This document shows, piece after piece, positions 1 to 41,925 of a stretch of DNA of 41,925 nt. Each line of letters opens with the position of its first letter. Position 1 is the stretch's first letter. This DNA is from Bacillota bacterium. Its GTDB lineage: Bacteria; Bacillota; Sulfobacillia; JAIMAT01. The position numbers and the translations under genes are program-made. The notes beneath the pieces were generated by a model. The model did no database searches. It was given only the letters and a program-made list of their open reading frames with translations, and was not told where the DNA came from. The stretch spans positions 1 to 41,925 of the forward strand of contig JASBVM010000016.1 of the NCBI GenBank assembly GCA_029961055.1, given 5' to 3'.

Positions 1-59
1 CCGCGGGAGGCATGGCGGCCCGCCGGCGCCGGCTGCGGATCCGGAGGGCCGCCCGGGCC

Positions 60-860
60 TCAGAGCCGGAGGTCGCGCCGCTCCACCAGCACCGCCGCCG
101 CCGTGACGAAGAGGAGCGCGTAGGCCAGGAGCGCAGCCGCCGCGCGCGCGAAACCGTCCGCCGTCGAGACCGCCACCGTGGCGTCGAAGCGGCCGAAGAT
201 CAGCCACGGCAGCAGGCGGTCGTAACGGCCGGCCGCGCGGAGGGCGACCGTGACGACGTAGAGTCCGAGTGCCACGCCGAGGCCGGCGAAGGTGGCCTGG
301 CTGGAGTCGCTGAAGGCCAGGGAGAGCAGCAGCATCAGCGCCGCCAGGGCCAGCGCGACCAGGAAGGAGAGCGCGAGGGCGCGCAGGCTTCCTGCCAGGG
401 AGAGGCTCTGCCCGGCGGCGGCCGCGCCGCCCCAGGCGGCCAGGAGCACCGCCGTGTGGACCGCCAGCAGCTGCACGGCGATGGCGGCGAAGCGGCCCAG
501 CAGGACTTGCGTCCGGCTGACCGGCTGCGCGAAGAGGAACTCGGCCGTCCCCTGGTCGACCTCGCGGCAGAGCACGCCGGCGGCCGCCACGGCGGCGTAG
601 ACGGCCAGCACGAGGGGGAGGAGCGAGTAGATCTCGGCCGCCAGGTAGCTGTCCAGCGTGGCCAGCGAGAGGCGGCTCCCCACGATGGCCTTCAGGGCCG
701 GGGGCAGCTGCTGGAGGTACTGTTGCAAGGAGCCCCCCTTCGCGCCGCCCAGGCTCGGGTAGAGGGAGACGACGAACCAGGTGTAGGCCGCCATGCCGGC
801 CGCCCAGCCCAGCAGCGCGCCCCGTCCCAGGCGCAGGTACTGCCGGAAGAGGAGGATCAC
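60..860 (-). CDS. ABC-2 type transporter permease
   Basis: Predicted membrane subunit of an ABC exporter, 266 aa. A first membrane segment follows the N-terminal Arg-rich start, then come a periplasmic-type loop and about five more hydrophobic segments rich in Leu, Ala and Val, ending in a short basic tail. This is the layout of ABC-2/YhaP-like permeases, which are paired with a separate ATPase. The GTG start at 860 overlaps the TGA of the upstream ATPase gene by 4 bases (GTGA) and has a GGAGGGGGG ribosome site inside that gene, so the two subunits should be translationally coupled. The substrate cannot be read from the sequence; drug, peptide or sodium export are the usual roles of this class. 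Confidence 0.85.
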   Translation of the reverse strand: MILLFRQYLRLGRGALLGWAAGMAAYTWFVVSLYPSLGGAKGGSLQQYLQQLPPALKAIVGSRLSLATLDSYLAAEIYSLLPLVLAVYAAVAAAGVLCREVDQGTAEFLFAQPVSRTQVLLGRFAAIAVQLLAVHTAVLLAAWGGAAAAGQSLSLAGSLRALALSFLVALALAALMLLLSLAFSDSSQATFAGLGVALGLYVVTVALRAAGRYDRLLPWLIFGRFDATVAVSTADGFARAAAALLAYALLFVTAAAVLVERRDLRL

Positions 861-1753
861 GGTCGCCCGCCCCCCTCCGCCCCGCTGAAGTAGGCCAGGA
901 AGACTTCCTCGAGGCTCGGCTCCTCCACCGAGAGGTCGCTCAGCTCGCTCTCCGCCAGCCTGCGCAAGACCGGCCGCAAGTCGCCGGAGACGTGGAAGAC
1001 GAGGCGCCGCCCCTCCCGCCGGACGTCCCGCACCCCTTCGAGCCCCTCCAGGGAGGGCGGCTCCTGGGCGAAGCTGGCCTGCACCCTCTTGAGGCGCATC
1101 CTCCGGAGCGAGGCGACCTCGTCCACCGCCACCACCCTCCCCTCGCGGATGACGGCGACGCGGTGGCAGAGCGCCTCCACCTGCGCCAGATGATGCGAGG
1201 AGAGGAAGACGGTCCGGCCGCGCGCCACTTCCTCCCGCAGGAGCTCCTCCAGCGTCCGCTGCATCAGGGGGTCGAGCCCCGCATCCGGCTCGTCCAGGAG
1301 GATCAGCTCGGGCTCGTGGGCCAGCGCTGCGACGAGGGCCACCTTCTGGCGCATGCCGCGCGAGAGCTGCTTGACCGGAAGCCCGAGGTCCACGTCGAGG
1401 CGGCGGCTCAGCTCCTCCACCCGCCTGCCGGCGCGCAACCCCCGCGTCGCCAGCGTGAACTCGACCACCTCGCGGCCGCGCAGGTTCGGATAGAGGCTGA
1501 CGTCGCTGGGCAGGTAGCCGGTGCGGCGCCGGATCTCCAGGCCGTGACGGCGCGTCTCCAGCCCGAAGAGGCGCGCCTCTCCCCCGCTGGGGCGCAGGAA
1601 GCCCAACAGGAGCCGGATGGTGGTGGTCTTCCCCGCGCCGTTGGGCCCGAGGAAACCGAAGATCTCGCCGCGCTCCACCTCCAGCGAGACATCCTCGACG
1701 CCGCGGCGACCCCCGTAGTACTTGCTCAGATGCCGGGTCTCGATCACTGCCAC
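857..1753 (-). CDS. ABC transporter ATP-binding protein
   Basis: ATPase of the exporter encoded together with the downstream permease, 298 aa. Walker A GPNGAGKTT lies at residues 36-44, the signature LSRGMRQK near residue 136, Walker B with LILLDEPDAGLDP near 155 and the switch-loop histidine in LSSHH near 190. The C-terminal ~80 residues form the extension usual for CcmA/YhaQ-like drug-export ATPases. The GTG at 1753 (GTG GCA GTG ATC) was chosen because homology begins there and a G-rich site precedes it; a second in-frame GTG lies at 1747. The reading frame stays open further upstream but shows no family similarity there. Confidence 0.9.
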   Translation of the reverse strand: MAVIETRHLSKYYGGRRGVEDVSLEVERGEIFGFLGPNGAGKTTTIRLLLGFLRPSGGEARLFGLETRRHGLEIRRRTGYLPSDVSLYPNLRGREVVEFTLATRGLRAGRRVEELSRRLDVDLGLPVKQLSRGMRQKVALVAALAHEPELILLDEPDAGLDPLMQRTLEELLREEVARGRTVFLSSHHLAQVEALCHRVAVIREGRVVAVDEVASLRRMRLKRVQASFAQEPPSLEGLEGVRDVRREGRRLVFHVSGDLRPVLRRLAESELSDLSVEEPSLEEVFLAYFSGAEGGGRP

Positions 1754-1905
1754 GCAGCTCGCCCCCCGCAAAGGCCGCCCCCGGGCAGGGTAGCACGCGG
1801 AGCCGCACTCGACGACCGCCTGTTGAGCGTTTTCCGTAGCCTGCGTCCGCGTGGCCGGCTGCCGGCATGGTCGGCAGGTATGGCGAGGGCAAGGTGGCCC
1901 AGACG

Positions 1906-2301
1906 CTAGCCGGGGCTCCAAGGGACCTCGCGGGGTCCCGGCCGCTCCCGACGGTTGGGCGGCGGTGAGCACCGGTCCACCTGGGCGAGCGGACCCGAGT
2001 ACCGGCTGGTCCGAGTTGGAGCCGGACGCCACCGCGCCCAGGAGAAGGCTCCGCTGCCGGTGGGCCGCGATGCCAGGGGCCGCCGGCTCGCCGCCGGTTC
2101 GCCGAGCTCGGCCGTCTCCACGGCGACGGCGCCGGCGATCTCGCGCCAGAGCTGGAGCTCCCGCCGGCAGGCGGCGCAGGAGGCCAGGTGGCGGTCCACT
2201 TCCTGGCGCTCCGCGGGCGAGAGCGTGCCTGCCGCGTAAAAAGGAAGGAGCTCGTGGATCCGCTCCTCTTCCTCGCGGCTCTTCCGCACCGGGCCGCTCA
2301 T
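1906..2301 (-). CDS. Zinc-finger anti-sigma factor (zf-HC2 type)
   Basis: Predicted anti-sigma factor, 131 aa, for the ECF sigma factor encoded immediately upstream; the ATG at 2301 overlaps the sigma TGA (ATGA). The first 50 residues contain the anti-sigma zinc-binding pattern H-x3-C-x2-C (HLASCAAC), preceded by the typical helix with LLPFYAAGTLSPAER. The rest is Pro-, Arg- and Ser-rich and has no transmembrane segment, although many relatives carry one and sense envelope signals. Either this is a cytoplasmic anti-sigma factor or the 3' part has decayed. No alternative frame restores a membrane helix. Confidence 0.8.
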   Translation of the reverse strand: MSGPVRKSREEEERIHELLPFYAAGTLSPAERQEVDRHLASCAACRRELQLWREIAGAVAVETAELGEPAASRRPLASRPTGSGAFSWARWRPAPTRTSRYSGPLAQVDRCSPPPNRRERPGPREVPWSPG

Positions 2302-2939
2302 CGCTCCCCCTCCTCCAACTCCGCCGCCAGGCGGAGCCGCGCGCGGCGGAGCCGGCTCTTGACCGTTCCCTCCGGGCAGCCCATCACGCGCGCCACTTCC
2401 TCGAGCGGCAGGTGTTCCACCAGGACCAGCTGGAGCGTCGCCCGCTGTTCGGGCGGGAGGCTTCGCACCGCCTCCGCGAGCCGCTCGATCCGCTCGCGGC
2501 CCAGCAGCCGTCGCTCCGGGTCGCCTGCGCACGCCGCGCCGGCGCCGATCGAATGCCAGGCCGGCGCCTCGGGAAGCTCGCCGAGGGGCTCGGGAGCGTC
2601 GCGTCGCCGGCAGGCGTCCAGCGCCTTGTGGTGGGCGATCCGGAAAAGCCAGCCTGCCACCGCGCCATCGCCCCGGAACTGCGCCGCCCCCTGCCAGACC
2701 GCGAGCCAGACGTCCTGAAGCACCTCTTCCGCCCCTTCCGGGTCGGGCACCCAGCGGCGCACATAGGCGCGCAGGCGGTTCCCGTAGCGGCGGACGAGCT
2801 CGCCCAGGGCGGCCTCGGCCGCCCCGCCCCGCGGGGAGTCCGCGCCGGACGCCCCGGAGATCGCCCGGTCGCCGATGATGCGGACCAGCTGGAGGTCGCC
2901 CGGGGTTTCGCCCGGCCGCGACGGTGCCGTGCGCGTCAG
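2298..2939 (-). CDS. ECF-type RNA polymerase sigma factor
   Basis: Sigma-70 family, extracytoplasmic-function group. Region 2 runs from ALGELVRRYGNRLRAYVRRW through EEVLQDVWLAVW. Region 4 is seen in SLPPEQRATLQLVLVEHL and the helix-turn-helix EEVARVMGCPEGTVKSRLRR. Region 2 clearly extends upstream of the GTG at 2762, so that GTG cannot be the start. Between 2763 and the in-frame stop at 2946-2948 there is no ATG, GTG or TTG. The only plausible codons are CTG at 2939 (used here, 213 aa; a G-run lies 10 bases upstream) or CTG at 2888. The start is therefore uncertain. The gene is followed by its anti-sigma factor with a 4-base overlap. Confidence 0.85.
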   Translation of the reverse strand: MTRTAPSRPGETPGDLQLVRIIGDRAISGASGADSPRGGAAEAALGELVRRYGNRLRAYVRRWVPDPEGAEEVLQDVWLAVWQGAAQFRGDGAVAGWLFRIAHHKALDACRRRDAPEPLGELPEAPAWHSIGAGAACAGDPERRLLGRERIERLAEAVRSLPPEQRATLQLVLVEHLPLEEVARVMGCPEGTVKSRLRRARLRLAAELEEGER

Positions 2940-3013
2940 CGACGCTCAGCCCCCCGTGGAGAATGTCGGAGTCCGGGTAGGTCGGGATTCATCCGCCGCC
3001 TGGGACAGGTCGC

Positions 3014-3730
3014 CTACTCCGTTTCGCTCTCCAGCGCCCTGCCGATGGCGCGGAGATGGAGGAGGTCGTGCCAGATGAGGCGGCGGAGCGTCTTCTGGGC
3101 GGTCCAGGGTTCCGGGCGGCCGACCGACCAGACGTCCGGCGGGAAGGAGCGGGGCGTGACCGGATCCGCCTCCATGCGGCGCTCGATCCAGGCGTCCGCC
3201 AGCCGGCCTAGGGCGCTCAGAAGAAAGTCCTGCCACTCTGCCGCGGCGGGAGCGGCCGCGCGCTGGGCATACCAGAGGTAGACGATGGCCATGTGATCGA
3301 AGGTGGCGCCCACGGTCCGGCCGCTGCGGCCCACCGGGCGTCGCAGCGCCTCTGCGTCCAACCTTCTGAGCAGATCGAGGGCGTCCGCCCGCGCGTAGGC
3401 GCGGAAGCGCCGGGCACGGGCGAGGATCTCCTGCGGAAGCGGCTCCCGATCAAAGGAGAAGAGCCCCTCGCTGTCCGCCTCCCCCAGGTCCGACGCCACC
3501 GGACAGCGCTCCACGCGCCCGATCCGCACCCCGGTGCCCGGCGGTGGCGCCTCCGGGTCCCCGTGCCGCCTGAGCCACGCCCAGAACGCTTCGACGGCTC
3601 GGGGGAGCCGGTCGAGCGCCTCCCGCTCGCTCTCGCCGTGACCGGTGCAACCGGGCCACTCCCTCACCCAGCCCAGCGCACGCCCCTTGGGGTCGATCTC
3701 GATGCCGACGGTCAGATCGGCCGTATCCAT
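3014..3730 (-). CDS. HicB-like / DinB-like fusion protein
   Basis: 238 aa protein with two parts. Residues 1-50 resemble HicB-like antitoxin folds (a beta strand with VGIEIDPKGRALGWV, then WPGCTGHGESEREALDRLP and a helix). After a linker, residues ~85-235 form a four-helix DinB-like domain with TFDHMAIVYLWYAQR and a C-terminal WHDLLHLRAIGR carrying the His residues expected of metal-binding DinB proteins. The ATG at 3730 has a strong GGAGGGAGGAGG site upstream. The function is unknown: DinB-family proteins include thiol-dependent transferases and stress proteins. No HicA toxin lies nearby, so a toxin-antitoxin role is not supported. Confidence 0.72.
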   Translation of the reverse strand: MDTADLTVGIEIDPKGRALGWVREWPGCTGHGESEREALDRLPRAVEAFWAWLRRHGDPEAPPPGTGVRIGRVERCPVASDLGEADSEGLFSFDREPLPQEILARARRFRAYARADALDLLRRLDAEALRRPVGRSGRTVGATFDHMAIVYLWYAQRAAAPAAAEWQDFLLSALGRLADAWIERRMEADPVTPRSFPPDVWSVGRPEPWTAQKTLRRLIWHDLLHLRAIGRALESETE

Positions 3731-3822
3731 CCTGCCTCCTCCCTCCCGGTCCACGCCCGGCGCGCATGGGGCCTGCCGAGCCCCTCTCCAGCGCGCGAGA
3801 TCCTCCACCTCCACCGCCCCCG

Positions 3823-5046
3823 TCACCGGCCGGCGACGCCCGCCTCGCCGGACTCGACCCGATCCGGATCGTCCTCGACGGGGAAGACCAGGCTGAGCCC
3901 GGCGACCGCCATCATCGCTCCGAGCACCCACCAGAGGACGTTCAGCGGCAGGTAGGCCATGAGGCCGCCCAAGAGCGCCACGCCCAACGGCGTCATGACG
4001 GTGCTCAGAGCGTTGACCAGTCCCGTCACCCGGCCCAGCATCCCCTGCGGGACCGCGCGCAGGAGCCAGGCGGTGGCCGCTCCCCCGGTGACCCCGTTGC
4101 CGAGCCCGACCAGGACGGCGAGCGACGTGTCCCAGACCGCGTCGGGCCATGCTCCCAGGGCGGCGTAGCCCACGCCGGCGCAGAGCAGGCCGGCGGCGAG
4201 GAGGGTCTTGACCGCCGCCCGCCGGCTGAGAGAGCCCAGCATCATCCCGCCCACCACGACGCCGGCCAGGGCGCCGGCGTTGATCACCCCGAGGAGCGAG
4301 CCGCCTCCGTGGAGCGGTCCCTTCACCCAGGCGGTGAGCAGGATGTCGACCGGGGCCAGGGCGAAGTTGGCCACGGTCACCGCCAGGAGGAGGCGGCGGA
4401 CCAGGCGCGACCGGAAGGCCAGCCGTACGCCGGCCACCCACTCCGCCCACAGGCCGCCGGTGCCCCGGGCCACCGGGACGGCCTCCGAGACGCTCAGGAC
4501 GAGCAGGCTGGCGACCAAGGCCACGAAGGAGAGCCCGTCCAGCAGGAAGAGGAGGGGCGCGCCGACCGCGTCCAGCAGCGCTCCGCCCGCGAGCATGCCC
4601 CCCAGCTGCGCGGCTCCCGACCCGGATCGGAAGAGCCCCGTCGCCGCCGGCAGTTCCTCGGCGGGTACGAGTCGTGGCAGGAGCGCGTTGTAGGCGGGCG
4701 AGGAGACCGCGCCCGCGAGCTGGAGGAGGAAGACGAGGACCAGGATCCAGGTGACCGGCAGACCCGCCCGGGCGGCGCCGAACAGGAGGAAGCAGATCAG
4801 GGCACGCGCCGCGCCCGTCGCGACCAGCGTGGGTCGCTTCGGCCGGCGGTCCACCCAGACCCCCGCGAACAGGCTCGCCAGGAGGGGCAGCGTGACGGCG
4901 ACCCCCGCCGAGGCCAGGGCCGCCTTCGAACCCGTCCGGGTGTACACGTACCATGGCAGGGCGATGTCGAAGAGGTTGTTCCCCGCCTGTGAGATCACCT
5001 GTCCCGCGAAGAGGATGGCGAAGTTCCTGTGCTGGAAGACGGCCAC
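3823..5046 (-). CDS. MFS exporter (EntS / MFS_3 type)
   Basis: Major facilitator, 407 aa, about 12 hydrophobic segments. The start (NFAILFAGQVISQAGNNLF) and the loop-2 motif GVWVDRRPKRP fit the EntS/macrolide-efflux (MFS_3) branch, which exports siderophores, macrolides or other hydrophobic compounds. The GTG start at 5046 is preceded by GGTGGAGGCGGGCC. No regulator is attached; the HicB/DinB gene follows on the same strand after a 92-base gap. The substrate is not predictable from sequence alone. Confidence 0.85.
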   Translation of the reverse strand: MAVFQHRNFAILFAGQVISQAGNNLFDIALPWYVYTRTGSKAALASAGVAVTLPLLASLFAGVWVDRRPKRPTLVATGAARALICFLLFGAARAGLPVTWILVLVFLLQLAGAVSSPAYNALLPRLVPAEELPAATGLFRSGSGAAQLGGMLAGGALLDAVGAPLLFLLDGLSFVALVASLLVLSVSEAVPVARGTGGLWAEWVAGVRLAFRSRLVRRLLLAVTVANFALAPVDILLTAWVKGPLHGGGSLLGVINAGALAGVVVGGMMLGSLSRRAAVKTLLAAGLLCAGVGYAALGAWPDAVWDTSLAVLVGLGNGVTGGAATAWLLRAVPQGMLGRVTGLVNALSTVMTPLGVALLGGLMAYLPLNVLWWVLGAMMAVAGLSLVFPVEDDPDRVESGEAGVAGR

Positions 5047-5236
5047 GGCCCGCCTCCACCGGCCCGGCGCAAGTCTTCTGAGCCCTCCACGATCCTGGCT
5101 GACCCATTCGAGGTTCCGGCCTCCTCACCTCCGCCGGCACACACGGCTCCTGGGTCCAGCCGGCGAGATCTCCTGGTATGCTCGGAGGCGCGAGGTGGTG
5201 GGTAGGCCCGCTACCGGCACCAAGGGGGTGCATGGC

Positions 5237-5686
5237 TTGACGAGTGAAGAGCTGCTCCAGTCCTTCTGGAGACACAGGAAGGCCACGCAGCGGATCGCGG
5301 ATCTCATGCCCGACGAGCGCTTCGGGTTCCGGCCCTACGAGGGCTGGAGGAGCTTTGCCGAGCTGGTGCTTCACGTCGCCGACGCCACCGACCGTATGCT
5401 CGCACCCGCGGCCGGCAAGGCCCCGGCGCAGGGAGCCTCCCCCTCCCCCGAGGGGGCGGCCGCGATCCGGCGCTACCTCGCGGCGAAGAGCGCGAGCCAG
5501 GAAGAGCTCGTCCGCACCCTGGCCGCCGATCCCCGCCGGCCGGTGGAGTGGCGGGGGATGCAGATGCCGGCCGAGCTGCTCCTCGCCCAGGCGCGGGAGC
5601 ACGAGGCCCACCACAAGGGCCAGCTGATGCTGCTGGCGCGCCTCGCGGGAGTCCGGGACGAGATGTTCTACCTCGACCGCGGCTGA
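5237..5686 (+). CDS. DinB family protein
   Basis: 149 aa four-helix-bundle protein of the DinB/DUF664 superfamily. The metal-binding His residues are visible in LVLHVADATDRML and near the C-terminus in REHEAHHKGQLMLL. Such proteins bind a divalent metal and several act as thiol transferases (bacillithiol or mycothiol type); the substrate here is unknown. The TTG at 5237 was chosen because AAGGGGGTG lies 7 bases upstream; an in-frame GTG at 5228 sits inside that ribosome site. An extended -10-like TGGTATGCT at 5174-5182 could be its promoter. It is a second DinB-fold gene within 2 kb of the HicB/DinB fusion but is transcribed the other way. Confidence 0.85.
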   Translation: MTSEELLQSFWRHRKATQRIADLMPDERFGFRPYEGWRSFAELVLHVADATDRMLAPAAGKAPAQGASPSPEGAAAIRRYLAAKSASQEELVRTLAADPRRPVEWRGMQMPAELLLAQAREHEAHHKGQLMLLARLAGVRDEMFYLDRG

Positions 5687-6011
5687 TCCGCACCCGGCGG
5701 AAAGCCGCGGGGAGGAGAGCGGGTGCGCCCGCGCGGGGAAGCCGACCCGGTCCGCCGCGCCTGCAGCGGCGCCATGTGCTCCCCGCAGGCGCCCGTCTCC
5801 TCGGACCTGTGGGTCCGGGGCCGGAGGCGGGCTCGGTCGGGGACCCGAGGGATGCCCGAGCGTGGAAATGGTAACCTGTTTTCAGGCGTAGACGGGCAGG
5901 GATCCGCCGGCGGGAGGCGAGCGACGATCGCGTTCGCTCGTCTGCGATCCGGGGGGAGCGACGGGCGGGGAGAGGGGCCCCGTCCCCGCTCCGCTCGGGG
6001 AGGGAGCCGGC
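5687..6011. other. Non-coding gap
   Basis: About 325 bases between the DinB gene and the small membrane protein gene. It holds short dyads (GGACC-TGTG-GGTCC near 5814; CCTG-TTTT-CAGG near 5876) and G-rich tracts but no T-tract terminator, no convincing promoter and no ORF with protein-like composition. Confidence 0.5.
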
Positions 6012-6680
6012 GTGGACTTCGTCTACGGGCTGTTGGCGGGTCTGTCTACCGGTCTTCTCAACGCGCTCCTCGTCGTCCTGGCCCTGGTCCAGCCTCGGCT
6101 GCGCGGTCCCAGCTCGCTCCAGCTTCTCGCAGGCGCCTTCTACGTTCACTTCTTCACGGACGGGCTGACGCTCCTCGGCGTCCGCCTTCTCCTGCCCCGG
6201 GATCCGGCGCTGGTGGGGGCGGCGGTGGGCTTGACGCTGATGCTCGTGCCCACGGTTCTCATCGGCCTGTGGGGAAGGAATCCGCACCCGGCGCGGGTCG
6301 ATGCGCCGCGGCCCGCGACGGCTGCGCGCCCCCGGCTCCGGCTCGTTCGCGCGCACCGTCTGATCCCGCGCTCCGTCCCCCTGGGCCTCCGCCCGGTCCG
6401 GCTGCCCCGGCCCGCGCCCCGGATCCGGAGGGAGGCGCGCGCGCCGGCGGACGACCTGGACCTTCTCGAGGCGGGAACGGTTCGGACCCGGAGGAGGCGT
6501 CGCGAAGCCGGGATCGCTCGGCTGGGACCAGCCGCCGGGGATCTCTCCGGCGTGCGCGGGAATCGTAGCCGGATACCAGGCAGCCTGCGCCGGTCGGGAC
6601 GGCGCACCGCGGGCGCGTCCGGACGGAGGACCAGGTCCGCATGGTCCAGCGGGTCGGTCTGTCGGCGATGGGTGACGTGA
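6012..6680 (+). CDS. Small membrane protein with Arg-rich tail
   Basis: GTG start with GGGGAGGGAGCC upstream. The first ~90 residues form three hydrophobic segments (GLLAGLSTGLLNALLVVLAL; LLAGAFYVHFFTDGLTLLGV; VGAAVGLTLMLVPTVLIGLW). The size and spacing resemble AtpI-like proteins, but no family was recognised with certainty. From residue ~95 the frame continues as an Arg/Pro/Ala-rich sequence without protein-like character, opposite the 3' end of the patatin gene. The true protein may end soon after residue 90 if a base has been lost; otherwise the tail is unstructured. The 5' part is the more credible. Confidence 0.45.
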   Translation: MDFVYGLLAGLSTGLLNALLVVLALVQPRLRGPSSLQLLAGAFYVHFFTDGLTLLGVRLLLPRDPALVGAAVGLTLMLVPTVLIGLWGRNPHPARVDAPRPATAARPRLRLVRAHRLIPRSVPLGLRPVRLPRPAPRIRREARAPADDLDLLEAGTVRTRRRRREAGIARLGPAAGDLSGVRGNRSRIPGSLRRSGRRTAGASGRRTRSAWSSGSVCRRWVT

Positions 6681-7342
6681 TAGACCGTCGCCTGGAGGAC
6701 GTCGCGCATGGCCGCCCTGCCTTCCGAGGCCAGGGTGGCCGGCACGCCTCCGAAGTCGACGGCCAGGACCCGGTCCGCGCCGAGCCGGCGGACCCAGCGG
6801 ACGGGGAGGTTGTCGCTCAGGCCGCCGTCCACCAGCACGCGGCCCTGCCAGCGGACCGGCTCGAAGACGAGCGGCACGGCGCAGGAAGCGGCCACCGCCA
6901 CGTCGACCGGAGTCTCGCCGCCCCCCAGTCCCCGGGCGGGCTCCTCCACGCTGGAGAAGACTGCCGGCTCGCCGCTGGCGAGATCGGTGGCCACCACCGC
7001 CAGGGGGAGGGGCGAGGAGCGGAGGGGGACGTCGCCGACTTCCTCGCGCACGAAGCGCATCAGGGGCGTGAGCCGGAGCAGGCCGGACGGCCGGCTCCGG
7101 ATGACGTTGGCGAAAGGCCAGCCCCACCAGCGCGCGTCGATGATCCGCCAGACCCTCGGGTCCGGGGGGATGGAGGGGTCGTAGGCGCCGAAGGCGTAGA
7201 GCGCCGCCACGATCGCCCCGGCGCTGGTGCCGGCCACCGCCGCCACCTCCACGCCCAGTTCGTGGAGCGCCCGCAACACCCCCGCATGGACGAAGCCGTA
7301 GATGCTTCCCCCCGAAAGGGCGACCCCCACACTTCGTGCCAT
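6146..7342 (-). CDS. Patatin-like phospholipase (RssA/YchK type)
   Basis: Predicted serine acyl hydrolase. Residues 1-245 carry the full patatin core: an oxyanion-type loop SGGSIYGFVHAG at 10-21, the nucleophile elbow GTSAG with Ser40, and the catalytic Asp in DGG at 172-174. It would hydrolyse acyl esters of phospholipids or related lipids in the cytosol or at the membrane. The ATG at 7342 follows GGGGAGGCGG. After the core (ending near DHADLVLRPD) the frame runs on for ~150 Arg-rich residues to 6146 and overlaps the plus-strand gene above. Family members are usually 260-310 aa, so the tail is probably the result of a frameshift or spurious read-through. Confidence 0.8.
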   Translation of the reverse strand: MARSVGVALSGGSIYGFVHAGVLRALHELGVEVAAVAGTSAGAIVAALYAFGAYDPSIPPDPRVWRIIDARWWGWPFANVIRSRPSGLLRLTPLMRFVREEVGDVPLRSSPLPLAVVATDLASGEPAVFSSVEEPARGLGGGETPVDVAVAASCAVPLVFEPVRWQGRVLVDGGLSDNLPVRWVRRLGADRVLAVDFGGVPATLASEGRAAMRDVLQATVYHVTHRRQTDPLDHADLVLRPDAPAVRRPDRRRLPGIRLRFPRTPERSPAAGPSRAIPASRRLLRVRTVPASRRSRSSAGARASLRIRGAGRGSRTGRRPRGTERGIRRCARTSRSRGRAAVAGRGASTRAGCGFLPHRPMRTVGTSISVKPTAAPTSAGSRGRRRRTPRSVSPSVKK

Positions 7343-7558
7343 CCAGGGTCCGCCTCCCCGCGCAAGGCTTCGGCTGACCGTATTGTATTCGCGTCCCCCG
7401 CCGGGACCGAGCCGGAGGGCCGCTGTCCGGCCACGCCGGACCCGCGTCCGGTCGCCGTCGCCTCCCGGAGGAAGCGGGCACCCGGCCCCGAAACTCCGCA
7501 CGACGGAGCGGGCGGTGCCCTGCTCCGGCCACTCCCCTGGGATGGGGGCGGATCGTCC

Positions 7559-8449
7559 ATGGAAGACGGCCACGGCGAGCAACCGCGCCTGGAGCCCCTC
7601 CGAGGGCGGCGCGTGGTCAGCCTCGCCCTCAACGTGCCGGGCCCGGTGGCGGCCGCGCGCCTGCACCGGCTGGGGGCGGAGGTGGTCAAGGTGGAGCCGC
7701 CGGGCGGCGACCCCCTGGCCGGCTTCGCTCCCGGCTGGTACCGGGCCCTCACCCAGGGACAGCACCTCCTGCGCCTCGACCTGAAGAGCGCGGAAGGGAG
7801 GATGGAGCTGGACGAGCTGCTGGGGTCGGCGGACCTGCTCCTCACCGCCCAGCGCCCCTCGGCGCTCGGGCGGCTGGGCCTCGACCGGGCCAGCCTCCGG
7901 CGACGCTTCCCCCGCCTCGCCCAGGTGGCCATCGTGGGCCATCCCGCCCCGGAGACGGAGCGGCCCGGGCACGACCTGACCTACCTGGCCGCGGCGGGCC
8001 TGGCGCGGCCGCCGCGGCTGCCGCCGACGCTCCCGGTGGACCTGGCCGGCGCCGAGAGAGCGGTCGCCGCGGCCCTGGCGCTCCTGCTGGCGCGCGACCA
8101 GGGACAGGAGGCCGGCTACGCCGAGGTGGCGCTGGCCCAGGTCGCCTTCGATCTGGCCGAGCCCCTGCGCCAGGGCCTCACGGCGCCAGGCGGGCTCCTG
8201 GGCGGCGGCCTGGCCTTCTACCGCTTCTACCGGGCGAGCGATGGCTGGGTCGCCCTGGCCGCGCTGGAGCCGCGCTTCGCGGCCCGCCTCAAGGAGGAGC
8301 TGGCGCTCACTCGCGGGGACGCCCGGGAGCTGGAGGCGCTCTTCGCGCGGCGGCCAGCCGCCGAATGGCAGGCGTGGGCCGAGGCCCGGGACCTGCCGCT
8401 GGTGGCGCTCCCCGATGTTCAGGGCGAGCCGCCCGGCTTCACCGCCTGA
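7559..8449 (+). CDS. Family III CoA-transferase / AMACR-like protein, short
   Basis: 296 aa protein of the CaiB/BaiF (family III CoA-transferase) fold, closest to the alpha-methylacyl-CoA racemase branch. Seen: the N-terminal Rossmann stretch PGPVAAARLHRLGAEVVKVE followed by PPGGDPL, the racemase-type His in PGHDLTYLAAAGL, and an Asp in LPVDLAGAERA where the catalytic Asp is expected. Racemases and transferases of this group have about 360-400 residues. Here the C-terminal ~60 or more residues are missing after DLPLVALPD, so activity is doubtful or altered. The ATG at 7559 follows a G-rich site. The 3' end overlaps the convergent acyltransferase gene by 31 bases. Confidence 0.75.
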   Translation: MEDGHGEQPRLEPLRGRRVVSLALNVPGPVAAARLHRLGAEVVKVEPPGGDPLAGFAPGWYRALTQGQHLLRLDLKSAEGRMELDELLGSADLLLTAQRPSALGRLGLDRASLRRRFPRLAQVAIVGHPAPETERPGHDLTYLAAAGLARPPRLPPTLPVDLAGAERAVAAALALLLARDQGQEAGYAEVALAQVAFDLAEPLRQGLTAPGGLLGGGLAFYRFYRASDGWVALAALEPRFAARLKEELALTRGDARELEALFARRPAAEWQAWAEARDLPLVALPDVQGEPPGFTA

Positions 8450-10365
8450 GCCAGCATCTCCGCATAGGCACGGGCCCCCTCGGGATTGAGGTGGACGCCG
8501 TCCGGGTAGAAATACTCCGCCTTGCCCGCGCTGGCCCCGTACCAGTCGACCACCCTCACCCTGGGGAAGCGCCGGGCCGTGGCGTCGATGGTGGCGTTGA
8601 CCGACCGTTCCCAGGGGCGGGGGACGCGCACGTTGACCAGCACCACCTCCTTGGCCGAGCGGAGGTCGTCGAGGAGAGCGGCCAGCTGGTCGCGGGTGAA
8701 GGGCCCGTTGGTGCCGAGCTCGATGATCACCCGGTCGCCCAGCTTCCCCTGGGCGCGCAGTTCGGCCACCACCTTCGGCGCCTCGACCAGCTGGCGGCCC
8801 ACGCGTCCGTCGATGACCGCGCCGGGCAGAAGCTCGCGGAGGTACGGGGCGACGTCCAGCAGGACGGAGTCCCCGATGGCCGTCACCTCCTTCCCCGGTC
8901 CCGCCTGCGGCTCTTCCGCGGCGGCGCCTCCGCCGCCCGGCTTCGCGCCGGCCACGCGACCCGCGGGGCGTTCCCCGCTCCCGCCGCCGGGCGCGGGCAG
9001 CAGCTGGTCTCCGCGTCTCCCGGGCCCATGGACGAGCGGCGCCCCCCCGCCTCCCTGCCCGGGCACCGGGGAGGCGGAAGCCGCCGGCGAGGGGGCCGGA
9101 TCCAGCGAGCCCGCCGCCGGCAGCCAGCCCGAACCGGAGATCCGGCCTCCATCCAGGGGCGCGAGCCCCGCCAACCCCCAGGAGGCGAGGGCCACCACCA
9201 GCGCGGCCGCAGCAGCGGTGGCCCAGCCGCGCGCCCGGAGCCACCTCCCCGTCTCGCCCGCGTCGTGCGCCGCCTCCCACCAGCGCCGCGCCGCCCCGCG
9301 GCGGAACGGTTCCTCCACGAAGCGGTAGGAGAGGGCGGCGATCAACAGCGTCGCCCCCACCTGGATCGCCGCCCGCTCCGGCCGGAACTCGTTCATCTCG
9401 CTCACCGGCGTGGTGAGCGCGATGACCGGGTAGTGCCAGAGGTAGATCCCGTACGAGCGCAGGCCGATCCAGCGGAGAGGCGCCCAGCTGAGAAGCCGGG
9501 CGATCCTCCCCTCTCCCGGCGTCGCCGCGGCGATCACCGCCGCGGTGGCCACCGAGACCAGCACCATCCCGCCCTGGTAGAGAAAGCTCCCGTACTCGTC
9601 GCTCCACGCCAGCATGGCTCCGATGACCAGGAGACCGGCCGCGCCCGCCGCCTCCAGGGCGAGCCGGGCGGGCGGACGGGCCGCCCGGGGAGGCGCCCCG
9701 CTCGGCCAGAGGAGCGCCAGCGCGGCTCCGATCAGCAGGGCGAAGGCGCGGGTGTCGGTGCCGTCGTAGACGCGGGTGGGATCCCCGCCCGGCTGGAAGA
9801 GGAGCGCCATGGCCAGCGCCGAGGCCGCGGCCAGCCCCAGAACCGCCGGGACCAGCCGGCTCCTCCGGCGGAGGAGGCGAAGCCCCGCCAGGAGCAGAAG
9901 CGGCCAGAGAAGATAGAACTGCTCCTCCACCGCCAGCGACCAGAGGTGACCCAGCGGCGAGGGCGGCCCGAAGCGGGCGAAGTAGGAGACTTTGTGGAAG
10001 ATGAACCACCAGTTGCTGACATAGACCCAGGCGGCGAGCAGGTCGCCGCGCAGGTTGACCAGCCGGGCCGGATCGACCAGCGCCAGGTAGGCCGCGACGA
10101 TCAGGAGCATGGCGTAGAGCGCAGGCAGGAGGCGGCGGGCGCGCCGCAGCCAGAAGTGACCCAGGGCGATGCGGCCGCTTCTCCGGTATTCCGCCGCCAG
10201 CTGGTCGGTGATCAGGTAGCCCGAGATGACGAAGAAGACGTCCACACCCAGGAGGCCGCCCCTCGCCTGGGCCATCCCCAGGTGGTAGGCGATGACGGCC
10301 AGGACGGCCACCGCTCTGAGGCCGTCGAGGCCGGTGATGTAGCGGCGTGGTTCGACGGGGACCAA
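8419..10365 (-). CDS. Acyltransferase 3 - SGNH fusion (OatA-like)
   Basis: 648 aa membrane O-acyltransferase. Residues 1-~385 are an acyltransferase-3 domain with about ten membrane helices (start GLDGLRAVAVLAVIAYHLG; FFVISGYLIT; HLWSLAVEEQFYLLWP). A Pro/Gly/Ala-rich linker (~410-480) leads to an extracellular SGNH domain with block I IGDS, GTNG and the C-terminal DGVHLNPEG containing the catalytic Asp and His. OatA/OafB-type enzymes move acetyl groups across the membrane onto peptidoglycan or polysaccharides; the acceptor here is unknown. The TTG start at 10365 is preceded by GGAGG about 12 bases upstream. The gene is convergent with the AMACR-like gene. Confidence 0.9.
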   Translation of the reverse strand: MVPVEPRRYITGLDGLRAVAVLAVIAYHLGMAQARGGLLGVDVFFVISGYLITDQLAAEYRRSGRIALGHFWLRRARRLLPALYAMLLIVAAYLALVDPARLVNLRGDLLAAWVYVSNWWFIFHKVSYFARFGPPSPLGHLWSLAVEEQFYLLWPLLLLAGLRLLRRRSRLVPAVLGLAAASALAMALLFQPGGDPTRVYDGTDTRAFALLIGAALALLWPSGAPPRAARPPARLALEAAGAAGLLVIGAMLAWSDEYGSFLYQGGMVLVSVATAAVIAAATPGEGRIARLLSWAPLRWIGLRSYGIYLWHYPVIALTTPVSEMNEFRPERAAIQVGATLLIAALSYRFVEEPFRRGAARRWWEAAHDAGETGRWLRARGWATAAAAALVVALASWGLAGLAPLDGGRISGSGWLPAAGSLDPAPSPAASASPVPGQGGGGAPLVHGPGRRGDQLLPAPGGGSGERPAGRVAGAKPGGGGAAAEEPQAGPGKEVTAIGDSVLLDVAPYLRELLPGAVIDGRVGRQLVEAPKVVAELRAQGKLGDRVIIELGTNGPFTRDQLAALLDDLRSAKEVVLVNVRVPRPWERSVNATIDATARRFPRVRVVDWYGASAGKAEYFYPDGVHLNPEGARAYAEMLAQAVKPGGSP

Positions 10366-10422
10366 GGAAGTGTCGCGCCTCCGATCGACCGCAGATGCTG
10401 TCCCGTCCGAGAGCGTTCGGAA

Positions 10423-11826
10423 TCAGTCAGAGAGCGTTCCGTCTGCTATGACGGCTCCGGTCCCGGCGCGGTTCCGCCCCTGGAGAACGAGCGGTATGGC
10501 GACGCTTCCCAGTTGATGCGCCTGACGCCCGGCTCGGCTCCCGCCGGCGAGGGCTGCCAGCCTCCTCGTGGCCTCCAGCTTCTCCCGGTCGCCCAGCCGG
10601 GCCCGCTCCACCGCGTCCGCCAGCACCCGGATCGACCGGTCGTAGGCAGCCCGGTCGACAGGATAGGGATGGCCGTCCTTGCCCCCGTGGGCGAAGCTGT
10701 AGCGGACCGGGTCCCGGAAGCTGGCCGGGACGCCGTGGACCACCTCGGCCACCATGCTGAGCGCCCGCACCGTCTGCGCTCCCACGCCGGGCAGCCCGAT
10801 GAGCGCCTGGAAGTCGGGCACCTGCCGCTCGTAGACCCGGCGCAGGATCCGGTCCAGGCGGTCGGCGTCCGGCACGGCGTGGGCTGCCGGCAGGCTCAGA
10901 TAGCGGACCAGCGCCCGGCTCGCCCCGTCCGGGCTGTCCTCCGCCGCCGCGGCCCCGTCCGCGGCTCCGCCGCCGGCGGTCGCGCCGGGCGCGGACGCCT
11001 CCAACAGGCTCAACTGGCCGGCGCGGGCCAAGCGGGCGGTGCGGGCGGCTTGCACGCCGCGAGCGGCACGGGCAGCCGCCCGGGCCTCCCGGCCGGCGCC
11101 CGAGTCGAGCCAGTCCAGGAGGCGGCGGTAGTCGCGGAGCACCGCGTCCGGCCGCTCTTCCCGCGCCAGGGCGGCGATGGTTGTGCGCGCCGGCCCGCTC
11201 TCGGGGTCCACCAGGTTGAGCGTCGGTCCGCGGCGGTCGGAGCAGACGGCGCTGTGCGGCTCCTGCACGAAGCTCTTCACCTGCTCCCCCAGCCAGTGGT
11301 AGCGCCGCGCCCAGCGCCCGCCCCGTTCCATCCCCTGCTGTACCACCGCCCAGGCGCCGTCCGCCGTGAAGAGAAAGGTGTGGTGATAGAGCTCAAAGCC
11401 GTCTTGGACCGCCACCGAGTCCACCTTGGCGGCCAGCCGGCTCGCCCCGACCAGCGACGTCGGGTCGAAGGCCAGGGCATACCGGTCGGCCGCCGTCTCG
11501 ATCTCCCGCGGCGTCCGCCGCGAGGTGGCCCCCTTGCCGCCGGCCGCGAAGAGGCCCAGATCGCGGCCCCGCTGGGCGAGCGCGATCTTGACGGCGCCCG
11601 CCACCGTGGTCGTCAGCCCCGAGGAGTGCCAGTCGAAGCCGAGGACCGAGCCGAAGGCCTGGTACCAGAAGGGATCGGCGAAGCGGCGGAGGACCTCCCG
11701 GGGCCCGTACTCCAGGACCACCGCCTCGAGGATGCCGCCCGAAAGCTCCACCATCCGCCGGAAGAGCCACGGCGGGCAGTGACCGCCGTGGAGCGGCAGG
11801 TCCGCCACTCCGGTGCGCGTCGCCAT
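10423..11826 (-). CDS. DUF763 domain protein
   Basis: 467 aa protein of the DUF763 family, recognised by the N-terminal RTGVADLPLHGGHCPPWLF, by LEYGPREVLRRFADPFWYQA and by DGFELYHHTFLF. A helix-hairpin-helix (LPGVGAQTVRALSMVAEVV) near residue 365 suggests DNA contact. The biochemical function of the family is not established. Compared with typical members (about 370-400 aa) there is an Ala/Gly-rich insertion of ~60 residues in the middle, including GATAGGGAADGAAAAEDS. The ATG at 11826 was preferred to the more distal 11871 because family proteins begin right at this motif. The gene is divergent from the thiamine operon. Confidence 0.85.
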   Translation of the reverse strand: MATRTGVADLPLHGGHCPPWLFRRMVELSGGILEAVVLEYGPREVLRRFADPFWYQAFGSVLGFDWHSSGLTTTVAGAVKIALAQRGRDLGLFAAGGKGATSRRTPREIETAADRYALAFDPTSLVGASRLAAKVDSVAVQDGFELYHHTFLFTADGAWAVVQQGMERGGRWARRYHWLGEQVKSFVQEPHSAVCSDRRGPTLNLVDPESGPARTTIAALAREERPDAVLRDYRRLLDWLDSGAGREARAAARAARGVQAARTARLARAGQLSLLEASAPGATAGGGAADGAAAAEDSPDGASRALVRYLSLPAAHAVPDADRLDRILRRVYERQVPDFQALIGLPGVGAQTVRALSMVAEVVHGVPASFRDPVRYSFAHGGKDGHPYPVDRAAYDRSIRVLADAVERARLGDREKLEATRRLAALAGGSRAGRQAHQLGSVAIPLVLQGRNRAGTGAVIADGTLSD

Positions 11827-11911
11827 CCGCCCAGTCACCCCCGCGTCGCTTGGGACCTGTCTGCTTCCCATTCCCAGGGTAGCGCCACCGCCGGCCGCGG
11901 GACAGGCCGGG

Positions 11912-11941
11912 TTGCCGCCCCGCGGCGGCCGGCGCTATGAT
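11912..11941 (+). promoter_or_regulatory. Predicted sigma-A promoter of the thi operon
   Basis: TTGCCG at 11912-11917, an 18-base spacer and TATGAT at 11936-11941, followed by a leader of about 135 bases before the thiE start. It lies in the divergent gap between the DUF763 gene and thiE. Confidence 0.6.
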
Positions 11942-12004
11942 GGCTCCACCAGCCTTTCTCCCGACAAGAGCAGATGGAATCGACTCGAAGGCAGAGACTG
12001 GACT

Positions 12005-12040
12005 GCCACCGCGCCCCGCTCCGGGGCGGGTGGCTTTTTT
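12005..12040 (+). terminator. Intrinsic terminator in the thiE leader (attenuator candidate)
   Basis: A GC-rich hairpin made of GCCACC (12005-12010) and GGTGGC (12029-12034) with inner arms CGCCCC and GGGGCG, followed by six T. It sits between the promoter at 11912-11941 and the thiE ATG, so full-length transcription requires read-through. GGCAG (11990-11994) can pair with CTGCC (12003-12007), overlapping the left arm, so two exclusive foldings are possible. No TPP riboswitch signature (CTGAGA, or the CTGG...CCAG arm) is present. Confidence 0.75.
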
Positions 12041-12082
12041 CGTCGGCAGAGCGCGAACGGGGCGGAGAGGAAGCGAGGATCC

Positions 12083-12769
12083 ATGCCCGGGGCTGTCTTC
12101 CACCTGATCACCGACCGCGAACGGAGTAGCGGCGATCTTCGCCTCGCCCTGGCGGAGGCCGTCGCCGCCGGCGTCCGCTGGATCCAGATCCGCGAGAAGA
12201 CGGCGCCGGCGCAAGCACTCTTCCGTTTCGGGCGGGCGCTCCAGACCGATCCGAGGACACGGGCGGCCGCGCTGCTGGTCAACGATCGCGCGGACGTGGC
12301 CATGGCCCTCTCCGCCGCGGGCGTCCACCTGGCCAGGAAGAGCCTTCCTGTCGGTCCGGTGCGGCGCTTCCTTCCGCAGGCGATGCTCGTGGGCGCCAGC
12401 GTCCACTCGCGCCAGGAAGCGCTGGAGGCGGCGGAGGCAGGCGCCGACTACGTCACCTTCGGCCCGGTCTTCCCCACGCGTTCCCATCCGGGTCAGGCGG
12501 GGCAGGGATTGGAGGCCCTGGCGGAGGTGGTGGAGGCCGTCCGGCTTCCGGTGCTGGCCATCGGCGGAATCACGCCGGAGAACGTGGGCAGGGTTCTGGC
12601 CACAGGGGCGGCCGGCGTCGCCGCCATCGGCGCCGTTCTGGAGGCGCCCAGCCCGGGCGCCGCCACCCGCCGGCTCCTGGACGCCATCGAGTCCGCCCCC
12701 GCGCGCCCCCGCTTTCCCTTCCCGGGCCCATCCACCGCTGGCGCCGTTTCTATGACCTTCGGGAGGTGA
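12083..12769 (+). CDS. thiE: Thiamine-phosphate synthase
   Basis: 228 aa TIM-barrel enzyme that joins HMP pyrophosphate and the thiazole phosphate to give thiamine phosphate. Recognised by RWIQIREK, the LLVNDRADVAMA strand, GVHL, the glycine-rich YVTFGPVFPTRSHPGQ loop, and IGGITPENV with GAAGVAAIGAV near the end, which form the phosphate-binding sites. The ATG at 12083 follows GAGGATCC. The C-terminal ~25 residues after LLDAIES are a Pro-rich extension. It is the first gene of thiE - thiS::thiG - thiO, and its TGA touches the start region of the next gene. Confidence 0.93.
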   Translation: MPGAVFHLITDRERSSGDLRLALAEAVAAGVRWIQIREKTAPAQALFRFGRALQTDPRTRAAALLVNDRADVAMALSAAGVHLARKSLPVGPVRRFLPQAMLVGASVHSRQEALEAAEAGADYVTFGPVFPTRSHPGQAGQGLEALAEVVEAVRLPVLAIGGITPENVGRVLATGAAGVAAIGAVLEAPSPGAATRRLLDAIESAPARPRFPFPGPSTAGAVSMTFGR

Positions 12770-12774
12770 TGGCC

Positions 12775-13785
12775 TTGCGCCTGTGGGTCAATGGAAGATC
12801 GGAAGAGGTCGTGGACGGGCTCCGGCTGGAGGAGTTCCTCGCCGCCAGGGGGGTGGCGAGGACCGGGCTGGCGGTGGCGGTCAACGGCCGCGTCCTCCGG
12901 CCCGGTGAGAACCCGGAGCTCCGGGAGGGCGACCGCCTCGAACTGGTCCGGGCGGTGGCCGGCGGCGAACGGGACGAGGCCGATCGCCTCCACGTCGCGG
13001 GGACGCCCCTCCGGAGCAGGCTCTTCCTGGGCACGGGCAAGTACCCCGACGAGGAGAGCATGCGTCGGGCGCTGGAGGCGGCAGAGCCCGGGCTGGTCAC
13101 CGTGGCGGTCCGCGCCATGAACCCGGGGCGCGGCGAACAGAGCCTCCTGGACGCCATCGATCTCCGCCGCTACCGCCTGCTCCCCAACACCGCCGGCTCC
13201 ACGAGCGCGTCCCAGGCGGTCCACATGGCCGAACTGGCGCGGGTGGCCACCGGCACCGAGTGGATCAAACTGGAGATCGTCGGCGATCCGAGGACGCTCT
13301 GGCCGGACACGGCGGCGACGGTGGAGGCGACCAGGGAGCTGGTCCGGCAGGGCTTCGTCGTCCTGGCCTATACCAGCCCCGATCTGGTGGCGGCGCTGCG
13401 CCTGGAGGAGGCGGGTGCCGCCGCCGTCATGCCGCTCGCCTCCCCCATCGGCACGGGCCAGGGCTTCCAGGACTGGGCCGGCCTCCGCCGCATCATCGAG
13501 CGGATCCAGGTGCCGGTGGTGATCGACGCCGGGCTGGGCGTCCCCTCCGAGGCCGCACGCGCGATGGAGATGGGTGCCGACGCGGTCCTGGTCAACAGCG
13601 CCGTCGCCTACGCCGGCGATCCGGCGGCCATGGCACTGGCCTTCCGCCTGGCGGTCGAGGCAGGGCGCCGCGCCTTCCTGGCCGGCCGCATGCCCGTCCG
13701 GGAGGAGGCCGTCCCCTCCAGTCCCACCCGGGGGCTGCCCTCGCCCGGCGGCCTGCCCGCCTCGCTGGAGGGTACGGCCGGATGA
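12775..13785 (+). CDS. thiG: ThiS-ThiG fusion: sulfur carrier / thiazole synthase
   Basis: 336 aa fusion. Residues 1-64 are a ThiS ubiquitin-like sulfur carrier (MRLWVNGRSEEVVDG at the start, VNGRVLRPGENPELREGDR) ending in the diagnostic Gly63-Gly64. Without a stop the chain continues into ThiG, a TIM barrel with the Schiff-base Lys165 in WIKLEIVGD, MPLASPIGTGQG and the GADAVLVNSAVAYAGDP phosphate site. ThiG makes the thiazole ring from DXP, dehydroglycine and ThiS-thiocarboxylate. Here the Gly-Gly that must be activated is internal. The TTG at 12775 has GGGAGG 8 bases upstream; an ATG at 12769 and a GTG at 12766 are possible but lie too close to the ribosome site. Overlaps thiO by ATGA. Confidence 0.92.
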   Translation: MRLWVNGRSEEVVDGLRLEEFLAARGVARTGLAVAVNGRVLRPGENPELREGDRLELVRAVAGGERDEADRLHVAGTPLRSRLFLGTGKYPDEESMRRALEAAEPGLVTVAVRAMNPGRGEQSLLDAIDLRRYRLLPNTAGSTSASQAVHMAELARVATGTEWIKLEIVGDPRTLWPDTAATVEATRELVRQGFVVLAYTSPDLVAALRLEEAGAAAVMPLASPIGTGQGFQDWAGLRRIIERIQVPVVIDAGLGVPSEAARAMEMGADAVLVNSAVAYAGDPAAMALAFRLAVEAGRRAFLAGRMPVREEAVPSSPTRGLPSPGGLPASLEGTAG

Positions 13786-14963
13786 GCGCTCCGGCGCTCT
13801 TCTCCCGCGCCCCCGACACGCTGGTCGTGGGGGGTGGCGTGATCGGCGCCGCCATCGCCTGGCGGCTCGCCCGCCGCGGCCACTCCGTGGCGCTGGTGGA
13901 GGCTTCCTCCATCGCCGCCGGAGCCTCGGGCGCCGCGGCCGGCATGCTCGCCGCGCAGGCCGAGCAGCCCCACCCGGGCGCCCTTTTCGACGCCGGCCTC
14001 CTCTCGCGCAGGCTCCTGCTCGAGTGGCGGGAAGAGCTGGAAGGGAGCAGCGGCATCGGGCTGGACCTGGTGGCGACCGGTCTCCTCCGCGTCGCCTCCG
14101 GCGACGAGGAGGAGCGCGAACTCCACCGCCGGGTGGCCTGGCAGTCGGCGGCCGGCGCCCCTGCCCGCTGGCTGGATGCGGCGGCGCTGCGGGAGCTCGA
14201 GCCCGGGCTCGCCCCCTCGCTCCTCGGCGGGGCCTTCTTCCCCGCGGACAGCCAGCTCGAGGCGCCCCGCCTGGCCAGGGCGTACGCGCTGGCAGCCGCC
14301 GGCGAGGGCGCCTTCTTGGCTGAGGGGCTGCCCGCCGCCGGGCTGCTCCGGGAGGGCCGGCGAGTGACCGGCCTGCTCCTGGCCGACGGCCGCCGCCAGC
14401 CCGCGGGCCGCGTCGTCCTGGCCGCGGGCCATGCCGCCGCCCGCCTCTGGCCCCCTCTCGGGGAGCGGTTGGCGCTCCACCCGGTGCGCGGGCAGATCCT
14501 CGCCCTCCGGCCGTTTCCGGGCACGGCACCGCGCCACACGATCTTCGCCTCCACCGGCTACCTGGTCCCCAAACCGGACGGGCGGCTGCTGGTGGGCTCG
14601 GTGGAGGAGGAGGGCGAATGGCAAGCCCGCACCCGGCTCGACGTTCTCGACCGGCTGGCCCGGGCGGCGGTGGAGCTGGTTCCCGCGCTGGCCTCCGCCG
14701 AGCCGGTCGCGGCCTGGGCGGGCCTCCGCCCGAAGCTGGGCGACGGCCTCCCGGTCCTGGGCTTCTGGCCGGGAGCGGATGGGCTCTACGTGGCCGCGGG
14801 CCACTTCCGGAACGGCATCCTGCTCTCGGCCCTGAGCGGAGAGGCGGCCGCACTCGACCTGCTCGGGGAGGAGCTCCCGCCCGAACTCGGCCACGCCGTG
14901 GCGGCCTTCCGGCCGGAAGCGCGGGAGCTCCCCGGGGCCGGCTCGCCCTCCTCCACGGATTGA
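13782..14963 (+). CDS. thiO: Glycine oxidase ThiO
   Basis: 393 aa FAD-dependent amine oxidase (DAO family). The dinucleotide-binding motif GGGVIG is at residues 17-22, followed by LVEASSIAAGASGAAAGML. Further conserved stretches are LHPVRGQILALRP and, near the C-terminus, WAGLRPKLGDGLPVLG and AAGHFRNGILLS, which close the FAD and substrate sites. It oxidises glycine to dehydroglycine for thiazole synthesis by ThiG, which implies the oxygen-dependent route instead of the ThiH route. The start ATG overlaps the thiG stop by 4 bases. The gene ends the operon; a hairpin terminator lies ~45 bases downstream. Confidence 0.92.
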   Translation: MSAPALFSRAPDTLVVGGGVIGAAIAWRLARRGHSVALVEASSIAAGASGAAAGMLAAQAEQPHPGALFDAGLLSRRLLLEWREELEGSSGIGLDLVATGLLRVASGDEEERELHRRVAWQSAAGAPARWLDAAALRELEPGLAPSLLGGAFFPADSQLEAPRLARAYALAAAGEGAFLAEGLPAAGLLREGRRVTGLLLADGRRQPAGRVVLAAGHAAARLWPPLGERLALHPVRGQILALRPFPGTAPRHTIFASTGYLVPKPDGRLLVGSVEEEGEWQARTRLDVLDRLARAAVELVPALASAEPVAAWAGLRPKLGDGLPVLGFWPGADGLYVAAGHFRNGILLSALSGEAAALDLLGEELPPELGHAVAAFRPEARELPGAGSPSSTD

Positions 14964-14989
14964 CAATCTCTCCGGCCGCTCTTTATCCT
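14960..14989 (+). promoter_or_regulatory. Promoter-like sequence at the thiO stop
   Basis: TTGACA at 14960-14965 includes the thiO stop codon. A weak -10, TTATCC (14983-14988, 17-base spacer) or TATCCT (14984-14989, 18-base spacer), follows. It points at the terminator at 15007 and the NRAMP gene at 15287. It may be a real promoter with an attenuated leader, or chance. Confidence 0.35.
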
Positions 14990-15006
14990 GAGTCCGCCGC
15001 ACGGAC

Positions 15007-15045
15007 GGAGACCCCGCCCGGCCATCCGGGGCGGGTCTCCTTTCC
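15007..15045 (+). terminator. Intrinsic terminator after thiO
   Basis: GGAGACCCCGCCC (15007-15019) pairs with GGGGCGGGTCTCC (15028-15040) around a short loop, with one unpaired C, and is followed by TTTCCT. It most simply ends the thi operon. Confidence 0.75.
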
Positions 15046-15286
15046 TGTCCTTGCCCCGGGAGAGGGGATCGCCGCCGGCGGCGCTCCATGCCGGAACGGC
15101 GGCCCCAGACGAAGAGGAAGCCGGCCCGGATCGGTCCCGTTGCGCCGCGGGCGCGAGCCGCCGGGACCGTCGGCGGCGACACGGGCTCCACCCGGCATCG
15201 CCGCTCGCGGAAGCCGGCGCCGACCCGCGCGAGCCTCCCCCGGTCCCGGGAGAGAATCCACCTGGATCGGATGGGGGTGACCGCCG

Positions 15287-16549
15287 TTGGAGCGCAGGCT
15301 GCGCCTCCGGGACCAGCTCCTCGCCTTCCTCGCGGTGATGGGTCCCGGCATCATCACCATGAACGTCGACAACGACCCGGGCGGCATCACCACCTATTCG
15401 GTGATGGGAGCCCGCTACGGGTACGGCATGCTCTGGACGCTCATCCCCATGACCATCCTGCTGGCGCTGGTCCAGGAGATGTCCGCGCGCATGGGTCTGG
15501 CCACGGGCAAAGGGCTGGGCGACCTGATCCGCGAGCGGTTCGGACTCCGCGTCACGGTCCTGGTGATGACCCTCCTGGTCCTGACCAACTTCGGCACCAT
15601 CCTGGCGGAATTCGCCGGCGTGGCGGCGTCCAGCCAGCTTCTGGGCATCCCCGCCTGGCTGGCGGTGCCGCTGGCGGGCGTCTTCGTCTGGTGGCTGGTG
15701 GTGCGCGGGAGCTACCGCAGCGTGGAACGCGTGATGCTGGCCCTCACCGTGGTCTACTTCGCCTATCCGGCCTCCGCCTGGCTGGCCCACCCGGACTGGG
15801 GCGCCGTCTTCCGGAACCTGGTGCGCCCGTCGGTGCAGGCCGATCCGGCTTATGTCAACCTCTTGATGACCGCGGTGGGGACCACCATCGCGCCGTGGAT
15901 GATCTTCTACCAGCAGGCGCTGACCGTCGACAAGGGGCTGACCTGGGACGACTACCCGGCCTCGCGCGCCGACACCTACATCGGCGCCTTCATGACCAAC
16001 TTCCTTCCCGGCTCGCTCTTCATGATCGTGGCCAGCGCCGCCGTCCTCTTCCCGGCCGGCATCCGCATCGAGACGGCGGCCGAGGCCGCGCGGGCGCTGG
16101 AGCCCCTGGCCGGCCACTACGCCTCGCTCCTCTTCGCCGTCGGGCTGCTCAACGCGGCCACGCTGTCGGCCTCGGTGGTCCCGCTCTCCACCGCCCACGT
16201 GGTGGCCGAAGCGTTCGGGTGGGAGTCCCGTGTCGGGCGCCGCTTCCGCGAGGCGCCCGCCTTCCTCGGCCTCTACACCGCCTTCATCCTCCTGGGTGCG
16301 CTCCTCGTCCTCTGGCCCGGGCTCAACCTGATCGAGCTGATGCTGGTCTCCCAGCTGGTCAACGGGATCTTCCTGCCGCTGGTCCTGATCTTCATGATGA
16401 TCCTGGTCAACGACCGCGCCGTCATGGGCGAGCACGTCAACTCCGGCGTCCAGAACCTGCTGGTGGGCATCGGGGCGGCGCTGCTGATCGGCATCGATCT
16501 GCTGCTCCTGGCGCAGAACCTCCTCCCCGGCCTGATGGGACGGGCCTGA
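15287..16549 (+). CDS. Divergent NRAMP (SLC11) family divalent-metal transporter
   Basis: 420 aa, about 11 hydrophobic segments. The helix-1 signature is D30-P31-G32-G33 (NVDNDPGGITTYSVMGARYG); classical NRAMP has DPGN. In helix 6 the classical M-P-H is replaced by A202-P203-W204 (GTTIAPWMIFYQQ). Loss of the conserved helix-6 methionine is a mark of the NRAMP-related Mg2+ transporter branch and weakens a Mn/Fe-importer call, so Mg2+ or broad divalent transport is inferred. The TTG start at 15287 has GGGGGTGA 6 bases upstream. The ~240 bases before it contain no recognised gene or known riboswitch. Minus-strand remnants lie downstream. Confidence 0.85.
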   Translation: MERRLRLRDQLLAFLAVMGPGIITMNVDNDPGGITTYSVMGARYGYGMLWTLIPMTILLALVQEMSARMGLATGKGLGDLIRERFGLRVTVLVMTLLVLTNFGTILAEFAGVAASSQLLGIPAWLAVPLAGVFVWWLVVRGSYRSVERVMLALTVVYFAYPASAWLAHPDWGAVFRNLVRPSVQADPAYVNLLMTAVGTTIAPWMIFYQQALTVDKGLTWDDYPASRADTYIGAFMTNFLPGSLFMIVASAAVLFPAGIRIETAAEAARALEPLAGHYASLLFAVGLLNAATLSASVVPLSTAHVVAEAFGWESRVGRRFREAPAFLGLYTAFILLGALLVLWPGLNLIELMLVSQLVNGIFLPLVLIFMMILVNDRAVMGEHVNSGVQNLLVGIGAALLIGIDLLLLAQNLLPGLMGRA

Positions 16550-16649
16550 GGCGAGGAGCTCGCCGGGGCGGCGCAGGCGCGGGGCGGTGTGCGGGTCCCC
16601 CCCTCACCGCCCGGCCGCCCCGCCCCCGGACCCCGTGGATCGGAGCCGC

Positions 16650-16965
16650 CGCCCAGGATGAGGAGCGCCGGCCAGCCCGCCGTCAGGAAGGTGAGGAGGA
16701 GCACCGCCAGGCTCATCCCGCGCGCGATCAGAGCGTTGTCGGTCACTTCCTCGGCCAGCGGGGTCACCCATTCGAAGCCGACGAAGAGGAAGAGGCCCAG
16801 GGCGACACCCTGCGCCACCGCCGCCGGCCCCCCGGGGTGGGTGGCCAGCGGCAGGGCGAAGCGGATCCGGTCGAAGGGTTGGCGTTGAACCGCTCGGCGA
16901 AGGTCTCCAGGATGCGGCCCATCTCATCCGCGCTCACCAAGGGCGTCCGCACCCCCTTCCTCGGC
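16650..16965 (-). pseudogene. Remnant of APC-family amino-acid permease
   Basis: A fragment in the minus-strand frame that includes 16818 reads FALPLATHPGG, then VALGLFLFVGFEWVTPLAEEV and SLAVLLLTFLTAG, typical of membrane helices 6-7 of APC permeases (VGFE and EEV motifs). Just upstream, EMGRILETFAERFNANP continues in another frame, and a single base missing near 16877 would join the two. No N-terminal or C-terminal half of a permease is present (about 100 of 450 residues remain). This is gene debris or a badly damaged assembly. Confidence 0.6.
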
Positions 16966-16981
16966 GGCCAGGTCCAGGACC

Positions 16982-17445
16982 AATGGGGAGCTTGACCATC
17001 TCGCCCGCCAGCCGGCGGGCGAACTTCCTCAGCTCCTCCAGGGAGCGGATCGGGTAGGGGATGCCGGGACCGAACATCAGGTCGCCGTAGGTGACGCTGC
17101 AGCCCGCTGCCTCGAGAGCCTCCGCCATGCCGTAGCGGTCCAGGGCGGAGACCATCAGCACCTTCAGCCCGGCGTCTGCCGCGCCGCCTTGAGCAGGCGC
17201 TCCCCGTCGGCGATCGCGTAGCGGTCGCCCGCGATGTAGAGGTAGGCGTCCAGCCCTCCCAGCCCGATGGCGTCGACCCGGCCGTCCATCTCGGCGACCG
17301 CCCGCTCCGCCGCCTCCACGTCACCGTCGAAGCCCCGCCGGCGCACCTGGATCCGCTCTCCCAGGAGCTCGAGAAGGGCGGTGTGATCCCGCCGGCTGGT
17401 GCCCAGGCCGACCGAGACCACCTGCCTGTCGGCCGTGCTCCTCAC
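16982..17445 (-). pseudogene. Remnant of quinate 5-dehydrogenase-like gene
   Basis: Starts VVSVGLGTSRRDH at about residue 9 of a GTG frame at 17445 and continues through RVDAIGLGGLDAYLYIAGDR to AARQTP. There the frame stops (17164). The next frame resumes with VLMVSALDRYGMAEALEAAG and GDLMFGPGIPYPIRSLEEL and ends at MVKLPI. In intact relatives, annotated as quinate 5-dehydrogenase in several Firmicutes and Thermus-type bacteria, about 30 residues separate these blocks and over 100 more follow. Both the middle and the C-terminal parts are missing, so the gene cannot make a normal product. Confidence 0.65.
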
Positions 17446-17510
17446 CTCGCGCGCGCTCGATCACCCGCGCATGCTACTCCTCCCCCGGCGGCCGGTCCAG
17501 CCCGCGGCGG

Positions 17511-17711
17511 TCAGACCAGGCTCCTCAACCGCTCGGGGTCGGTGCCGAGGACCACGTGCCCTTCCCGGAGCAGGAGGAAGAGCGACTGGTTGGGCTTCAC
17601 CCTCAGCGCCTGGCGCACCACGGGCGGCAGGACGATGCGACCCTTGGGGTCGATGCGGACTGCGACCAGCCGCGGCTCCTCCGGGGCACCGTTTCCGCTT
17701 CCAGCCGCCAT
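17511..17711 (-). CDS. AbrB/SpoVT-type DNA-binding protein
   Basis: 66 aa swapped-hairpin protein. The core VAVRIDPKGRIVLPPVVRQA and the following LRVKPNQSLFLLL match AbrB/MazE-like transition regulators and antitoxins. The ATG at 17711 has GGGGAGGGTGAAG ahead of it and lies 22 bases after the metQ stop on the same strand, so it may be the last gene of the methionine-import transcript. No toxin gene is next to it; a regulatory role is the more likely one. Confidence 0.8.
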   Translation of the reverse strand: MAAGSGNGAPEEPRLVAVRIDPKGRIVLPPVVRQALRVKPNQSLFLLLREGHVVLGTDPERLRSLV

Positions 17712-17733
17712 GGCAGCCTTCACCCTCCCCGGT

Positions 17734-18666
17734 TCAGTGCAGGAGCTGCTGGGCGGGGACCACCGCCCCCCTGTAGTGCGATTCGATGAAGGCCCTCACC
17801 TCGGGCCCGACCAGCGCCCTGGCCAGCGCCTCGACGGCCGGTTTCCCCACGTCGTCCTTCCGCACCACCAGCACATTGGCGAACGGCGAGTCCGCCCTCT
17901 CAAGGTACAGGGCGCCGGGATGTTTGAGAAGCCCGGCCTTCCTGGCCTCGAGCACGTAGTTGGTGTTGATGGCCGCCAGGTCCACGTCGTCCAGGGCGCG
18001 CGGGAGGATCTCCGCCGCCAGCTCGCGGATCTGGAGATGGCGCGGGTTCTGGACGACGTCCGCGACCGTCGCGGAGGAGCCGGCCCCGGGTCGGAGCCGG
18101 ATCAGGCCGGCGGACTGGAGCAGGAGGAGCGCGCGCCCGCCGTTGGTGGTGTCGTTGGGGATGGCGACGGTGGCCCCGTCCTTCAGCCCGCCCAGCGAGG
18201 TGATCCGGTTGGAGTAGAGGCCCATGGGCTCGATGTGCACCTTGGCGATGGCCACGAGGCCCCCGCCGTTGTGGCTGTTCCAGTCGTCCAGGTAGGGCAG
18301 GTGCTGGAAGTAGTTGGCGTCCAGGCTGCCGTCCTTCAAGGCGGGGTTGATCTGGGTATAGTCCGAGAACTCCACCACCTGGAGCCGGATCCCCTGCTTG
18401 GCCAGGAGCGGCTTGACCACCTGCTGCAGGATCTCGCCGTGGGGCACGGCGGTGGCGCCCACCTTGAGCACCGTGGCGGCCTGGCCGGCGGCCTTCGCCC
18501 CGCTCCCCGGCACGGCCTGCCCGGCCGTGCCGGCGCTCCCCGCCCCGCCGCAGGCCGCGGCCAGCAGCGCCAGCGGCAGGAGGGCCCCGCCCAGCCGGCG
18601 TGTCAGCCGGAGAAGGCCGCGCCCCGACTCCGGGTTCCGTTCGTGCTTCACCGTGACTTCCTCCAT
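17734..18666 (-). CDS. metQ: D/L-methionine-binding lipoprotein MetQ
   Basis: 310 aa NlpA-family solute-binding lipoprotein. A basic N-terminus, a hydrophobic stretch and the lipobox LAAAC give acylation at Cys39. The mature part has LKVGATAVPHGEIL, LQVVEFSDYTQINPAL, LDANYFQHLPYLD and the SDNPFANVLVVR-like block (ADSPFANVLVVRKDD), all characteristic of MetQ. It delivers methionine to the MetNI membrane complex. The ATG at 18666 is used because GGAGG lies 9 bases upstream; an ATG at 18705 has its G-rich site too close. It lies 96 bases after metI. Confidence 0.92.
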   Translation of the reverse strand: MEEVTVKHERNPESGRGLLRLTRRLGGALLPLALLAAACGGAGSAGTAGQAVPGSGAKAAGQAATVLKVGATAVPHGEILQQVVKPLLAKQGIRLQVVEFSDYTQINPALKDGSLDANYFQHLPYLDDWNSHNGGGLVAIAKVHIEPMGLYSNRITSLGGLKDGATVAIPNDTTNGGRALLLLQSAGLIRLRPGAGSSATVADVVQNPRHLQIRELAAEILPRALDDVDLAAINTNYVLEARKAGLLKHPGALYLERADSPFANVLVVRKDDVGKPAVEALARALVGPEVRAFIESHYRGAVVPAQQLLH

Positions 18667-18762
18667 CCTCTGCTGCCTCCTCGCTGCGTCGAATGTCCGG
18701 ACCATCTCCCCATCTCGAAGCGGAGACCTCCAGGATCTCCCTGCGCCGCTCGCCCCGCGCGC

Positions 18763-19416
18763 TCAGCCCCGGTGGTCGAGCCGTCGGGACAGGCGGTCGC
18801 CCGTGAACTGGATCACCTGGACCAGGACCACGAGGACGACGATGGCCCAGAGCAGGACCTTCACCTCGTAGCGCTGGTAGCCGTAGCGGTAGGCCAGGTC
18901 CCCCAAGCCCCCGCCGCCCACGGCGCCGGCGACGGCCGAATACTCCACCAGCGAGACGGCGGCCACGGTGATCGCCAGGACCAGATCCGGCAGCGCCTCC
19001 CGCCAGAGCACCTTCCAGACCACCTGCCAGCTGCTGGCTCCCATGGCCAGCACCGCCTCCACCGCGCCCCGGTCGACGGCCCGGAGCGACCCCTCCACCA
19101 GCCGGGCCACGTACGGCGTGGCGCCCACCGCCATGGGCACCACGGCGGCCGAGGTGCCGATCGAGGTTCCGGCCACCCAGCGGGTGAAGGGGATGAGAGC
19201 CACCATCAGGATCAGGAAGGGGACCGACCGCCCCACATTGACCACCGCGGCCAGCGCCCGCTGGAGCACGGGCATGGGCGCGATCAGGCCGTGGTCGAGG
19301 ACGACCAGCAGCGTCCCGAGGGGGAGCCCGGCCGCCACCGCCAGGAGAAGGCTCAGGCCTACCATGTGGAGCGTCTCCAGCGTCGCTTGAAGAAGTTGCG
19401 CCGTCAGGTCAGGCAT
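18763..19416 (-). CDS. metI: Methionine ABC transporter permease MetI
   Basis: 217 aa inner-membrane permease with five hydrophobic segments and the binding-protein-dependent EAA-type loop (EAVLAMGASSWQVVWKVLWR), preceded by NVGRSVPFLILM. It forms the methionine channel and docks MetN. The ATG at 19416 overlaps the metN stop by 8 bases, so the genes are co-translated. Confidence 0.93.
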   Translation of the reverse strand: MPDLTAQLLQATLETLHMVGLSLLLAVAAGLPLGTLLVVLDHGLIAPMPVLQRALAAVVNVGRSVPFLILMVALIPFTRWVAGTSIGTSAAVVPMAVGATPYVARLVEGSLRAVDRGAVEAVLAMGASSWQVVWKVLWREALPDLVLAITVAAVSLVEYSAVAGAVGGGGLGDLAYRYGYQRYEVKVLLWAIVVLVVLVQVIQFTGDRLSRRLDHRG

Positions 19417-20215
19417 CGCCCGCCCCCGCCTCCGCCGGGCCCGGCACCGCGGCCGGTACCGCGGCCAGCAGCTGCCGCGCCGCCACCGAGAGGGGCTGTC
19501 GCAGAAGGCGCTCGGCCGGGCCGCTCTCCACCACCCGCCCGGACTCCAGCACGACCAGGCGCGAGCAGACCGCCCGGACCGCGCTCAGGTCGTGGCTGAC
19601 CAGGAGGATGGACACCCCGTACTCCTGCCGGATCTCGTCCAGGAGCCGCAGGATCGACGTGGCCGTGGCCGGGTCCAGCGCCGAGGTCGGCTCGTCACAG
19701 AGCAGGAGCGAGGGCGTCAGCGCCAGGGCCCGGGCGATCCCCACCCGCTGCTTCTGGCCCCCGCTCAGCTGGGCCGGGTACGCCTCTTCCCAGCCCCTGA
19801 GGCCCACGCGCGCCAGGAGGTTCCTGGCGCGCGCCTCGGCCTCGGCGCGACGGACGCCCGCCAGCTCCAGGGGCAGGAGCACGTTCCCCAGCGCCGTCCT
19901 GGAAGCGAGAAGGTTGAAGTGCTGGAAGACCATGCCCACCTTCCGCCGGGCCGCACGCAGGGCGCGGCCGCGGAGGCGGTTCACCTCCTGGCCCTGCAGC
20001 CGGATGGAGCCGCTCTCCGGGCGCTCCAGACCGACGATGCAGCGGATCAGGGTGCTCTTTCCCGCCCCGCTCCGGCCGACCACCCCCAGCGCCTCGCCGC
20101 GGGCCAGCTCGAAGCTGACCTCCTCCAGGGCCTTCCTCGGCCCGTACCGCTTGCTCAGGCCCTGGACCGCCAGTACCGGCGGTCGTCCCGCGGCCTCCGC
20201 CGCCTGCCCCGTCAC
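19409..20215 (-). CDS. metN: Methionine ABC transporter ATPase MetN (lacking NIL domain)
   Basis: 268 aa ATPase. Walker A GRSGAGKST, the Q-loop VFQHFNLL, signature LSGGQKQRV and Walker B LLLCDEPTSALDP are all present. Most MetN proteins are ~340 aa because of a C-terminal NIL/ACT domain that binds methionine and shuts off transport. Here the chain ends after the ATPase core, so trans-inhibition by methionine should be absent and control may rest on the upstream SAM-I riboswitch. The GTG at 20215 has GGAGGAGGATCGG upstream. The frame is open further upstream but passes into the riboswitch terminator. Confidence 0.92.
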   Translation of the reverse strand: MTGQAAEAAGRPPVLAVQGLSKRYGPRKALEEVSFELARGEALGVVGRSGAGKSTLIRCIVGLERPESGSIRLQGQEVNRLRGRALRAARRKVGMVFQHFNLLASRTALGNVLLPLELAGVRRAEAEARARNLLARVGLRGWEEAYPAQLSGGQKQRVGIARALALTPSLLLCDEPTSALDPATATSILRLLDEIRQEYGVSILLVSHDLSAVRAVCSRLVVLESGRVVESGPAERLLRQPLSVAARQLLAAVPAAVPGPAEAGAGDA

Positions 20216-20284
20216 CGCACCGATCCTCCTCCCGCGCTGTCGCGCCGCCCCGCCTGCGGCCTCCCGCCCGGTCGCGGAGATACG

Positions 20285-20308
20285 AAAAAACCCCTCGCAC
20301 GCGAGGGG
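20285..20308 (-). terminator. SAM riboswitch terminator
   Basis: On the minus strand CCCCTCGC-GT-GCGAGGGG is followed by TTTTTT. It lies directly after the SAM-I aptamer and ~70 bases before the metN start, so it is the expression platform: terminate with SAM bound, read through without it. Confidence 0.92.
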
Positions 20309-20320
20309 CACCGTCCGCGT

Positions 20321-20425
20321 CTCTCATCTTTCGGCATACCGCCGCAGGAGTTAGCACCGCTGCCACCAACGTGGCCGGTTGCCGGGCTTCATCGGGCCAG
20401 TCCCTCCGCCTGCTCTCGATGGGAG
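20321..20425 (-). promoter_or_regulatory. SAM-I (S-box) riboswitch
   Basis: The minus strand reads ATCGAGAG, then GGCGGAGGGACTGGCCCGAT, then GAAGCCCGGCAACC, the central S-box consensus, with GGTGCTAA-TCC-TGC and a closing GATGAGAG that pairs with CTCCCATC at the 5' end (P1, with one mismatch). It binds S-adenosylmethionine and controls the following metN-metI-metQ genes. Promoter upstream and terminator downstream are both visible. Confidence 0.96.
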
Positions 20426-20460
20426 GTGCTTCGCGTCGATATTCGGTTCACGCGCAAAGC

Positions 20461-20489
20461 AGTCTACCGGGCCGTCCCGCCGCAGTCAA
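20461..20489 (-). promoter_or_regulatory. Promoter of the metNIQ riboswitch transcript
   Basis: Minus strand TTGACT (20489-20484), 17-base spacer, TAGACT (20466-20461). The expected transcription start lies about 30 bases ahead of the aptamer. Confidence 0.65.
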
Positions 20490-20515
20490 CAGGTGCCGTC
20501 GGCGGGTGACGAGGG

Positions 20516-21478
20516 TCAGGGCTGCGGGGCGACCGGCTTCGCCGGCGGGCAGTCGAACTGCTGCCAGTCCCAGTAGGGGCTCTTGGCGGGGCAGAGGCGG
20601 ATGCCCTCGCTCCGGCCGAGTGCGGCCACCACGGCCGAGGCGAGGAGCGCGTTCCCCGCCGGCGTGGCGATGTGCACCCCGTCGGGGGCGCGAACGTCCT
20701 GGAGGACGCCGGAGGAGTCCCGGATGTAGCGCGTGTACCTTCCTGAGGCGTCCTGGAAGAGCTCCCAGGACGAGACGTAGATCACGCCGGGGTGGGCCTC
20801 CGCCTGGGCTTCGTAGACGCCGTTGAGCTCCTGCATGGCCGTGTTCGACAGCACCGCCGCGGGCGACATGACGGGCATGCCCACCCAGACGACGCGCGCA
20901 CCCGCCCGCGTCGCCTCGTCCATCACGGCGGCCACCCTGGCCCCGTACGCCCTTCGCCAGGGCTCGCTGCCGAAGCGCACGTACGCCCCCTGGTCGATGA
21001 AGCTGACCGCGTCGTTTCCGCCGAACATGGCGACGACCACCTGCGGGTGGAGGTCGGCCAGCTCGCGCTCGAGGACGGCGGGCCAGTCGTAGTACGCCCT
21101 GTTGACCAGCCCGGACGAGCCGACGGCCTTGAGGAGCAGCCGGACGTCGGGCCGGCTTCCGATGACGTCGCGCAGACCGAACCCCAGGTCCATGCCGAGT
21201 GAGTCGCCGATGACGAGCACCGTGAGCGGGTGATCCGGGCTCGGCTGGGCAAGGGGCGCCGGCCCGAGCGGGCTCGCCGGGCGGGTCGCGCCAGGGGTCT
21301 TCGGCCTCTCCCCCGCCACGCTCCGGGAAGGCGACGCCTCCGACACGGACCGGAGCCCGGCGGATCGCGAGCGGGAGGGTCCGGTATCGGCCACCGCCAC
21401 GGCGCAGGCGATCCCGAGACCCAGCGCCAGTCCGGCTGCAAGCCATATCGCGCCTCGCCGGTGAACCGCTTGCCGCAT
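20516..21478 (-). CDS. DUF459 SGNH-hydrolase-like secreted protein
   Basis: 320 aa. An N-terminal hydrophobic segment (WLAAGLALGLGIACAVAVA) acts as a signal or anchor, followed by a Ser/Pro/Arg-rich linker to residue ~80. The SGNH fold follows with block I VLVIGDSLGMDLGFGL, block III MFGGNDAV and block V APDGVHIATPAG carrying the catalytic Asp/His. This is the DUF459 family, implicated as extracytoplasmic esterases or acetyl-transfer partners. Substrate unknown. The ATG at 21478 follows GGGAGG. A second SGNH domain occurs in the acyltransferase at 8.4-10.4 kb. Confidence 0.88.
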   Translation of the reverse strand: MRQAVHRRGAIWLAAGLALGLGIACAVAVADTGPSRSRSAGLRSVSEASPSRSVAGERPKTPGATRPASPLGPAPLAQPSPDHPLTVLVIGDSLGMDLGFGLRDVIGSRPDVRLLLKAVGSSGLVNRAYYDWPAVLERELADLHPQVVVAMFGGNDAVSFIDQGAYVRFGSEPWRRAYGARVAAVMDEATRAGARVVWVGMPVMSPAAVLSNTAMQELNGVYEAQAEAHPGVIYVSSWELFQDASGRYTRYIRDSSGVLQDVRAPDGVHIATPAGNALLASAVVAALGRSEGIRLCPAKSPYWDWQQFDCPPAKPVAPQP

Positions 21479-21725
21479 CCGTGGTGGACCTCCCGCTGGC
21501 GAGGAATCGTCGCCTCACGTGGAGCCGTCCGGCACCGGAAGGATGGATTAGGATCGACCGCCGCACGAGAGGTTCGACAGGCCCGAGCGGCGCTTCCTGC
21601 CGGATTCGGCAGGTTCCGCCCGGAAAGGCCTGGCGATCCGCGCGGGCAGAGGCGCTCGAACGGGGCGGGCCGGTATGGGCCGGGGCGAACCGCTCCCGGC
21701 CGGTCCCGGCCCGCCCTCGCGCCGC

Positions 21726-22976
21726 CTAGGCGGGAGCGCCGGCGCGCCCGAGCGACCGGCGCCGCACCGCCGGGAAGAGGAGCGCCAGCGGCGTCCCCAG
21801 GGCCGCGATCGCCGCGGACGCGTAGAGGGCCGCGTCGATGCCGGCCGTCTGGGCCACGAAGGCGAGCAACCCGGCCCCCAGCGAGGCGACGGCGTTCCCC
21901 CAGCCCAGGACCAGGCCGGATGCCGTGGCCACGTGATCGGGGAAGAGCTCCTGCCCCATGACGATCACCACCGAGCTGACGCTCATGGCGGTGAAGCCGG
22001 CCAGCGCCAGCAGCACCAGCGCCAGCGGACCCCGGGCGCTGATGAAGAGGGCCAGGAAGAGCGCGCTGGCCACGGAGGCGACCGCCACCACCGCGGTTCG
22101 CGGCACCCGGTCGGAGAGCGCGCCGCCGAGCCCGTTCCCGAGGCTTCCCGCCAGCAGCATGACACCGATGAAGGCCGCGCTCTGCAGCACGGGACCGCCG
22201 GAGAGCTTGTAGCGGATGGGCAGATAGGCGATCACCGCCGTGGTCACGATGGAGCGCGAGGCCGACATCAGCAGCAGGAAGAGCGCCGCCACGCCCCGCT
22301 CGGAGAGCGCCCGGGCCAGCGTCCGCGCGTCGGCGCCCTGCGCCCCGTGGCCGGTGTGGCCGTCGCCCTCCGCCTCGCGGCCGTTGTACGCCCGGCCGAT
22401 GGCGCCGGCGATCCAGAGCGCGACGAGGATCCCGGGCAGCGCCACCAGCCCCACGCTCCGCTGCGCCGCGATCATCGCGGCCAGGGCGGCCGCGGTCGGC
22501 CCCAGCGCGCGGCCGATGTTGCCCGCCACCATGAAGGCCGACATCCAGAGCCCCCGCGCCTCGCCGCTGGAATCGTGGACGAGGGCGGCGGCCGGCGGAT
22601 GGAAGGCCGAGTTGCCGGCGGCGGCGATGAAGACCAGTGCGAGCAGAGCGGCATAGCTCGGCGCCAGCCCGAGGAGGCCCACGGCGGCCGCCCCGACCAG
22701 GAGCGCAAAGGGCAGGACCCGCAGCCCTCCCCGCCGGTCGGCCAGATAGCCCCAGACGGGCTGGAGGAGGGCCGCCGTCAGGCCGTTGGCCGAGGTGACC
22801 CAGGCGGCCATGGCCACGGTCATGTGCAGCGGTCCCATCAGCAGCGGGACCAGCGTCGGATAGATGTTGCCATACAGGTCGTTCAGGAAGTGCCCCAGGG
22901 CGGCGATGGCGACGTTGGCCCGCGCAGCCTGGCGCGCGCCCGCCGCCCCTCCCGTCGCGACTTCAGCCCCGGACAT
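21726..22976 (-). CDS. MFS efflux protein, fosmidomycin-resistance (Fsr) type
   Basis: 416 aa, about 12 membrane helices. The N-terminal GHFLNDLYGNIYPTLVPLLM is the hallmark of the Fsr family; AGNSAFHPPAAALVHD and LPIRYKLSGG also fit. Relatives export fosmidomycin and other small molecules. The ATG at 22976 lies inside the 3' end of the padR-like gene (14-base overlap) with GGAGGCGGAGG just ahead, so regulator and pump form one transcript. A hydrophilic loop in mid-protein (REAEGDGHTGHGAQGADA) contains two His. Confidence 0.88.
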   Translation of the reverse strand: MSGAEVATGGAAGARQAARANVAIAALGHFLNDLYGNIYPTLVPLLMGPLHMTVAMAAWVTSANGLTAALLQPVWGYLADRRGGLRVLPFALLVGAAAVGLLGLAPSYAALLALVFIAAAGNSAFHPPAAALVHDSSGEARGLWMSAFMVAGNIGRALGPTAAALAAMIAAQRSVGLVALPGILVALWIAGAIGRAYNGREAEGDGHTGHGAQGADARTLARALSERGVAALFLLLMSASRSIVTTAVIAYLPIRYKLSGGPVLQSAAFIGVMLLAGSLGNGLGGALSDRVPRTAVVAVASVASALFLALFISARGPLALVLLALAGFTAMSVSSVVIVMGQELFPDHVATASGLVLGWGNAVASLGAGLLAFVAQTAGIDAALYASAAIAALGTPLALLFPAVRRRSLGRAGAPA

Positions 22977-23313
22977 CCTCCGCCTCCTTCCACGCCTCGA
23001 GCCAGAAGTCCAGGTTGTCCCGGCTCCGCCGGATCTCCTCGCTCCACTCCCGCAAGAGCTCCCGGCCCCGAGGCGTGATGGTGTACTCCCGGGCGGCGGC
23101 CCCGCGGCCCGTCCGCCACTCGGACTCCACGGCACCCGCCGACTCCAGGTCGCGGAGCGTCCGGTAGACGCTGGGCTGGTCCGCCTGCCAGCCGCCTGGA
23201 AGATGGGCGCTCAGCCAGAGATCGATCCCCCGGCCGTGCATCCGGCCGCACCGGAGCACGGCCAGCAGGACGAAGGCCGGCAAGTGGCGGCCCCGGGTTT
23301 GGATCCGCTCCAA
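22963..23313 (-). CDS. PadR-family transcriptional regulator
   Basis: 116 aa winged-helix protein. LPAFVLLAVLRCGRMHGRGI and QPSVYRTLRDLESAGAVESEW form the HTH and wing, and a short C-terminal helix follows, as in PadR repressors that sense antibiotics or phenolics. The TTG at 23313 has GGAGG 9 bases upstream. It is followed with overlap by an Fsr-type exporter, which it presumably represses. A near-perfect inverted repeat 47 bases upstream is a candidate operator. Confidence 0.87.
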   Translation of the reverse strand: MERIQTRGRHLPAFVLLAVLRCGRMHGRGIDLWLSAHLPGGWQADQPSVYRTLRDLESAGAVESEWRTGRGAAAREYTITPRGRELLREWSEEIRRSRDNLDFWLEAWKEAEDVRG

Positions 23314-23359
23314 GCGATCCGTCCTCCCCTCCCCGTCGGCGGGCCGAATCCAGCATACT

Positions 23360-23385
23360 GCAATTCGCACTTATATGCGTAATGC
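23360..23385. promoter_or_regulatory. 26-bp palindrome, candidate PadR operator
   Basis: GCAATTCGCA (23360-23369), CTTATA, TGCGTAATGC (23376-23385): arms match at 8 of 10 positions around an AT-rich centre. It is the only AT-rich island in the area and lies between the padR-like start (23313) and the sugar-type ATPase gene end (23469). Autoregulation by PadR is inferred. Confidence 0.55.
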
Positions 23386-23468
23386 ACTAATCAGCACGAA
23401 GACGCCCACCCCGGGAGCCGGCCCGCGACCCCGAGAAGGGTGGGAGGAAGGCGGGACGGGAAGGGGAA

Positions 23469-24571
<1,103 letters not shown>

Positions 24572-24590
<19 letters not shown>

Positions 24591-27166
24591 GCTCGCACCT
24601 CCATCTCCACCCGCTCCGCCTCCCCCGCCTCGGCCGCCCGAGGAAGCGGAACCCACAGCCGATCCTCGCCCTCGTCGTAGCGCCAGCCGGGTTGCACCTC
24701 CGGGCGCCCGCCCAGCACCCGCGCCGCGTCGTGGAGGACGAGCCAGCGCTCCTTCCGCGACGAGGCGTAACGCCCCTCTGATTCGACCCTCACCCGCAGC
24801 GCCTCCTGCACGGCGGCCTCCCGTCCCGCGGTAGCCGGGCCGGCCGGGGCCCCCTCTCCCGCCCCCTCCGCCCTCGGGCGCAGCCGCTCGAGGGTCAGCC
24901 GGCTCTCGCGCCACTCGCCCCGCCGGTAGGCGAAGGAGCGGCCATCGTCCTCATAGAGCGCCGGCCTCAGCTCGGCCACCGCCCGGCTGCTCCCGGACCG
25001 CGCCGGGCCCCGGCCGCTGCCGGCCCGCGGCCCGGGGTAGGCGTGGAACTCCAGCGGCCCTGCCGCCGGGTCGGCCAGCTCGCCGGTGTGCGCGACCGCC
25101 GGCCCCAGGGGAAGGACGGCGCCCTCCCGGATGAAGGCCGGGATCCGGTCCAGCGGCGCCTCGACCAGGATGTCGGCCGGTCCCCGGTGCCAGCGCCCGC
25201 TCCAGGCCTCCCGCCACCGCCCCGGCGGCAGGTGGACCGGCCGCCGGCGCGCGCCCGGCCGGTCGACGGGCGCCAGCAGCAGCTGCTCGCCCAGGAGGAA
25301 CTGGTCCCAGACGCCGTGCGAGCCCGGGTCCTCCGGGAAGACCAGCCAGAGCGGGCGCAGGGGCGGCAGCCCCGTCCGCTCCGCCTCGCGGAAGAGCGCG
25401 TAGAGGTAGGGCAGGAGCCGGTAGCGGAGGCGGATGTAGCGGCGGGCGATCGCCTCCACCTCCGGTCCGAAGGACCAGGGCTCCTGCGCCCGGGTGTCGA
25501 GCGCGGTGTGGGTGCGGCAGAAGGGGCTGAAGGCGCCCAGCTCGATCCAGCGCGCGTACAGCTCCGGCGAGCTGTCGCCCAGGAAGCCGCCGATGTCCGT
25601 CCCCGCGAACGGGACTCCCGAGAGGGAGAGCCCCAGCAGCATCGGCGTCGCCATCTGGAGGTGCTCCCACCAGCTGGCGTTGTCGCCGGTCCAGACGGCC
25701 GCGTAGCGCTGGATGCCGGCGAAGCCGGCCCGCGTCAGGAGGAAGGGCCGCTCGTCCGGCCGGGCCCGCAGCATCCCCTGGCGCGTCGCCTCGGCCTCCA
25801 GGAGGGCGTAGGCGTTGTGGACGGCGGCATGGGGGAGGGTACGGCCGCGCTCGTCGCGGTGCGTCACGTCCTCCGGCATGCTCTTGCCGGGCCCGTCGAA
25901 GACGGCCGGCTCGTTCATGTCGTTCCAGATGCCGTCCACGCCCCGGTCCAGCAGCCCCCGGTGGAGGTCGCCCCACCAGCGCCGCACCTCCGGCCGGGCG
26001 AAGTCGGGGAAGGCGGTGGTCCCGGGCCAGACCTCGCCGCGGTAGACCTCGCCCTCGCGCGTCCGACAGAAGACGTCGCGCTCCAGCCCCTCCCGGTAGA
26101 CCCGGTAGTCCGGGTCGACCTTGACGCCCGGGTCGAGGATGGTCACCAGGTGGAAGCCGTCCCGGGCGAGATCCCGCGCCATCCGCTCCGGTTCGGGAAA
26201 GCGCTCCGGATCCCAGGTGAAGACCCGGTAGCCGTCCATGTAGTGGATGTCCAGGTGGATGGCGTCACAGGGGATCCCGCGCTCGCGGAAGCCCCGCGCC
26301 AGCTCGCGCACCGCCGGCTCGGGGTAGTAGCTGTAGCGCGACTGGTGGTAGCCCAGCGCCCAGAGCGGCGGGAGCGGCGTCCTCCCGGTCAGCTCGGTGT
26401 ACCGCTCCAGCACCGCCGCCGGCTCGGGGCCCGCGACCAGCCAGAGCTCCAGCCCGCCCGCCCGCGCGTCGACGCCCAGCCGGAGCGCCTCGGGGTCGCG
26501 CGCGGCCAGGTCGAAGCTCGTCCGCCAGGTACTGGCCAGGAAGAGGCCGACGCTCCGCGCCGCCTCCGCCCCCACGGGCCGCAGCACCATCAGGAAGGGG
26601 ATCGCCTGGTAGAGCGGATCGGTGTCGGGCAGGTGCGGCAGCACGTCCCGGCACCATTCCTCCAGTCGCTTCCCGCGGTGGTCGAGGAAGCCGACCTTCT
26701 CCCCGAGGCCCACGTATCGCTCCCCGGGCAGCGCGCGCATCCGCAGGCGCAGCTCGCCCTCCGCCTCCTCCAGGGCGCCCGGCCCGAAGTCCGCCACCAG
26801 CCGCCCGCGCCGGTCGCGGACGCGGAGCGCGAACGGCTCCGGCTGCAGCTCCAGCCGGAGCGCGCCGGTGCTCAGCCCGAGCCAGCCGTCGCGGCTGCGC
26901 ATCCGGCGCAACCGCCCTCTCGGCCGGAATCCGGGGTCGAGCCAGACCGGCCGCCCGTCGAGCAGCGGCTCCAGCCGCCCGCTTCCACCGCGTCGCCAGC
27001 GGAGGCGGAGCACATGGGGCGTCGCCGCCTCCAGCTCGATCTCCTCGGCCGGGCCGCTCCGCCCGTCGCGCCGCGCCTCGAGCCGGAGCAGCCGTCCGGC
27101 ACCGTCCCGCGCCTCCGCGGCGGTCATCGTCGACATCTCCGGTTCATTTGCCTTCCGCTGTGACAA
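24572..27166 (-). CDS. GH31 family glycoside hydrolase (alpha-glucosidase-like)
   Basis: 864 aa. The (beta/alpha)8 core has PLPPLWALGYHQSRYSYYPE, the catalytic nucleophile Asp416 in GIWNDMNEPA and the acid/base Asp495 in VWTGDNASWW. An N-terminal beta-sandwich precedes it, and C-terminal beta domains hold ALYEDDGRSFAYRRGEW. No signal peptide is seen, so it is probably cytosolic and acts on imported alpha-glucosides (alpha-glucosidase or alpha-xylosidase). The TTG at 27166 (GGAGG 9 bases upstream) is used; ATG codons at 27136 and 27127 are alternatives. Coupled to the sugar-type ABC ATPase. The C-terminus has an inserted Ala/Gly-rich stretch around GAGEGAPAGPATAGRE. Confidence 0.92.
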
Positions 27167-27343
27167 AGAGCGACGCCTCCCATGGTCCGAGGGTAGCCGT
27201 CAGCGGGCCATCCCGCCAGACCGGCGCGCTGACGCCTCCTTTGGCACCGCGGCCCGACGGGCCTATGATGACGGCTGACCCCCGCCGCCGGGAGGGAAGG
27301 CGGGGGAAAGGCGGGACAGCGGAAGTTCGGGAGGTCGGTGGAG

Positions 27344-27718
27344 ATGCGCATGGCAGCGGTGATCGACGAGCAGTGGCGGATCACGCGCCTTCCTGACGGG
27401 TCGGAGATCGTCCTCTTCGACACTGAGAGCGGCCGGGTGGAGATCGAGCACAACCGCGGCCACGACCTGGAGAAGGACCGGAGGCCGACCACGGTCCGCC
27501 AGCTGGTCGAGATGGGGGCCGACGTGGTCTGCGTCGTCCCGGAGGCCCTCTGCGACCGTTCCTACCAGCAGGCCCGGGAGGCGGGGATCCGCTTCCTCGA
27601 CGTGGAGGAAGGGACGCCGTGGCAGGAGGTGCTGGACCTGGCCCACGAGGGCGCGCTCCACCCCCACGAGACCACCTCGCAACCGCTCTTCCGGCCCCGG
27701 GTCGGCCCCCAGCCCTAG
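27344..27718 (+). CDS. NifX/NifB-C-terminal-like (FeMo-cofactor family) protein
   Basis: 124 aa. RLPDGSEIVLFDTESGRVEI followed by RQLVEMGADVVCVVPEALCD and AREAGIRFLDVEEGTPWQEV matches the small alpha/beta fold of the dinitrogenase Fe-Mo cofactor family. The usual N-terminal HFG-type motif is not evident and no nif gene is nearby, so a role in nitrogen fixation is not supported. The ATG at 27344 has GGGAGG 9 bases upstream; the ATG at 27350 is an alternative. Convergent with the DHA2 exporter (4-base overlap of 3' ends). Confidence 0.65.
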   Translation: MRMAAVIDEQWRITRLPDGSEIVLFDTESGRVEIEHNRGHDLEKDRRPTTVRQLVEMGADVVCVVPEALCDRSYQQAREAGIRFLDVEEGTPWQEVLDLAHEGALHPHETTSQPLFRPRVGPQP

Positions 27719-29316
27719 GGCGCCGGCTCCTCCCCGGCCGCCGGCGCGCGGCCTCGCCCGCCCACGGGAGGCTCCGCCTCCTCTCGCGCCGTCGCCCCTC
27801 CCGCAGGGGCGCGCGATTCCCGCAGGAGCGACAGGACGGCCCCCAGGGCGGCGAGGAGTGCGCCGGCCAGCCAGGCGTCCCGCAATCCCATCCAGAAGGC
27901 GAGACGGCCCGCCTGCGCCGCGTCGAGCCCTTGGCCGGCGAGGGTCGCCGCCCAGGCCGAGCGGCGCGCGGTGAAGACAGCGTCGGCCAGCGCCACGCCC
28001 AGCACCATACCCACGTTCCGCACCGTGGCCAGCACCGAGGAAGCGATCCCCAGCCGCGACCGCGGCGCCGCCCCCATCACCGCGCTGTTGTTGGGCGCCT
28101 GGAAGAGCCCCGCCCCCAGCCCGAAGACGGCCATCCGCCAGGCCACCTCCCACGGAGCCGCGGCGGGCCCCAGCCCCGTCAGAAGGAGGAGCGCGGTCGC
28201 CGACAGAGCCAGCCCGGCAAAGGCCAGCGAGCGGGTTCCGATCCGGTCCGAGAGCGCCCCGGCCACCGGCGCCACCGCCAGCACCATCAGCGGGTGGGCG
28301 GTCATCACCAGGCCGGCGCGGAAGGGGTCGAGGCGCAGCAGCTGCTGCAGGTAGAACGGGATCAGGAAGGTCATGAGGAACTGGGTCACGAAGCTGAGCA
28401 GCCCCGCCGCCGAGGCTGCGCTGAAGGTGCGGCTGCGGAAGAGCGCCAGGTCCAGCATCGGTTCCGGCGTCCGCCGCTCCCAGAGGACGAAGAGGAGCCC
28501 GACGATCAGGCCGCCCGCCATGGCCGCGAGGACGGCCGGCGACCCCCAGCCCCAGCTCTCCCCCTCGCTGGCGGCCAGGAGGAGGGCGCCGAGCGCGACG
28601 ACGGCAAGCCCCGAGCCCGCCAGGTCGAAGCGCTGGCCTCCCCGCCGGGGTCCGTCGGGGAGCACGCGGCCCGTCCAGACCAGCGCGGCCAGGCCGATGG
28701 GCAGGTTGATGTAGAAGACCGAGCGCCAAGTGAGCAGCTCGGTCAGCGTACCGCCCAGCGTCGGTCCCAGCGCCAGCCCGGCCGCCACCGCCATCCCGTT
28801 GAAGCCCAGCGCCCTCCCCCGCTCCGACGGAGGGAAGACGGCGGTCAGGATGGCGGGACCGACCGCCATGAACATGGCCGCCCCCAGCGCCTGGATCCCC
28901 CGCGCCACCAGCAGGAGCGGGAAGGTGGGCGCGGCGCCGCTGGCGGCGGAGCCCAGGGTGAAGACCAGGAGCCCCGCCCGGAAGACTCGCCGGTAGCCCC
29001 ACATGTCGCCCAGGCGGCCGAAGCCCAGGAGGGTCGAGCCGATCACCAGCAGGTAGACCATCACCACCCAGCTGACGGCGGCCAGGCCGACCCTGTACTC
29101 GCCGGCGATCACCGGCATGGTCACGTTCATCACGCTGCCGTCCACAGGGCCCATGGCCCCGCCCAGGACGACGGCGGCCAGGATGCTCCAGCGGTCGGGA
29201 CGGGGCTCCGGCCGCGGGGCAGTCGCGACGCGCTCTCGCTCCGTCCCTTCTCCCTCCCCGAACGTGTGCTCCGCCTGCGGGGATCGCCCGCAGGCGCCAC
29301 GGCTCCAGGGTAGCAC
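27715..29316 (-). CDS. MFS drug exporter, DHA2 (EmrB/QacA) family
   Basis: About 533 aa with 13-14 hydrophobic segments. GAMGPVDGSVMNVTMPVIAG is the helix-1 motif, GFGRLGDMWGYRRVF the loop-2 motif, and LALGPTLGGTLTELLTWRSV the helix-5/loop motif of DHA2 proton/drug antiporters. The start is unsettled: the protein-like part begins near DRWSILAAVVLGG, but no ATG, GTG or TTG lies between it and the GTG at 29316. The tract has a good GGGGAGGGAGAAGG site at about 29250 with no start codon after it. The C-terminal tail is Pro/Ala/Glu-rich. Confidence 0.85.
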   Translation of the reverse strand: MLPWSRGACGRSPQAEHTFGEGEGTERERVATAPRPEPRPDRWSILAAVVLGGAMGPVDGSVMNVTMPVIAGEYRVGLAAVSWVVMVYLLVIGSTLLGFGRLGDMWGYRRVFRAGLLVFTLGSAASGAAPTFPLLLVARGIQALGAAMFMAVGPAILTAVFPPSERGRALGFNGMAVAAGLALGPTLGGTLTELLTWRSVFYINLPIGLAALVWTGRVLPDGPRRGGQRFDLAGSGLAVVALGALLLAASEGESWGWGSPAVLAAMAGGLIVGLLFVLWERRTPEPMLDLALFRSRTFSAASAAGLLSFVTQFLMTFLIPFYLQQLLRLDPFRAGLVMTAHPLMVLAVAPVAGALSDRIGTRSLAFAGLALSATALLLLTGLGPAAAPWEVAWRMAVFGLGAGLFQAPNNSAVMGAAPRSRLGIASSVLATVRNVGMVLGVALADAVFTARRSAWAATLAGQGLDAAQAGRLAFWMGLRDAWLAGALLAALGAVLSLLRESRAPAGGATAREEAEPPVGGRGRAPAAGEEPAP

Positions 29317-29372
29317 CGAGGGCCGGTCCCGGGACGCGGCCGACCGGGGTTCGCCTCGGCTCCGGGCAACGG

Positions 29373-30626
29373 TCAGGGTTCGGGGAGCCCCTCCAGCAGC
29401 TCCGCCGCGTCGGGGCGGCAGCTCCTGCAGAGCGGCTCGGGGCGCGGGGAGAAGAACTGCTGCCCACAGCGCCGGCAGCGCGCCCGGTGGCCGCCCAGGA
29501 GGGCGACGGGCTCGGGGGCGAGCGGGAGGTCGGCCTGGGTGAGGCGAAGGGCGCCGGTCGGGCAGGCTTCCTCGCAGAGGCGGCACCCGGCGCAGCGCCA
29601 GAGGTCGAAGGCCAGTTCCGCAGGAACGGGTACGGCCGCCGGCTCGCTCCCGGGAAACGGAGCCGCTTGCCGGGCGGGTGGGGCGGAGCCGCCGGTCGCC
29701 GGCGCGAGCCGCCAGCCGAGCGCACCCTCGGGGCAGAGCTCGGCACAGAGCCCGCAGCCTGGGCAGCGCTCCCGCTCCAGATGGAGGCGCCAGACGGGAA
29801 GGAGGCCGGGCCGAGGGTGCGGCGCACCCGCCGGGGTCGACACCCGCGCTTCCGGTCCGAAGGGGAGCCAGCGGGCCAGCTCCCGCCGGCGGCGGTCGGT
29901 GGCGTGGGGCAGCCGGCCGCCGCTCCAGAGGCGCGGCTTCTCCTCGGGCAGCAGGGCCAGCGCGGCATCCTCCCGGATCTCCTGCCGCCCGAGGCGGAAG
30001 AAATCACGGCGGGAGAGGCGCGGCGCCGCGCGCGAGGGCCGCGGCGCCCGCCCCTCCGGGTCGAGGCCGGTGGAGGCTTCCTGGCGGAGCGTGAGCGCCA
30101 GCTCGAGGCCGTTCCAGCGGGCCAGTTCCCGCGCTTCCTCCAGGTGGCGGTCGAACGCCTGGCGGCCGCGGGTCAGGGGGCAGCGAGCGCAGTCGCCGTG
30201 GAGGAGGAGCACCGGCCGGGCGGTGGCTTCGAGCAGCGCCACCGGCTCCAGCGAACCCAGGCAGCCGGCCTGGCGGGCCGAGGGGGGCAGGCGGGAGGCG
30301 TCGACGGCGGCGCAGGCGGTCACGTCGGCCAGCTGAAACGGATCCGCCGCCTCCGCCGGCGCCGGCTGAAGCGCGGCGGTCGGACAGGCCGGCAGGCAGA
30401 GGCCGCAACCGCGGCAACACTCGCCGTCCACGAGGAGCGCCTCCGGGCCGCCCGCCGCTCCGAGACGGATGGCCTGGGCCGGGCAGGCGTCCACGCAGGC
30501 GCGGCAGCTCGAGAGGCGATGCCGCGCGCGGGTGCAGCGGCCCGGCTCGAACCGGACCGGCGGGCGGCCGAAGCGCCCGAGGAGCCGTTCCAGCGCGTCC
30601 AGTGGATCGCCCAGCGGCTGGCTCAC
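29373..30626 (-). CDS. Multi-cluster ferredoxin-like iron-sulfur protein
   Basis: 417 aa with four Cys-rich cluster motifs in two pairs: CRACVDACP and CRGCGLCLPACP near the N-terminus, CPGCGLCAELCP and CAGCRLCEEACP in the C-terminal half. This gives four potential [4Fe-4S] sites. A zinc-ribbon-like CRRCGQQ...CRSC closes the chain, and extra Cys occur in GCLGSL and DCARCPL. A mid-protein SRRDFFRLG resembles a twin-arginine motif but no hydrophobic stretch follows. It probably transfers electrons for a cytoplasmic or membrane oxidoreductase such as a formate dehydrogenase or nitrate reductase module. The ATG overlaps the tatA stop (ATGA). Confidence 0.8.
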   Translation of the reverse strand: MSQPLGDPLDALERLLGRFGRPPVRFEPGRCTRARHRLSSCRACVDACPAQAIRLGAAGGPEALLVDGECCRGCGLCLPACPTAALQPAPAEAADPFQLADVTACAAVDASRLPPSARQAGCLGSLEPVALLEATARPVLLLHGDCARCPLTRGRQAFDRHLEEARELARWNGLELALTLRQEASTGLDPEGRAPRPSRAAPRLSRRDFFRLGRQEIREDAALALLPEEKPRLWSGGRLPHATDRRRRELARWLPFGPEARVSTPAGAPHPRPGLLPVWRLHLERERCPGCGLCAELCPEGALGWRLAPATGGSAPPARQAAPFPGSEPAAVPVPAELAFDLWRCAGCRLCEEACPTGALRLTQADLPLAPEPVALLGGHRARCRRCGQQFFSPRPEPLCRSCRPDAAELLEGLPEP

Positions 30627-30907
30627 ATGCCGCCCTGCTTCCTTTCATCGCCGGCCTCCGCCGGCGGGTCGCTGCGGGCGGCCGGTCCGGCGGGGCCGGC
30701 CGGCGAGGAGGCCGCCGGCGCCGACGTCGTTCCGGGGACCGAGCCGGACGGTTCGCCGGTCTCGCCGGACGTGGCGGAGCGGAAGGCCCGCATGCCTTCG
30801 CCGATCGAGCGCCCCAGTTCCGGAAGCCGGCTGGGGCCGAAGAGGATGAGGACGATGGCCAGAAGGACGACCAGATGCCAGGGGGCGAGCAGATCCCGAG
30901 CCCACAC
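30623..30907 (-). CDS. tatA: Twin-arginine translocase subunit TatA/E
   Basis: 94 aa. One short membrane helix (WHLVVLLAIVLILFGPSRLP) followed by the amphipathic ELGRSIGEGMRAFRSA is the TatA signature; the rest is an unstructured Pro/Ser/Ala tail. It forms the pore of the Sec-independent Tat system that exports folded, cofactor-bearing proteins. No tatC is in the window. The GTG at 30907 has GGTGGG ahead, and the gene is coupled to the iron-sulfur protein, which suggests export or assembly of a redox enzyme. Confidence 0.9.
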   Translation of the reverse strand: MWARDLLAPWHLVVLLAIVLILFGPSRLPELGRSIGEGMRAFRSATSGETGEPSGSVPGTTSAPAASSPAGPAGPAARSDPPAEAGDERKQGGM

Positions 30908-31057
30908 GGCGATCCCACCTTTCGGACCATCCTAGACGCCCGGACGCCCCGCGGGCATCACCCGAGCAGGCGAGAACCGGTCGCACGTCGGGGCCGAGAG
31001 CCGCCCCTTCGGGTGAGCCGATCCGCCCGCGCCCGGACTACCATCGCGTCGGAGGTG

Positions 31058-31858
31058 ATGGAGCTGCACGGCAGGCGCTTCCCCCTTCCCCGCGAGCATG
31101 GTTCGTGGGTGATGCTGGTCCTGCCCGCGTCCCTGCCACTGCTGGCGCTGCGCGCCTGGGCGCCGGCGGCCGGCTGGACGCTGCTGGCGATGGTGGCGCT
31201 CTTCCTCGGCCGCGAGCCGCTCCGCCAACGCCTGCGCGGCGCCGCCGCCACCTGGACGGTGGCCGTGCCGCTGGCGGGGGCCGCGGTCGCCGGGGCGGCC
31301 GCCCTCCTCCGTTCGCATTCGCTCGCCCTGGCCGGCTGGGCGCTGCTGGCGGCGGCGGTGCTGGCGGCGGAACTCGCCTTTTCCCGGGTCCGCCGGATCA
31401 CGCCCCGCCGGGCCCTGTTCCGCGAGCTGGCCGGCGTGGCGGGCCTGACGGCGGGCGCGCCCGCCCTGGCCGCGGCGCTGGGACGCCCGCCCGCCTTCCA
31501 GCTGGGACTCTGGCTCCTCGCCCTGATGCCCTTCGGCCTCGGAACCCTCCACGTCGACCGCTTCGTCACCTGGCGGCGGGAGCACACCCCCGAGGCGGAG
31601 CGTCGCCGCTCCGCCTTCCTCCTGCTGGCGGCCGCAGCTGGCGGCGCCGTTCTCCTCTCTCTCGTCCTGACCGCCCTGGAGCCGATCACGGGGGTCCCGG
31701 GCCGGGCCGCGCTGGCCTGGGCGCCGGAGCTTCTCCATCTGGCCTCTACCGCGCGCCGGCCGGAGGCACGCGCCGATTTCAAGCGGATCGGGCTGGAGGA
31801 GACCGCGTCCGGGATCCTCTGGCTGATCCTCGGGTCGGTTTTGATCGCGTCCGCTTGA
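31058..31858 (+). CDS. YwiC-like membrane protein
   Basis: 266 aa integral membrane protein of the YwiC family. It begins PLPREHGSWVMLVLPASLP, the family mark, and has about eight hydrophobic segments. Function unknown; in Bacillus subtilis ywiC lies near the nitrate-respiration genes narK-fnr-narGHJI. GGAGGT lies just before the ATG at 31058, closer than ideal; CTG at 31064 has better spacing but is a rare start. Divergent from tatA. Confidence 0.85.
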   Translation: MELHGRRFPLPREHGSWVMLVLPASLPLLALRAWAPAAGWTLLAMVALFLGREPLRQRLRGAAATWTVAVPLAGAAVAGAAALLRSHSLALAGWALLAAAVLAAELAFSRVRRITPRRALFRELAGVAGLTAGAPALAAALGRPPAFQLGLWLLALMPFGLGTLHVDRFVTWRREHTPEAERRRSAFLLLAAAAGGAVLLSLVLTALEPITGVPGRAALAWAPELLHLASTARRPEARADFKRIGLEETASGILWLILGSVLIASA

Positions 31859-31965
31859 CTTTTTTCGCAACGACACCGCGGTTCGCCGAAGGAAAATCGT
31901 GTTCGGCATGCGAAGCTTCCCCCTGATCTCGCGACCGACAGGTCGGGTGGGGGGAGGTGTTCGTC

Positions 31966-34068
31966 GTGTCGATGGCGGAGGCGGAGGATCGCGGCAGGGG
32001 AACGGCGGTGGCTGGCGGCTCCGGCCCCGGCGAGGAACCGGTCCCATCCGGGGAGGAGCCGGCCGCCGGAGGGGTCCGGCGCCTCCTGGAGAACCGGCTG
32101 GTACCGCCGGGCCGGAGTCTCCGCGCCAAGGCGGCCTTCTCCTCGGTGGCCGCCTTCGAGACCTGGTGGGAGCGATCCAGGGTCGACCCGGATGCGTATT
32201 GGGCCGAGGTCGCCTCCGAGCTGGAATGGTTCAGCCCCTGGCAGGTGCGAAGGGAGGGGGAGTTGCCCGACTTCCGCTACTTCGTGGGCGGGCTGGGCAA
32301 CGTCAGCACCAACTGCATCGACCGGCACGTGCGAGCGGGCCGGGGGAATCAGGCGGCGATCCTCTGGGAGGGCGAGGACGGCGCGACGCGCGTCCTCACC
32401 TACCGCATGCTGCTGGACGAGGTGGGCCGCCTGGCCAACGCGCTCAGGGCGCTGGGCGTCGGGCGCGGCGACGTGGTCGCCATCTACATGTCGAACATCC
32501 CCGAGGTCTTCGTCGCCGTCCACGCCTGCTACCGGATCGGCGCGCTCTACAGCGTCATCTTCGCCGGCTTCTCGGCGGAGGCGGTCCGCCAGCGGCTCCT
32601 CGACGCCCAGCCGAAGGTGGTGGTGGTCGCCGACGGCAGCCGCCGGCGCGGCCAGGTGCTCCCGCTCAAGGCGACGCTGGAGCGGGCGGCCGCGGGGATC
32701 TCCTCCATCGAGCATGTCGTGGTGGTCCGGCACACCGGCGTCGAACTCCCGATGACGCCGGGCAGGGATCTCTGGTACCACGAGCTGGTCGCCGCGGCCT
32801 CCCCCGACTGCCCGCCGGAACCCATGGAGGCCAACGAACCCGGATTCATCATCTACACCAGCGGTACCGAGTCGAAGCCGAAGGGCGTGGTCCACGCCGG
32901 GATGGGCTTCCTGGTCGGTACCTACGCCAACGTCAAGTGGGCGCTGGGGTTGACCCCGGAGGATGTGTACTGGTGCACGGCCGATGTGGGCTGGCTCACC
33001 TTCCCGATCTTCGCGCTGGTCGGAGGGATGGCCCACGGCGTCACCCAGGTGGTCTACGAGGGTGCGCTGGACTGGCCGACGCCCGACCGCCTCTACCGCA
33101 TCGTCGAACGCTGGGGCGTCAACAAGCTCTTCACCGCGCCGACGGCGCTCCGCATGCTTCGCCGCCTGGGTGAGGCGGGGCTGGAGGGGCACGATCTCTC
33201 CCGGTTGGAGCTGATCGCCCTGGTGGGCGAGCCGCTCGACCCGGAGACCTGGAACTGGGTTCGCGACCACCTGGGGAAGGGGCGGCCGGCGGGCGACGAG
33301 CTCTTCATCAACAACACCTACGGGCAGACCGAGACCGCGACCGCCTGGACCTGCTCGATGGTCGGCCTGACGCCGGCCAAGCCGGGCTCCGCCGGCCAGC
33401 CGCTGCCGGGATACGTCGCCCGCGTGGTGGACGAGCATGGCGCTCCGCTGCCGCCGGGGAAGCAGGGTTACCTGATCATCACCCACCCCTTCCCCTCCCT
33501 GGCGCGCACCGTCTGGGGCGACCACGGCCGTTACCTGGAGACCTACTTCCGGCGCTTCCCAGGGGCCTACTTCACGGCGGACGCGGCCGTGCAGGACGAC
33601 GACGGGCATATCTGGGTGGTGGGCCGGGTGGACGACGTGATCAACGTCGCCGGTCACCGCCTGAGCACCATGGAGATGGAGGCGGCGCTCCTCGACCATC
33701 CCCGCGTCGCGGAAGCGGCGGTCGTCGGCGCCACGGACCCCGTCAAGGGCCTGGTGCCCATCGCCTTCGTGGTGCCGCGGCGCGCCGCGGGCGACGGAGA
33801 GGGCGTGGAGGAGGCGGCCCTCGCCGCCGAGCTGAGCCGGCGGATCGTGGACGCGATCGGGCCCATCGCCCGGCCGGAGCGGATCTACGTCGTCCCCACG
33901 CTTCCGAAGACGCGGAGCGGCAAGATCATGCGACGCCTGCTGCGGGAGGCGGTGGATCAAGGAAGCGTCCACGGCGACACCTCCGCCCTCGAGAACCCGG
34001 AGGCGTTGGAGGTGGTCCTGGCGACGGTCCGGCCGGCGGCTGGGGCGGAACCTTCCACAAAATCTTGA
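31966..34068 (+). CDS. Acetyl-CoA-synthetase-like acyl-CoA ligase (AMP-forming)
   Basis: 700 aa ANL-superfamily ligase. The N-terminal ACAS domain (SVAAFETWWERSRVDPDAYW), the A3 P-loop T298-K306 reading TSGTESKPKGVV, the A5 YGQTETATAW, the A7 RVDDVINVAGHRLS and the catalytic C-terminal Lys in TRSGKIMRRLLREAV are all seen. It activates a short carboxylate to acyl-AMP and acyl-CoA. The P-loop differs from the usual TSG-TTGKPKG. The ADVGW motif is followed by LTFPIFALVGG, where acetyl-CoA synthetases have T-G-H-S-Y, so acetate specificity is uncertain. The GTG at 31966 has GGGGAGG 8 bases upstream. Confidence 0.88.
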   Translation: MSMAEAEDRGRGTAVAGGSGPGEEPVPSGEEPAAGGVRRLLENRLVPPGRSLRAKAAFSSVAAFETWWERSRVDPDAYWAEVASELEWFSPWQVRREGELPDFRYFVGGLGNVSTNCIDRHVRAGRGNQAAILWEGEDGATRVLTYRMLLDEVGRLANALRALGVGRGDVVAIYMSNIPEVFVAVHACYRIGALYSVIFAGFSAEAVRQRLLDAQPKVVVVADGSRRRGQVLPLKATLERAAAGISSIEHVVVVRHTGVELPMTPGRDLWYHELVAAASPDCPPEPMEANEPGFIIYTSGTESKPKGVVHAGMGFLVGTYANVKWALGLTPEDVYWCTADVGWLTFPIFALVGGMAHGVTQVVYEGALDWPTPDRLYRIVERWGVNKLFTAPTALRMLRRLGEAGLEGHDLSRLELIALVGEPLDPETWNWVRDHLGKGRPAGDELFINNTYGQTETATAWTCSMVGLTPAKPGSAGQPLPGYVARVVDEHGAPLPPGKQGYLIITHPFPSLARTVWGDHGRYLETYFRRFPGAYFTADAAVQDDDGHIWVVGRVDDVINVAGHRLSTMEMEAALLDHPRVAEAAVVGATDPVKGLVPIAFVVPRRAAGDGEGVEEAALAAELSRRIVDAIGPIARPERIYVVPTLPKTRSGKIMRRLLREAVDQGSVHGDTSALENPEALEVVLATVRPAAGAEPSTKS

Positions 34069-34129
34069 CATGAGGGCGACAGCGGTTTGAAGGCGCGGGG
34101 GCAAGCTAATCGCGAAGGAGGGAGAGAGC

Positions 34130-34744
34130 TTGTCCCGATCGATGAAGCTGATCGCGGTGATCACCCTGGTCGCGGCGCTGGGCGGAGGTGTCCTGGCCGG
34201 GGCGCTCCTGACCGGCACCGGCCATGCGGCGGGCCTCCCGGCTCCGGTGGCCCAGACGGTGGCGCAGCCGAGTTGGGTCGACGCGACGACGCCCGCCCCC
34301 GGGCAGGCGGCTCCGGGTGCCGGGCCCGCGCAGGGTGCGGGCCACGGCCGTGCCTGGAGGATGATGGCGCGCGGGGAGCGGTCCACCTGGATCAACAGCG
34401 GGCCCGCGGTGGTCGCCAAGGAGCTGGGCATGACCGTGCAGGAGCTGATCCAGGCCCGGCAGAGCGGCCAGTCCGTCGCCCAGATCGCCCAGTCCAAGGG
34501 CGTCTCGCTCCAGTCGCTGATCGACGCGGTCCTGGCGGCACCCAAGGCGGCGCTGGACGTGCGCGTGCAGCAGGGCGTGCTCACGGCCCAGGAGAGGGAC
34601 CGCATCCTCACCGAGCTGCAGCAGCGGTTGGAGACCAACTTCCAGCGCACCACCCTCGGACGCCCCGGCAAGGCGGCGCCCCCGACCACGCCCCAGACCA
34701 CCCCGCAGACCGCGACGCCGCCCGGCGGCACGAGCAGCAACTGA
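34130..34744 (+). CDS. Secreted protein with DUF2680-like helical repeat
   Basis: 204 aa. The signal peptide (SMKLIAVITLVAALGGGVLAG) is followed by a Pro/Ala/Gly-rich linker. A helical module (VAKELGMTVQELIQARQSG, SVAQIAQSKGVSLQSLIDAV, GVLTAQERDRILTELQQRLE) resembles the short repeat found in many exported Firmicute proteins. The end is a Thr/Pro-rich tail with TTPQTTPQT. Function unknown. The TTG at 34130 has GGAGG 8 bases upstream; the ATG at 34142 is an alternative. It lies 61 bases after the acyl-CoA ligase and is ended by a strong hairpin. Confidence 0.75.
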   Translation: MSRSMKLIAVITLVAALGGGVLAGALLTGTGHAAGLPAPVAQTVAQPSWVDATTPAPGQAAPGAGPAQGAGHGRAWRMMARGERSTWINSGPAVVAKELGMTVQELIQARQSGQSVAQIAQSKGVSLQSLIDAVLAAPKAALDVRVQQGVLTAQERDRILTELQQRLETNFQRTTLGRPGKAAPPTTPQTTPQTATPPGGTSSN

Positions 34745-34780
34745 GCCTCCGAGGCTCCCCGGCCTGACCGGGAATCGCAA

Positions 34781-34820
34781 GCGGAAAGGGCGAGCGCCAC
34801 GGGGCGCTCGCCCTTTCCGC
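34781..34820. terminator. Perfect 18-bp inverted repeat terminator
   Basis: GCGGAAAGGGCGAGCGCC (34781-34798), loop ACGG, then its exact complement GGCGCTCGCCCTTTCCGC (34803-34820). It lies 36 bases after the secreted-protein stop. CCCTTTCC on one side and GGAAAGGG on the other make it nearly symmetric, but the T-tract is short. Confidence 0.75.
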
Positions 34821-34942
34821 CGGGGAAGACGGAGCCGGGAGGAAGTCCGGGGCGCGGGGCTTCCTCCGGACCGGTGGACTTGGTTTGCTCGAGCCGCCGC
34901 GGTAGGTTGTTGGTGTTCGCGACCGGGGAGGTTGCCGACCGG

Positions 34943-35743
34943 ATGGACGGGGAACCGAGGGACGAGACGCCGGACGCCAGCCGACAGCCCGAGCTCAGCG
35001 TGGTCCTCCCCGCCTACAATGAGGAAGCCAACATCGGCGACACCCTGGAGCAGGTGACCGGCTTCCTCGAGGGCAGGGGGCTGGAGTACGAGCTGCTGGT
35101 GGTGGACGACGGCAGCCGGGACCGGACCGGCGCCGTGGTGACCGGCATCGCCAAGGCCAACCCGGCGATCCGCCTGCTCCGCCATACCCGGAACCGCGGT
35201 TACGGCGCCGCGCTCCGCACCGGATTCGCGGCGGCCAGAGGCCGCTGGGTCTTCTTCATGGACTCCGACGGCCAGTTCGACATCCGCGACCTGGAAGGCT
35301 TCCTCGCCCGGCGGGAGAGGGCGGACGTGCTGGTGGGCTACCGGGCCAGGAGGCGCGATCCTCCGCTGCGCCGGCTCAACGCCGCCGGCTGGAACATGCT
35401 GGTGCGACTCCTCCTCGGCGTCCCGGTCCGCGACGTGGACTGCGCCTTCAAGCTTTACCGCGCCGACGTCCTCCGACGGCTGACCATCACCTCCAGCGGC
35501 GCCACCGTCAATGCCGAGATGCTGGCCCAGGTCCGGCGCCTGGGCTACAGGCTGCTGGAGCTCCCCGTCCGCCACTTCCCCCGCACCGCCGGGCGGGCGA
35601 CGGGGAACGACCCCCGCGTGATCCTGCGCGCCTTCCGCGAGCTGGCCCGGCTCGCCCTCTCGCTCCGCCGCGGCGCCCACGACGCCAAGAAGGCCCCCGG
35701 AGCGTGGGCGGCCGGCGTCAAGCGCCCCCGGGGCGACCGCTGA
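34943..35743 (+). CDS. Family 2 glycosyltransferase (DPM1-like)
   Basis: 266 aa GT-A enzyme. VVLPAYNEEANIGDTLEQV, VVDDGSRDRTG and the metal/nucleotide-binding DSDGQFD match polyprenyl-phosphate mannose or glucose synthases; VDCAFKLYR is also typical. It has no C-terminal membrane helices. It would load a sugar from a nucleotide donor onto a lipid carrier at the inner face of the membrane. The ATG at 34943 has GGGGAGG 11 bases upstream; the frame is open to 34874. Its 3' end faces, 31 bases away, the end of a PIG-V-like mannosyltransferase that could use the lipid-linked sugar. Confidence 0.88.
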   Translation: MDGEPRDETPDASRQPELSVVLPAYNEEANIGDTLEQVTGFLEGRGLEYELLVVDDGSRDRTGAVVTGIAKANPAIRLLRHTRNRGYGAALRTGFAAARGRWVFFMDSDGQFDIRDLEGFLARRERADVLVGYRARRRDPPLRRLNAAGWNMLVRLLLGVPVRDVDCAFKLYRADVLRRLTITSSGATVNAEMLAQVRRLGYRLLELPVRHFPRTAGRATGNDPRVILRAFRELARLALSLRRGAHDAKKAPGAWAAGVKRPRGDR

Positions 35744-35774
35744 GCCGGCGGGCGCCGGAGAACCCGGCGCGCGG

Positions 35775-37010
35775 TCAGGCGATCCAGTTCCAGGTCGTGA
35801 AGAGCGTGAAGAAGAAGGCCTGGACCAGCGGCAGGCTGGAGAAGAGCGCCACCTCCACCCAGGGGCGGCGCTCGGCCGCCTGGGCCAGCGTCACCGCCAC
35901 GGGGAAGAGCACCACGAGGTAGCGGGACATGCTGGCCAGCGGCGTCATGGAGTGCAGCGTCGGCGCCGACATGGGCACCAGGACCCCGATCAGCGCCCAG
36001 AGCGCCCACGCCCGGGGCTGCCCCCAGCGCCGGCCCAGGAACGGCAGCAGCAGCCCCGCCAGCGCCGCGAGGCCGTCGATGGTGCTGTAGAGCGGGGCGA
36101 ACTGGGGCCGCCAGCCGCTGACATAGACGCCCAGCGGCCAGTGGGCGGGCGGCGGCGGCGTCACCACCCGGTCGACCGCCGTCGCCAGGCCGACCCAGGG
36201 GGCCGCGAGGTGCCGGTTCCAGCCGGCCTCGGCGTGGACGAAGCGGAGCGCGTCCCCGCTCTCCAGCCAGAGGAAGCCCGCCCAGAGCGCGAAGGCCAGC
36301 GGGATCAGGAGAAGGGGCGCCGCCCGGCGCAGGCTCGGCCCGGACCGGTACCGCTCCAGGGCGAGCCATCCCAGCGGCAGCACCAGGAGGATCCCCAGGT
36401 TCCGCGTCAGGGCCGCCGCCGCGCCCGCCACCCCCGCCCACCACCACCGCTCCCGGTCCGCCGCCCAGAAGGCGGCCACGGTGGCGAAGAGGAAGAGCGC
36501 CTCGGTGTAGATCGCCGAGAAGTAGAAGGAGGTGGGGAAGAGCAGCAGCAGGAGGACCGTCCGGAGCGCCACCCGTTCGCCCAGCCGGCGCGCCACCAGG
36601 CGGTCGAGCAGGATCAGCCCCAGGAGCAGGAAGAGGTTGGAGAGGAGCACCCCCAGGACCGCGCCGGGGAGTCCCGTCAGCCGCTCGCCCAGGCCGATCA
36701 GAAGGGGGTAGAGGGGAAAGAAGGCCTCCGGCGAGTAGTGGCTCCGGACCGGGAAGCCGAAGTAGCCGTAGCGCGCGATCTCCAGGTACCACTGGGAGTC
36801 GTACCGGTCCCACATGGTGAACAGGAGCGGCGCCTGGGAGAGCGGCCAGGGCTGTGCCGGACGGCCCCCCGGAATGCGGAGGCTGGCCGCCCAGCCGATG
36901 AAGCTGAGCGCCAGCCGCGACCCGGCCCAGGCGGCGGCGATGAGGCCGATCCGCCCCCACGCCTCACCCGGGCGAAGCCGCCCGGGGAGTGCCTGGGTCC
37001 CTTCCTCCAT
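35775..37010 (-). CDS. PIG-V-like membrane mannosyltransferase (GT-C)
   Basis: 411 aa, about ten membrane helices. The first external loop contains MWDRYDSQWYLEIARYGY, the WDxxWY-type motif of PIG-V/GT76-like enzymes that use polyprenyl-phosphate mannose. LFPTSFYFSAIYTEALFLF and LTRNLGILLVLPLGWLAL are also characteristic. It would glycosylate a lipid or protein on the outer face of the membrane; the acceptor is unknown. The ATG at 37010 shares one base with the TGA of the preceding SPW gene (TGATG), so it is translationally coupled as the last gene of a five-gene operon. Confidence 0.82.
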   Translation of the reverse strand: MEEGTQALPGRLRPGEAWGRIGLIAAAWAGSRLALSFIGWAASLRIPGGRPAQPWPLSQAPLLFTMWDRYDSQWYLEIARYGYFGFPVRSHYSPEAFFPLYPLLIGLGERLTGLPGAVLGVLLSNLFLLLGLILLDRLVARRLGERVALRTVLLLLLFPTSFYFSAIYTEALFLFATVAAFWAADRERWWWAGVAGAAAALTRNLGILLVLPLGWLALERYRSGPSLRRAAPLLLIPLAFALWAGFLWLESGDALRFVHAEAGWNRHLAAPWVGLATAVDRVVTPPPPAHWPLGVYVSGWRPQFAPLYSTIDGLAALAGLLLPFLGRRWGQPRAWALWALIGVLVPMSAPTLHSMTPLASMSRYLVVLFPVAVTLAQAAERRPWVEVALFSSLPLVQAFFFTLFTTWNWIA

Positions 37011-37303
37011 CAGCTGCGGCCGACCGGCGAGCCGCTCTCGCCCTCCGGGCCGGCCGTCCGCTCCTCGCTCGTCCCGCCGGCCGCCGCCAGCAGGTCCCGC
37101 AGCCAGAAGGCCAGGTAGCCGACCATGCCCGCCAGTGCGACCAGCGTCAGGCCGCCGCCGGCAGCAACGTTGGAGATGGTGGCGGCGGTCCACGGCCGGC
37201 CGGCCGGCTGGCTGGCCACCAGGGCGAAGGGCGAGAGCACCAGCCAGAGCCCTCCCAGGAAGAGCACGAGCAGGGCCCAGAAGCCCGCCGAGATCCGATT
37301 CAC
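37010..37303 (-). CDS. SPW-repeat-like membrane protein
   Basis: 97 aa with two hydrophobic helices. WLVLSPFALVASQPAGRPWT resembles the SPW repeat (Ser/Ala-Pro-Trp/Phe, then Trp-x-A), and a second helix reads LTLVALAGMVGYLAFWL. Function of the family unknown. The GTG at 37303 overlaps the upstream SPW gene by GTGA. It is closely similar in plan to that neighbour, so the pair probably arose by duplication and may assemble together. Confidence 0.7.
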   Translation of the reverse strand: MNRISAGFWALLVLFLGGLWLVLSPFALVASQPAGRPWTAATISNVAAGGGLTLVALAGMVGYLAFWLRDLLAAAGGTSEERTAGPEGESGSPVGRS

Positions 37304-37773
37304 AGCGACTCACCCCGTTCTGCGCTTCCCGTCCCCCGGTAGAGCGCGGCGCCGGTCCGGTCCTCGTCCCGGTGCGCGTCGGAGCCGGCGGACCGCTGCT
37401 GGCTGGCCAGCTCCTCCAGCAGCCGCGCCGCCAGGGGCACGAGCGCCTCCTCCAGGCGTTCCGACGTCAGCCCCTCGGCCGCCTCGCGCTCCGGCCCCGC
37501 CTGCGCGCGGCGCTTCGGCCGCGGCAGCGCGCCGGCCGCGCGCAGCTGGGAGACCAGCGTGGCGCCGAAGAGGAAGACGCCTGCCAGCGCCACCACGGTA
37601 ACACCGAGCCCGCTCCAGAACGAATTGAGCGTGGCGTCGTTCCAGTCGGCTCCCCGGGGCTGGAAGGCCAGCGCCCAGGGGGCGACCATCAGCCAGAAGC
37701 CGCCCAGGAGCGCGGCTAGGCTGGCGCCGATCCCCCAAAGATCTTTCCCGATACCGGCGCGCCTTCGTTCCAT
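37300..37773 (-). CDS. SPW-repeat-like membrane protein with cytosolic tail
   Basis: 157 aa. Two membrane helices (LAALLGGFWLMVAPWALAF; VTVVALAGVFLFGATLVS) flank the SPW-type stretch APWALAFQPRGADWNDATL. A charged, helical C-terminal tail of ~70 residues follows. The ATG at 37773 has GGGGGGAGAACC ahead and lies 58 bases inside the 3' end of the DHA2 exporter gene. This forces coupling to that gene. Confidence 0.72.
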   Translation of the reverse strand: MERRRAGIGKDLWGIGASLAALLGGFWLMVAPWALAFQPRGADWNDATLNSFWSGLGVTVVALAGVFLFGATLVSQLRAAGALPRPKRRAQAGPEREAAEGLTSERLEEALVPLAARLLEELASQQRSAGSDAHRDEDRTGAALYRGTGSAERGESL

Positions 37774-39827
37774 CGGTTCTCCCCCCCGTCGCGCAAGATC
37801 CGCACCGCCGTCGCCGCCGACGTCCCCGCCGCCCCGATCTCCCGGAACTCCCCCGCTGCAGCCAGCCAGGGGTCCAACAGGGCGCGGGCGGCAGGAAGCA
37901 GGAGCTCCCGGGCCACGCGGCGGCCCGCCTCTTCCACCTCCTGGGCGGGCCGGTCTCCCGCCGCCGCTCCCGCCGGCCCCCCGGCCGGCTGCCGTTCCAG
38001 CGCGGCCAGCGCCTCGAGCAGGCCGCGGTCCGCCTCCGAGCGGAGCGCCGTCCCCGCCAGGATGGCGAAGAGCGAGCCGAGAAGGAGCCGGATGTGGACC
38101 ATCCTCGCCTCCTCCCCGCCGGCCAGTTCCTGCGCCCTCTCCTCCGTCTCCATCTCCATCTCCGTCGCGGCGCCGCCGGGCTCATGCGAGCGCCGCAGCG
38201 GGATCTCCTTGAGGAAGAGGGTGACCACGAAGGCCGCCACGAGCGCCGCCGTGCCGACCGCGAAGAGCTCGGTGATGGAGACGGCCAGGCTCTCCCGGAT
38301 GGCCTGCATCAGCTGCCGGAAGAGGAGCTCGCCCTGCGGGCCGAAGTGGGCGAAGGCCTTCTGCATCTCGGCCGTCGCCTGGGGCGAGAGAAGGGCCTGC
38401 GGATTCTCCAGGGCGGCCAGCTTCCCGGCCGGCATCAGCTGGCTGAGTGCCGGCGGGATCCGGCTGTGCAGCTCCGTCTGGAAGCGGTTGGTCATCAGCG
38501 TGCCCAGGACGGCGACGCCGATGGTGCCGCCGATGGAGCGGAAGAACTGGAGGCTGGCCGTCACCTCCCCCAGGCGGCGGAAGGGGAAGGCGTTCTGGAC
38601 CACGATGGTGAAGAGGCTCATCTGCACGCCCATGCCGAGGCCCATGATGATCATGTTGCGGATGACCTCGCCGTTGGTGGCGTGCACGTCCAGGCGCGCA
38701 TTCAGGTACATGCCCACGGCGGCAACGGCGAAGCCCACCAGGGAGATGATCTTGTACCGCCCGGTCCGGGAGAGGAGCTGGCCGCCGATGATGCTGGAGG
38801 CCATGAAGCCCAGCATCATGGGCGTCAGCAGCGTGCCCGAGTTGGTGGCCGTGTCGCCGATCACGCCCTGCATGAAGAGCGGCAGGTACATCACCCCGCC
38901 GAAGAGCCCCCCGGCCACGATGAACGTCGCGATCATCGAGATCGTGAAGATGCTGTTCCGGAAGAGCGACGGGCTGATGATCGGCTCCTCCGCCCGCGAC
39001 TCCAGCCAGAAGAAGAGCACCCACATGACCGCCGAGCCGGCGAAGAGCGAGAGGATCTGCGGCGAGCCCCAGGCGTACTCCGTGCCCGCCCAGCTGAACC
39101 CGAGGAGCATCGGCACCGCCGCCGCGATCAGCACGGCGGCCCCGGGGTAGTCGATCCGGTGCTGGCGCCGCAGGCCCACGCTGGGCAGGGCGATCGCCGC
39201 GATCACCATGGCCACGATGCCCACCGGCAGGTTGACGTAGAAGACCCAGCGCCACGTCCAGTGGTCGGTGATCCACCCGCCCAGCGTCGGCCCGACGATG
39301 GTGGCCAGGCCGAAGACCGCCATCATCAGCCCCTGCCACCGGCCCCGCTCGGCGGGCGGGAAGATGTCGCCGATGATGGCGATGACGATGGGCATCATGG
39401 CGCCCGCTCCCAGGCCTTGCAGGCCGCGGAAGAGGATCAGCTCGGTCATGCTCTGGCTCTGGCCCGAGAGGGCCGAGCCGGCCACGAAGAGGAAGAGCCC
39501 CAGCAGGAAGAAGGGCCTCCGCCCGTAGACGTCGGACAGCTTCCCATAGAGCGGCACCGTCGCCGTGGAAGCCAGCATGTAGGCGGTGAAGACCCAGGAA
39601 TAGTGCTCCAGCCCGTTCAGATCCGCGATGATCCGCGGCATCGCGGTACCGACCACCGTCTGATCGATCGCGGACAGGAGCATCCCCAGCATCGCCGCCG
39701 CCACCACCAGCACCAGGCGCTCACGGCTCAGGGAGCTGCGAAGGCTCTGCCCTTCCTCGATCCGGACCGAGCCACCCTCCCCTGCGCGGCTCCTCCGCTC
39801 CCGATCCGCGGTAGACAACTCGATCAC
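37716..39827 (-). CDS. MFS multidrug exporter, DHA2 family, with C-terminal extension
   Basis: 703 aa. The first ~540 residues are a 14-helix DHA2 exporter: MLLSAIDQTVVGTAMPRII, YGKLSDVYGRRPFFLLG and IVGPTLGGWITDHWTWRWVF. After KEIPLRRSHEPGG comes an acidic linker (ATEMEMETEERAQEL) and a ~130-residue extension with one hydrophobic stretch (IRLLLGSLFAILAGTAL) and Ala/Glu-rich helices. An in-frame ATG at 38102 with GGAGGAGGCGAGG ahead could start the extension as a separate 128-residue protein. The main GTG start at 39827 overlaps the marR-like stop (GTGA). Probably a drug/proton antiporter controlled by that regulator. Confidence 0.9.
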   Translation of the reverse strand: MIELSTADRERRSRAGEGGSVRIEEGQSLRSSLSRERLVLVVAAAMLGMLLSAIDQTVVGTAMPRIIADLNGLEHYSWVFTAYMLASTATVPLYGKLSDVYGRRPFFLLGLFLFVAGSALSGQSQSMTELILFRGLQGLGAGAMMPIVIAIIGDIFPPAERGRWQGLMMAVFGLATIVGPTLGGWITDHWTWRWVFYVNLPVGIVAMVIAAIALPSVGLRRQHRIDYPGAAVLIAAAVPMLLGFSWAGTEYAWGSPQILSLFAGSAVMWVLFFWLESRAEEPIISPSLFRNSIFTISMIATFIVAGGLFGGVMYLPLFMQGVIGDTATNSGTLLTPMMLGFMASSIIGGQLLSRTGRYKIISLVGFAVAAVGMYLNARLDVHATNGEVIRNMIIMGLGMGVQMSLFTIVVQNAFPFRRLGEVTASLQFFRSIGGTIGVAVLGTLMTNRFQTELHSRIPPALSQLMPAGKLAALENPQALLSPQATAEMQKAFAHFGPQGELLFRQLMQAIRESLAVSITELFAVGTAALVAAFVVTLFLKEIPLRRSHEPGGAATEMEMETEERAQELAGGEEARMVHIRLLLGSLFAILAGTALRSEADRGLLEALAALERQPAGGPAGAAAGDRPAQEVEEAGRRVARELLLPAARALLDPWLAAAGEFREIGAAGTSAATAVRILRDGGENRWNEGAPVSGKIFGGSAPA

Positions 39828-40360
39828 CCGTCCTTCCTTGAAGCCTGCACGGTACTCGTCCTGCGGTCCGGGCGGGCCCCCTCCGCAACGAGGGCGTCCA
39901 GGGCCCGGGTCAGCGCCTCCAGCCCCCGCGCCAGCGCCTCGAGGTCCTCGTCCGCCAGGAGGTCGAGCGACCGTTCGAGCCAGCGCTGGCTCCCGTGGCG
40001 GAGCGCCGCCACCTGCTCCTCCCCCCGCGCGCTGAGCGAGACCAGCGTCCGCCGGCGATCCCGGCGGTCCTCCTCGCGACGGGCCAGTTCCAGGCGGACC
40101 AGGCGGTCCACCAGCGCGCTGGCGGTCGGCTCGCTCACCCCCAGCACCTCGGCCAGGCGGCCGACGGGCATGGGACCGTGACGGACGAGGGCGAAGAGCC
40201 CCTTCACCTGGCCCATGGTCAGGTCGAGCGCCAGCCATCCGGACGCGTCGGCGCCCTGGCCCAGCATCGCCAGCCGGCGCAGCTCGTGCAGGCTGTGCAT
40301 GATCCGCTGGCGGCGCCGCTCGCTCCCCTGAGAGCCCGGCTGGAGATCTCGCTGGCCCAT
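39824..40360 (-). CDS. MarR-family transcriptional regulator
   Basis: 178 aa winged-helix regulator. MGQVKGLFALVRHGPMPVGR, LGVSEPTASALVDRLVRLEL and the wing RREEDRRDRRRTLVSLSARG are MarR marks, followed by a dimerisation helix. It probably represses its own operon (exporter, two SPW proteins, mannosyltransferase) until a ligand binds. The ATG at 40360 has GAGGGGAGCG ahead; the frame stays open to 40474 but would include the promoter. Confidence 0.9.
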   Translation of the reverse strand: MGQRDLQPGSQGSERRRQRIMHSLHELRRLAMLGQGADASGWLALDLTMGQVKGLFALVRHGPMPVGRLAEVLGVSEPTASALVDRLVRLELARREEDRRDRRRTLVSLSARGEEQVAALRHGSQRWLERSLDLLADEDLEALARGLEALTRALDALVAEGARPDRRTSTVQASRKDG

Positions 40361-40412
40361 ACGCTCCCCTCTCGGACGGCTCCGGCTGAGACGCCCACCC
40401 GTCACGACGGTT

Positions 40413-40441
40413 AGAATACGTCGATTGTTTCGGGAATGCAA
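40413..40441 (-). promoter_or_regulatory. Promoter of the marR - exporter operon
   Basis: Minus strand TTGCAT (40441-40436), a 17-base spacer and TATTCT (40418-40413), in an AT-rich patch 53 bases before the marR-like ATG. MarR binding here is inferred. Confidence 0.65.
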
Positions 40442-40510
40442 ATAGAACGCGGCAGCCTCGTCCGGCCGCGCCATCCGGCGGGCCGGGCGGAGCCGCCGCG
40501 CGGCTCCTCT

Positions 40511-40963
40511 TCAGTTCGCCCGGCCGACCTCGGCCGGAACCGCGTCCGGCAGGACGTGGGTCCCGCTCTCCCCGGCCAGGGCCCGCTCCACGTCGGTCAG
40601 CGCGGCGATGATGGCCTCGCGGCCGCCCGCCTCCACGAAGCGGATGGCCGCCCTGATCTTGGGGCCCATGCTTCCCTCCGCGAACTCGCCCTGCTCCAGA
40701 TAGCGGCGCGCCTCGCCCGCGGCGACCCGGCCCAGCGGCCGCGCATCCGGTCTCCGGTAGCGGAGGAAGGCCTGGGCTACGTCGGTCAGGATGACCAGGC
40801 GCTCCGCCCCCACGTCCACCGCCAGGCGCTGGGCACCCAGGTCCTTGTCGATGACCCCCTCGGCGCCCTCGTAGCGGATGCGGCCCTCCGCCGAGCGGCG
40901 TTCCACCACCGGGATGCCGCCGCCTCCCGCGCAGACCACCAGCACGCCCGCGTCGACCAGCGC
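40511..40963 (-). CDS. arcC: Carbamate kinase, N-terminal half missing
   Basis: The last 150 residues of carbamate kinase: GVLVVCAGGGGIPVV, GVIDKDLGAQRLAVDVGA, LVILTDV and GSMGPKIRAAIRFVEAGG hold the nucleotide-binding half. Family proteins have ~310 residues. The kinase sequence stops at about 40963, in the middle of a helix (ALVDAG), and upstream of it on the same strand is antisense narG DNA, so no start codon exists. The enzyme would make ATP from carbamoyl phosphate in the arginine deiminase or purine-degradation pathway; this copy cannot work as it stands. Confidence 0.85.
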   Translation of the reverse strand, partial: ALVDAGVLVVCAGGGGIPVVERRSAEGRIRYEGAEGVIDKDLGAQRLAVDVGAERLVILTDVAQAFLRYRRPDARPLGRVAAGEARRYLEQGEFAEGSMGPKIRAAIRFVEAGGREAIIAALTDVERALAGESGTHVLPDAVPAEVGRAN

Positions 40964-41925
40964 GTCCTCTCGCTGCTGGGCGGGGTGATGCTCAGCTTCT
41001 ACGACTGGTACGCCGACCTGCCGCCGGCCTCGCCGCAGGTCTGGGGCGAGCAGACCGACGTGCCGGAGAGCGGCGACTGGTACAACGCCTCCTACCTGAT
41101 CGTCTGGGGCACCAACGTGCCCATGACGCGGACGCCGGACGCGCACTTCCTGGTCGAGGCGCGCTACCGCGGGGCGAAGGTGGTGGCGGTCAGCCCGGAC
41201 TACGCCGAGGTGGTCAAGTTCGCCGACCAGTGGCTGCCGGCGCGGCCGGGGACCGACGGGGCGCTGGCCATGGCCATGACCCACGTCATCCTGAGGGAGT
41301 TCTACCTCGAGCGCGAGACGCCGTACTTCACCGACTACGCCAGGCGCTACACCGACCTGCCCTGCCTGGTGCGGCTGCGGAAGCACGGGGAGGCCTGGGT
41401 GCCCGACCGCTTCCTGCGGGCGAGCGACCTGGGTCTGGAGGAGCCCCACGCCGAGTGGAAGACGCTGGTCTGGGACGCCGCCGCGGGCGCGCCGGCCGTG
41501 CCCAACGGCAGCCTCGGCTTCCGCTGGAGCGAGGAGGGGCGCTGGAACCTGAAGCTGGAGACGGGGGACGGGCGCCCCGTCGACCCGGCGCTGACGCTCC
41601 TCGGGCGGGAGGAGGCCGTCCTGCCGGTGGAGCTGGCCTACTTCGGCGACGGCGCGCCCGCCCTCCTGCGCCGCTCGGTGCCCGCGGTGCGCGTCGCCGA
41701 TCCGGGCGGGACGGACGGGACCTACGTGACCACGGTCTTCGACCTGCTCCTGGCCCAGGCGGGCCTGGGACGCGGCCTGCCCGGCGACTACCCGGCGGGC
41801 TACGACGACCCCCGCCCCTACACCCCGGCCTGGCAGGAGGCCATCACCGGCGTCGACCGGCGCCTGGCGATCCGCGTGGCGCGCGAGTTCGCCGAGAACG
41901 CCGCGCTCACCCGCGGCCGCTCCAT
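40964..41925 (+). CDS. narG: Respiratory nitrate reductase alpha subunit NarG, internal fragment
   Basis: An open frame of ~320 codons from RVLSLLGGVMLSFYDWYADL to the window end without a stop. GEQTDVPESGDWYN (with the Asp that ligates molybdenum in NarG), NVPMTRTPDAHFLVEARYRG and VAVSPDYAEVVKFADQWL are unmistakable for NarG. The first ~200 residues, including the [4Fe-4S] FS0 site, are missing at the left break, and the right end is cut by the window. NarG is the catalytic subunit of the membrane nitrate reductase NarGHI, using quinol electrons to reduce nitrate. Confidence 0.88.

Follow-up and report, generated by a model that had tools for sequence, protein, structure and literature searches.

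A conserved MarR-DHA2 exporter cassette with two SPW-like membrane proteins, proposed partners of the exporter, in one class of Bacillota

Why should the gene of a DHA2-type drug exporter overlap, in a single string of five genes, with genes for two small SPW-like membrane proteins and a sugar transferase? We addressed this question for a 41,925-nucleotide stretch of DNA, here called the window, from a bacterium whose class comprises thermophilic or acidophilic Bacillota. The features of the locus are as follows.

39824–40360, minus strand: MarR-family repressor gene, the first of the five; 178 aa; ATG at 40360, with a Shine-Dalgarno-like AGGGGAG just before it
37716–39827, minus strand: DHA2-type MFS exporter gene; 703 aa; GTG start
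37300–37773, minus strand: SPW1 gene, membrane protein; 157 aa; ATG start
37010–37303, minus strand: SPW2 gene, membrane protein; 97 aa; GTG start
35775–37010, minus strand: PIG-V-like GT-C mannosyltransferase gene; 411 aa; ATG start
34874–35743, plus strand: convergent GT2/DPM1-like glycosyltransferase gene; 289 aa
40413–40441, minus strand: weak promoter-like element TTGCAT-17-TATTCT, seen in the sequence
40490–40508, minus strand: 8-bp G+C-rich hairpin GGAGCCGCGCGGCGGCTCC, from a palindrome scan

The open reading frame calls reproduced exactly the overlaps of 4, 58, 4 and 1 bases that a preliminary description had given for the MarR/DHA2, DHA2/SPW1, SPW1/SPW2 and SPW2/PIG-V junctions, and confirmed the 31-base distance between the PIG-V stop and the end of the convergent DPM1-like gene. 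The arrangement goes beyond chance: the same string of overlapping genes occurs in each of the three genomes of the genus, the window's included, and its first four members are found together in 14 genera; the order is thus not limited to the window genome, although in its five-gene form it was confined to those three genomes. Co-expression of the genes, as proposed before, is very likely. The single promoter assigned to 40413–40441 held in part: an element with 17-base spacing is present there and also 5′ of the MarR gene in a second genome of the genus (TTGCGT-17-TAGGCT; G001, L059), the contig of the third genome starting inside MarR, but by our own count the window element agrees with the sigma-70 consensus at 7 of 12 positions, and a consensus promoter scanner listed no promoter within 34700–41925. 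The hairpin, which has no T-tract, sits between the operon and an upstream AA-kinase gene, probably that of a carbamate kinase, and its role as a terminator is uncertain.

The PIG-V-like protein (PF04188, 34.6 bits versus a cut-off of 22.4), in which Asp71 of the WD motif in the first outer loop was invariant in 15 of 15 sequences, matched no PDB sequence at E 0.1. Judged by its family, it would transfer mannose from a polyprenyl-phosphate donor, and the GT2/DPM1-like protein (PF00535, 112.9 bits versus 23.3) is the likely donor synthase. This supply, already suggested in the preliminary description, is reasonable, as 13 of the 27 PIG-V loci outside the genus have a DPM1-like GT2 gene in the retrieved flank, but it concerns another module than the exporter, these pairs lying away from the cassette. 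The neighbouring genes in the window and at the 13 loci resemble known bacterial GT2 and GT-C pairs, in which a DPM1/Ppm1-like synthase feeds a membrane mannosyltransferase; the window pair differs from these in being convergent and in having PIG-V joined to the exporter operon. That join underlies the proposal that the exporter, the SPW proteins and a DPM1-fed PIG-V form a drug- or stress-induced unit that jointly modifies and exports envelope glycans or glycolipids, and both the five-gene order in three genomes and the frequent PIG-V/DPM1 pairing in the class are compatible with it, as is one further genome (G126, L134) in which a convergent PIG-V/DPM1 pair adjoins a MarR-DHA2-SPW1-SPW2 cassette. 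However, PIG-V adjoins SPW genes at only 3 of 30 PIG-V loci, all in the window's genus, nearly all cassettes of other genera are without PIG-V, L134 being the exception, and in G094, G086, G049, G033, G104, G116 and further genomes PIG-V is on a different contig from the cassettes or a long way from them. The envelope glycosylation/export system is therefore unsupported as a five-gene unit, and we regard joint glycan export as very unlikely. The PIG-V gene is part of a distinct PIG-V/DPM1 module and was added to the operon at the level of the genus, outside the conserved cassette.

What recurs is the set of the first four genes. The SPW1 profile had matches in 39 of the 154 genomes of the class, and after two of the 57 scanned loci had been excluded for having no SPW1 by HMM (L075 and L149), 55 SPW1 loci outside the window remained, weak second matches to the profile (e.g. 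G027:C41 and G118:C108) lying outside these counts. At these loci DHA2 was adjacent in 47 cases, SPW2 in 51 and MarR, by HMM, in 45. DHA2-SPW1 linkage extended over 33 of 37 genomes, 14 genera and families f1, f7, f38 and f47, and many genomes carry two or three cassettes. The pairing of exporter and SPW genes noticed in the window is thus real and recurrent, and MarR-DHA2-SPW1-SPW2 is a real conserved unit. In the rest of the phylum the SPW1 profile matched 4 of 398 genomes, two of them of the same class and two weakly (E 2e-4 and 5e-4). The Pfam SPW family PF03779 was present in 25 of 398 genomes of the phylum; DHA2 was not found in the flanks of 24 of the fetched matches (L182–L205), and was seen only in L206, a cassette of the class. 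No SPW relatives on plasmids were detected by tblastn.

Against PF03779, SPW1 scored 22.8 bits and SPW2 18.1 bits; their earlier designation as SPW proteins is borne out by SPW-like two-helix motif units, but both scores are below the cut-off of 31.5, so that on sequence grounds the two are divergent relatives of the family. Weak PF03779 matches at E up to 0.01 were obtained for 8 of 15 SPW1 and 11 of 14 SPW2 proteins. The AlphaFold2 model of SPW1 (mean pLDDT 71.8; pTM 0.36, weak overall) placed the two-helix unit at residues 9–35 and 46–80 and a further helix at 104–140. The S-P-W-type motif reads APW in SPW1 and SPF in SPW2, and its proline, P32, was invariant in 49 SPW1 rows. SPW1 is accordingly predicted to be a two-helix membrane hairpin with a C-terminal helix, and SPW2 a single-hairpin membrane protein. 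Structure comparison of the SPW1 model returned nothing at E 0.001 or better (best E 0.73), and the best E of the SPW1 profile against PDB sequences was only 0.074. Two membrane helices per unit and the conserved motif proline are shared with PF03779 proteins; these usually have two units, whereas SPW1 and SPW2 have one each and SPW1 adds a tail helix.

The SPW1 tail carries the motif LxxLAxxLLxxL (23.3 bits in the window), which was found in 50 of the 55 SPW1 proteins as well as in the window, in one to three copies joined by unconserved linkers. Among 3969 ORFs the tail profile picked up, besides SPW1 tails, only two SPW2 tails, both weakly (domain E 0.1–0.2). A single docking helix common to DHA2, SPW1 and SPW2 was considered and ruled out, as the SPW1 tail profile misses the DHA2 tail (0.2 bits for the window DHA2).

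MarR-DHA2 pairs are a common arrangement, as in EmrR-EmrAB. The locus could accordingly be a plain MarR-DHA2 drug-efflux operon whose SPW genes are carried along neutrally in a cassette that is mobile or often copied, a reading to which the two or three cassettes of many genomes would lend themselves. However, SPW1 appears from its alignment to be under selection, because five invariant or near-invariant hairpin residues and the tail motif are kept at a mean column identity of 20%; moreover, the genes stayed together through rearrangement, as both gene orders exist, with DHA2 upstream of SPW1 at 45 loci and downstream at 2. We consider neutral hitch-hiking highly improbable.

The exporter of the window scored 189.1 bits with MFS_1 (cut-off 33.4) and 291.7 bits with TIGR00711 (cut-off 230.2), which identifies it as DHA2/EmrB-type. 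Exporters of this type carry an acidic residue in helix 1 and the GP dipeptide of antiporter motif C. Two subfamilies, about 24% identical to each other, are linked to SPW genes: every one of the 17 type A rows, the window included, had Asp55 and Pro180, while the type B exporters, which fell below the TIGR00711 cut-off (185.5 and 175.9 bits), had Asn instead of Asp55 in 25 of 25 and Leu or Ile for Pro180 in 25 of 25. In the 40 of 47 cassettes represented in both alignments, DHA2 and SPW1 distances were correlated (Mantel r 0.56, a value reached in 0 of 2000 permutations), and in all 40 the closest relative of SPW1 belonged to the same exporter type, though many genomes hold both types. Each of the two exporter subfamilies has its own SPW1 lineage.

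A second feature sets the linked exporters apart. The window exporter consists of a membrane core (approximately residues 35–536) and a helical C-terminal domain (approximately 572–660), for which the AlphaFold2 model (mean pLDDT 80.3) gave helices at 572–595, 601–611 and 628–664. The AlphaFold2 models used in considering a partnership of exporter and SPW proteins are of single proteins only. In a sequence search, with Foldseek also run, the best solved relatives were EmrB, EfpA, MHAS2168 and QacA, aligned to residues 29–472 at most. Across 11 genomes the tail part of a DHA2 profile was reached by 12 of 12 SPW-linked but 2 of 88 unlinked matches (Fisher p 9e-14), a comparison based on the reach of each match within a profile that, having been built from linked exporters, is biased in their favour; loci were assigned to 30 of the 100 DHA2 matches, plus L218. 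The unlinked exporters with a tail (L169/L217 in G104 and L218 in G086) come from genomes with SPW cassettes at other sites, and the tail is short, at 47 residues, in the linked exporters L150 and L151. A separate small gene hidden in the DHA2-SPW1 overlap, where other loci seemed gapped, was also ruled out, as the DHA2 frames of relatives continue through this stretch as the C-terminal domain.

These two observations bear on the possibility that SPW1 and SPW2 have a membrane job of their own, for example protecting or sealing the membrane against lipophilic or acid stress, and share with the exporter only their control by MarR, without touching the transporter itself. Among the eight SPW1 loci without DHA2, L123 has a DHA2 remnant with an internal deletion, L061 and L068 run into a contig edge, and three others are MarR-SPW1-SPW2 loci without an exporter (L117, L119 and L122), so that the SPW pair can persist without an adjacent exporter. 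Such loci are what a separate job would lead one to expect; the classic two-repeat SPW proteins of the class, which are encoded by separate genes and whose ten best representatives (L207–L216) showed no DHA2 match in the flanks retrieved, also speak for it. In passages of PMC8078820, SPW family proteins are without assigned function and the only partner domains named are VKOR and epimerase, with no transporters, which again favours a separate job and differs from the exporter linkage of SPW1 and SPW2. Set against this, SPW1 tracks the exporter subfamily in every cassette compared, and co-regulation alone does not predict the extra C-terminal domain of the linked exporters. We therefore judge a separate, merely co-regulated function to be rather unlikely.

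The reading that we favour, with moderate confidence, is that MarR, the DHA2 exporter, and SPW1 and SPW2 as its dedicated single-hairpin partners form one functional unit. The EmrB-like exporter would be proton-driven, and SPW1 and SPW2 would assemble with it at the cytoplasmic C-termini and stabilise, gate or tune it. All C-termini are expected to be cytoplasmic, given the even number of membrane helices and the positive residues that flank the SPW1 hairpin at either end. MarR (PF01047, 47.5 bits versus a cut-off of 24.6) may repress the operon until released by a lipophilic compound, probably a substrate of the exporter, and the short overlaps would match the amounts of the proteins; the PIG-V gene would be a passenger acquired by the operon within this genus. 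Palindromes with ATTGTC...GACAAT arms, a form typical of MarR sites, occur 5′ of several cassettes (e.g. L128, L121 and L123), whereas a scan that scored only simple palindromes found no clear operator in the window itself.

Comparison with known exporters brings out what would be particular to this unit. As in EmrAB-TolC, where the regulator is EmrR, a MarR gene heads the operon, and among solved structures the window exporter is closest to EmrB (8zal, at 26% identity across 514 columns; 8zar, phmmer 6.5e-45). In contrast to the tripartite pump, a profile search of the operon's five proteins found no HlyD/EmrA-like adaptor, two SPW hairpin proteins occupy the adaptor's place in the operon, and the exporter continues past the EmrB-matched part with a helical C-terminal domain of about 130 residues. 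In mycobacteria, P55/Rv1410 and the lipoprotein LprG are encoded in one operon. That system likewise joins a DHA2-type exporter to a dedicated, co-encoded non-transporter partner, and its homologue MHAS2168 (8pnl) is among the best solved matches; its partner, however, is a lipoprotein outside the membrane, whereas here two membrane hairpins, with their tails in the cytoplasm, would take that role.

More tentatively, and with less confidence than in the partnership itself, the cassette may encode a DHA2 hetero-oligomer with SPW1 and SPW2 subunits docked via cytoplasmic helical tails, present in at least two exporter subfamilies, one of which lost the helix-1 aspartate and GP, within one Bacillota class; this would be a new MFS exporter architecture. 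Our literature search found no publication connecting SPW proteins with transport, and as far as it shows, the SPW-DHA2 link is the first testable context for the SPW family. The cassette is also a natural test of partner function, as one kind of partner is shared by two exporter subfamilies that differ in their proton-coupling residues. MFS exporters are generally viewed as working either as a single chain or together with a periplasmic adaptor; the cassette suggests that some of them may require small membrane subunits.

The gene map of the preliminary description, five overlapping genes in one operon, was borne out by coordinates and by overlaps of 4, 58, 4 and 1 bases in operon order in the window:

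39824-40360, - strand: MarR, operon member
37716-39827, - strand: DHA2 exporter, operon member
37300-37773, - strand: SPW1, small membrane protein, operon member
37010-37303, - strand: SPW2, small membrane protein, operon member
35775-37010, - strand: PIG-V-like protein, operon member
34874-35743, convergent with the operon: GT2/DPM1-like enzyme gene, next downstream after a 31-base gap
end at 40511, upstream of the operon: amino-acid-kinase gene (PF00696), probably carbamate kinase

An 8-bp hairpin separated the amino-acid-kinase gene from a weak promoter-like element (consensus match at 7 of 12 positions), whose 17-base spacing was also kept in the related genome G001. Adjoining the GT2 gene, positions 34130-34744 encoded a 204-residue protein without a Pfam match; G001 and G002, the two further genomes of the genus, have it next to GT2 as well, at 65-71% identity.

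The whole order MarR-DHA2-SPW1-SPW2-PIG-V with the convergent GT2 gene was kept in G001 and G002, both of the window's genus. Because SPW genes lay near PIG-V in just 3 of the 30 class PIG-V loci, all three from this genus, and a DPM1-like gene occurred on the same strand in the fetched flank of 13 of the 27 PIG-V loci outside it, PIG-V and DPM1 are treated here as a putative separate module, joined to the exporter operon in the window's genus. This restricted distribution also speaks against the envelope glycosylation role proposed initially, and an envelope-glycan function of the exporter, although possible, found no support. The sole case outside the genus of a PIG-V/DPM1 pair adjoining the first four genes (hereafter the cassette) was L134 of genome G126, where the pair was convergent with the cassette. 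The window's PIG-V-like protein was a normal PIG-V/GT-C relative, with D71 invariant (15/15). At the G001 locus L059 (14347-15409, - strand), frame-broken PIG-V-like fragments overlapped an AbiEii toxin family frame.

SPW1 was found in 16 genomes in a first search of 121 relatives. A profile made from 15 SPW1 proteins then detected it in 39 of the 154 genomes searched in the class Sulfobacillia; outside the class, the profile gave only two weak matches in 398 genomes drawn from the phylum. Fifty-seven loci were fetched and scanned, and the SPW1 gene was present in 55, accompanied on the same strand by SPW2 (51/55), DHA2 (47/55) and MarR (45/55), with DHA2 upstream of SPW1 at 45 loci and downstream at two (L069, L073). 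These 55 loci represented 37 genomes, 33 of which, spread over 14 genera of families f1, f7, f38 and f47, carried a DHA2-bearing cassette. Since class genomes hold some 6-13 DHA2-type matches each, chance DHA2-SPW1 adjacency is estimated at about 1 locus in 100, assuming 2500 genes. DHA2 was missing at eight SPW1 loci (L061, L067, L068, L116, L117, L119, L122, L123): L061 and L068 stopped at a contig edge, and L123 had a DHA2 frame that was present but internally deleted. L117, L119 and L122 were clean MarR-SPW1-SPW2 loci. They come from three different genomes, all of genus g51, and in two of these a full cassette is present elsewhere. Such loci favour the main rival explanation, in which the SPW proteins guard the membrane by themselves and have only the regulator in common with the exporter. 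At L061 (122-1213, G118:C241), the SPW1 frame ran on into a long C-terminal part that looks like the end of CoaBC; the contig is short, and the extension could reflect either a gene fusion or a misassembly.

SPW1 and SPW2 scored 22.8 and 18.1 bits against Pfam SPW, both under the cut-off of 31.5; the names are used here in the sense of divergent family relatives with a single unit each. SPW proteins have been described as membrane repeats of one or two units with VKOR or epimerase partners, in an account whose passages on the family give no function (PMC8078820). The classic two-unit SPW proteins of the class were above the Pfam cut-off and encoded by separate genes; among the ten best of the class, no DHA2 match was detected in the flanks.

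The window's exporter was a DHA2/EmrB member over the curated cut-off, and its core matched EmrB, EfpA, MHAS2168 and QacA. The operon does not, however, encode a pump of the EmrAB kind, because its five genes include none for an adaptor. Beyond the core, in the exporter's C-terminal tail, AlphaFold2 placed helices at 572-595, 601-611 and 628-664 (block pLDDT 84-92 in the better parts). The profile's tail part was reached by 12/12 SPW-linked exporters versus 2/88 unlinked matches in 11 genomes (Fisher p 9e-14), a comparison in which weak matches could lose their tails because the profile was made from linked exporters. The tail occurred in one of 18 unlinked exporters whose loci were read (L169) and in one further unlinked exporter (L218), and both genomes concerned carry SPW cassettes at other loci; the linked exporters L150 and L151 had tails of just 47 residues. 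Such a tail argues against SPW proteins acting independently of the exporter. The window's second DHA2-type match (27967-29235), unlinked to SPW genes, lacked the profile's tail part. An unusual fusion was encoded at L175 (439-3255, G102:C363), a 938-residue DHA2-like MFS protein ending in carboxypeptidase-regulatory/SdrD-B-like (Ig-type) domains.

The SPW1 model showed a hairpin (9-35 and 46-80) and a third helix at 104-140 with block pLDDT up to 87, at a pTM of only 0.36. This helix contains the motif LxxLAxxLLxDL, found in 50/55 SPW1 proteins and in the window's own, in one to three copies with unconserved linkers. Positive residues flank the SPW1 hairpin and the exporter's helix number is even, so the tails of both proteins would all be cytoplasmic.

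Cassette exporters fell into two types: the window-like type A shares 51-82% identity with the exporter of the window, type B about 24%. The helix 1 aspartate (Asp55) and the motif C GP dipeptide were present in 17/17 type A rows and replaced in type B by Asn and by Leu/Ile, respectively, in 25/25 (L070, L071, L073 and 22 others). Because both features are lost, energy coupling in type B may differ from that of classic drug/proton antiporters. The nearest SPW1 relative belonged to the same exporter type in 40/40 cassettes, and DHA2 and SPW1 distances correlated (Mantel r 0.56; 0/2000 permutations as high). Many genomes hold both types together, and therefore this type-faithful pattern indicates that exporter and SPW1 were inherited jointly, without exchange, which again counts against independent SPW function. 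Upstream of type B MarR genes, palindromes with TTGTC...GACAA arms formed candidate operators (L128, L121, L123, L124, L125); a different common palindrome, TAGTTTG...CAAACCAT, lay upstream of MarR at the type A loci L062, L145 and L146.

The data show linkage, co-inheritance and tail conservation for the cassette, and they are best explained by an exporter under MarR control that has SPW1 and SPW2 as its own membrane partners, joined via cytoplasmic tails. SPW1 and SPW2 would contact the exporter through these tails and act as its partners, while the exporter would be coupled to protons and the exported lipophilic compound would induce the operon.
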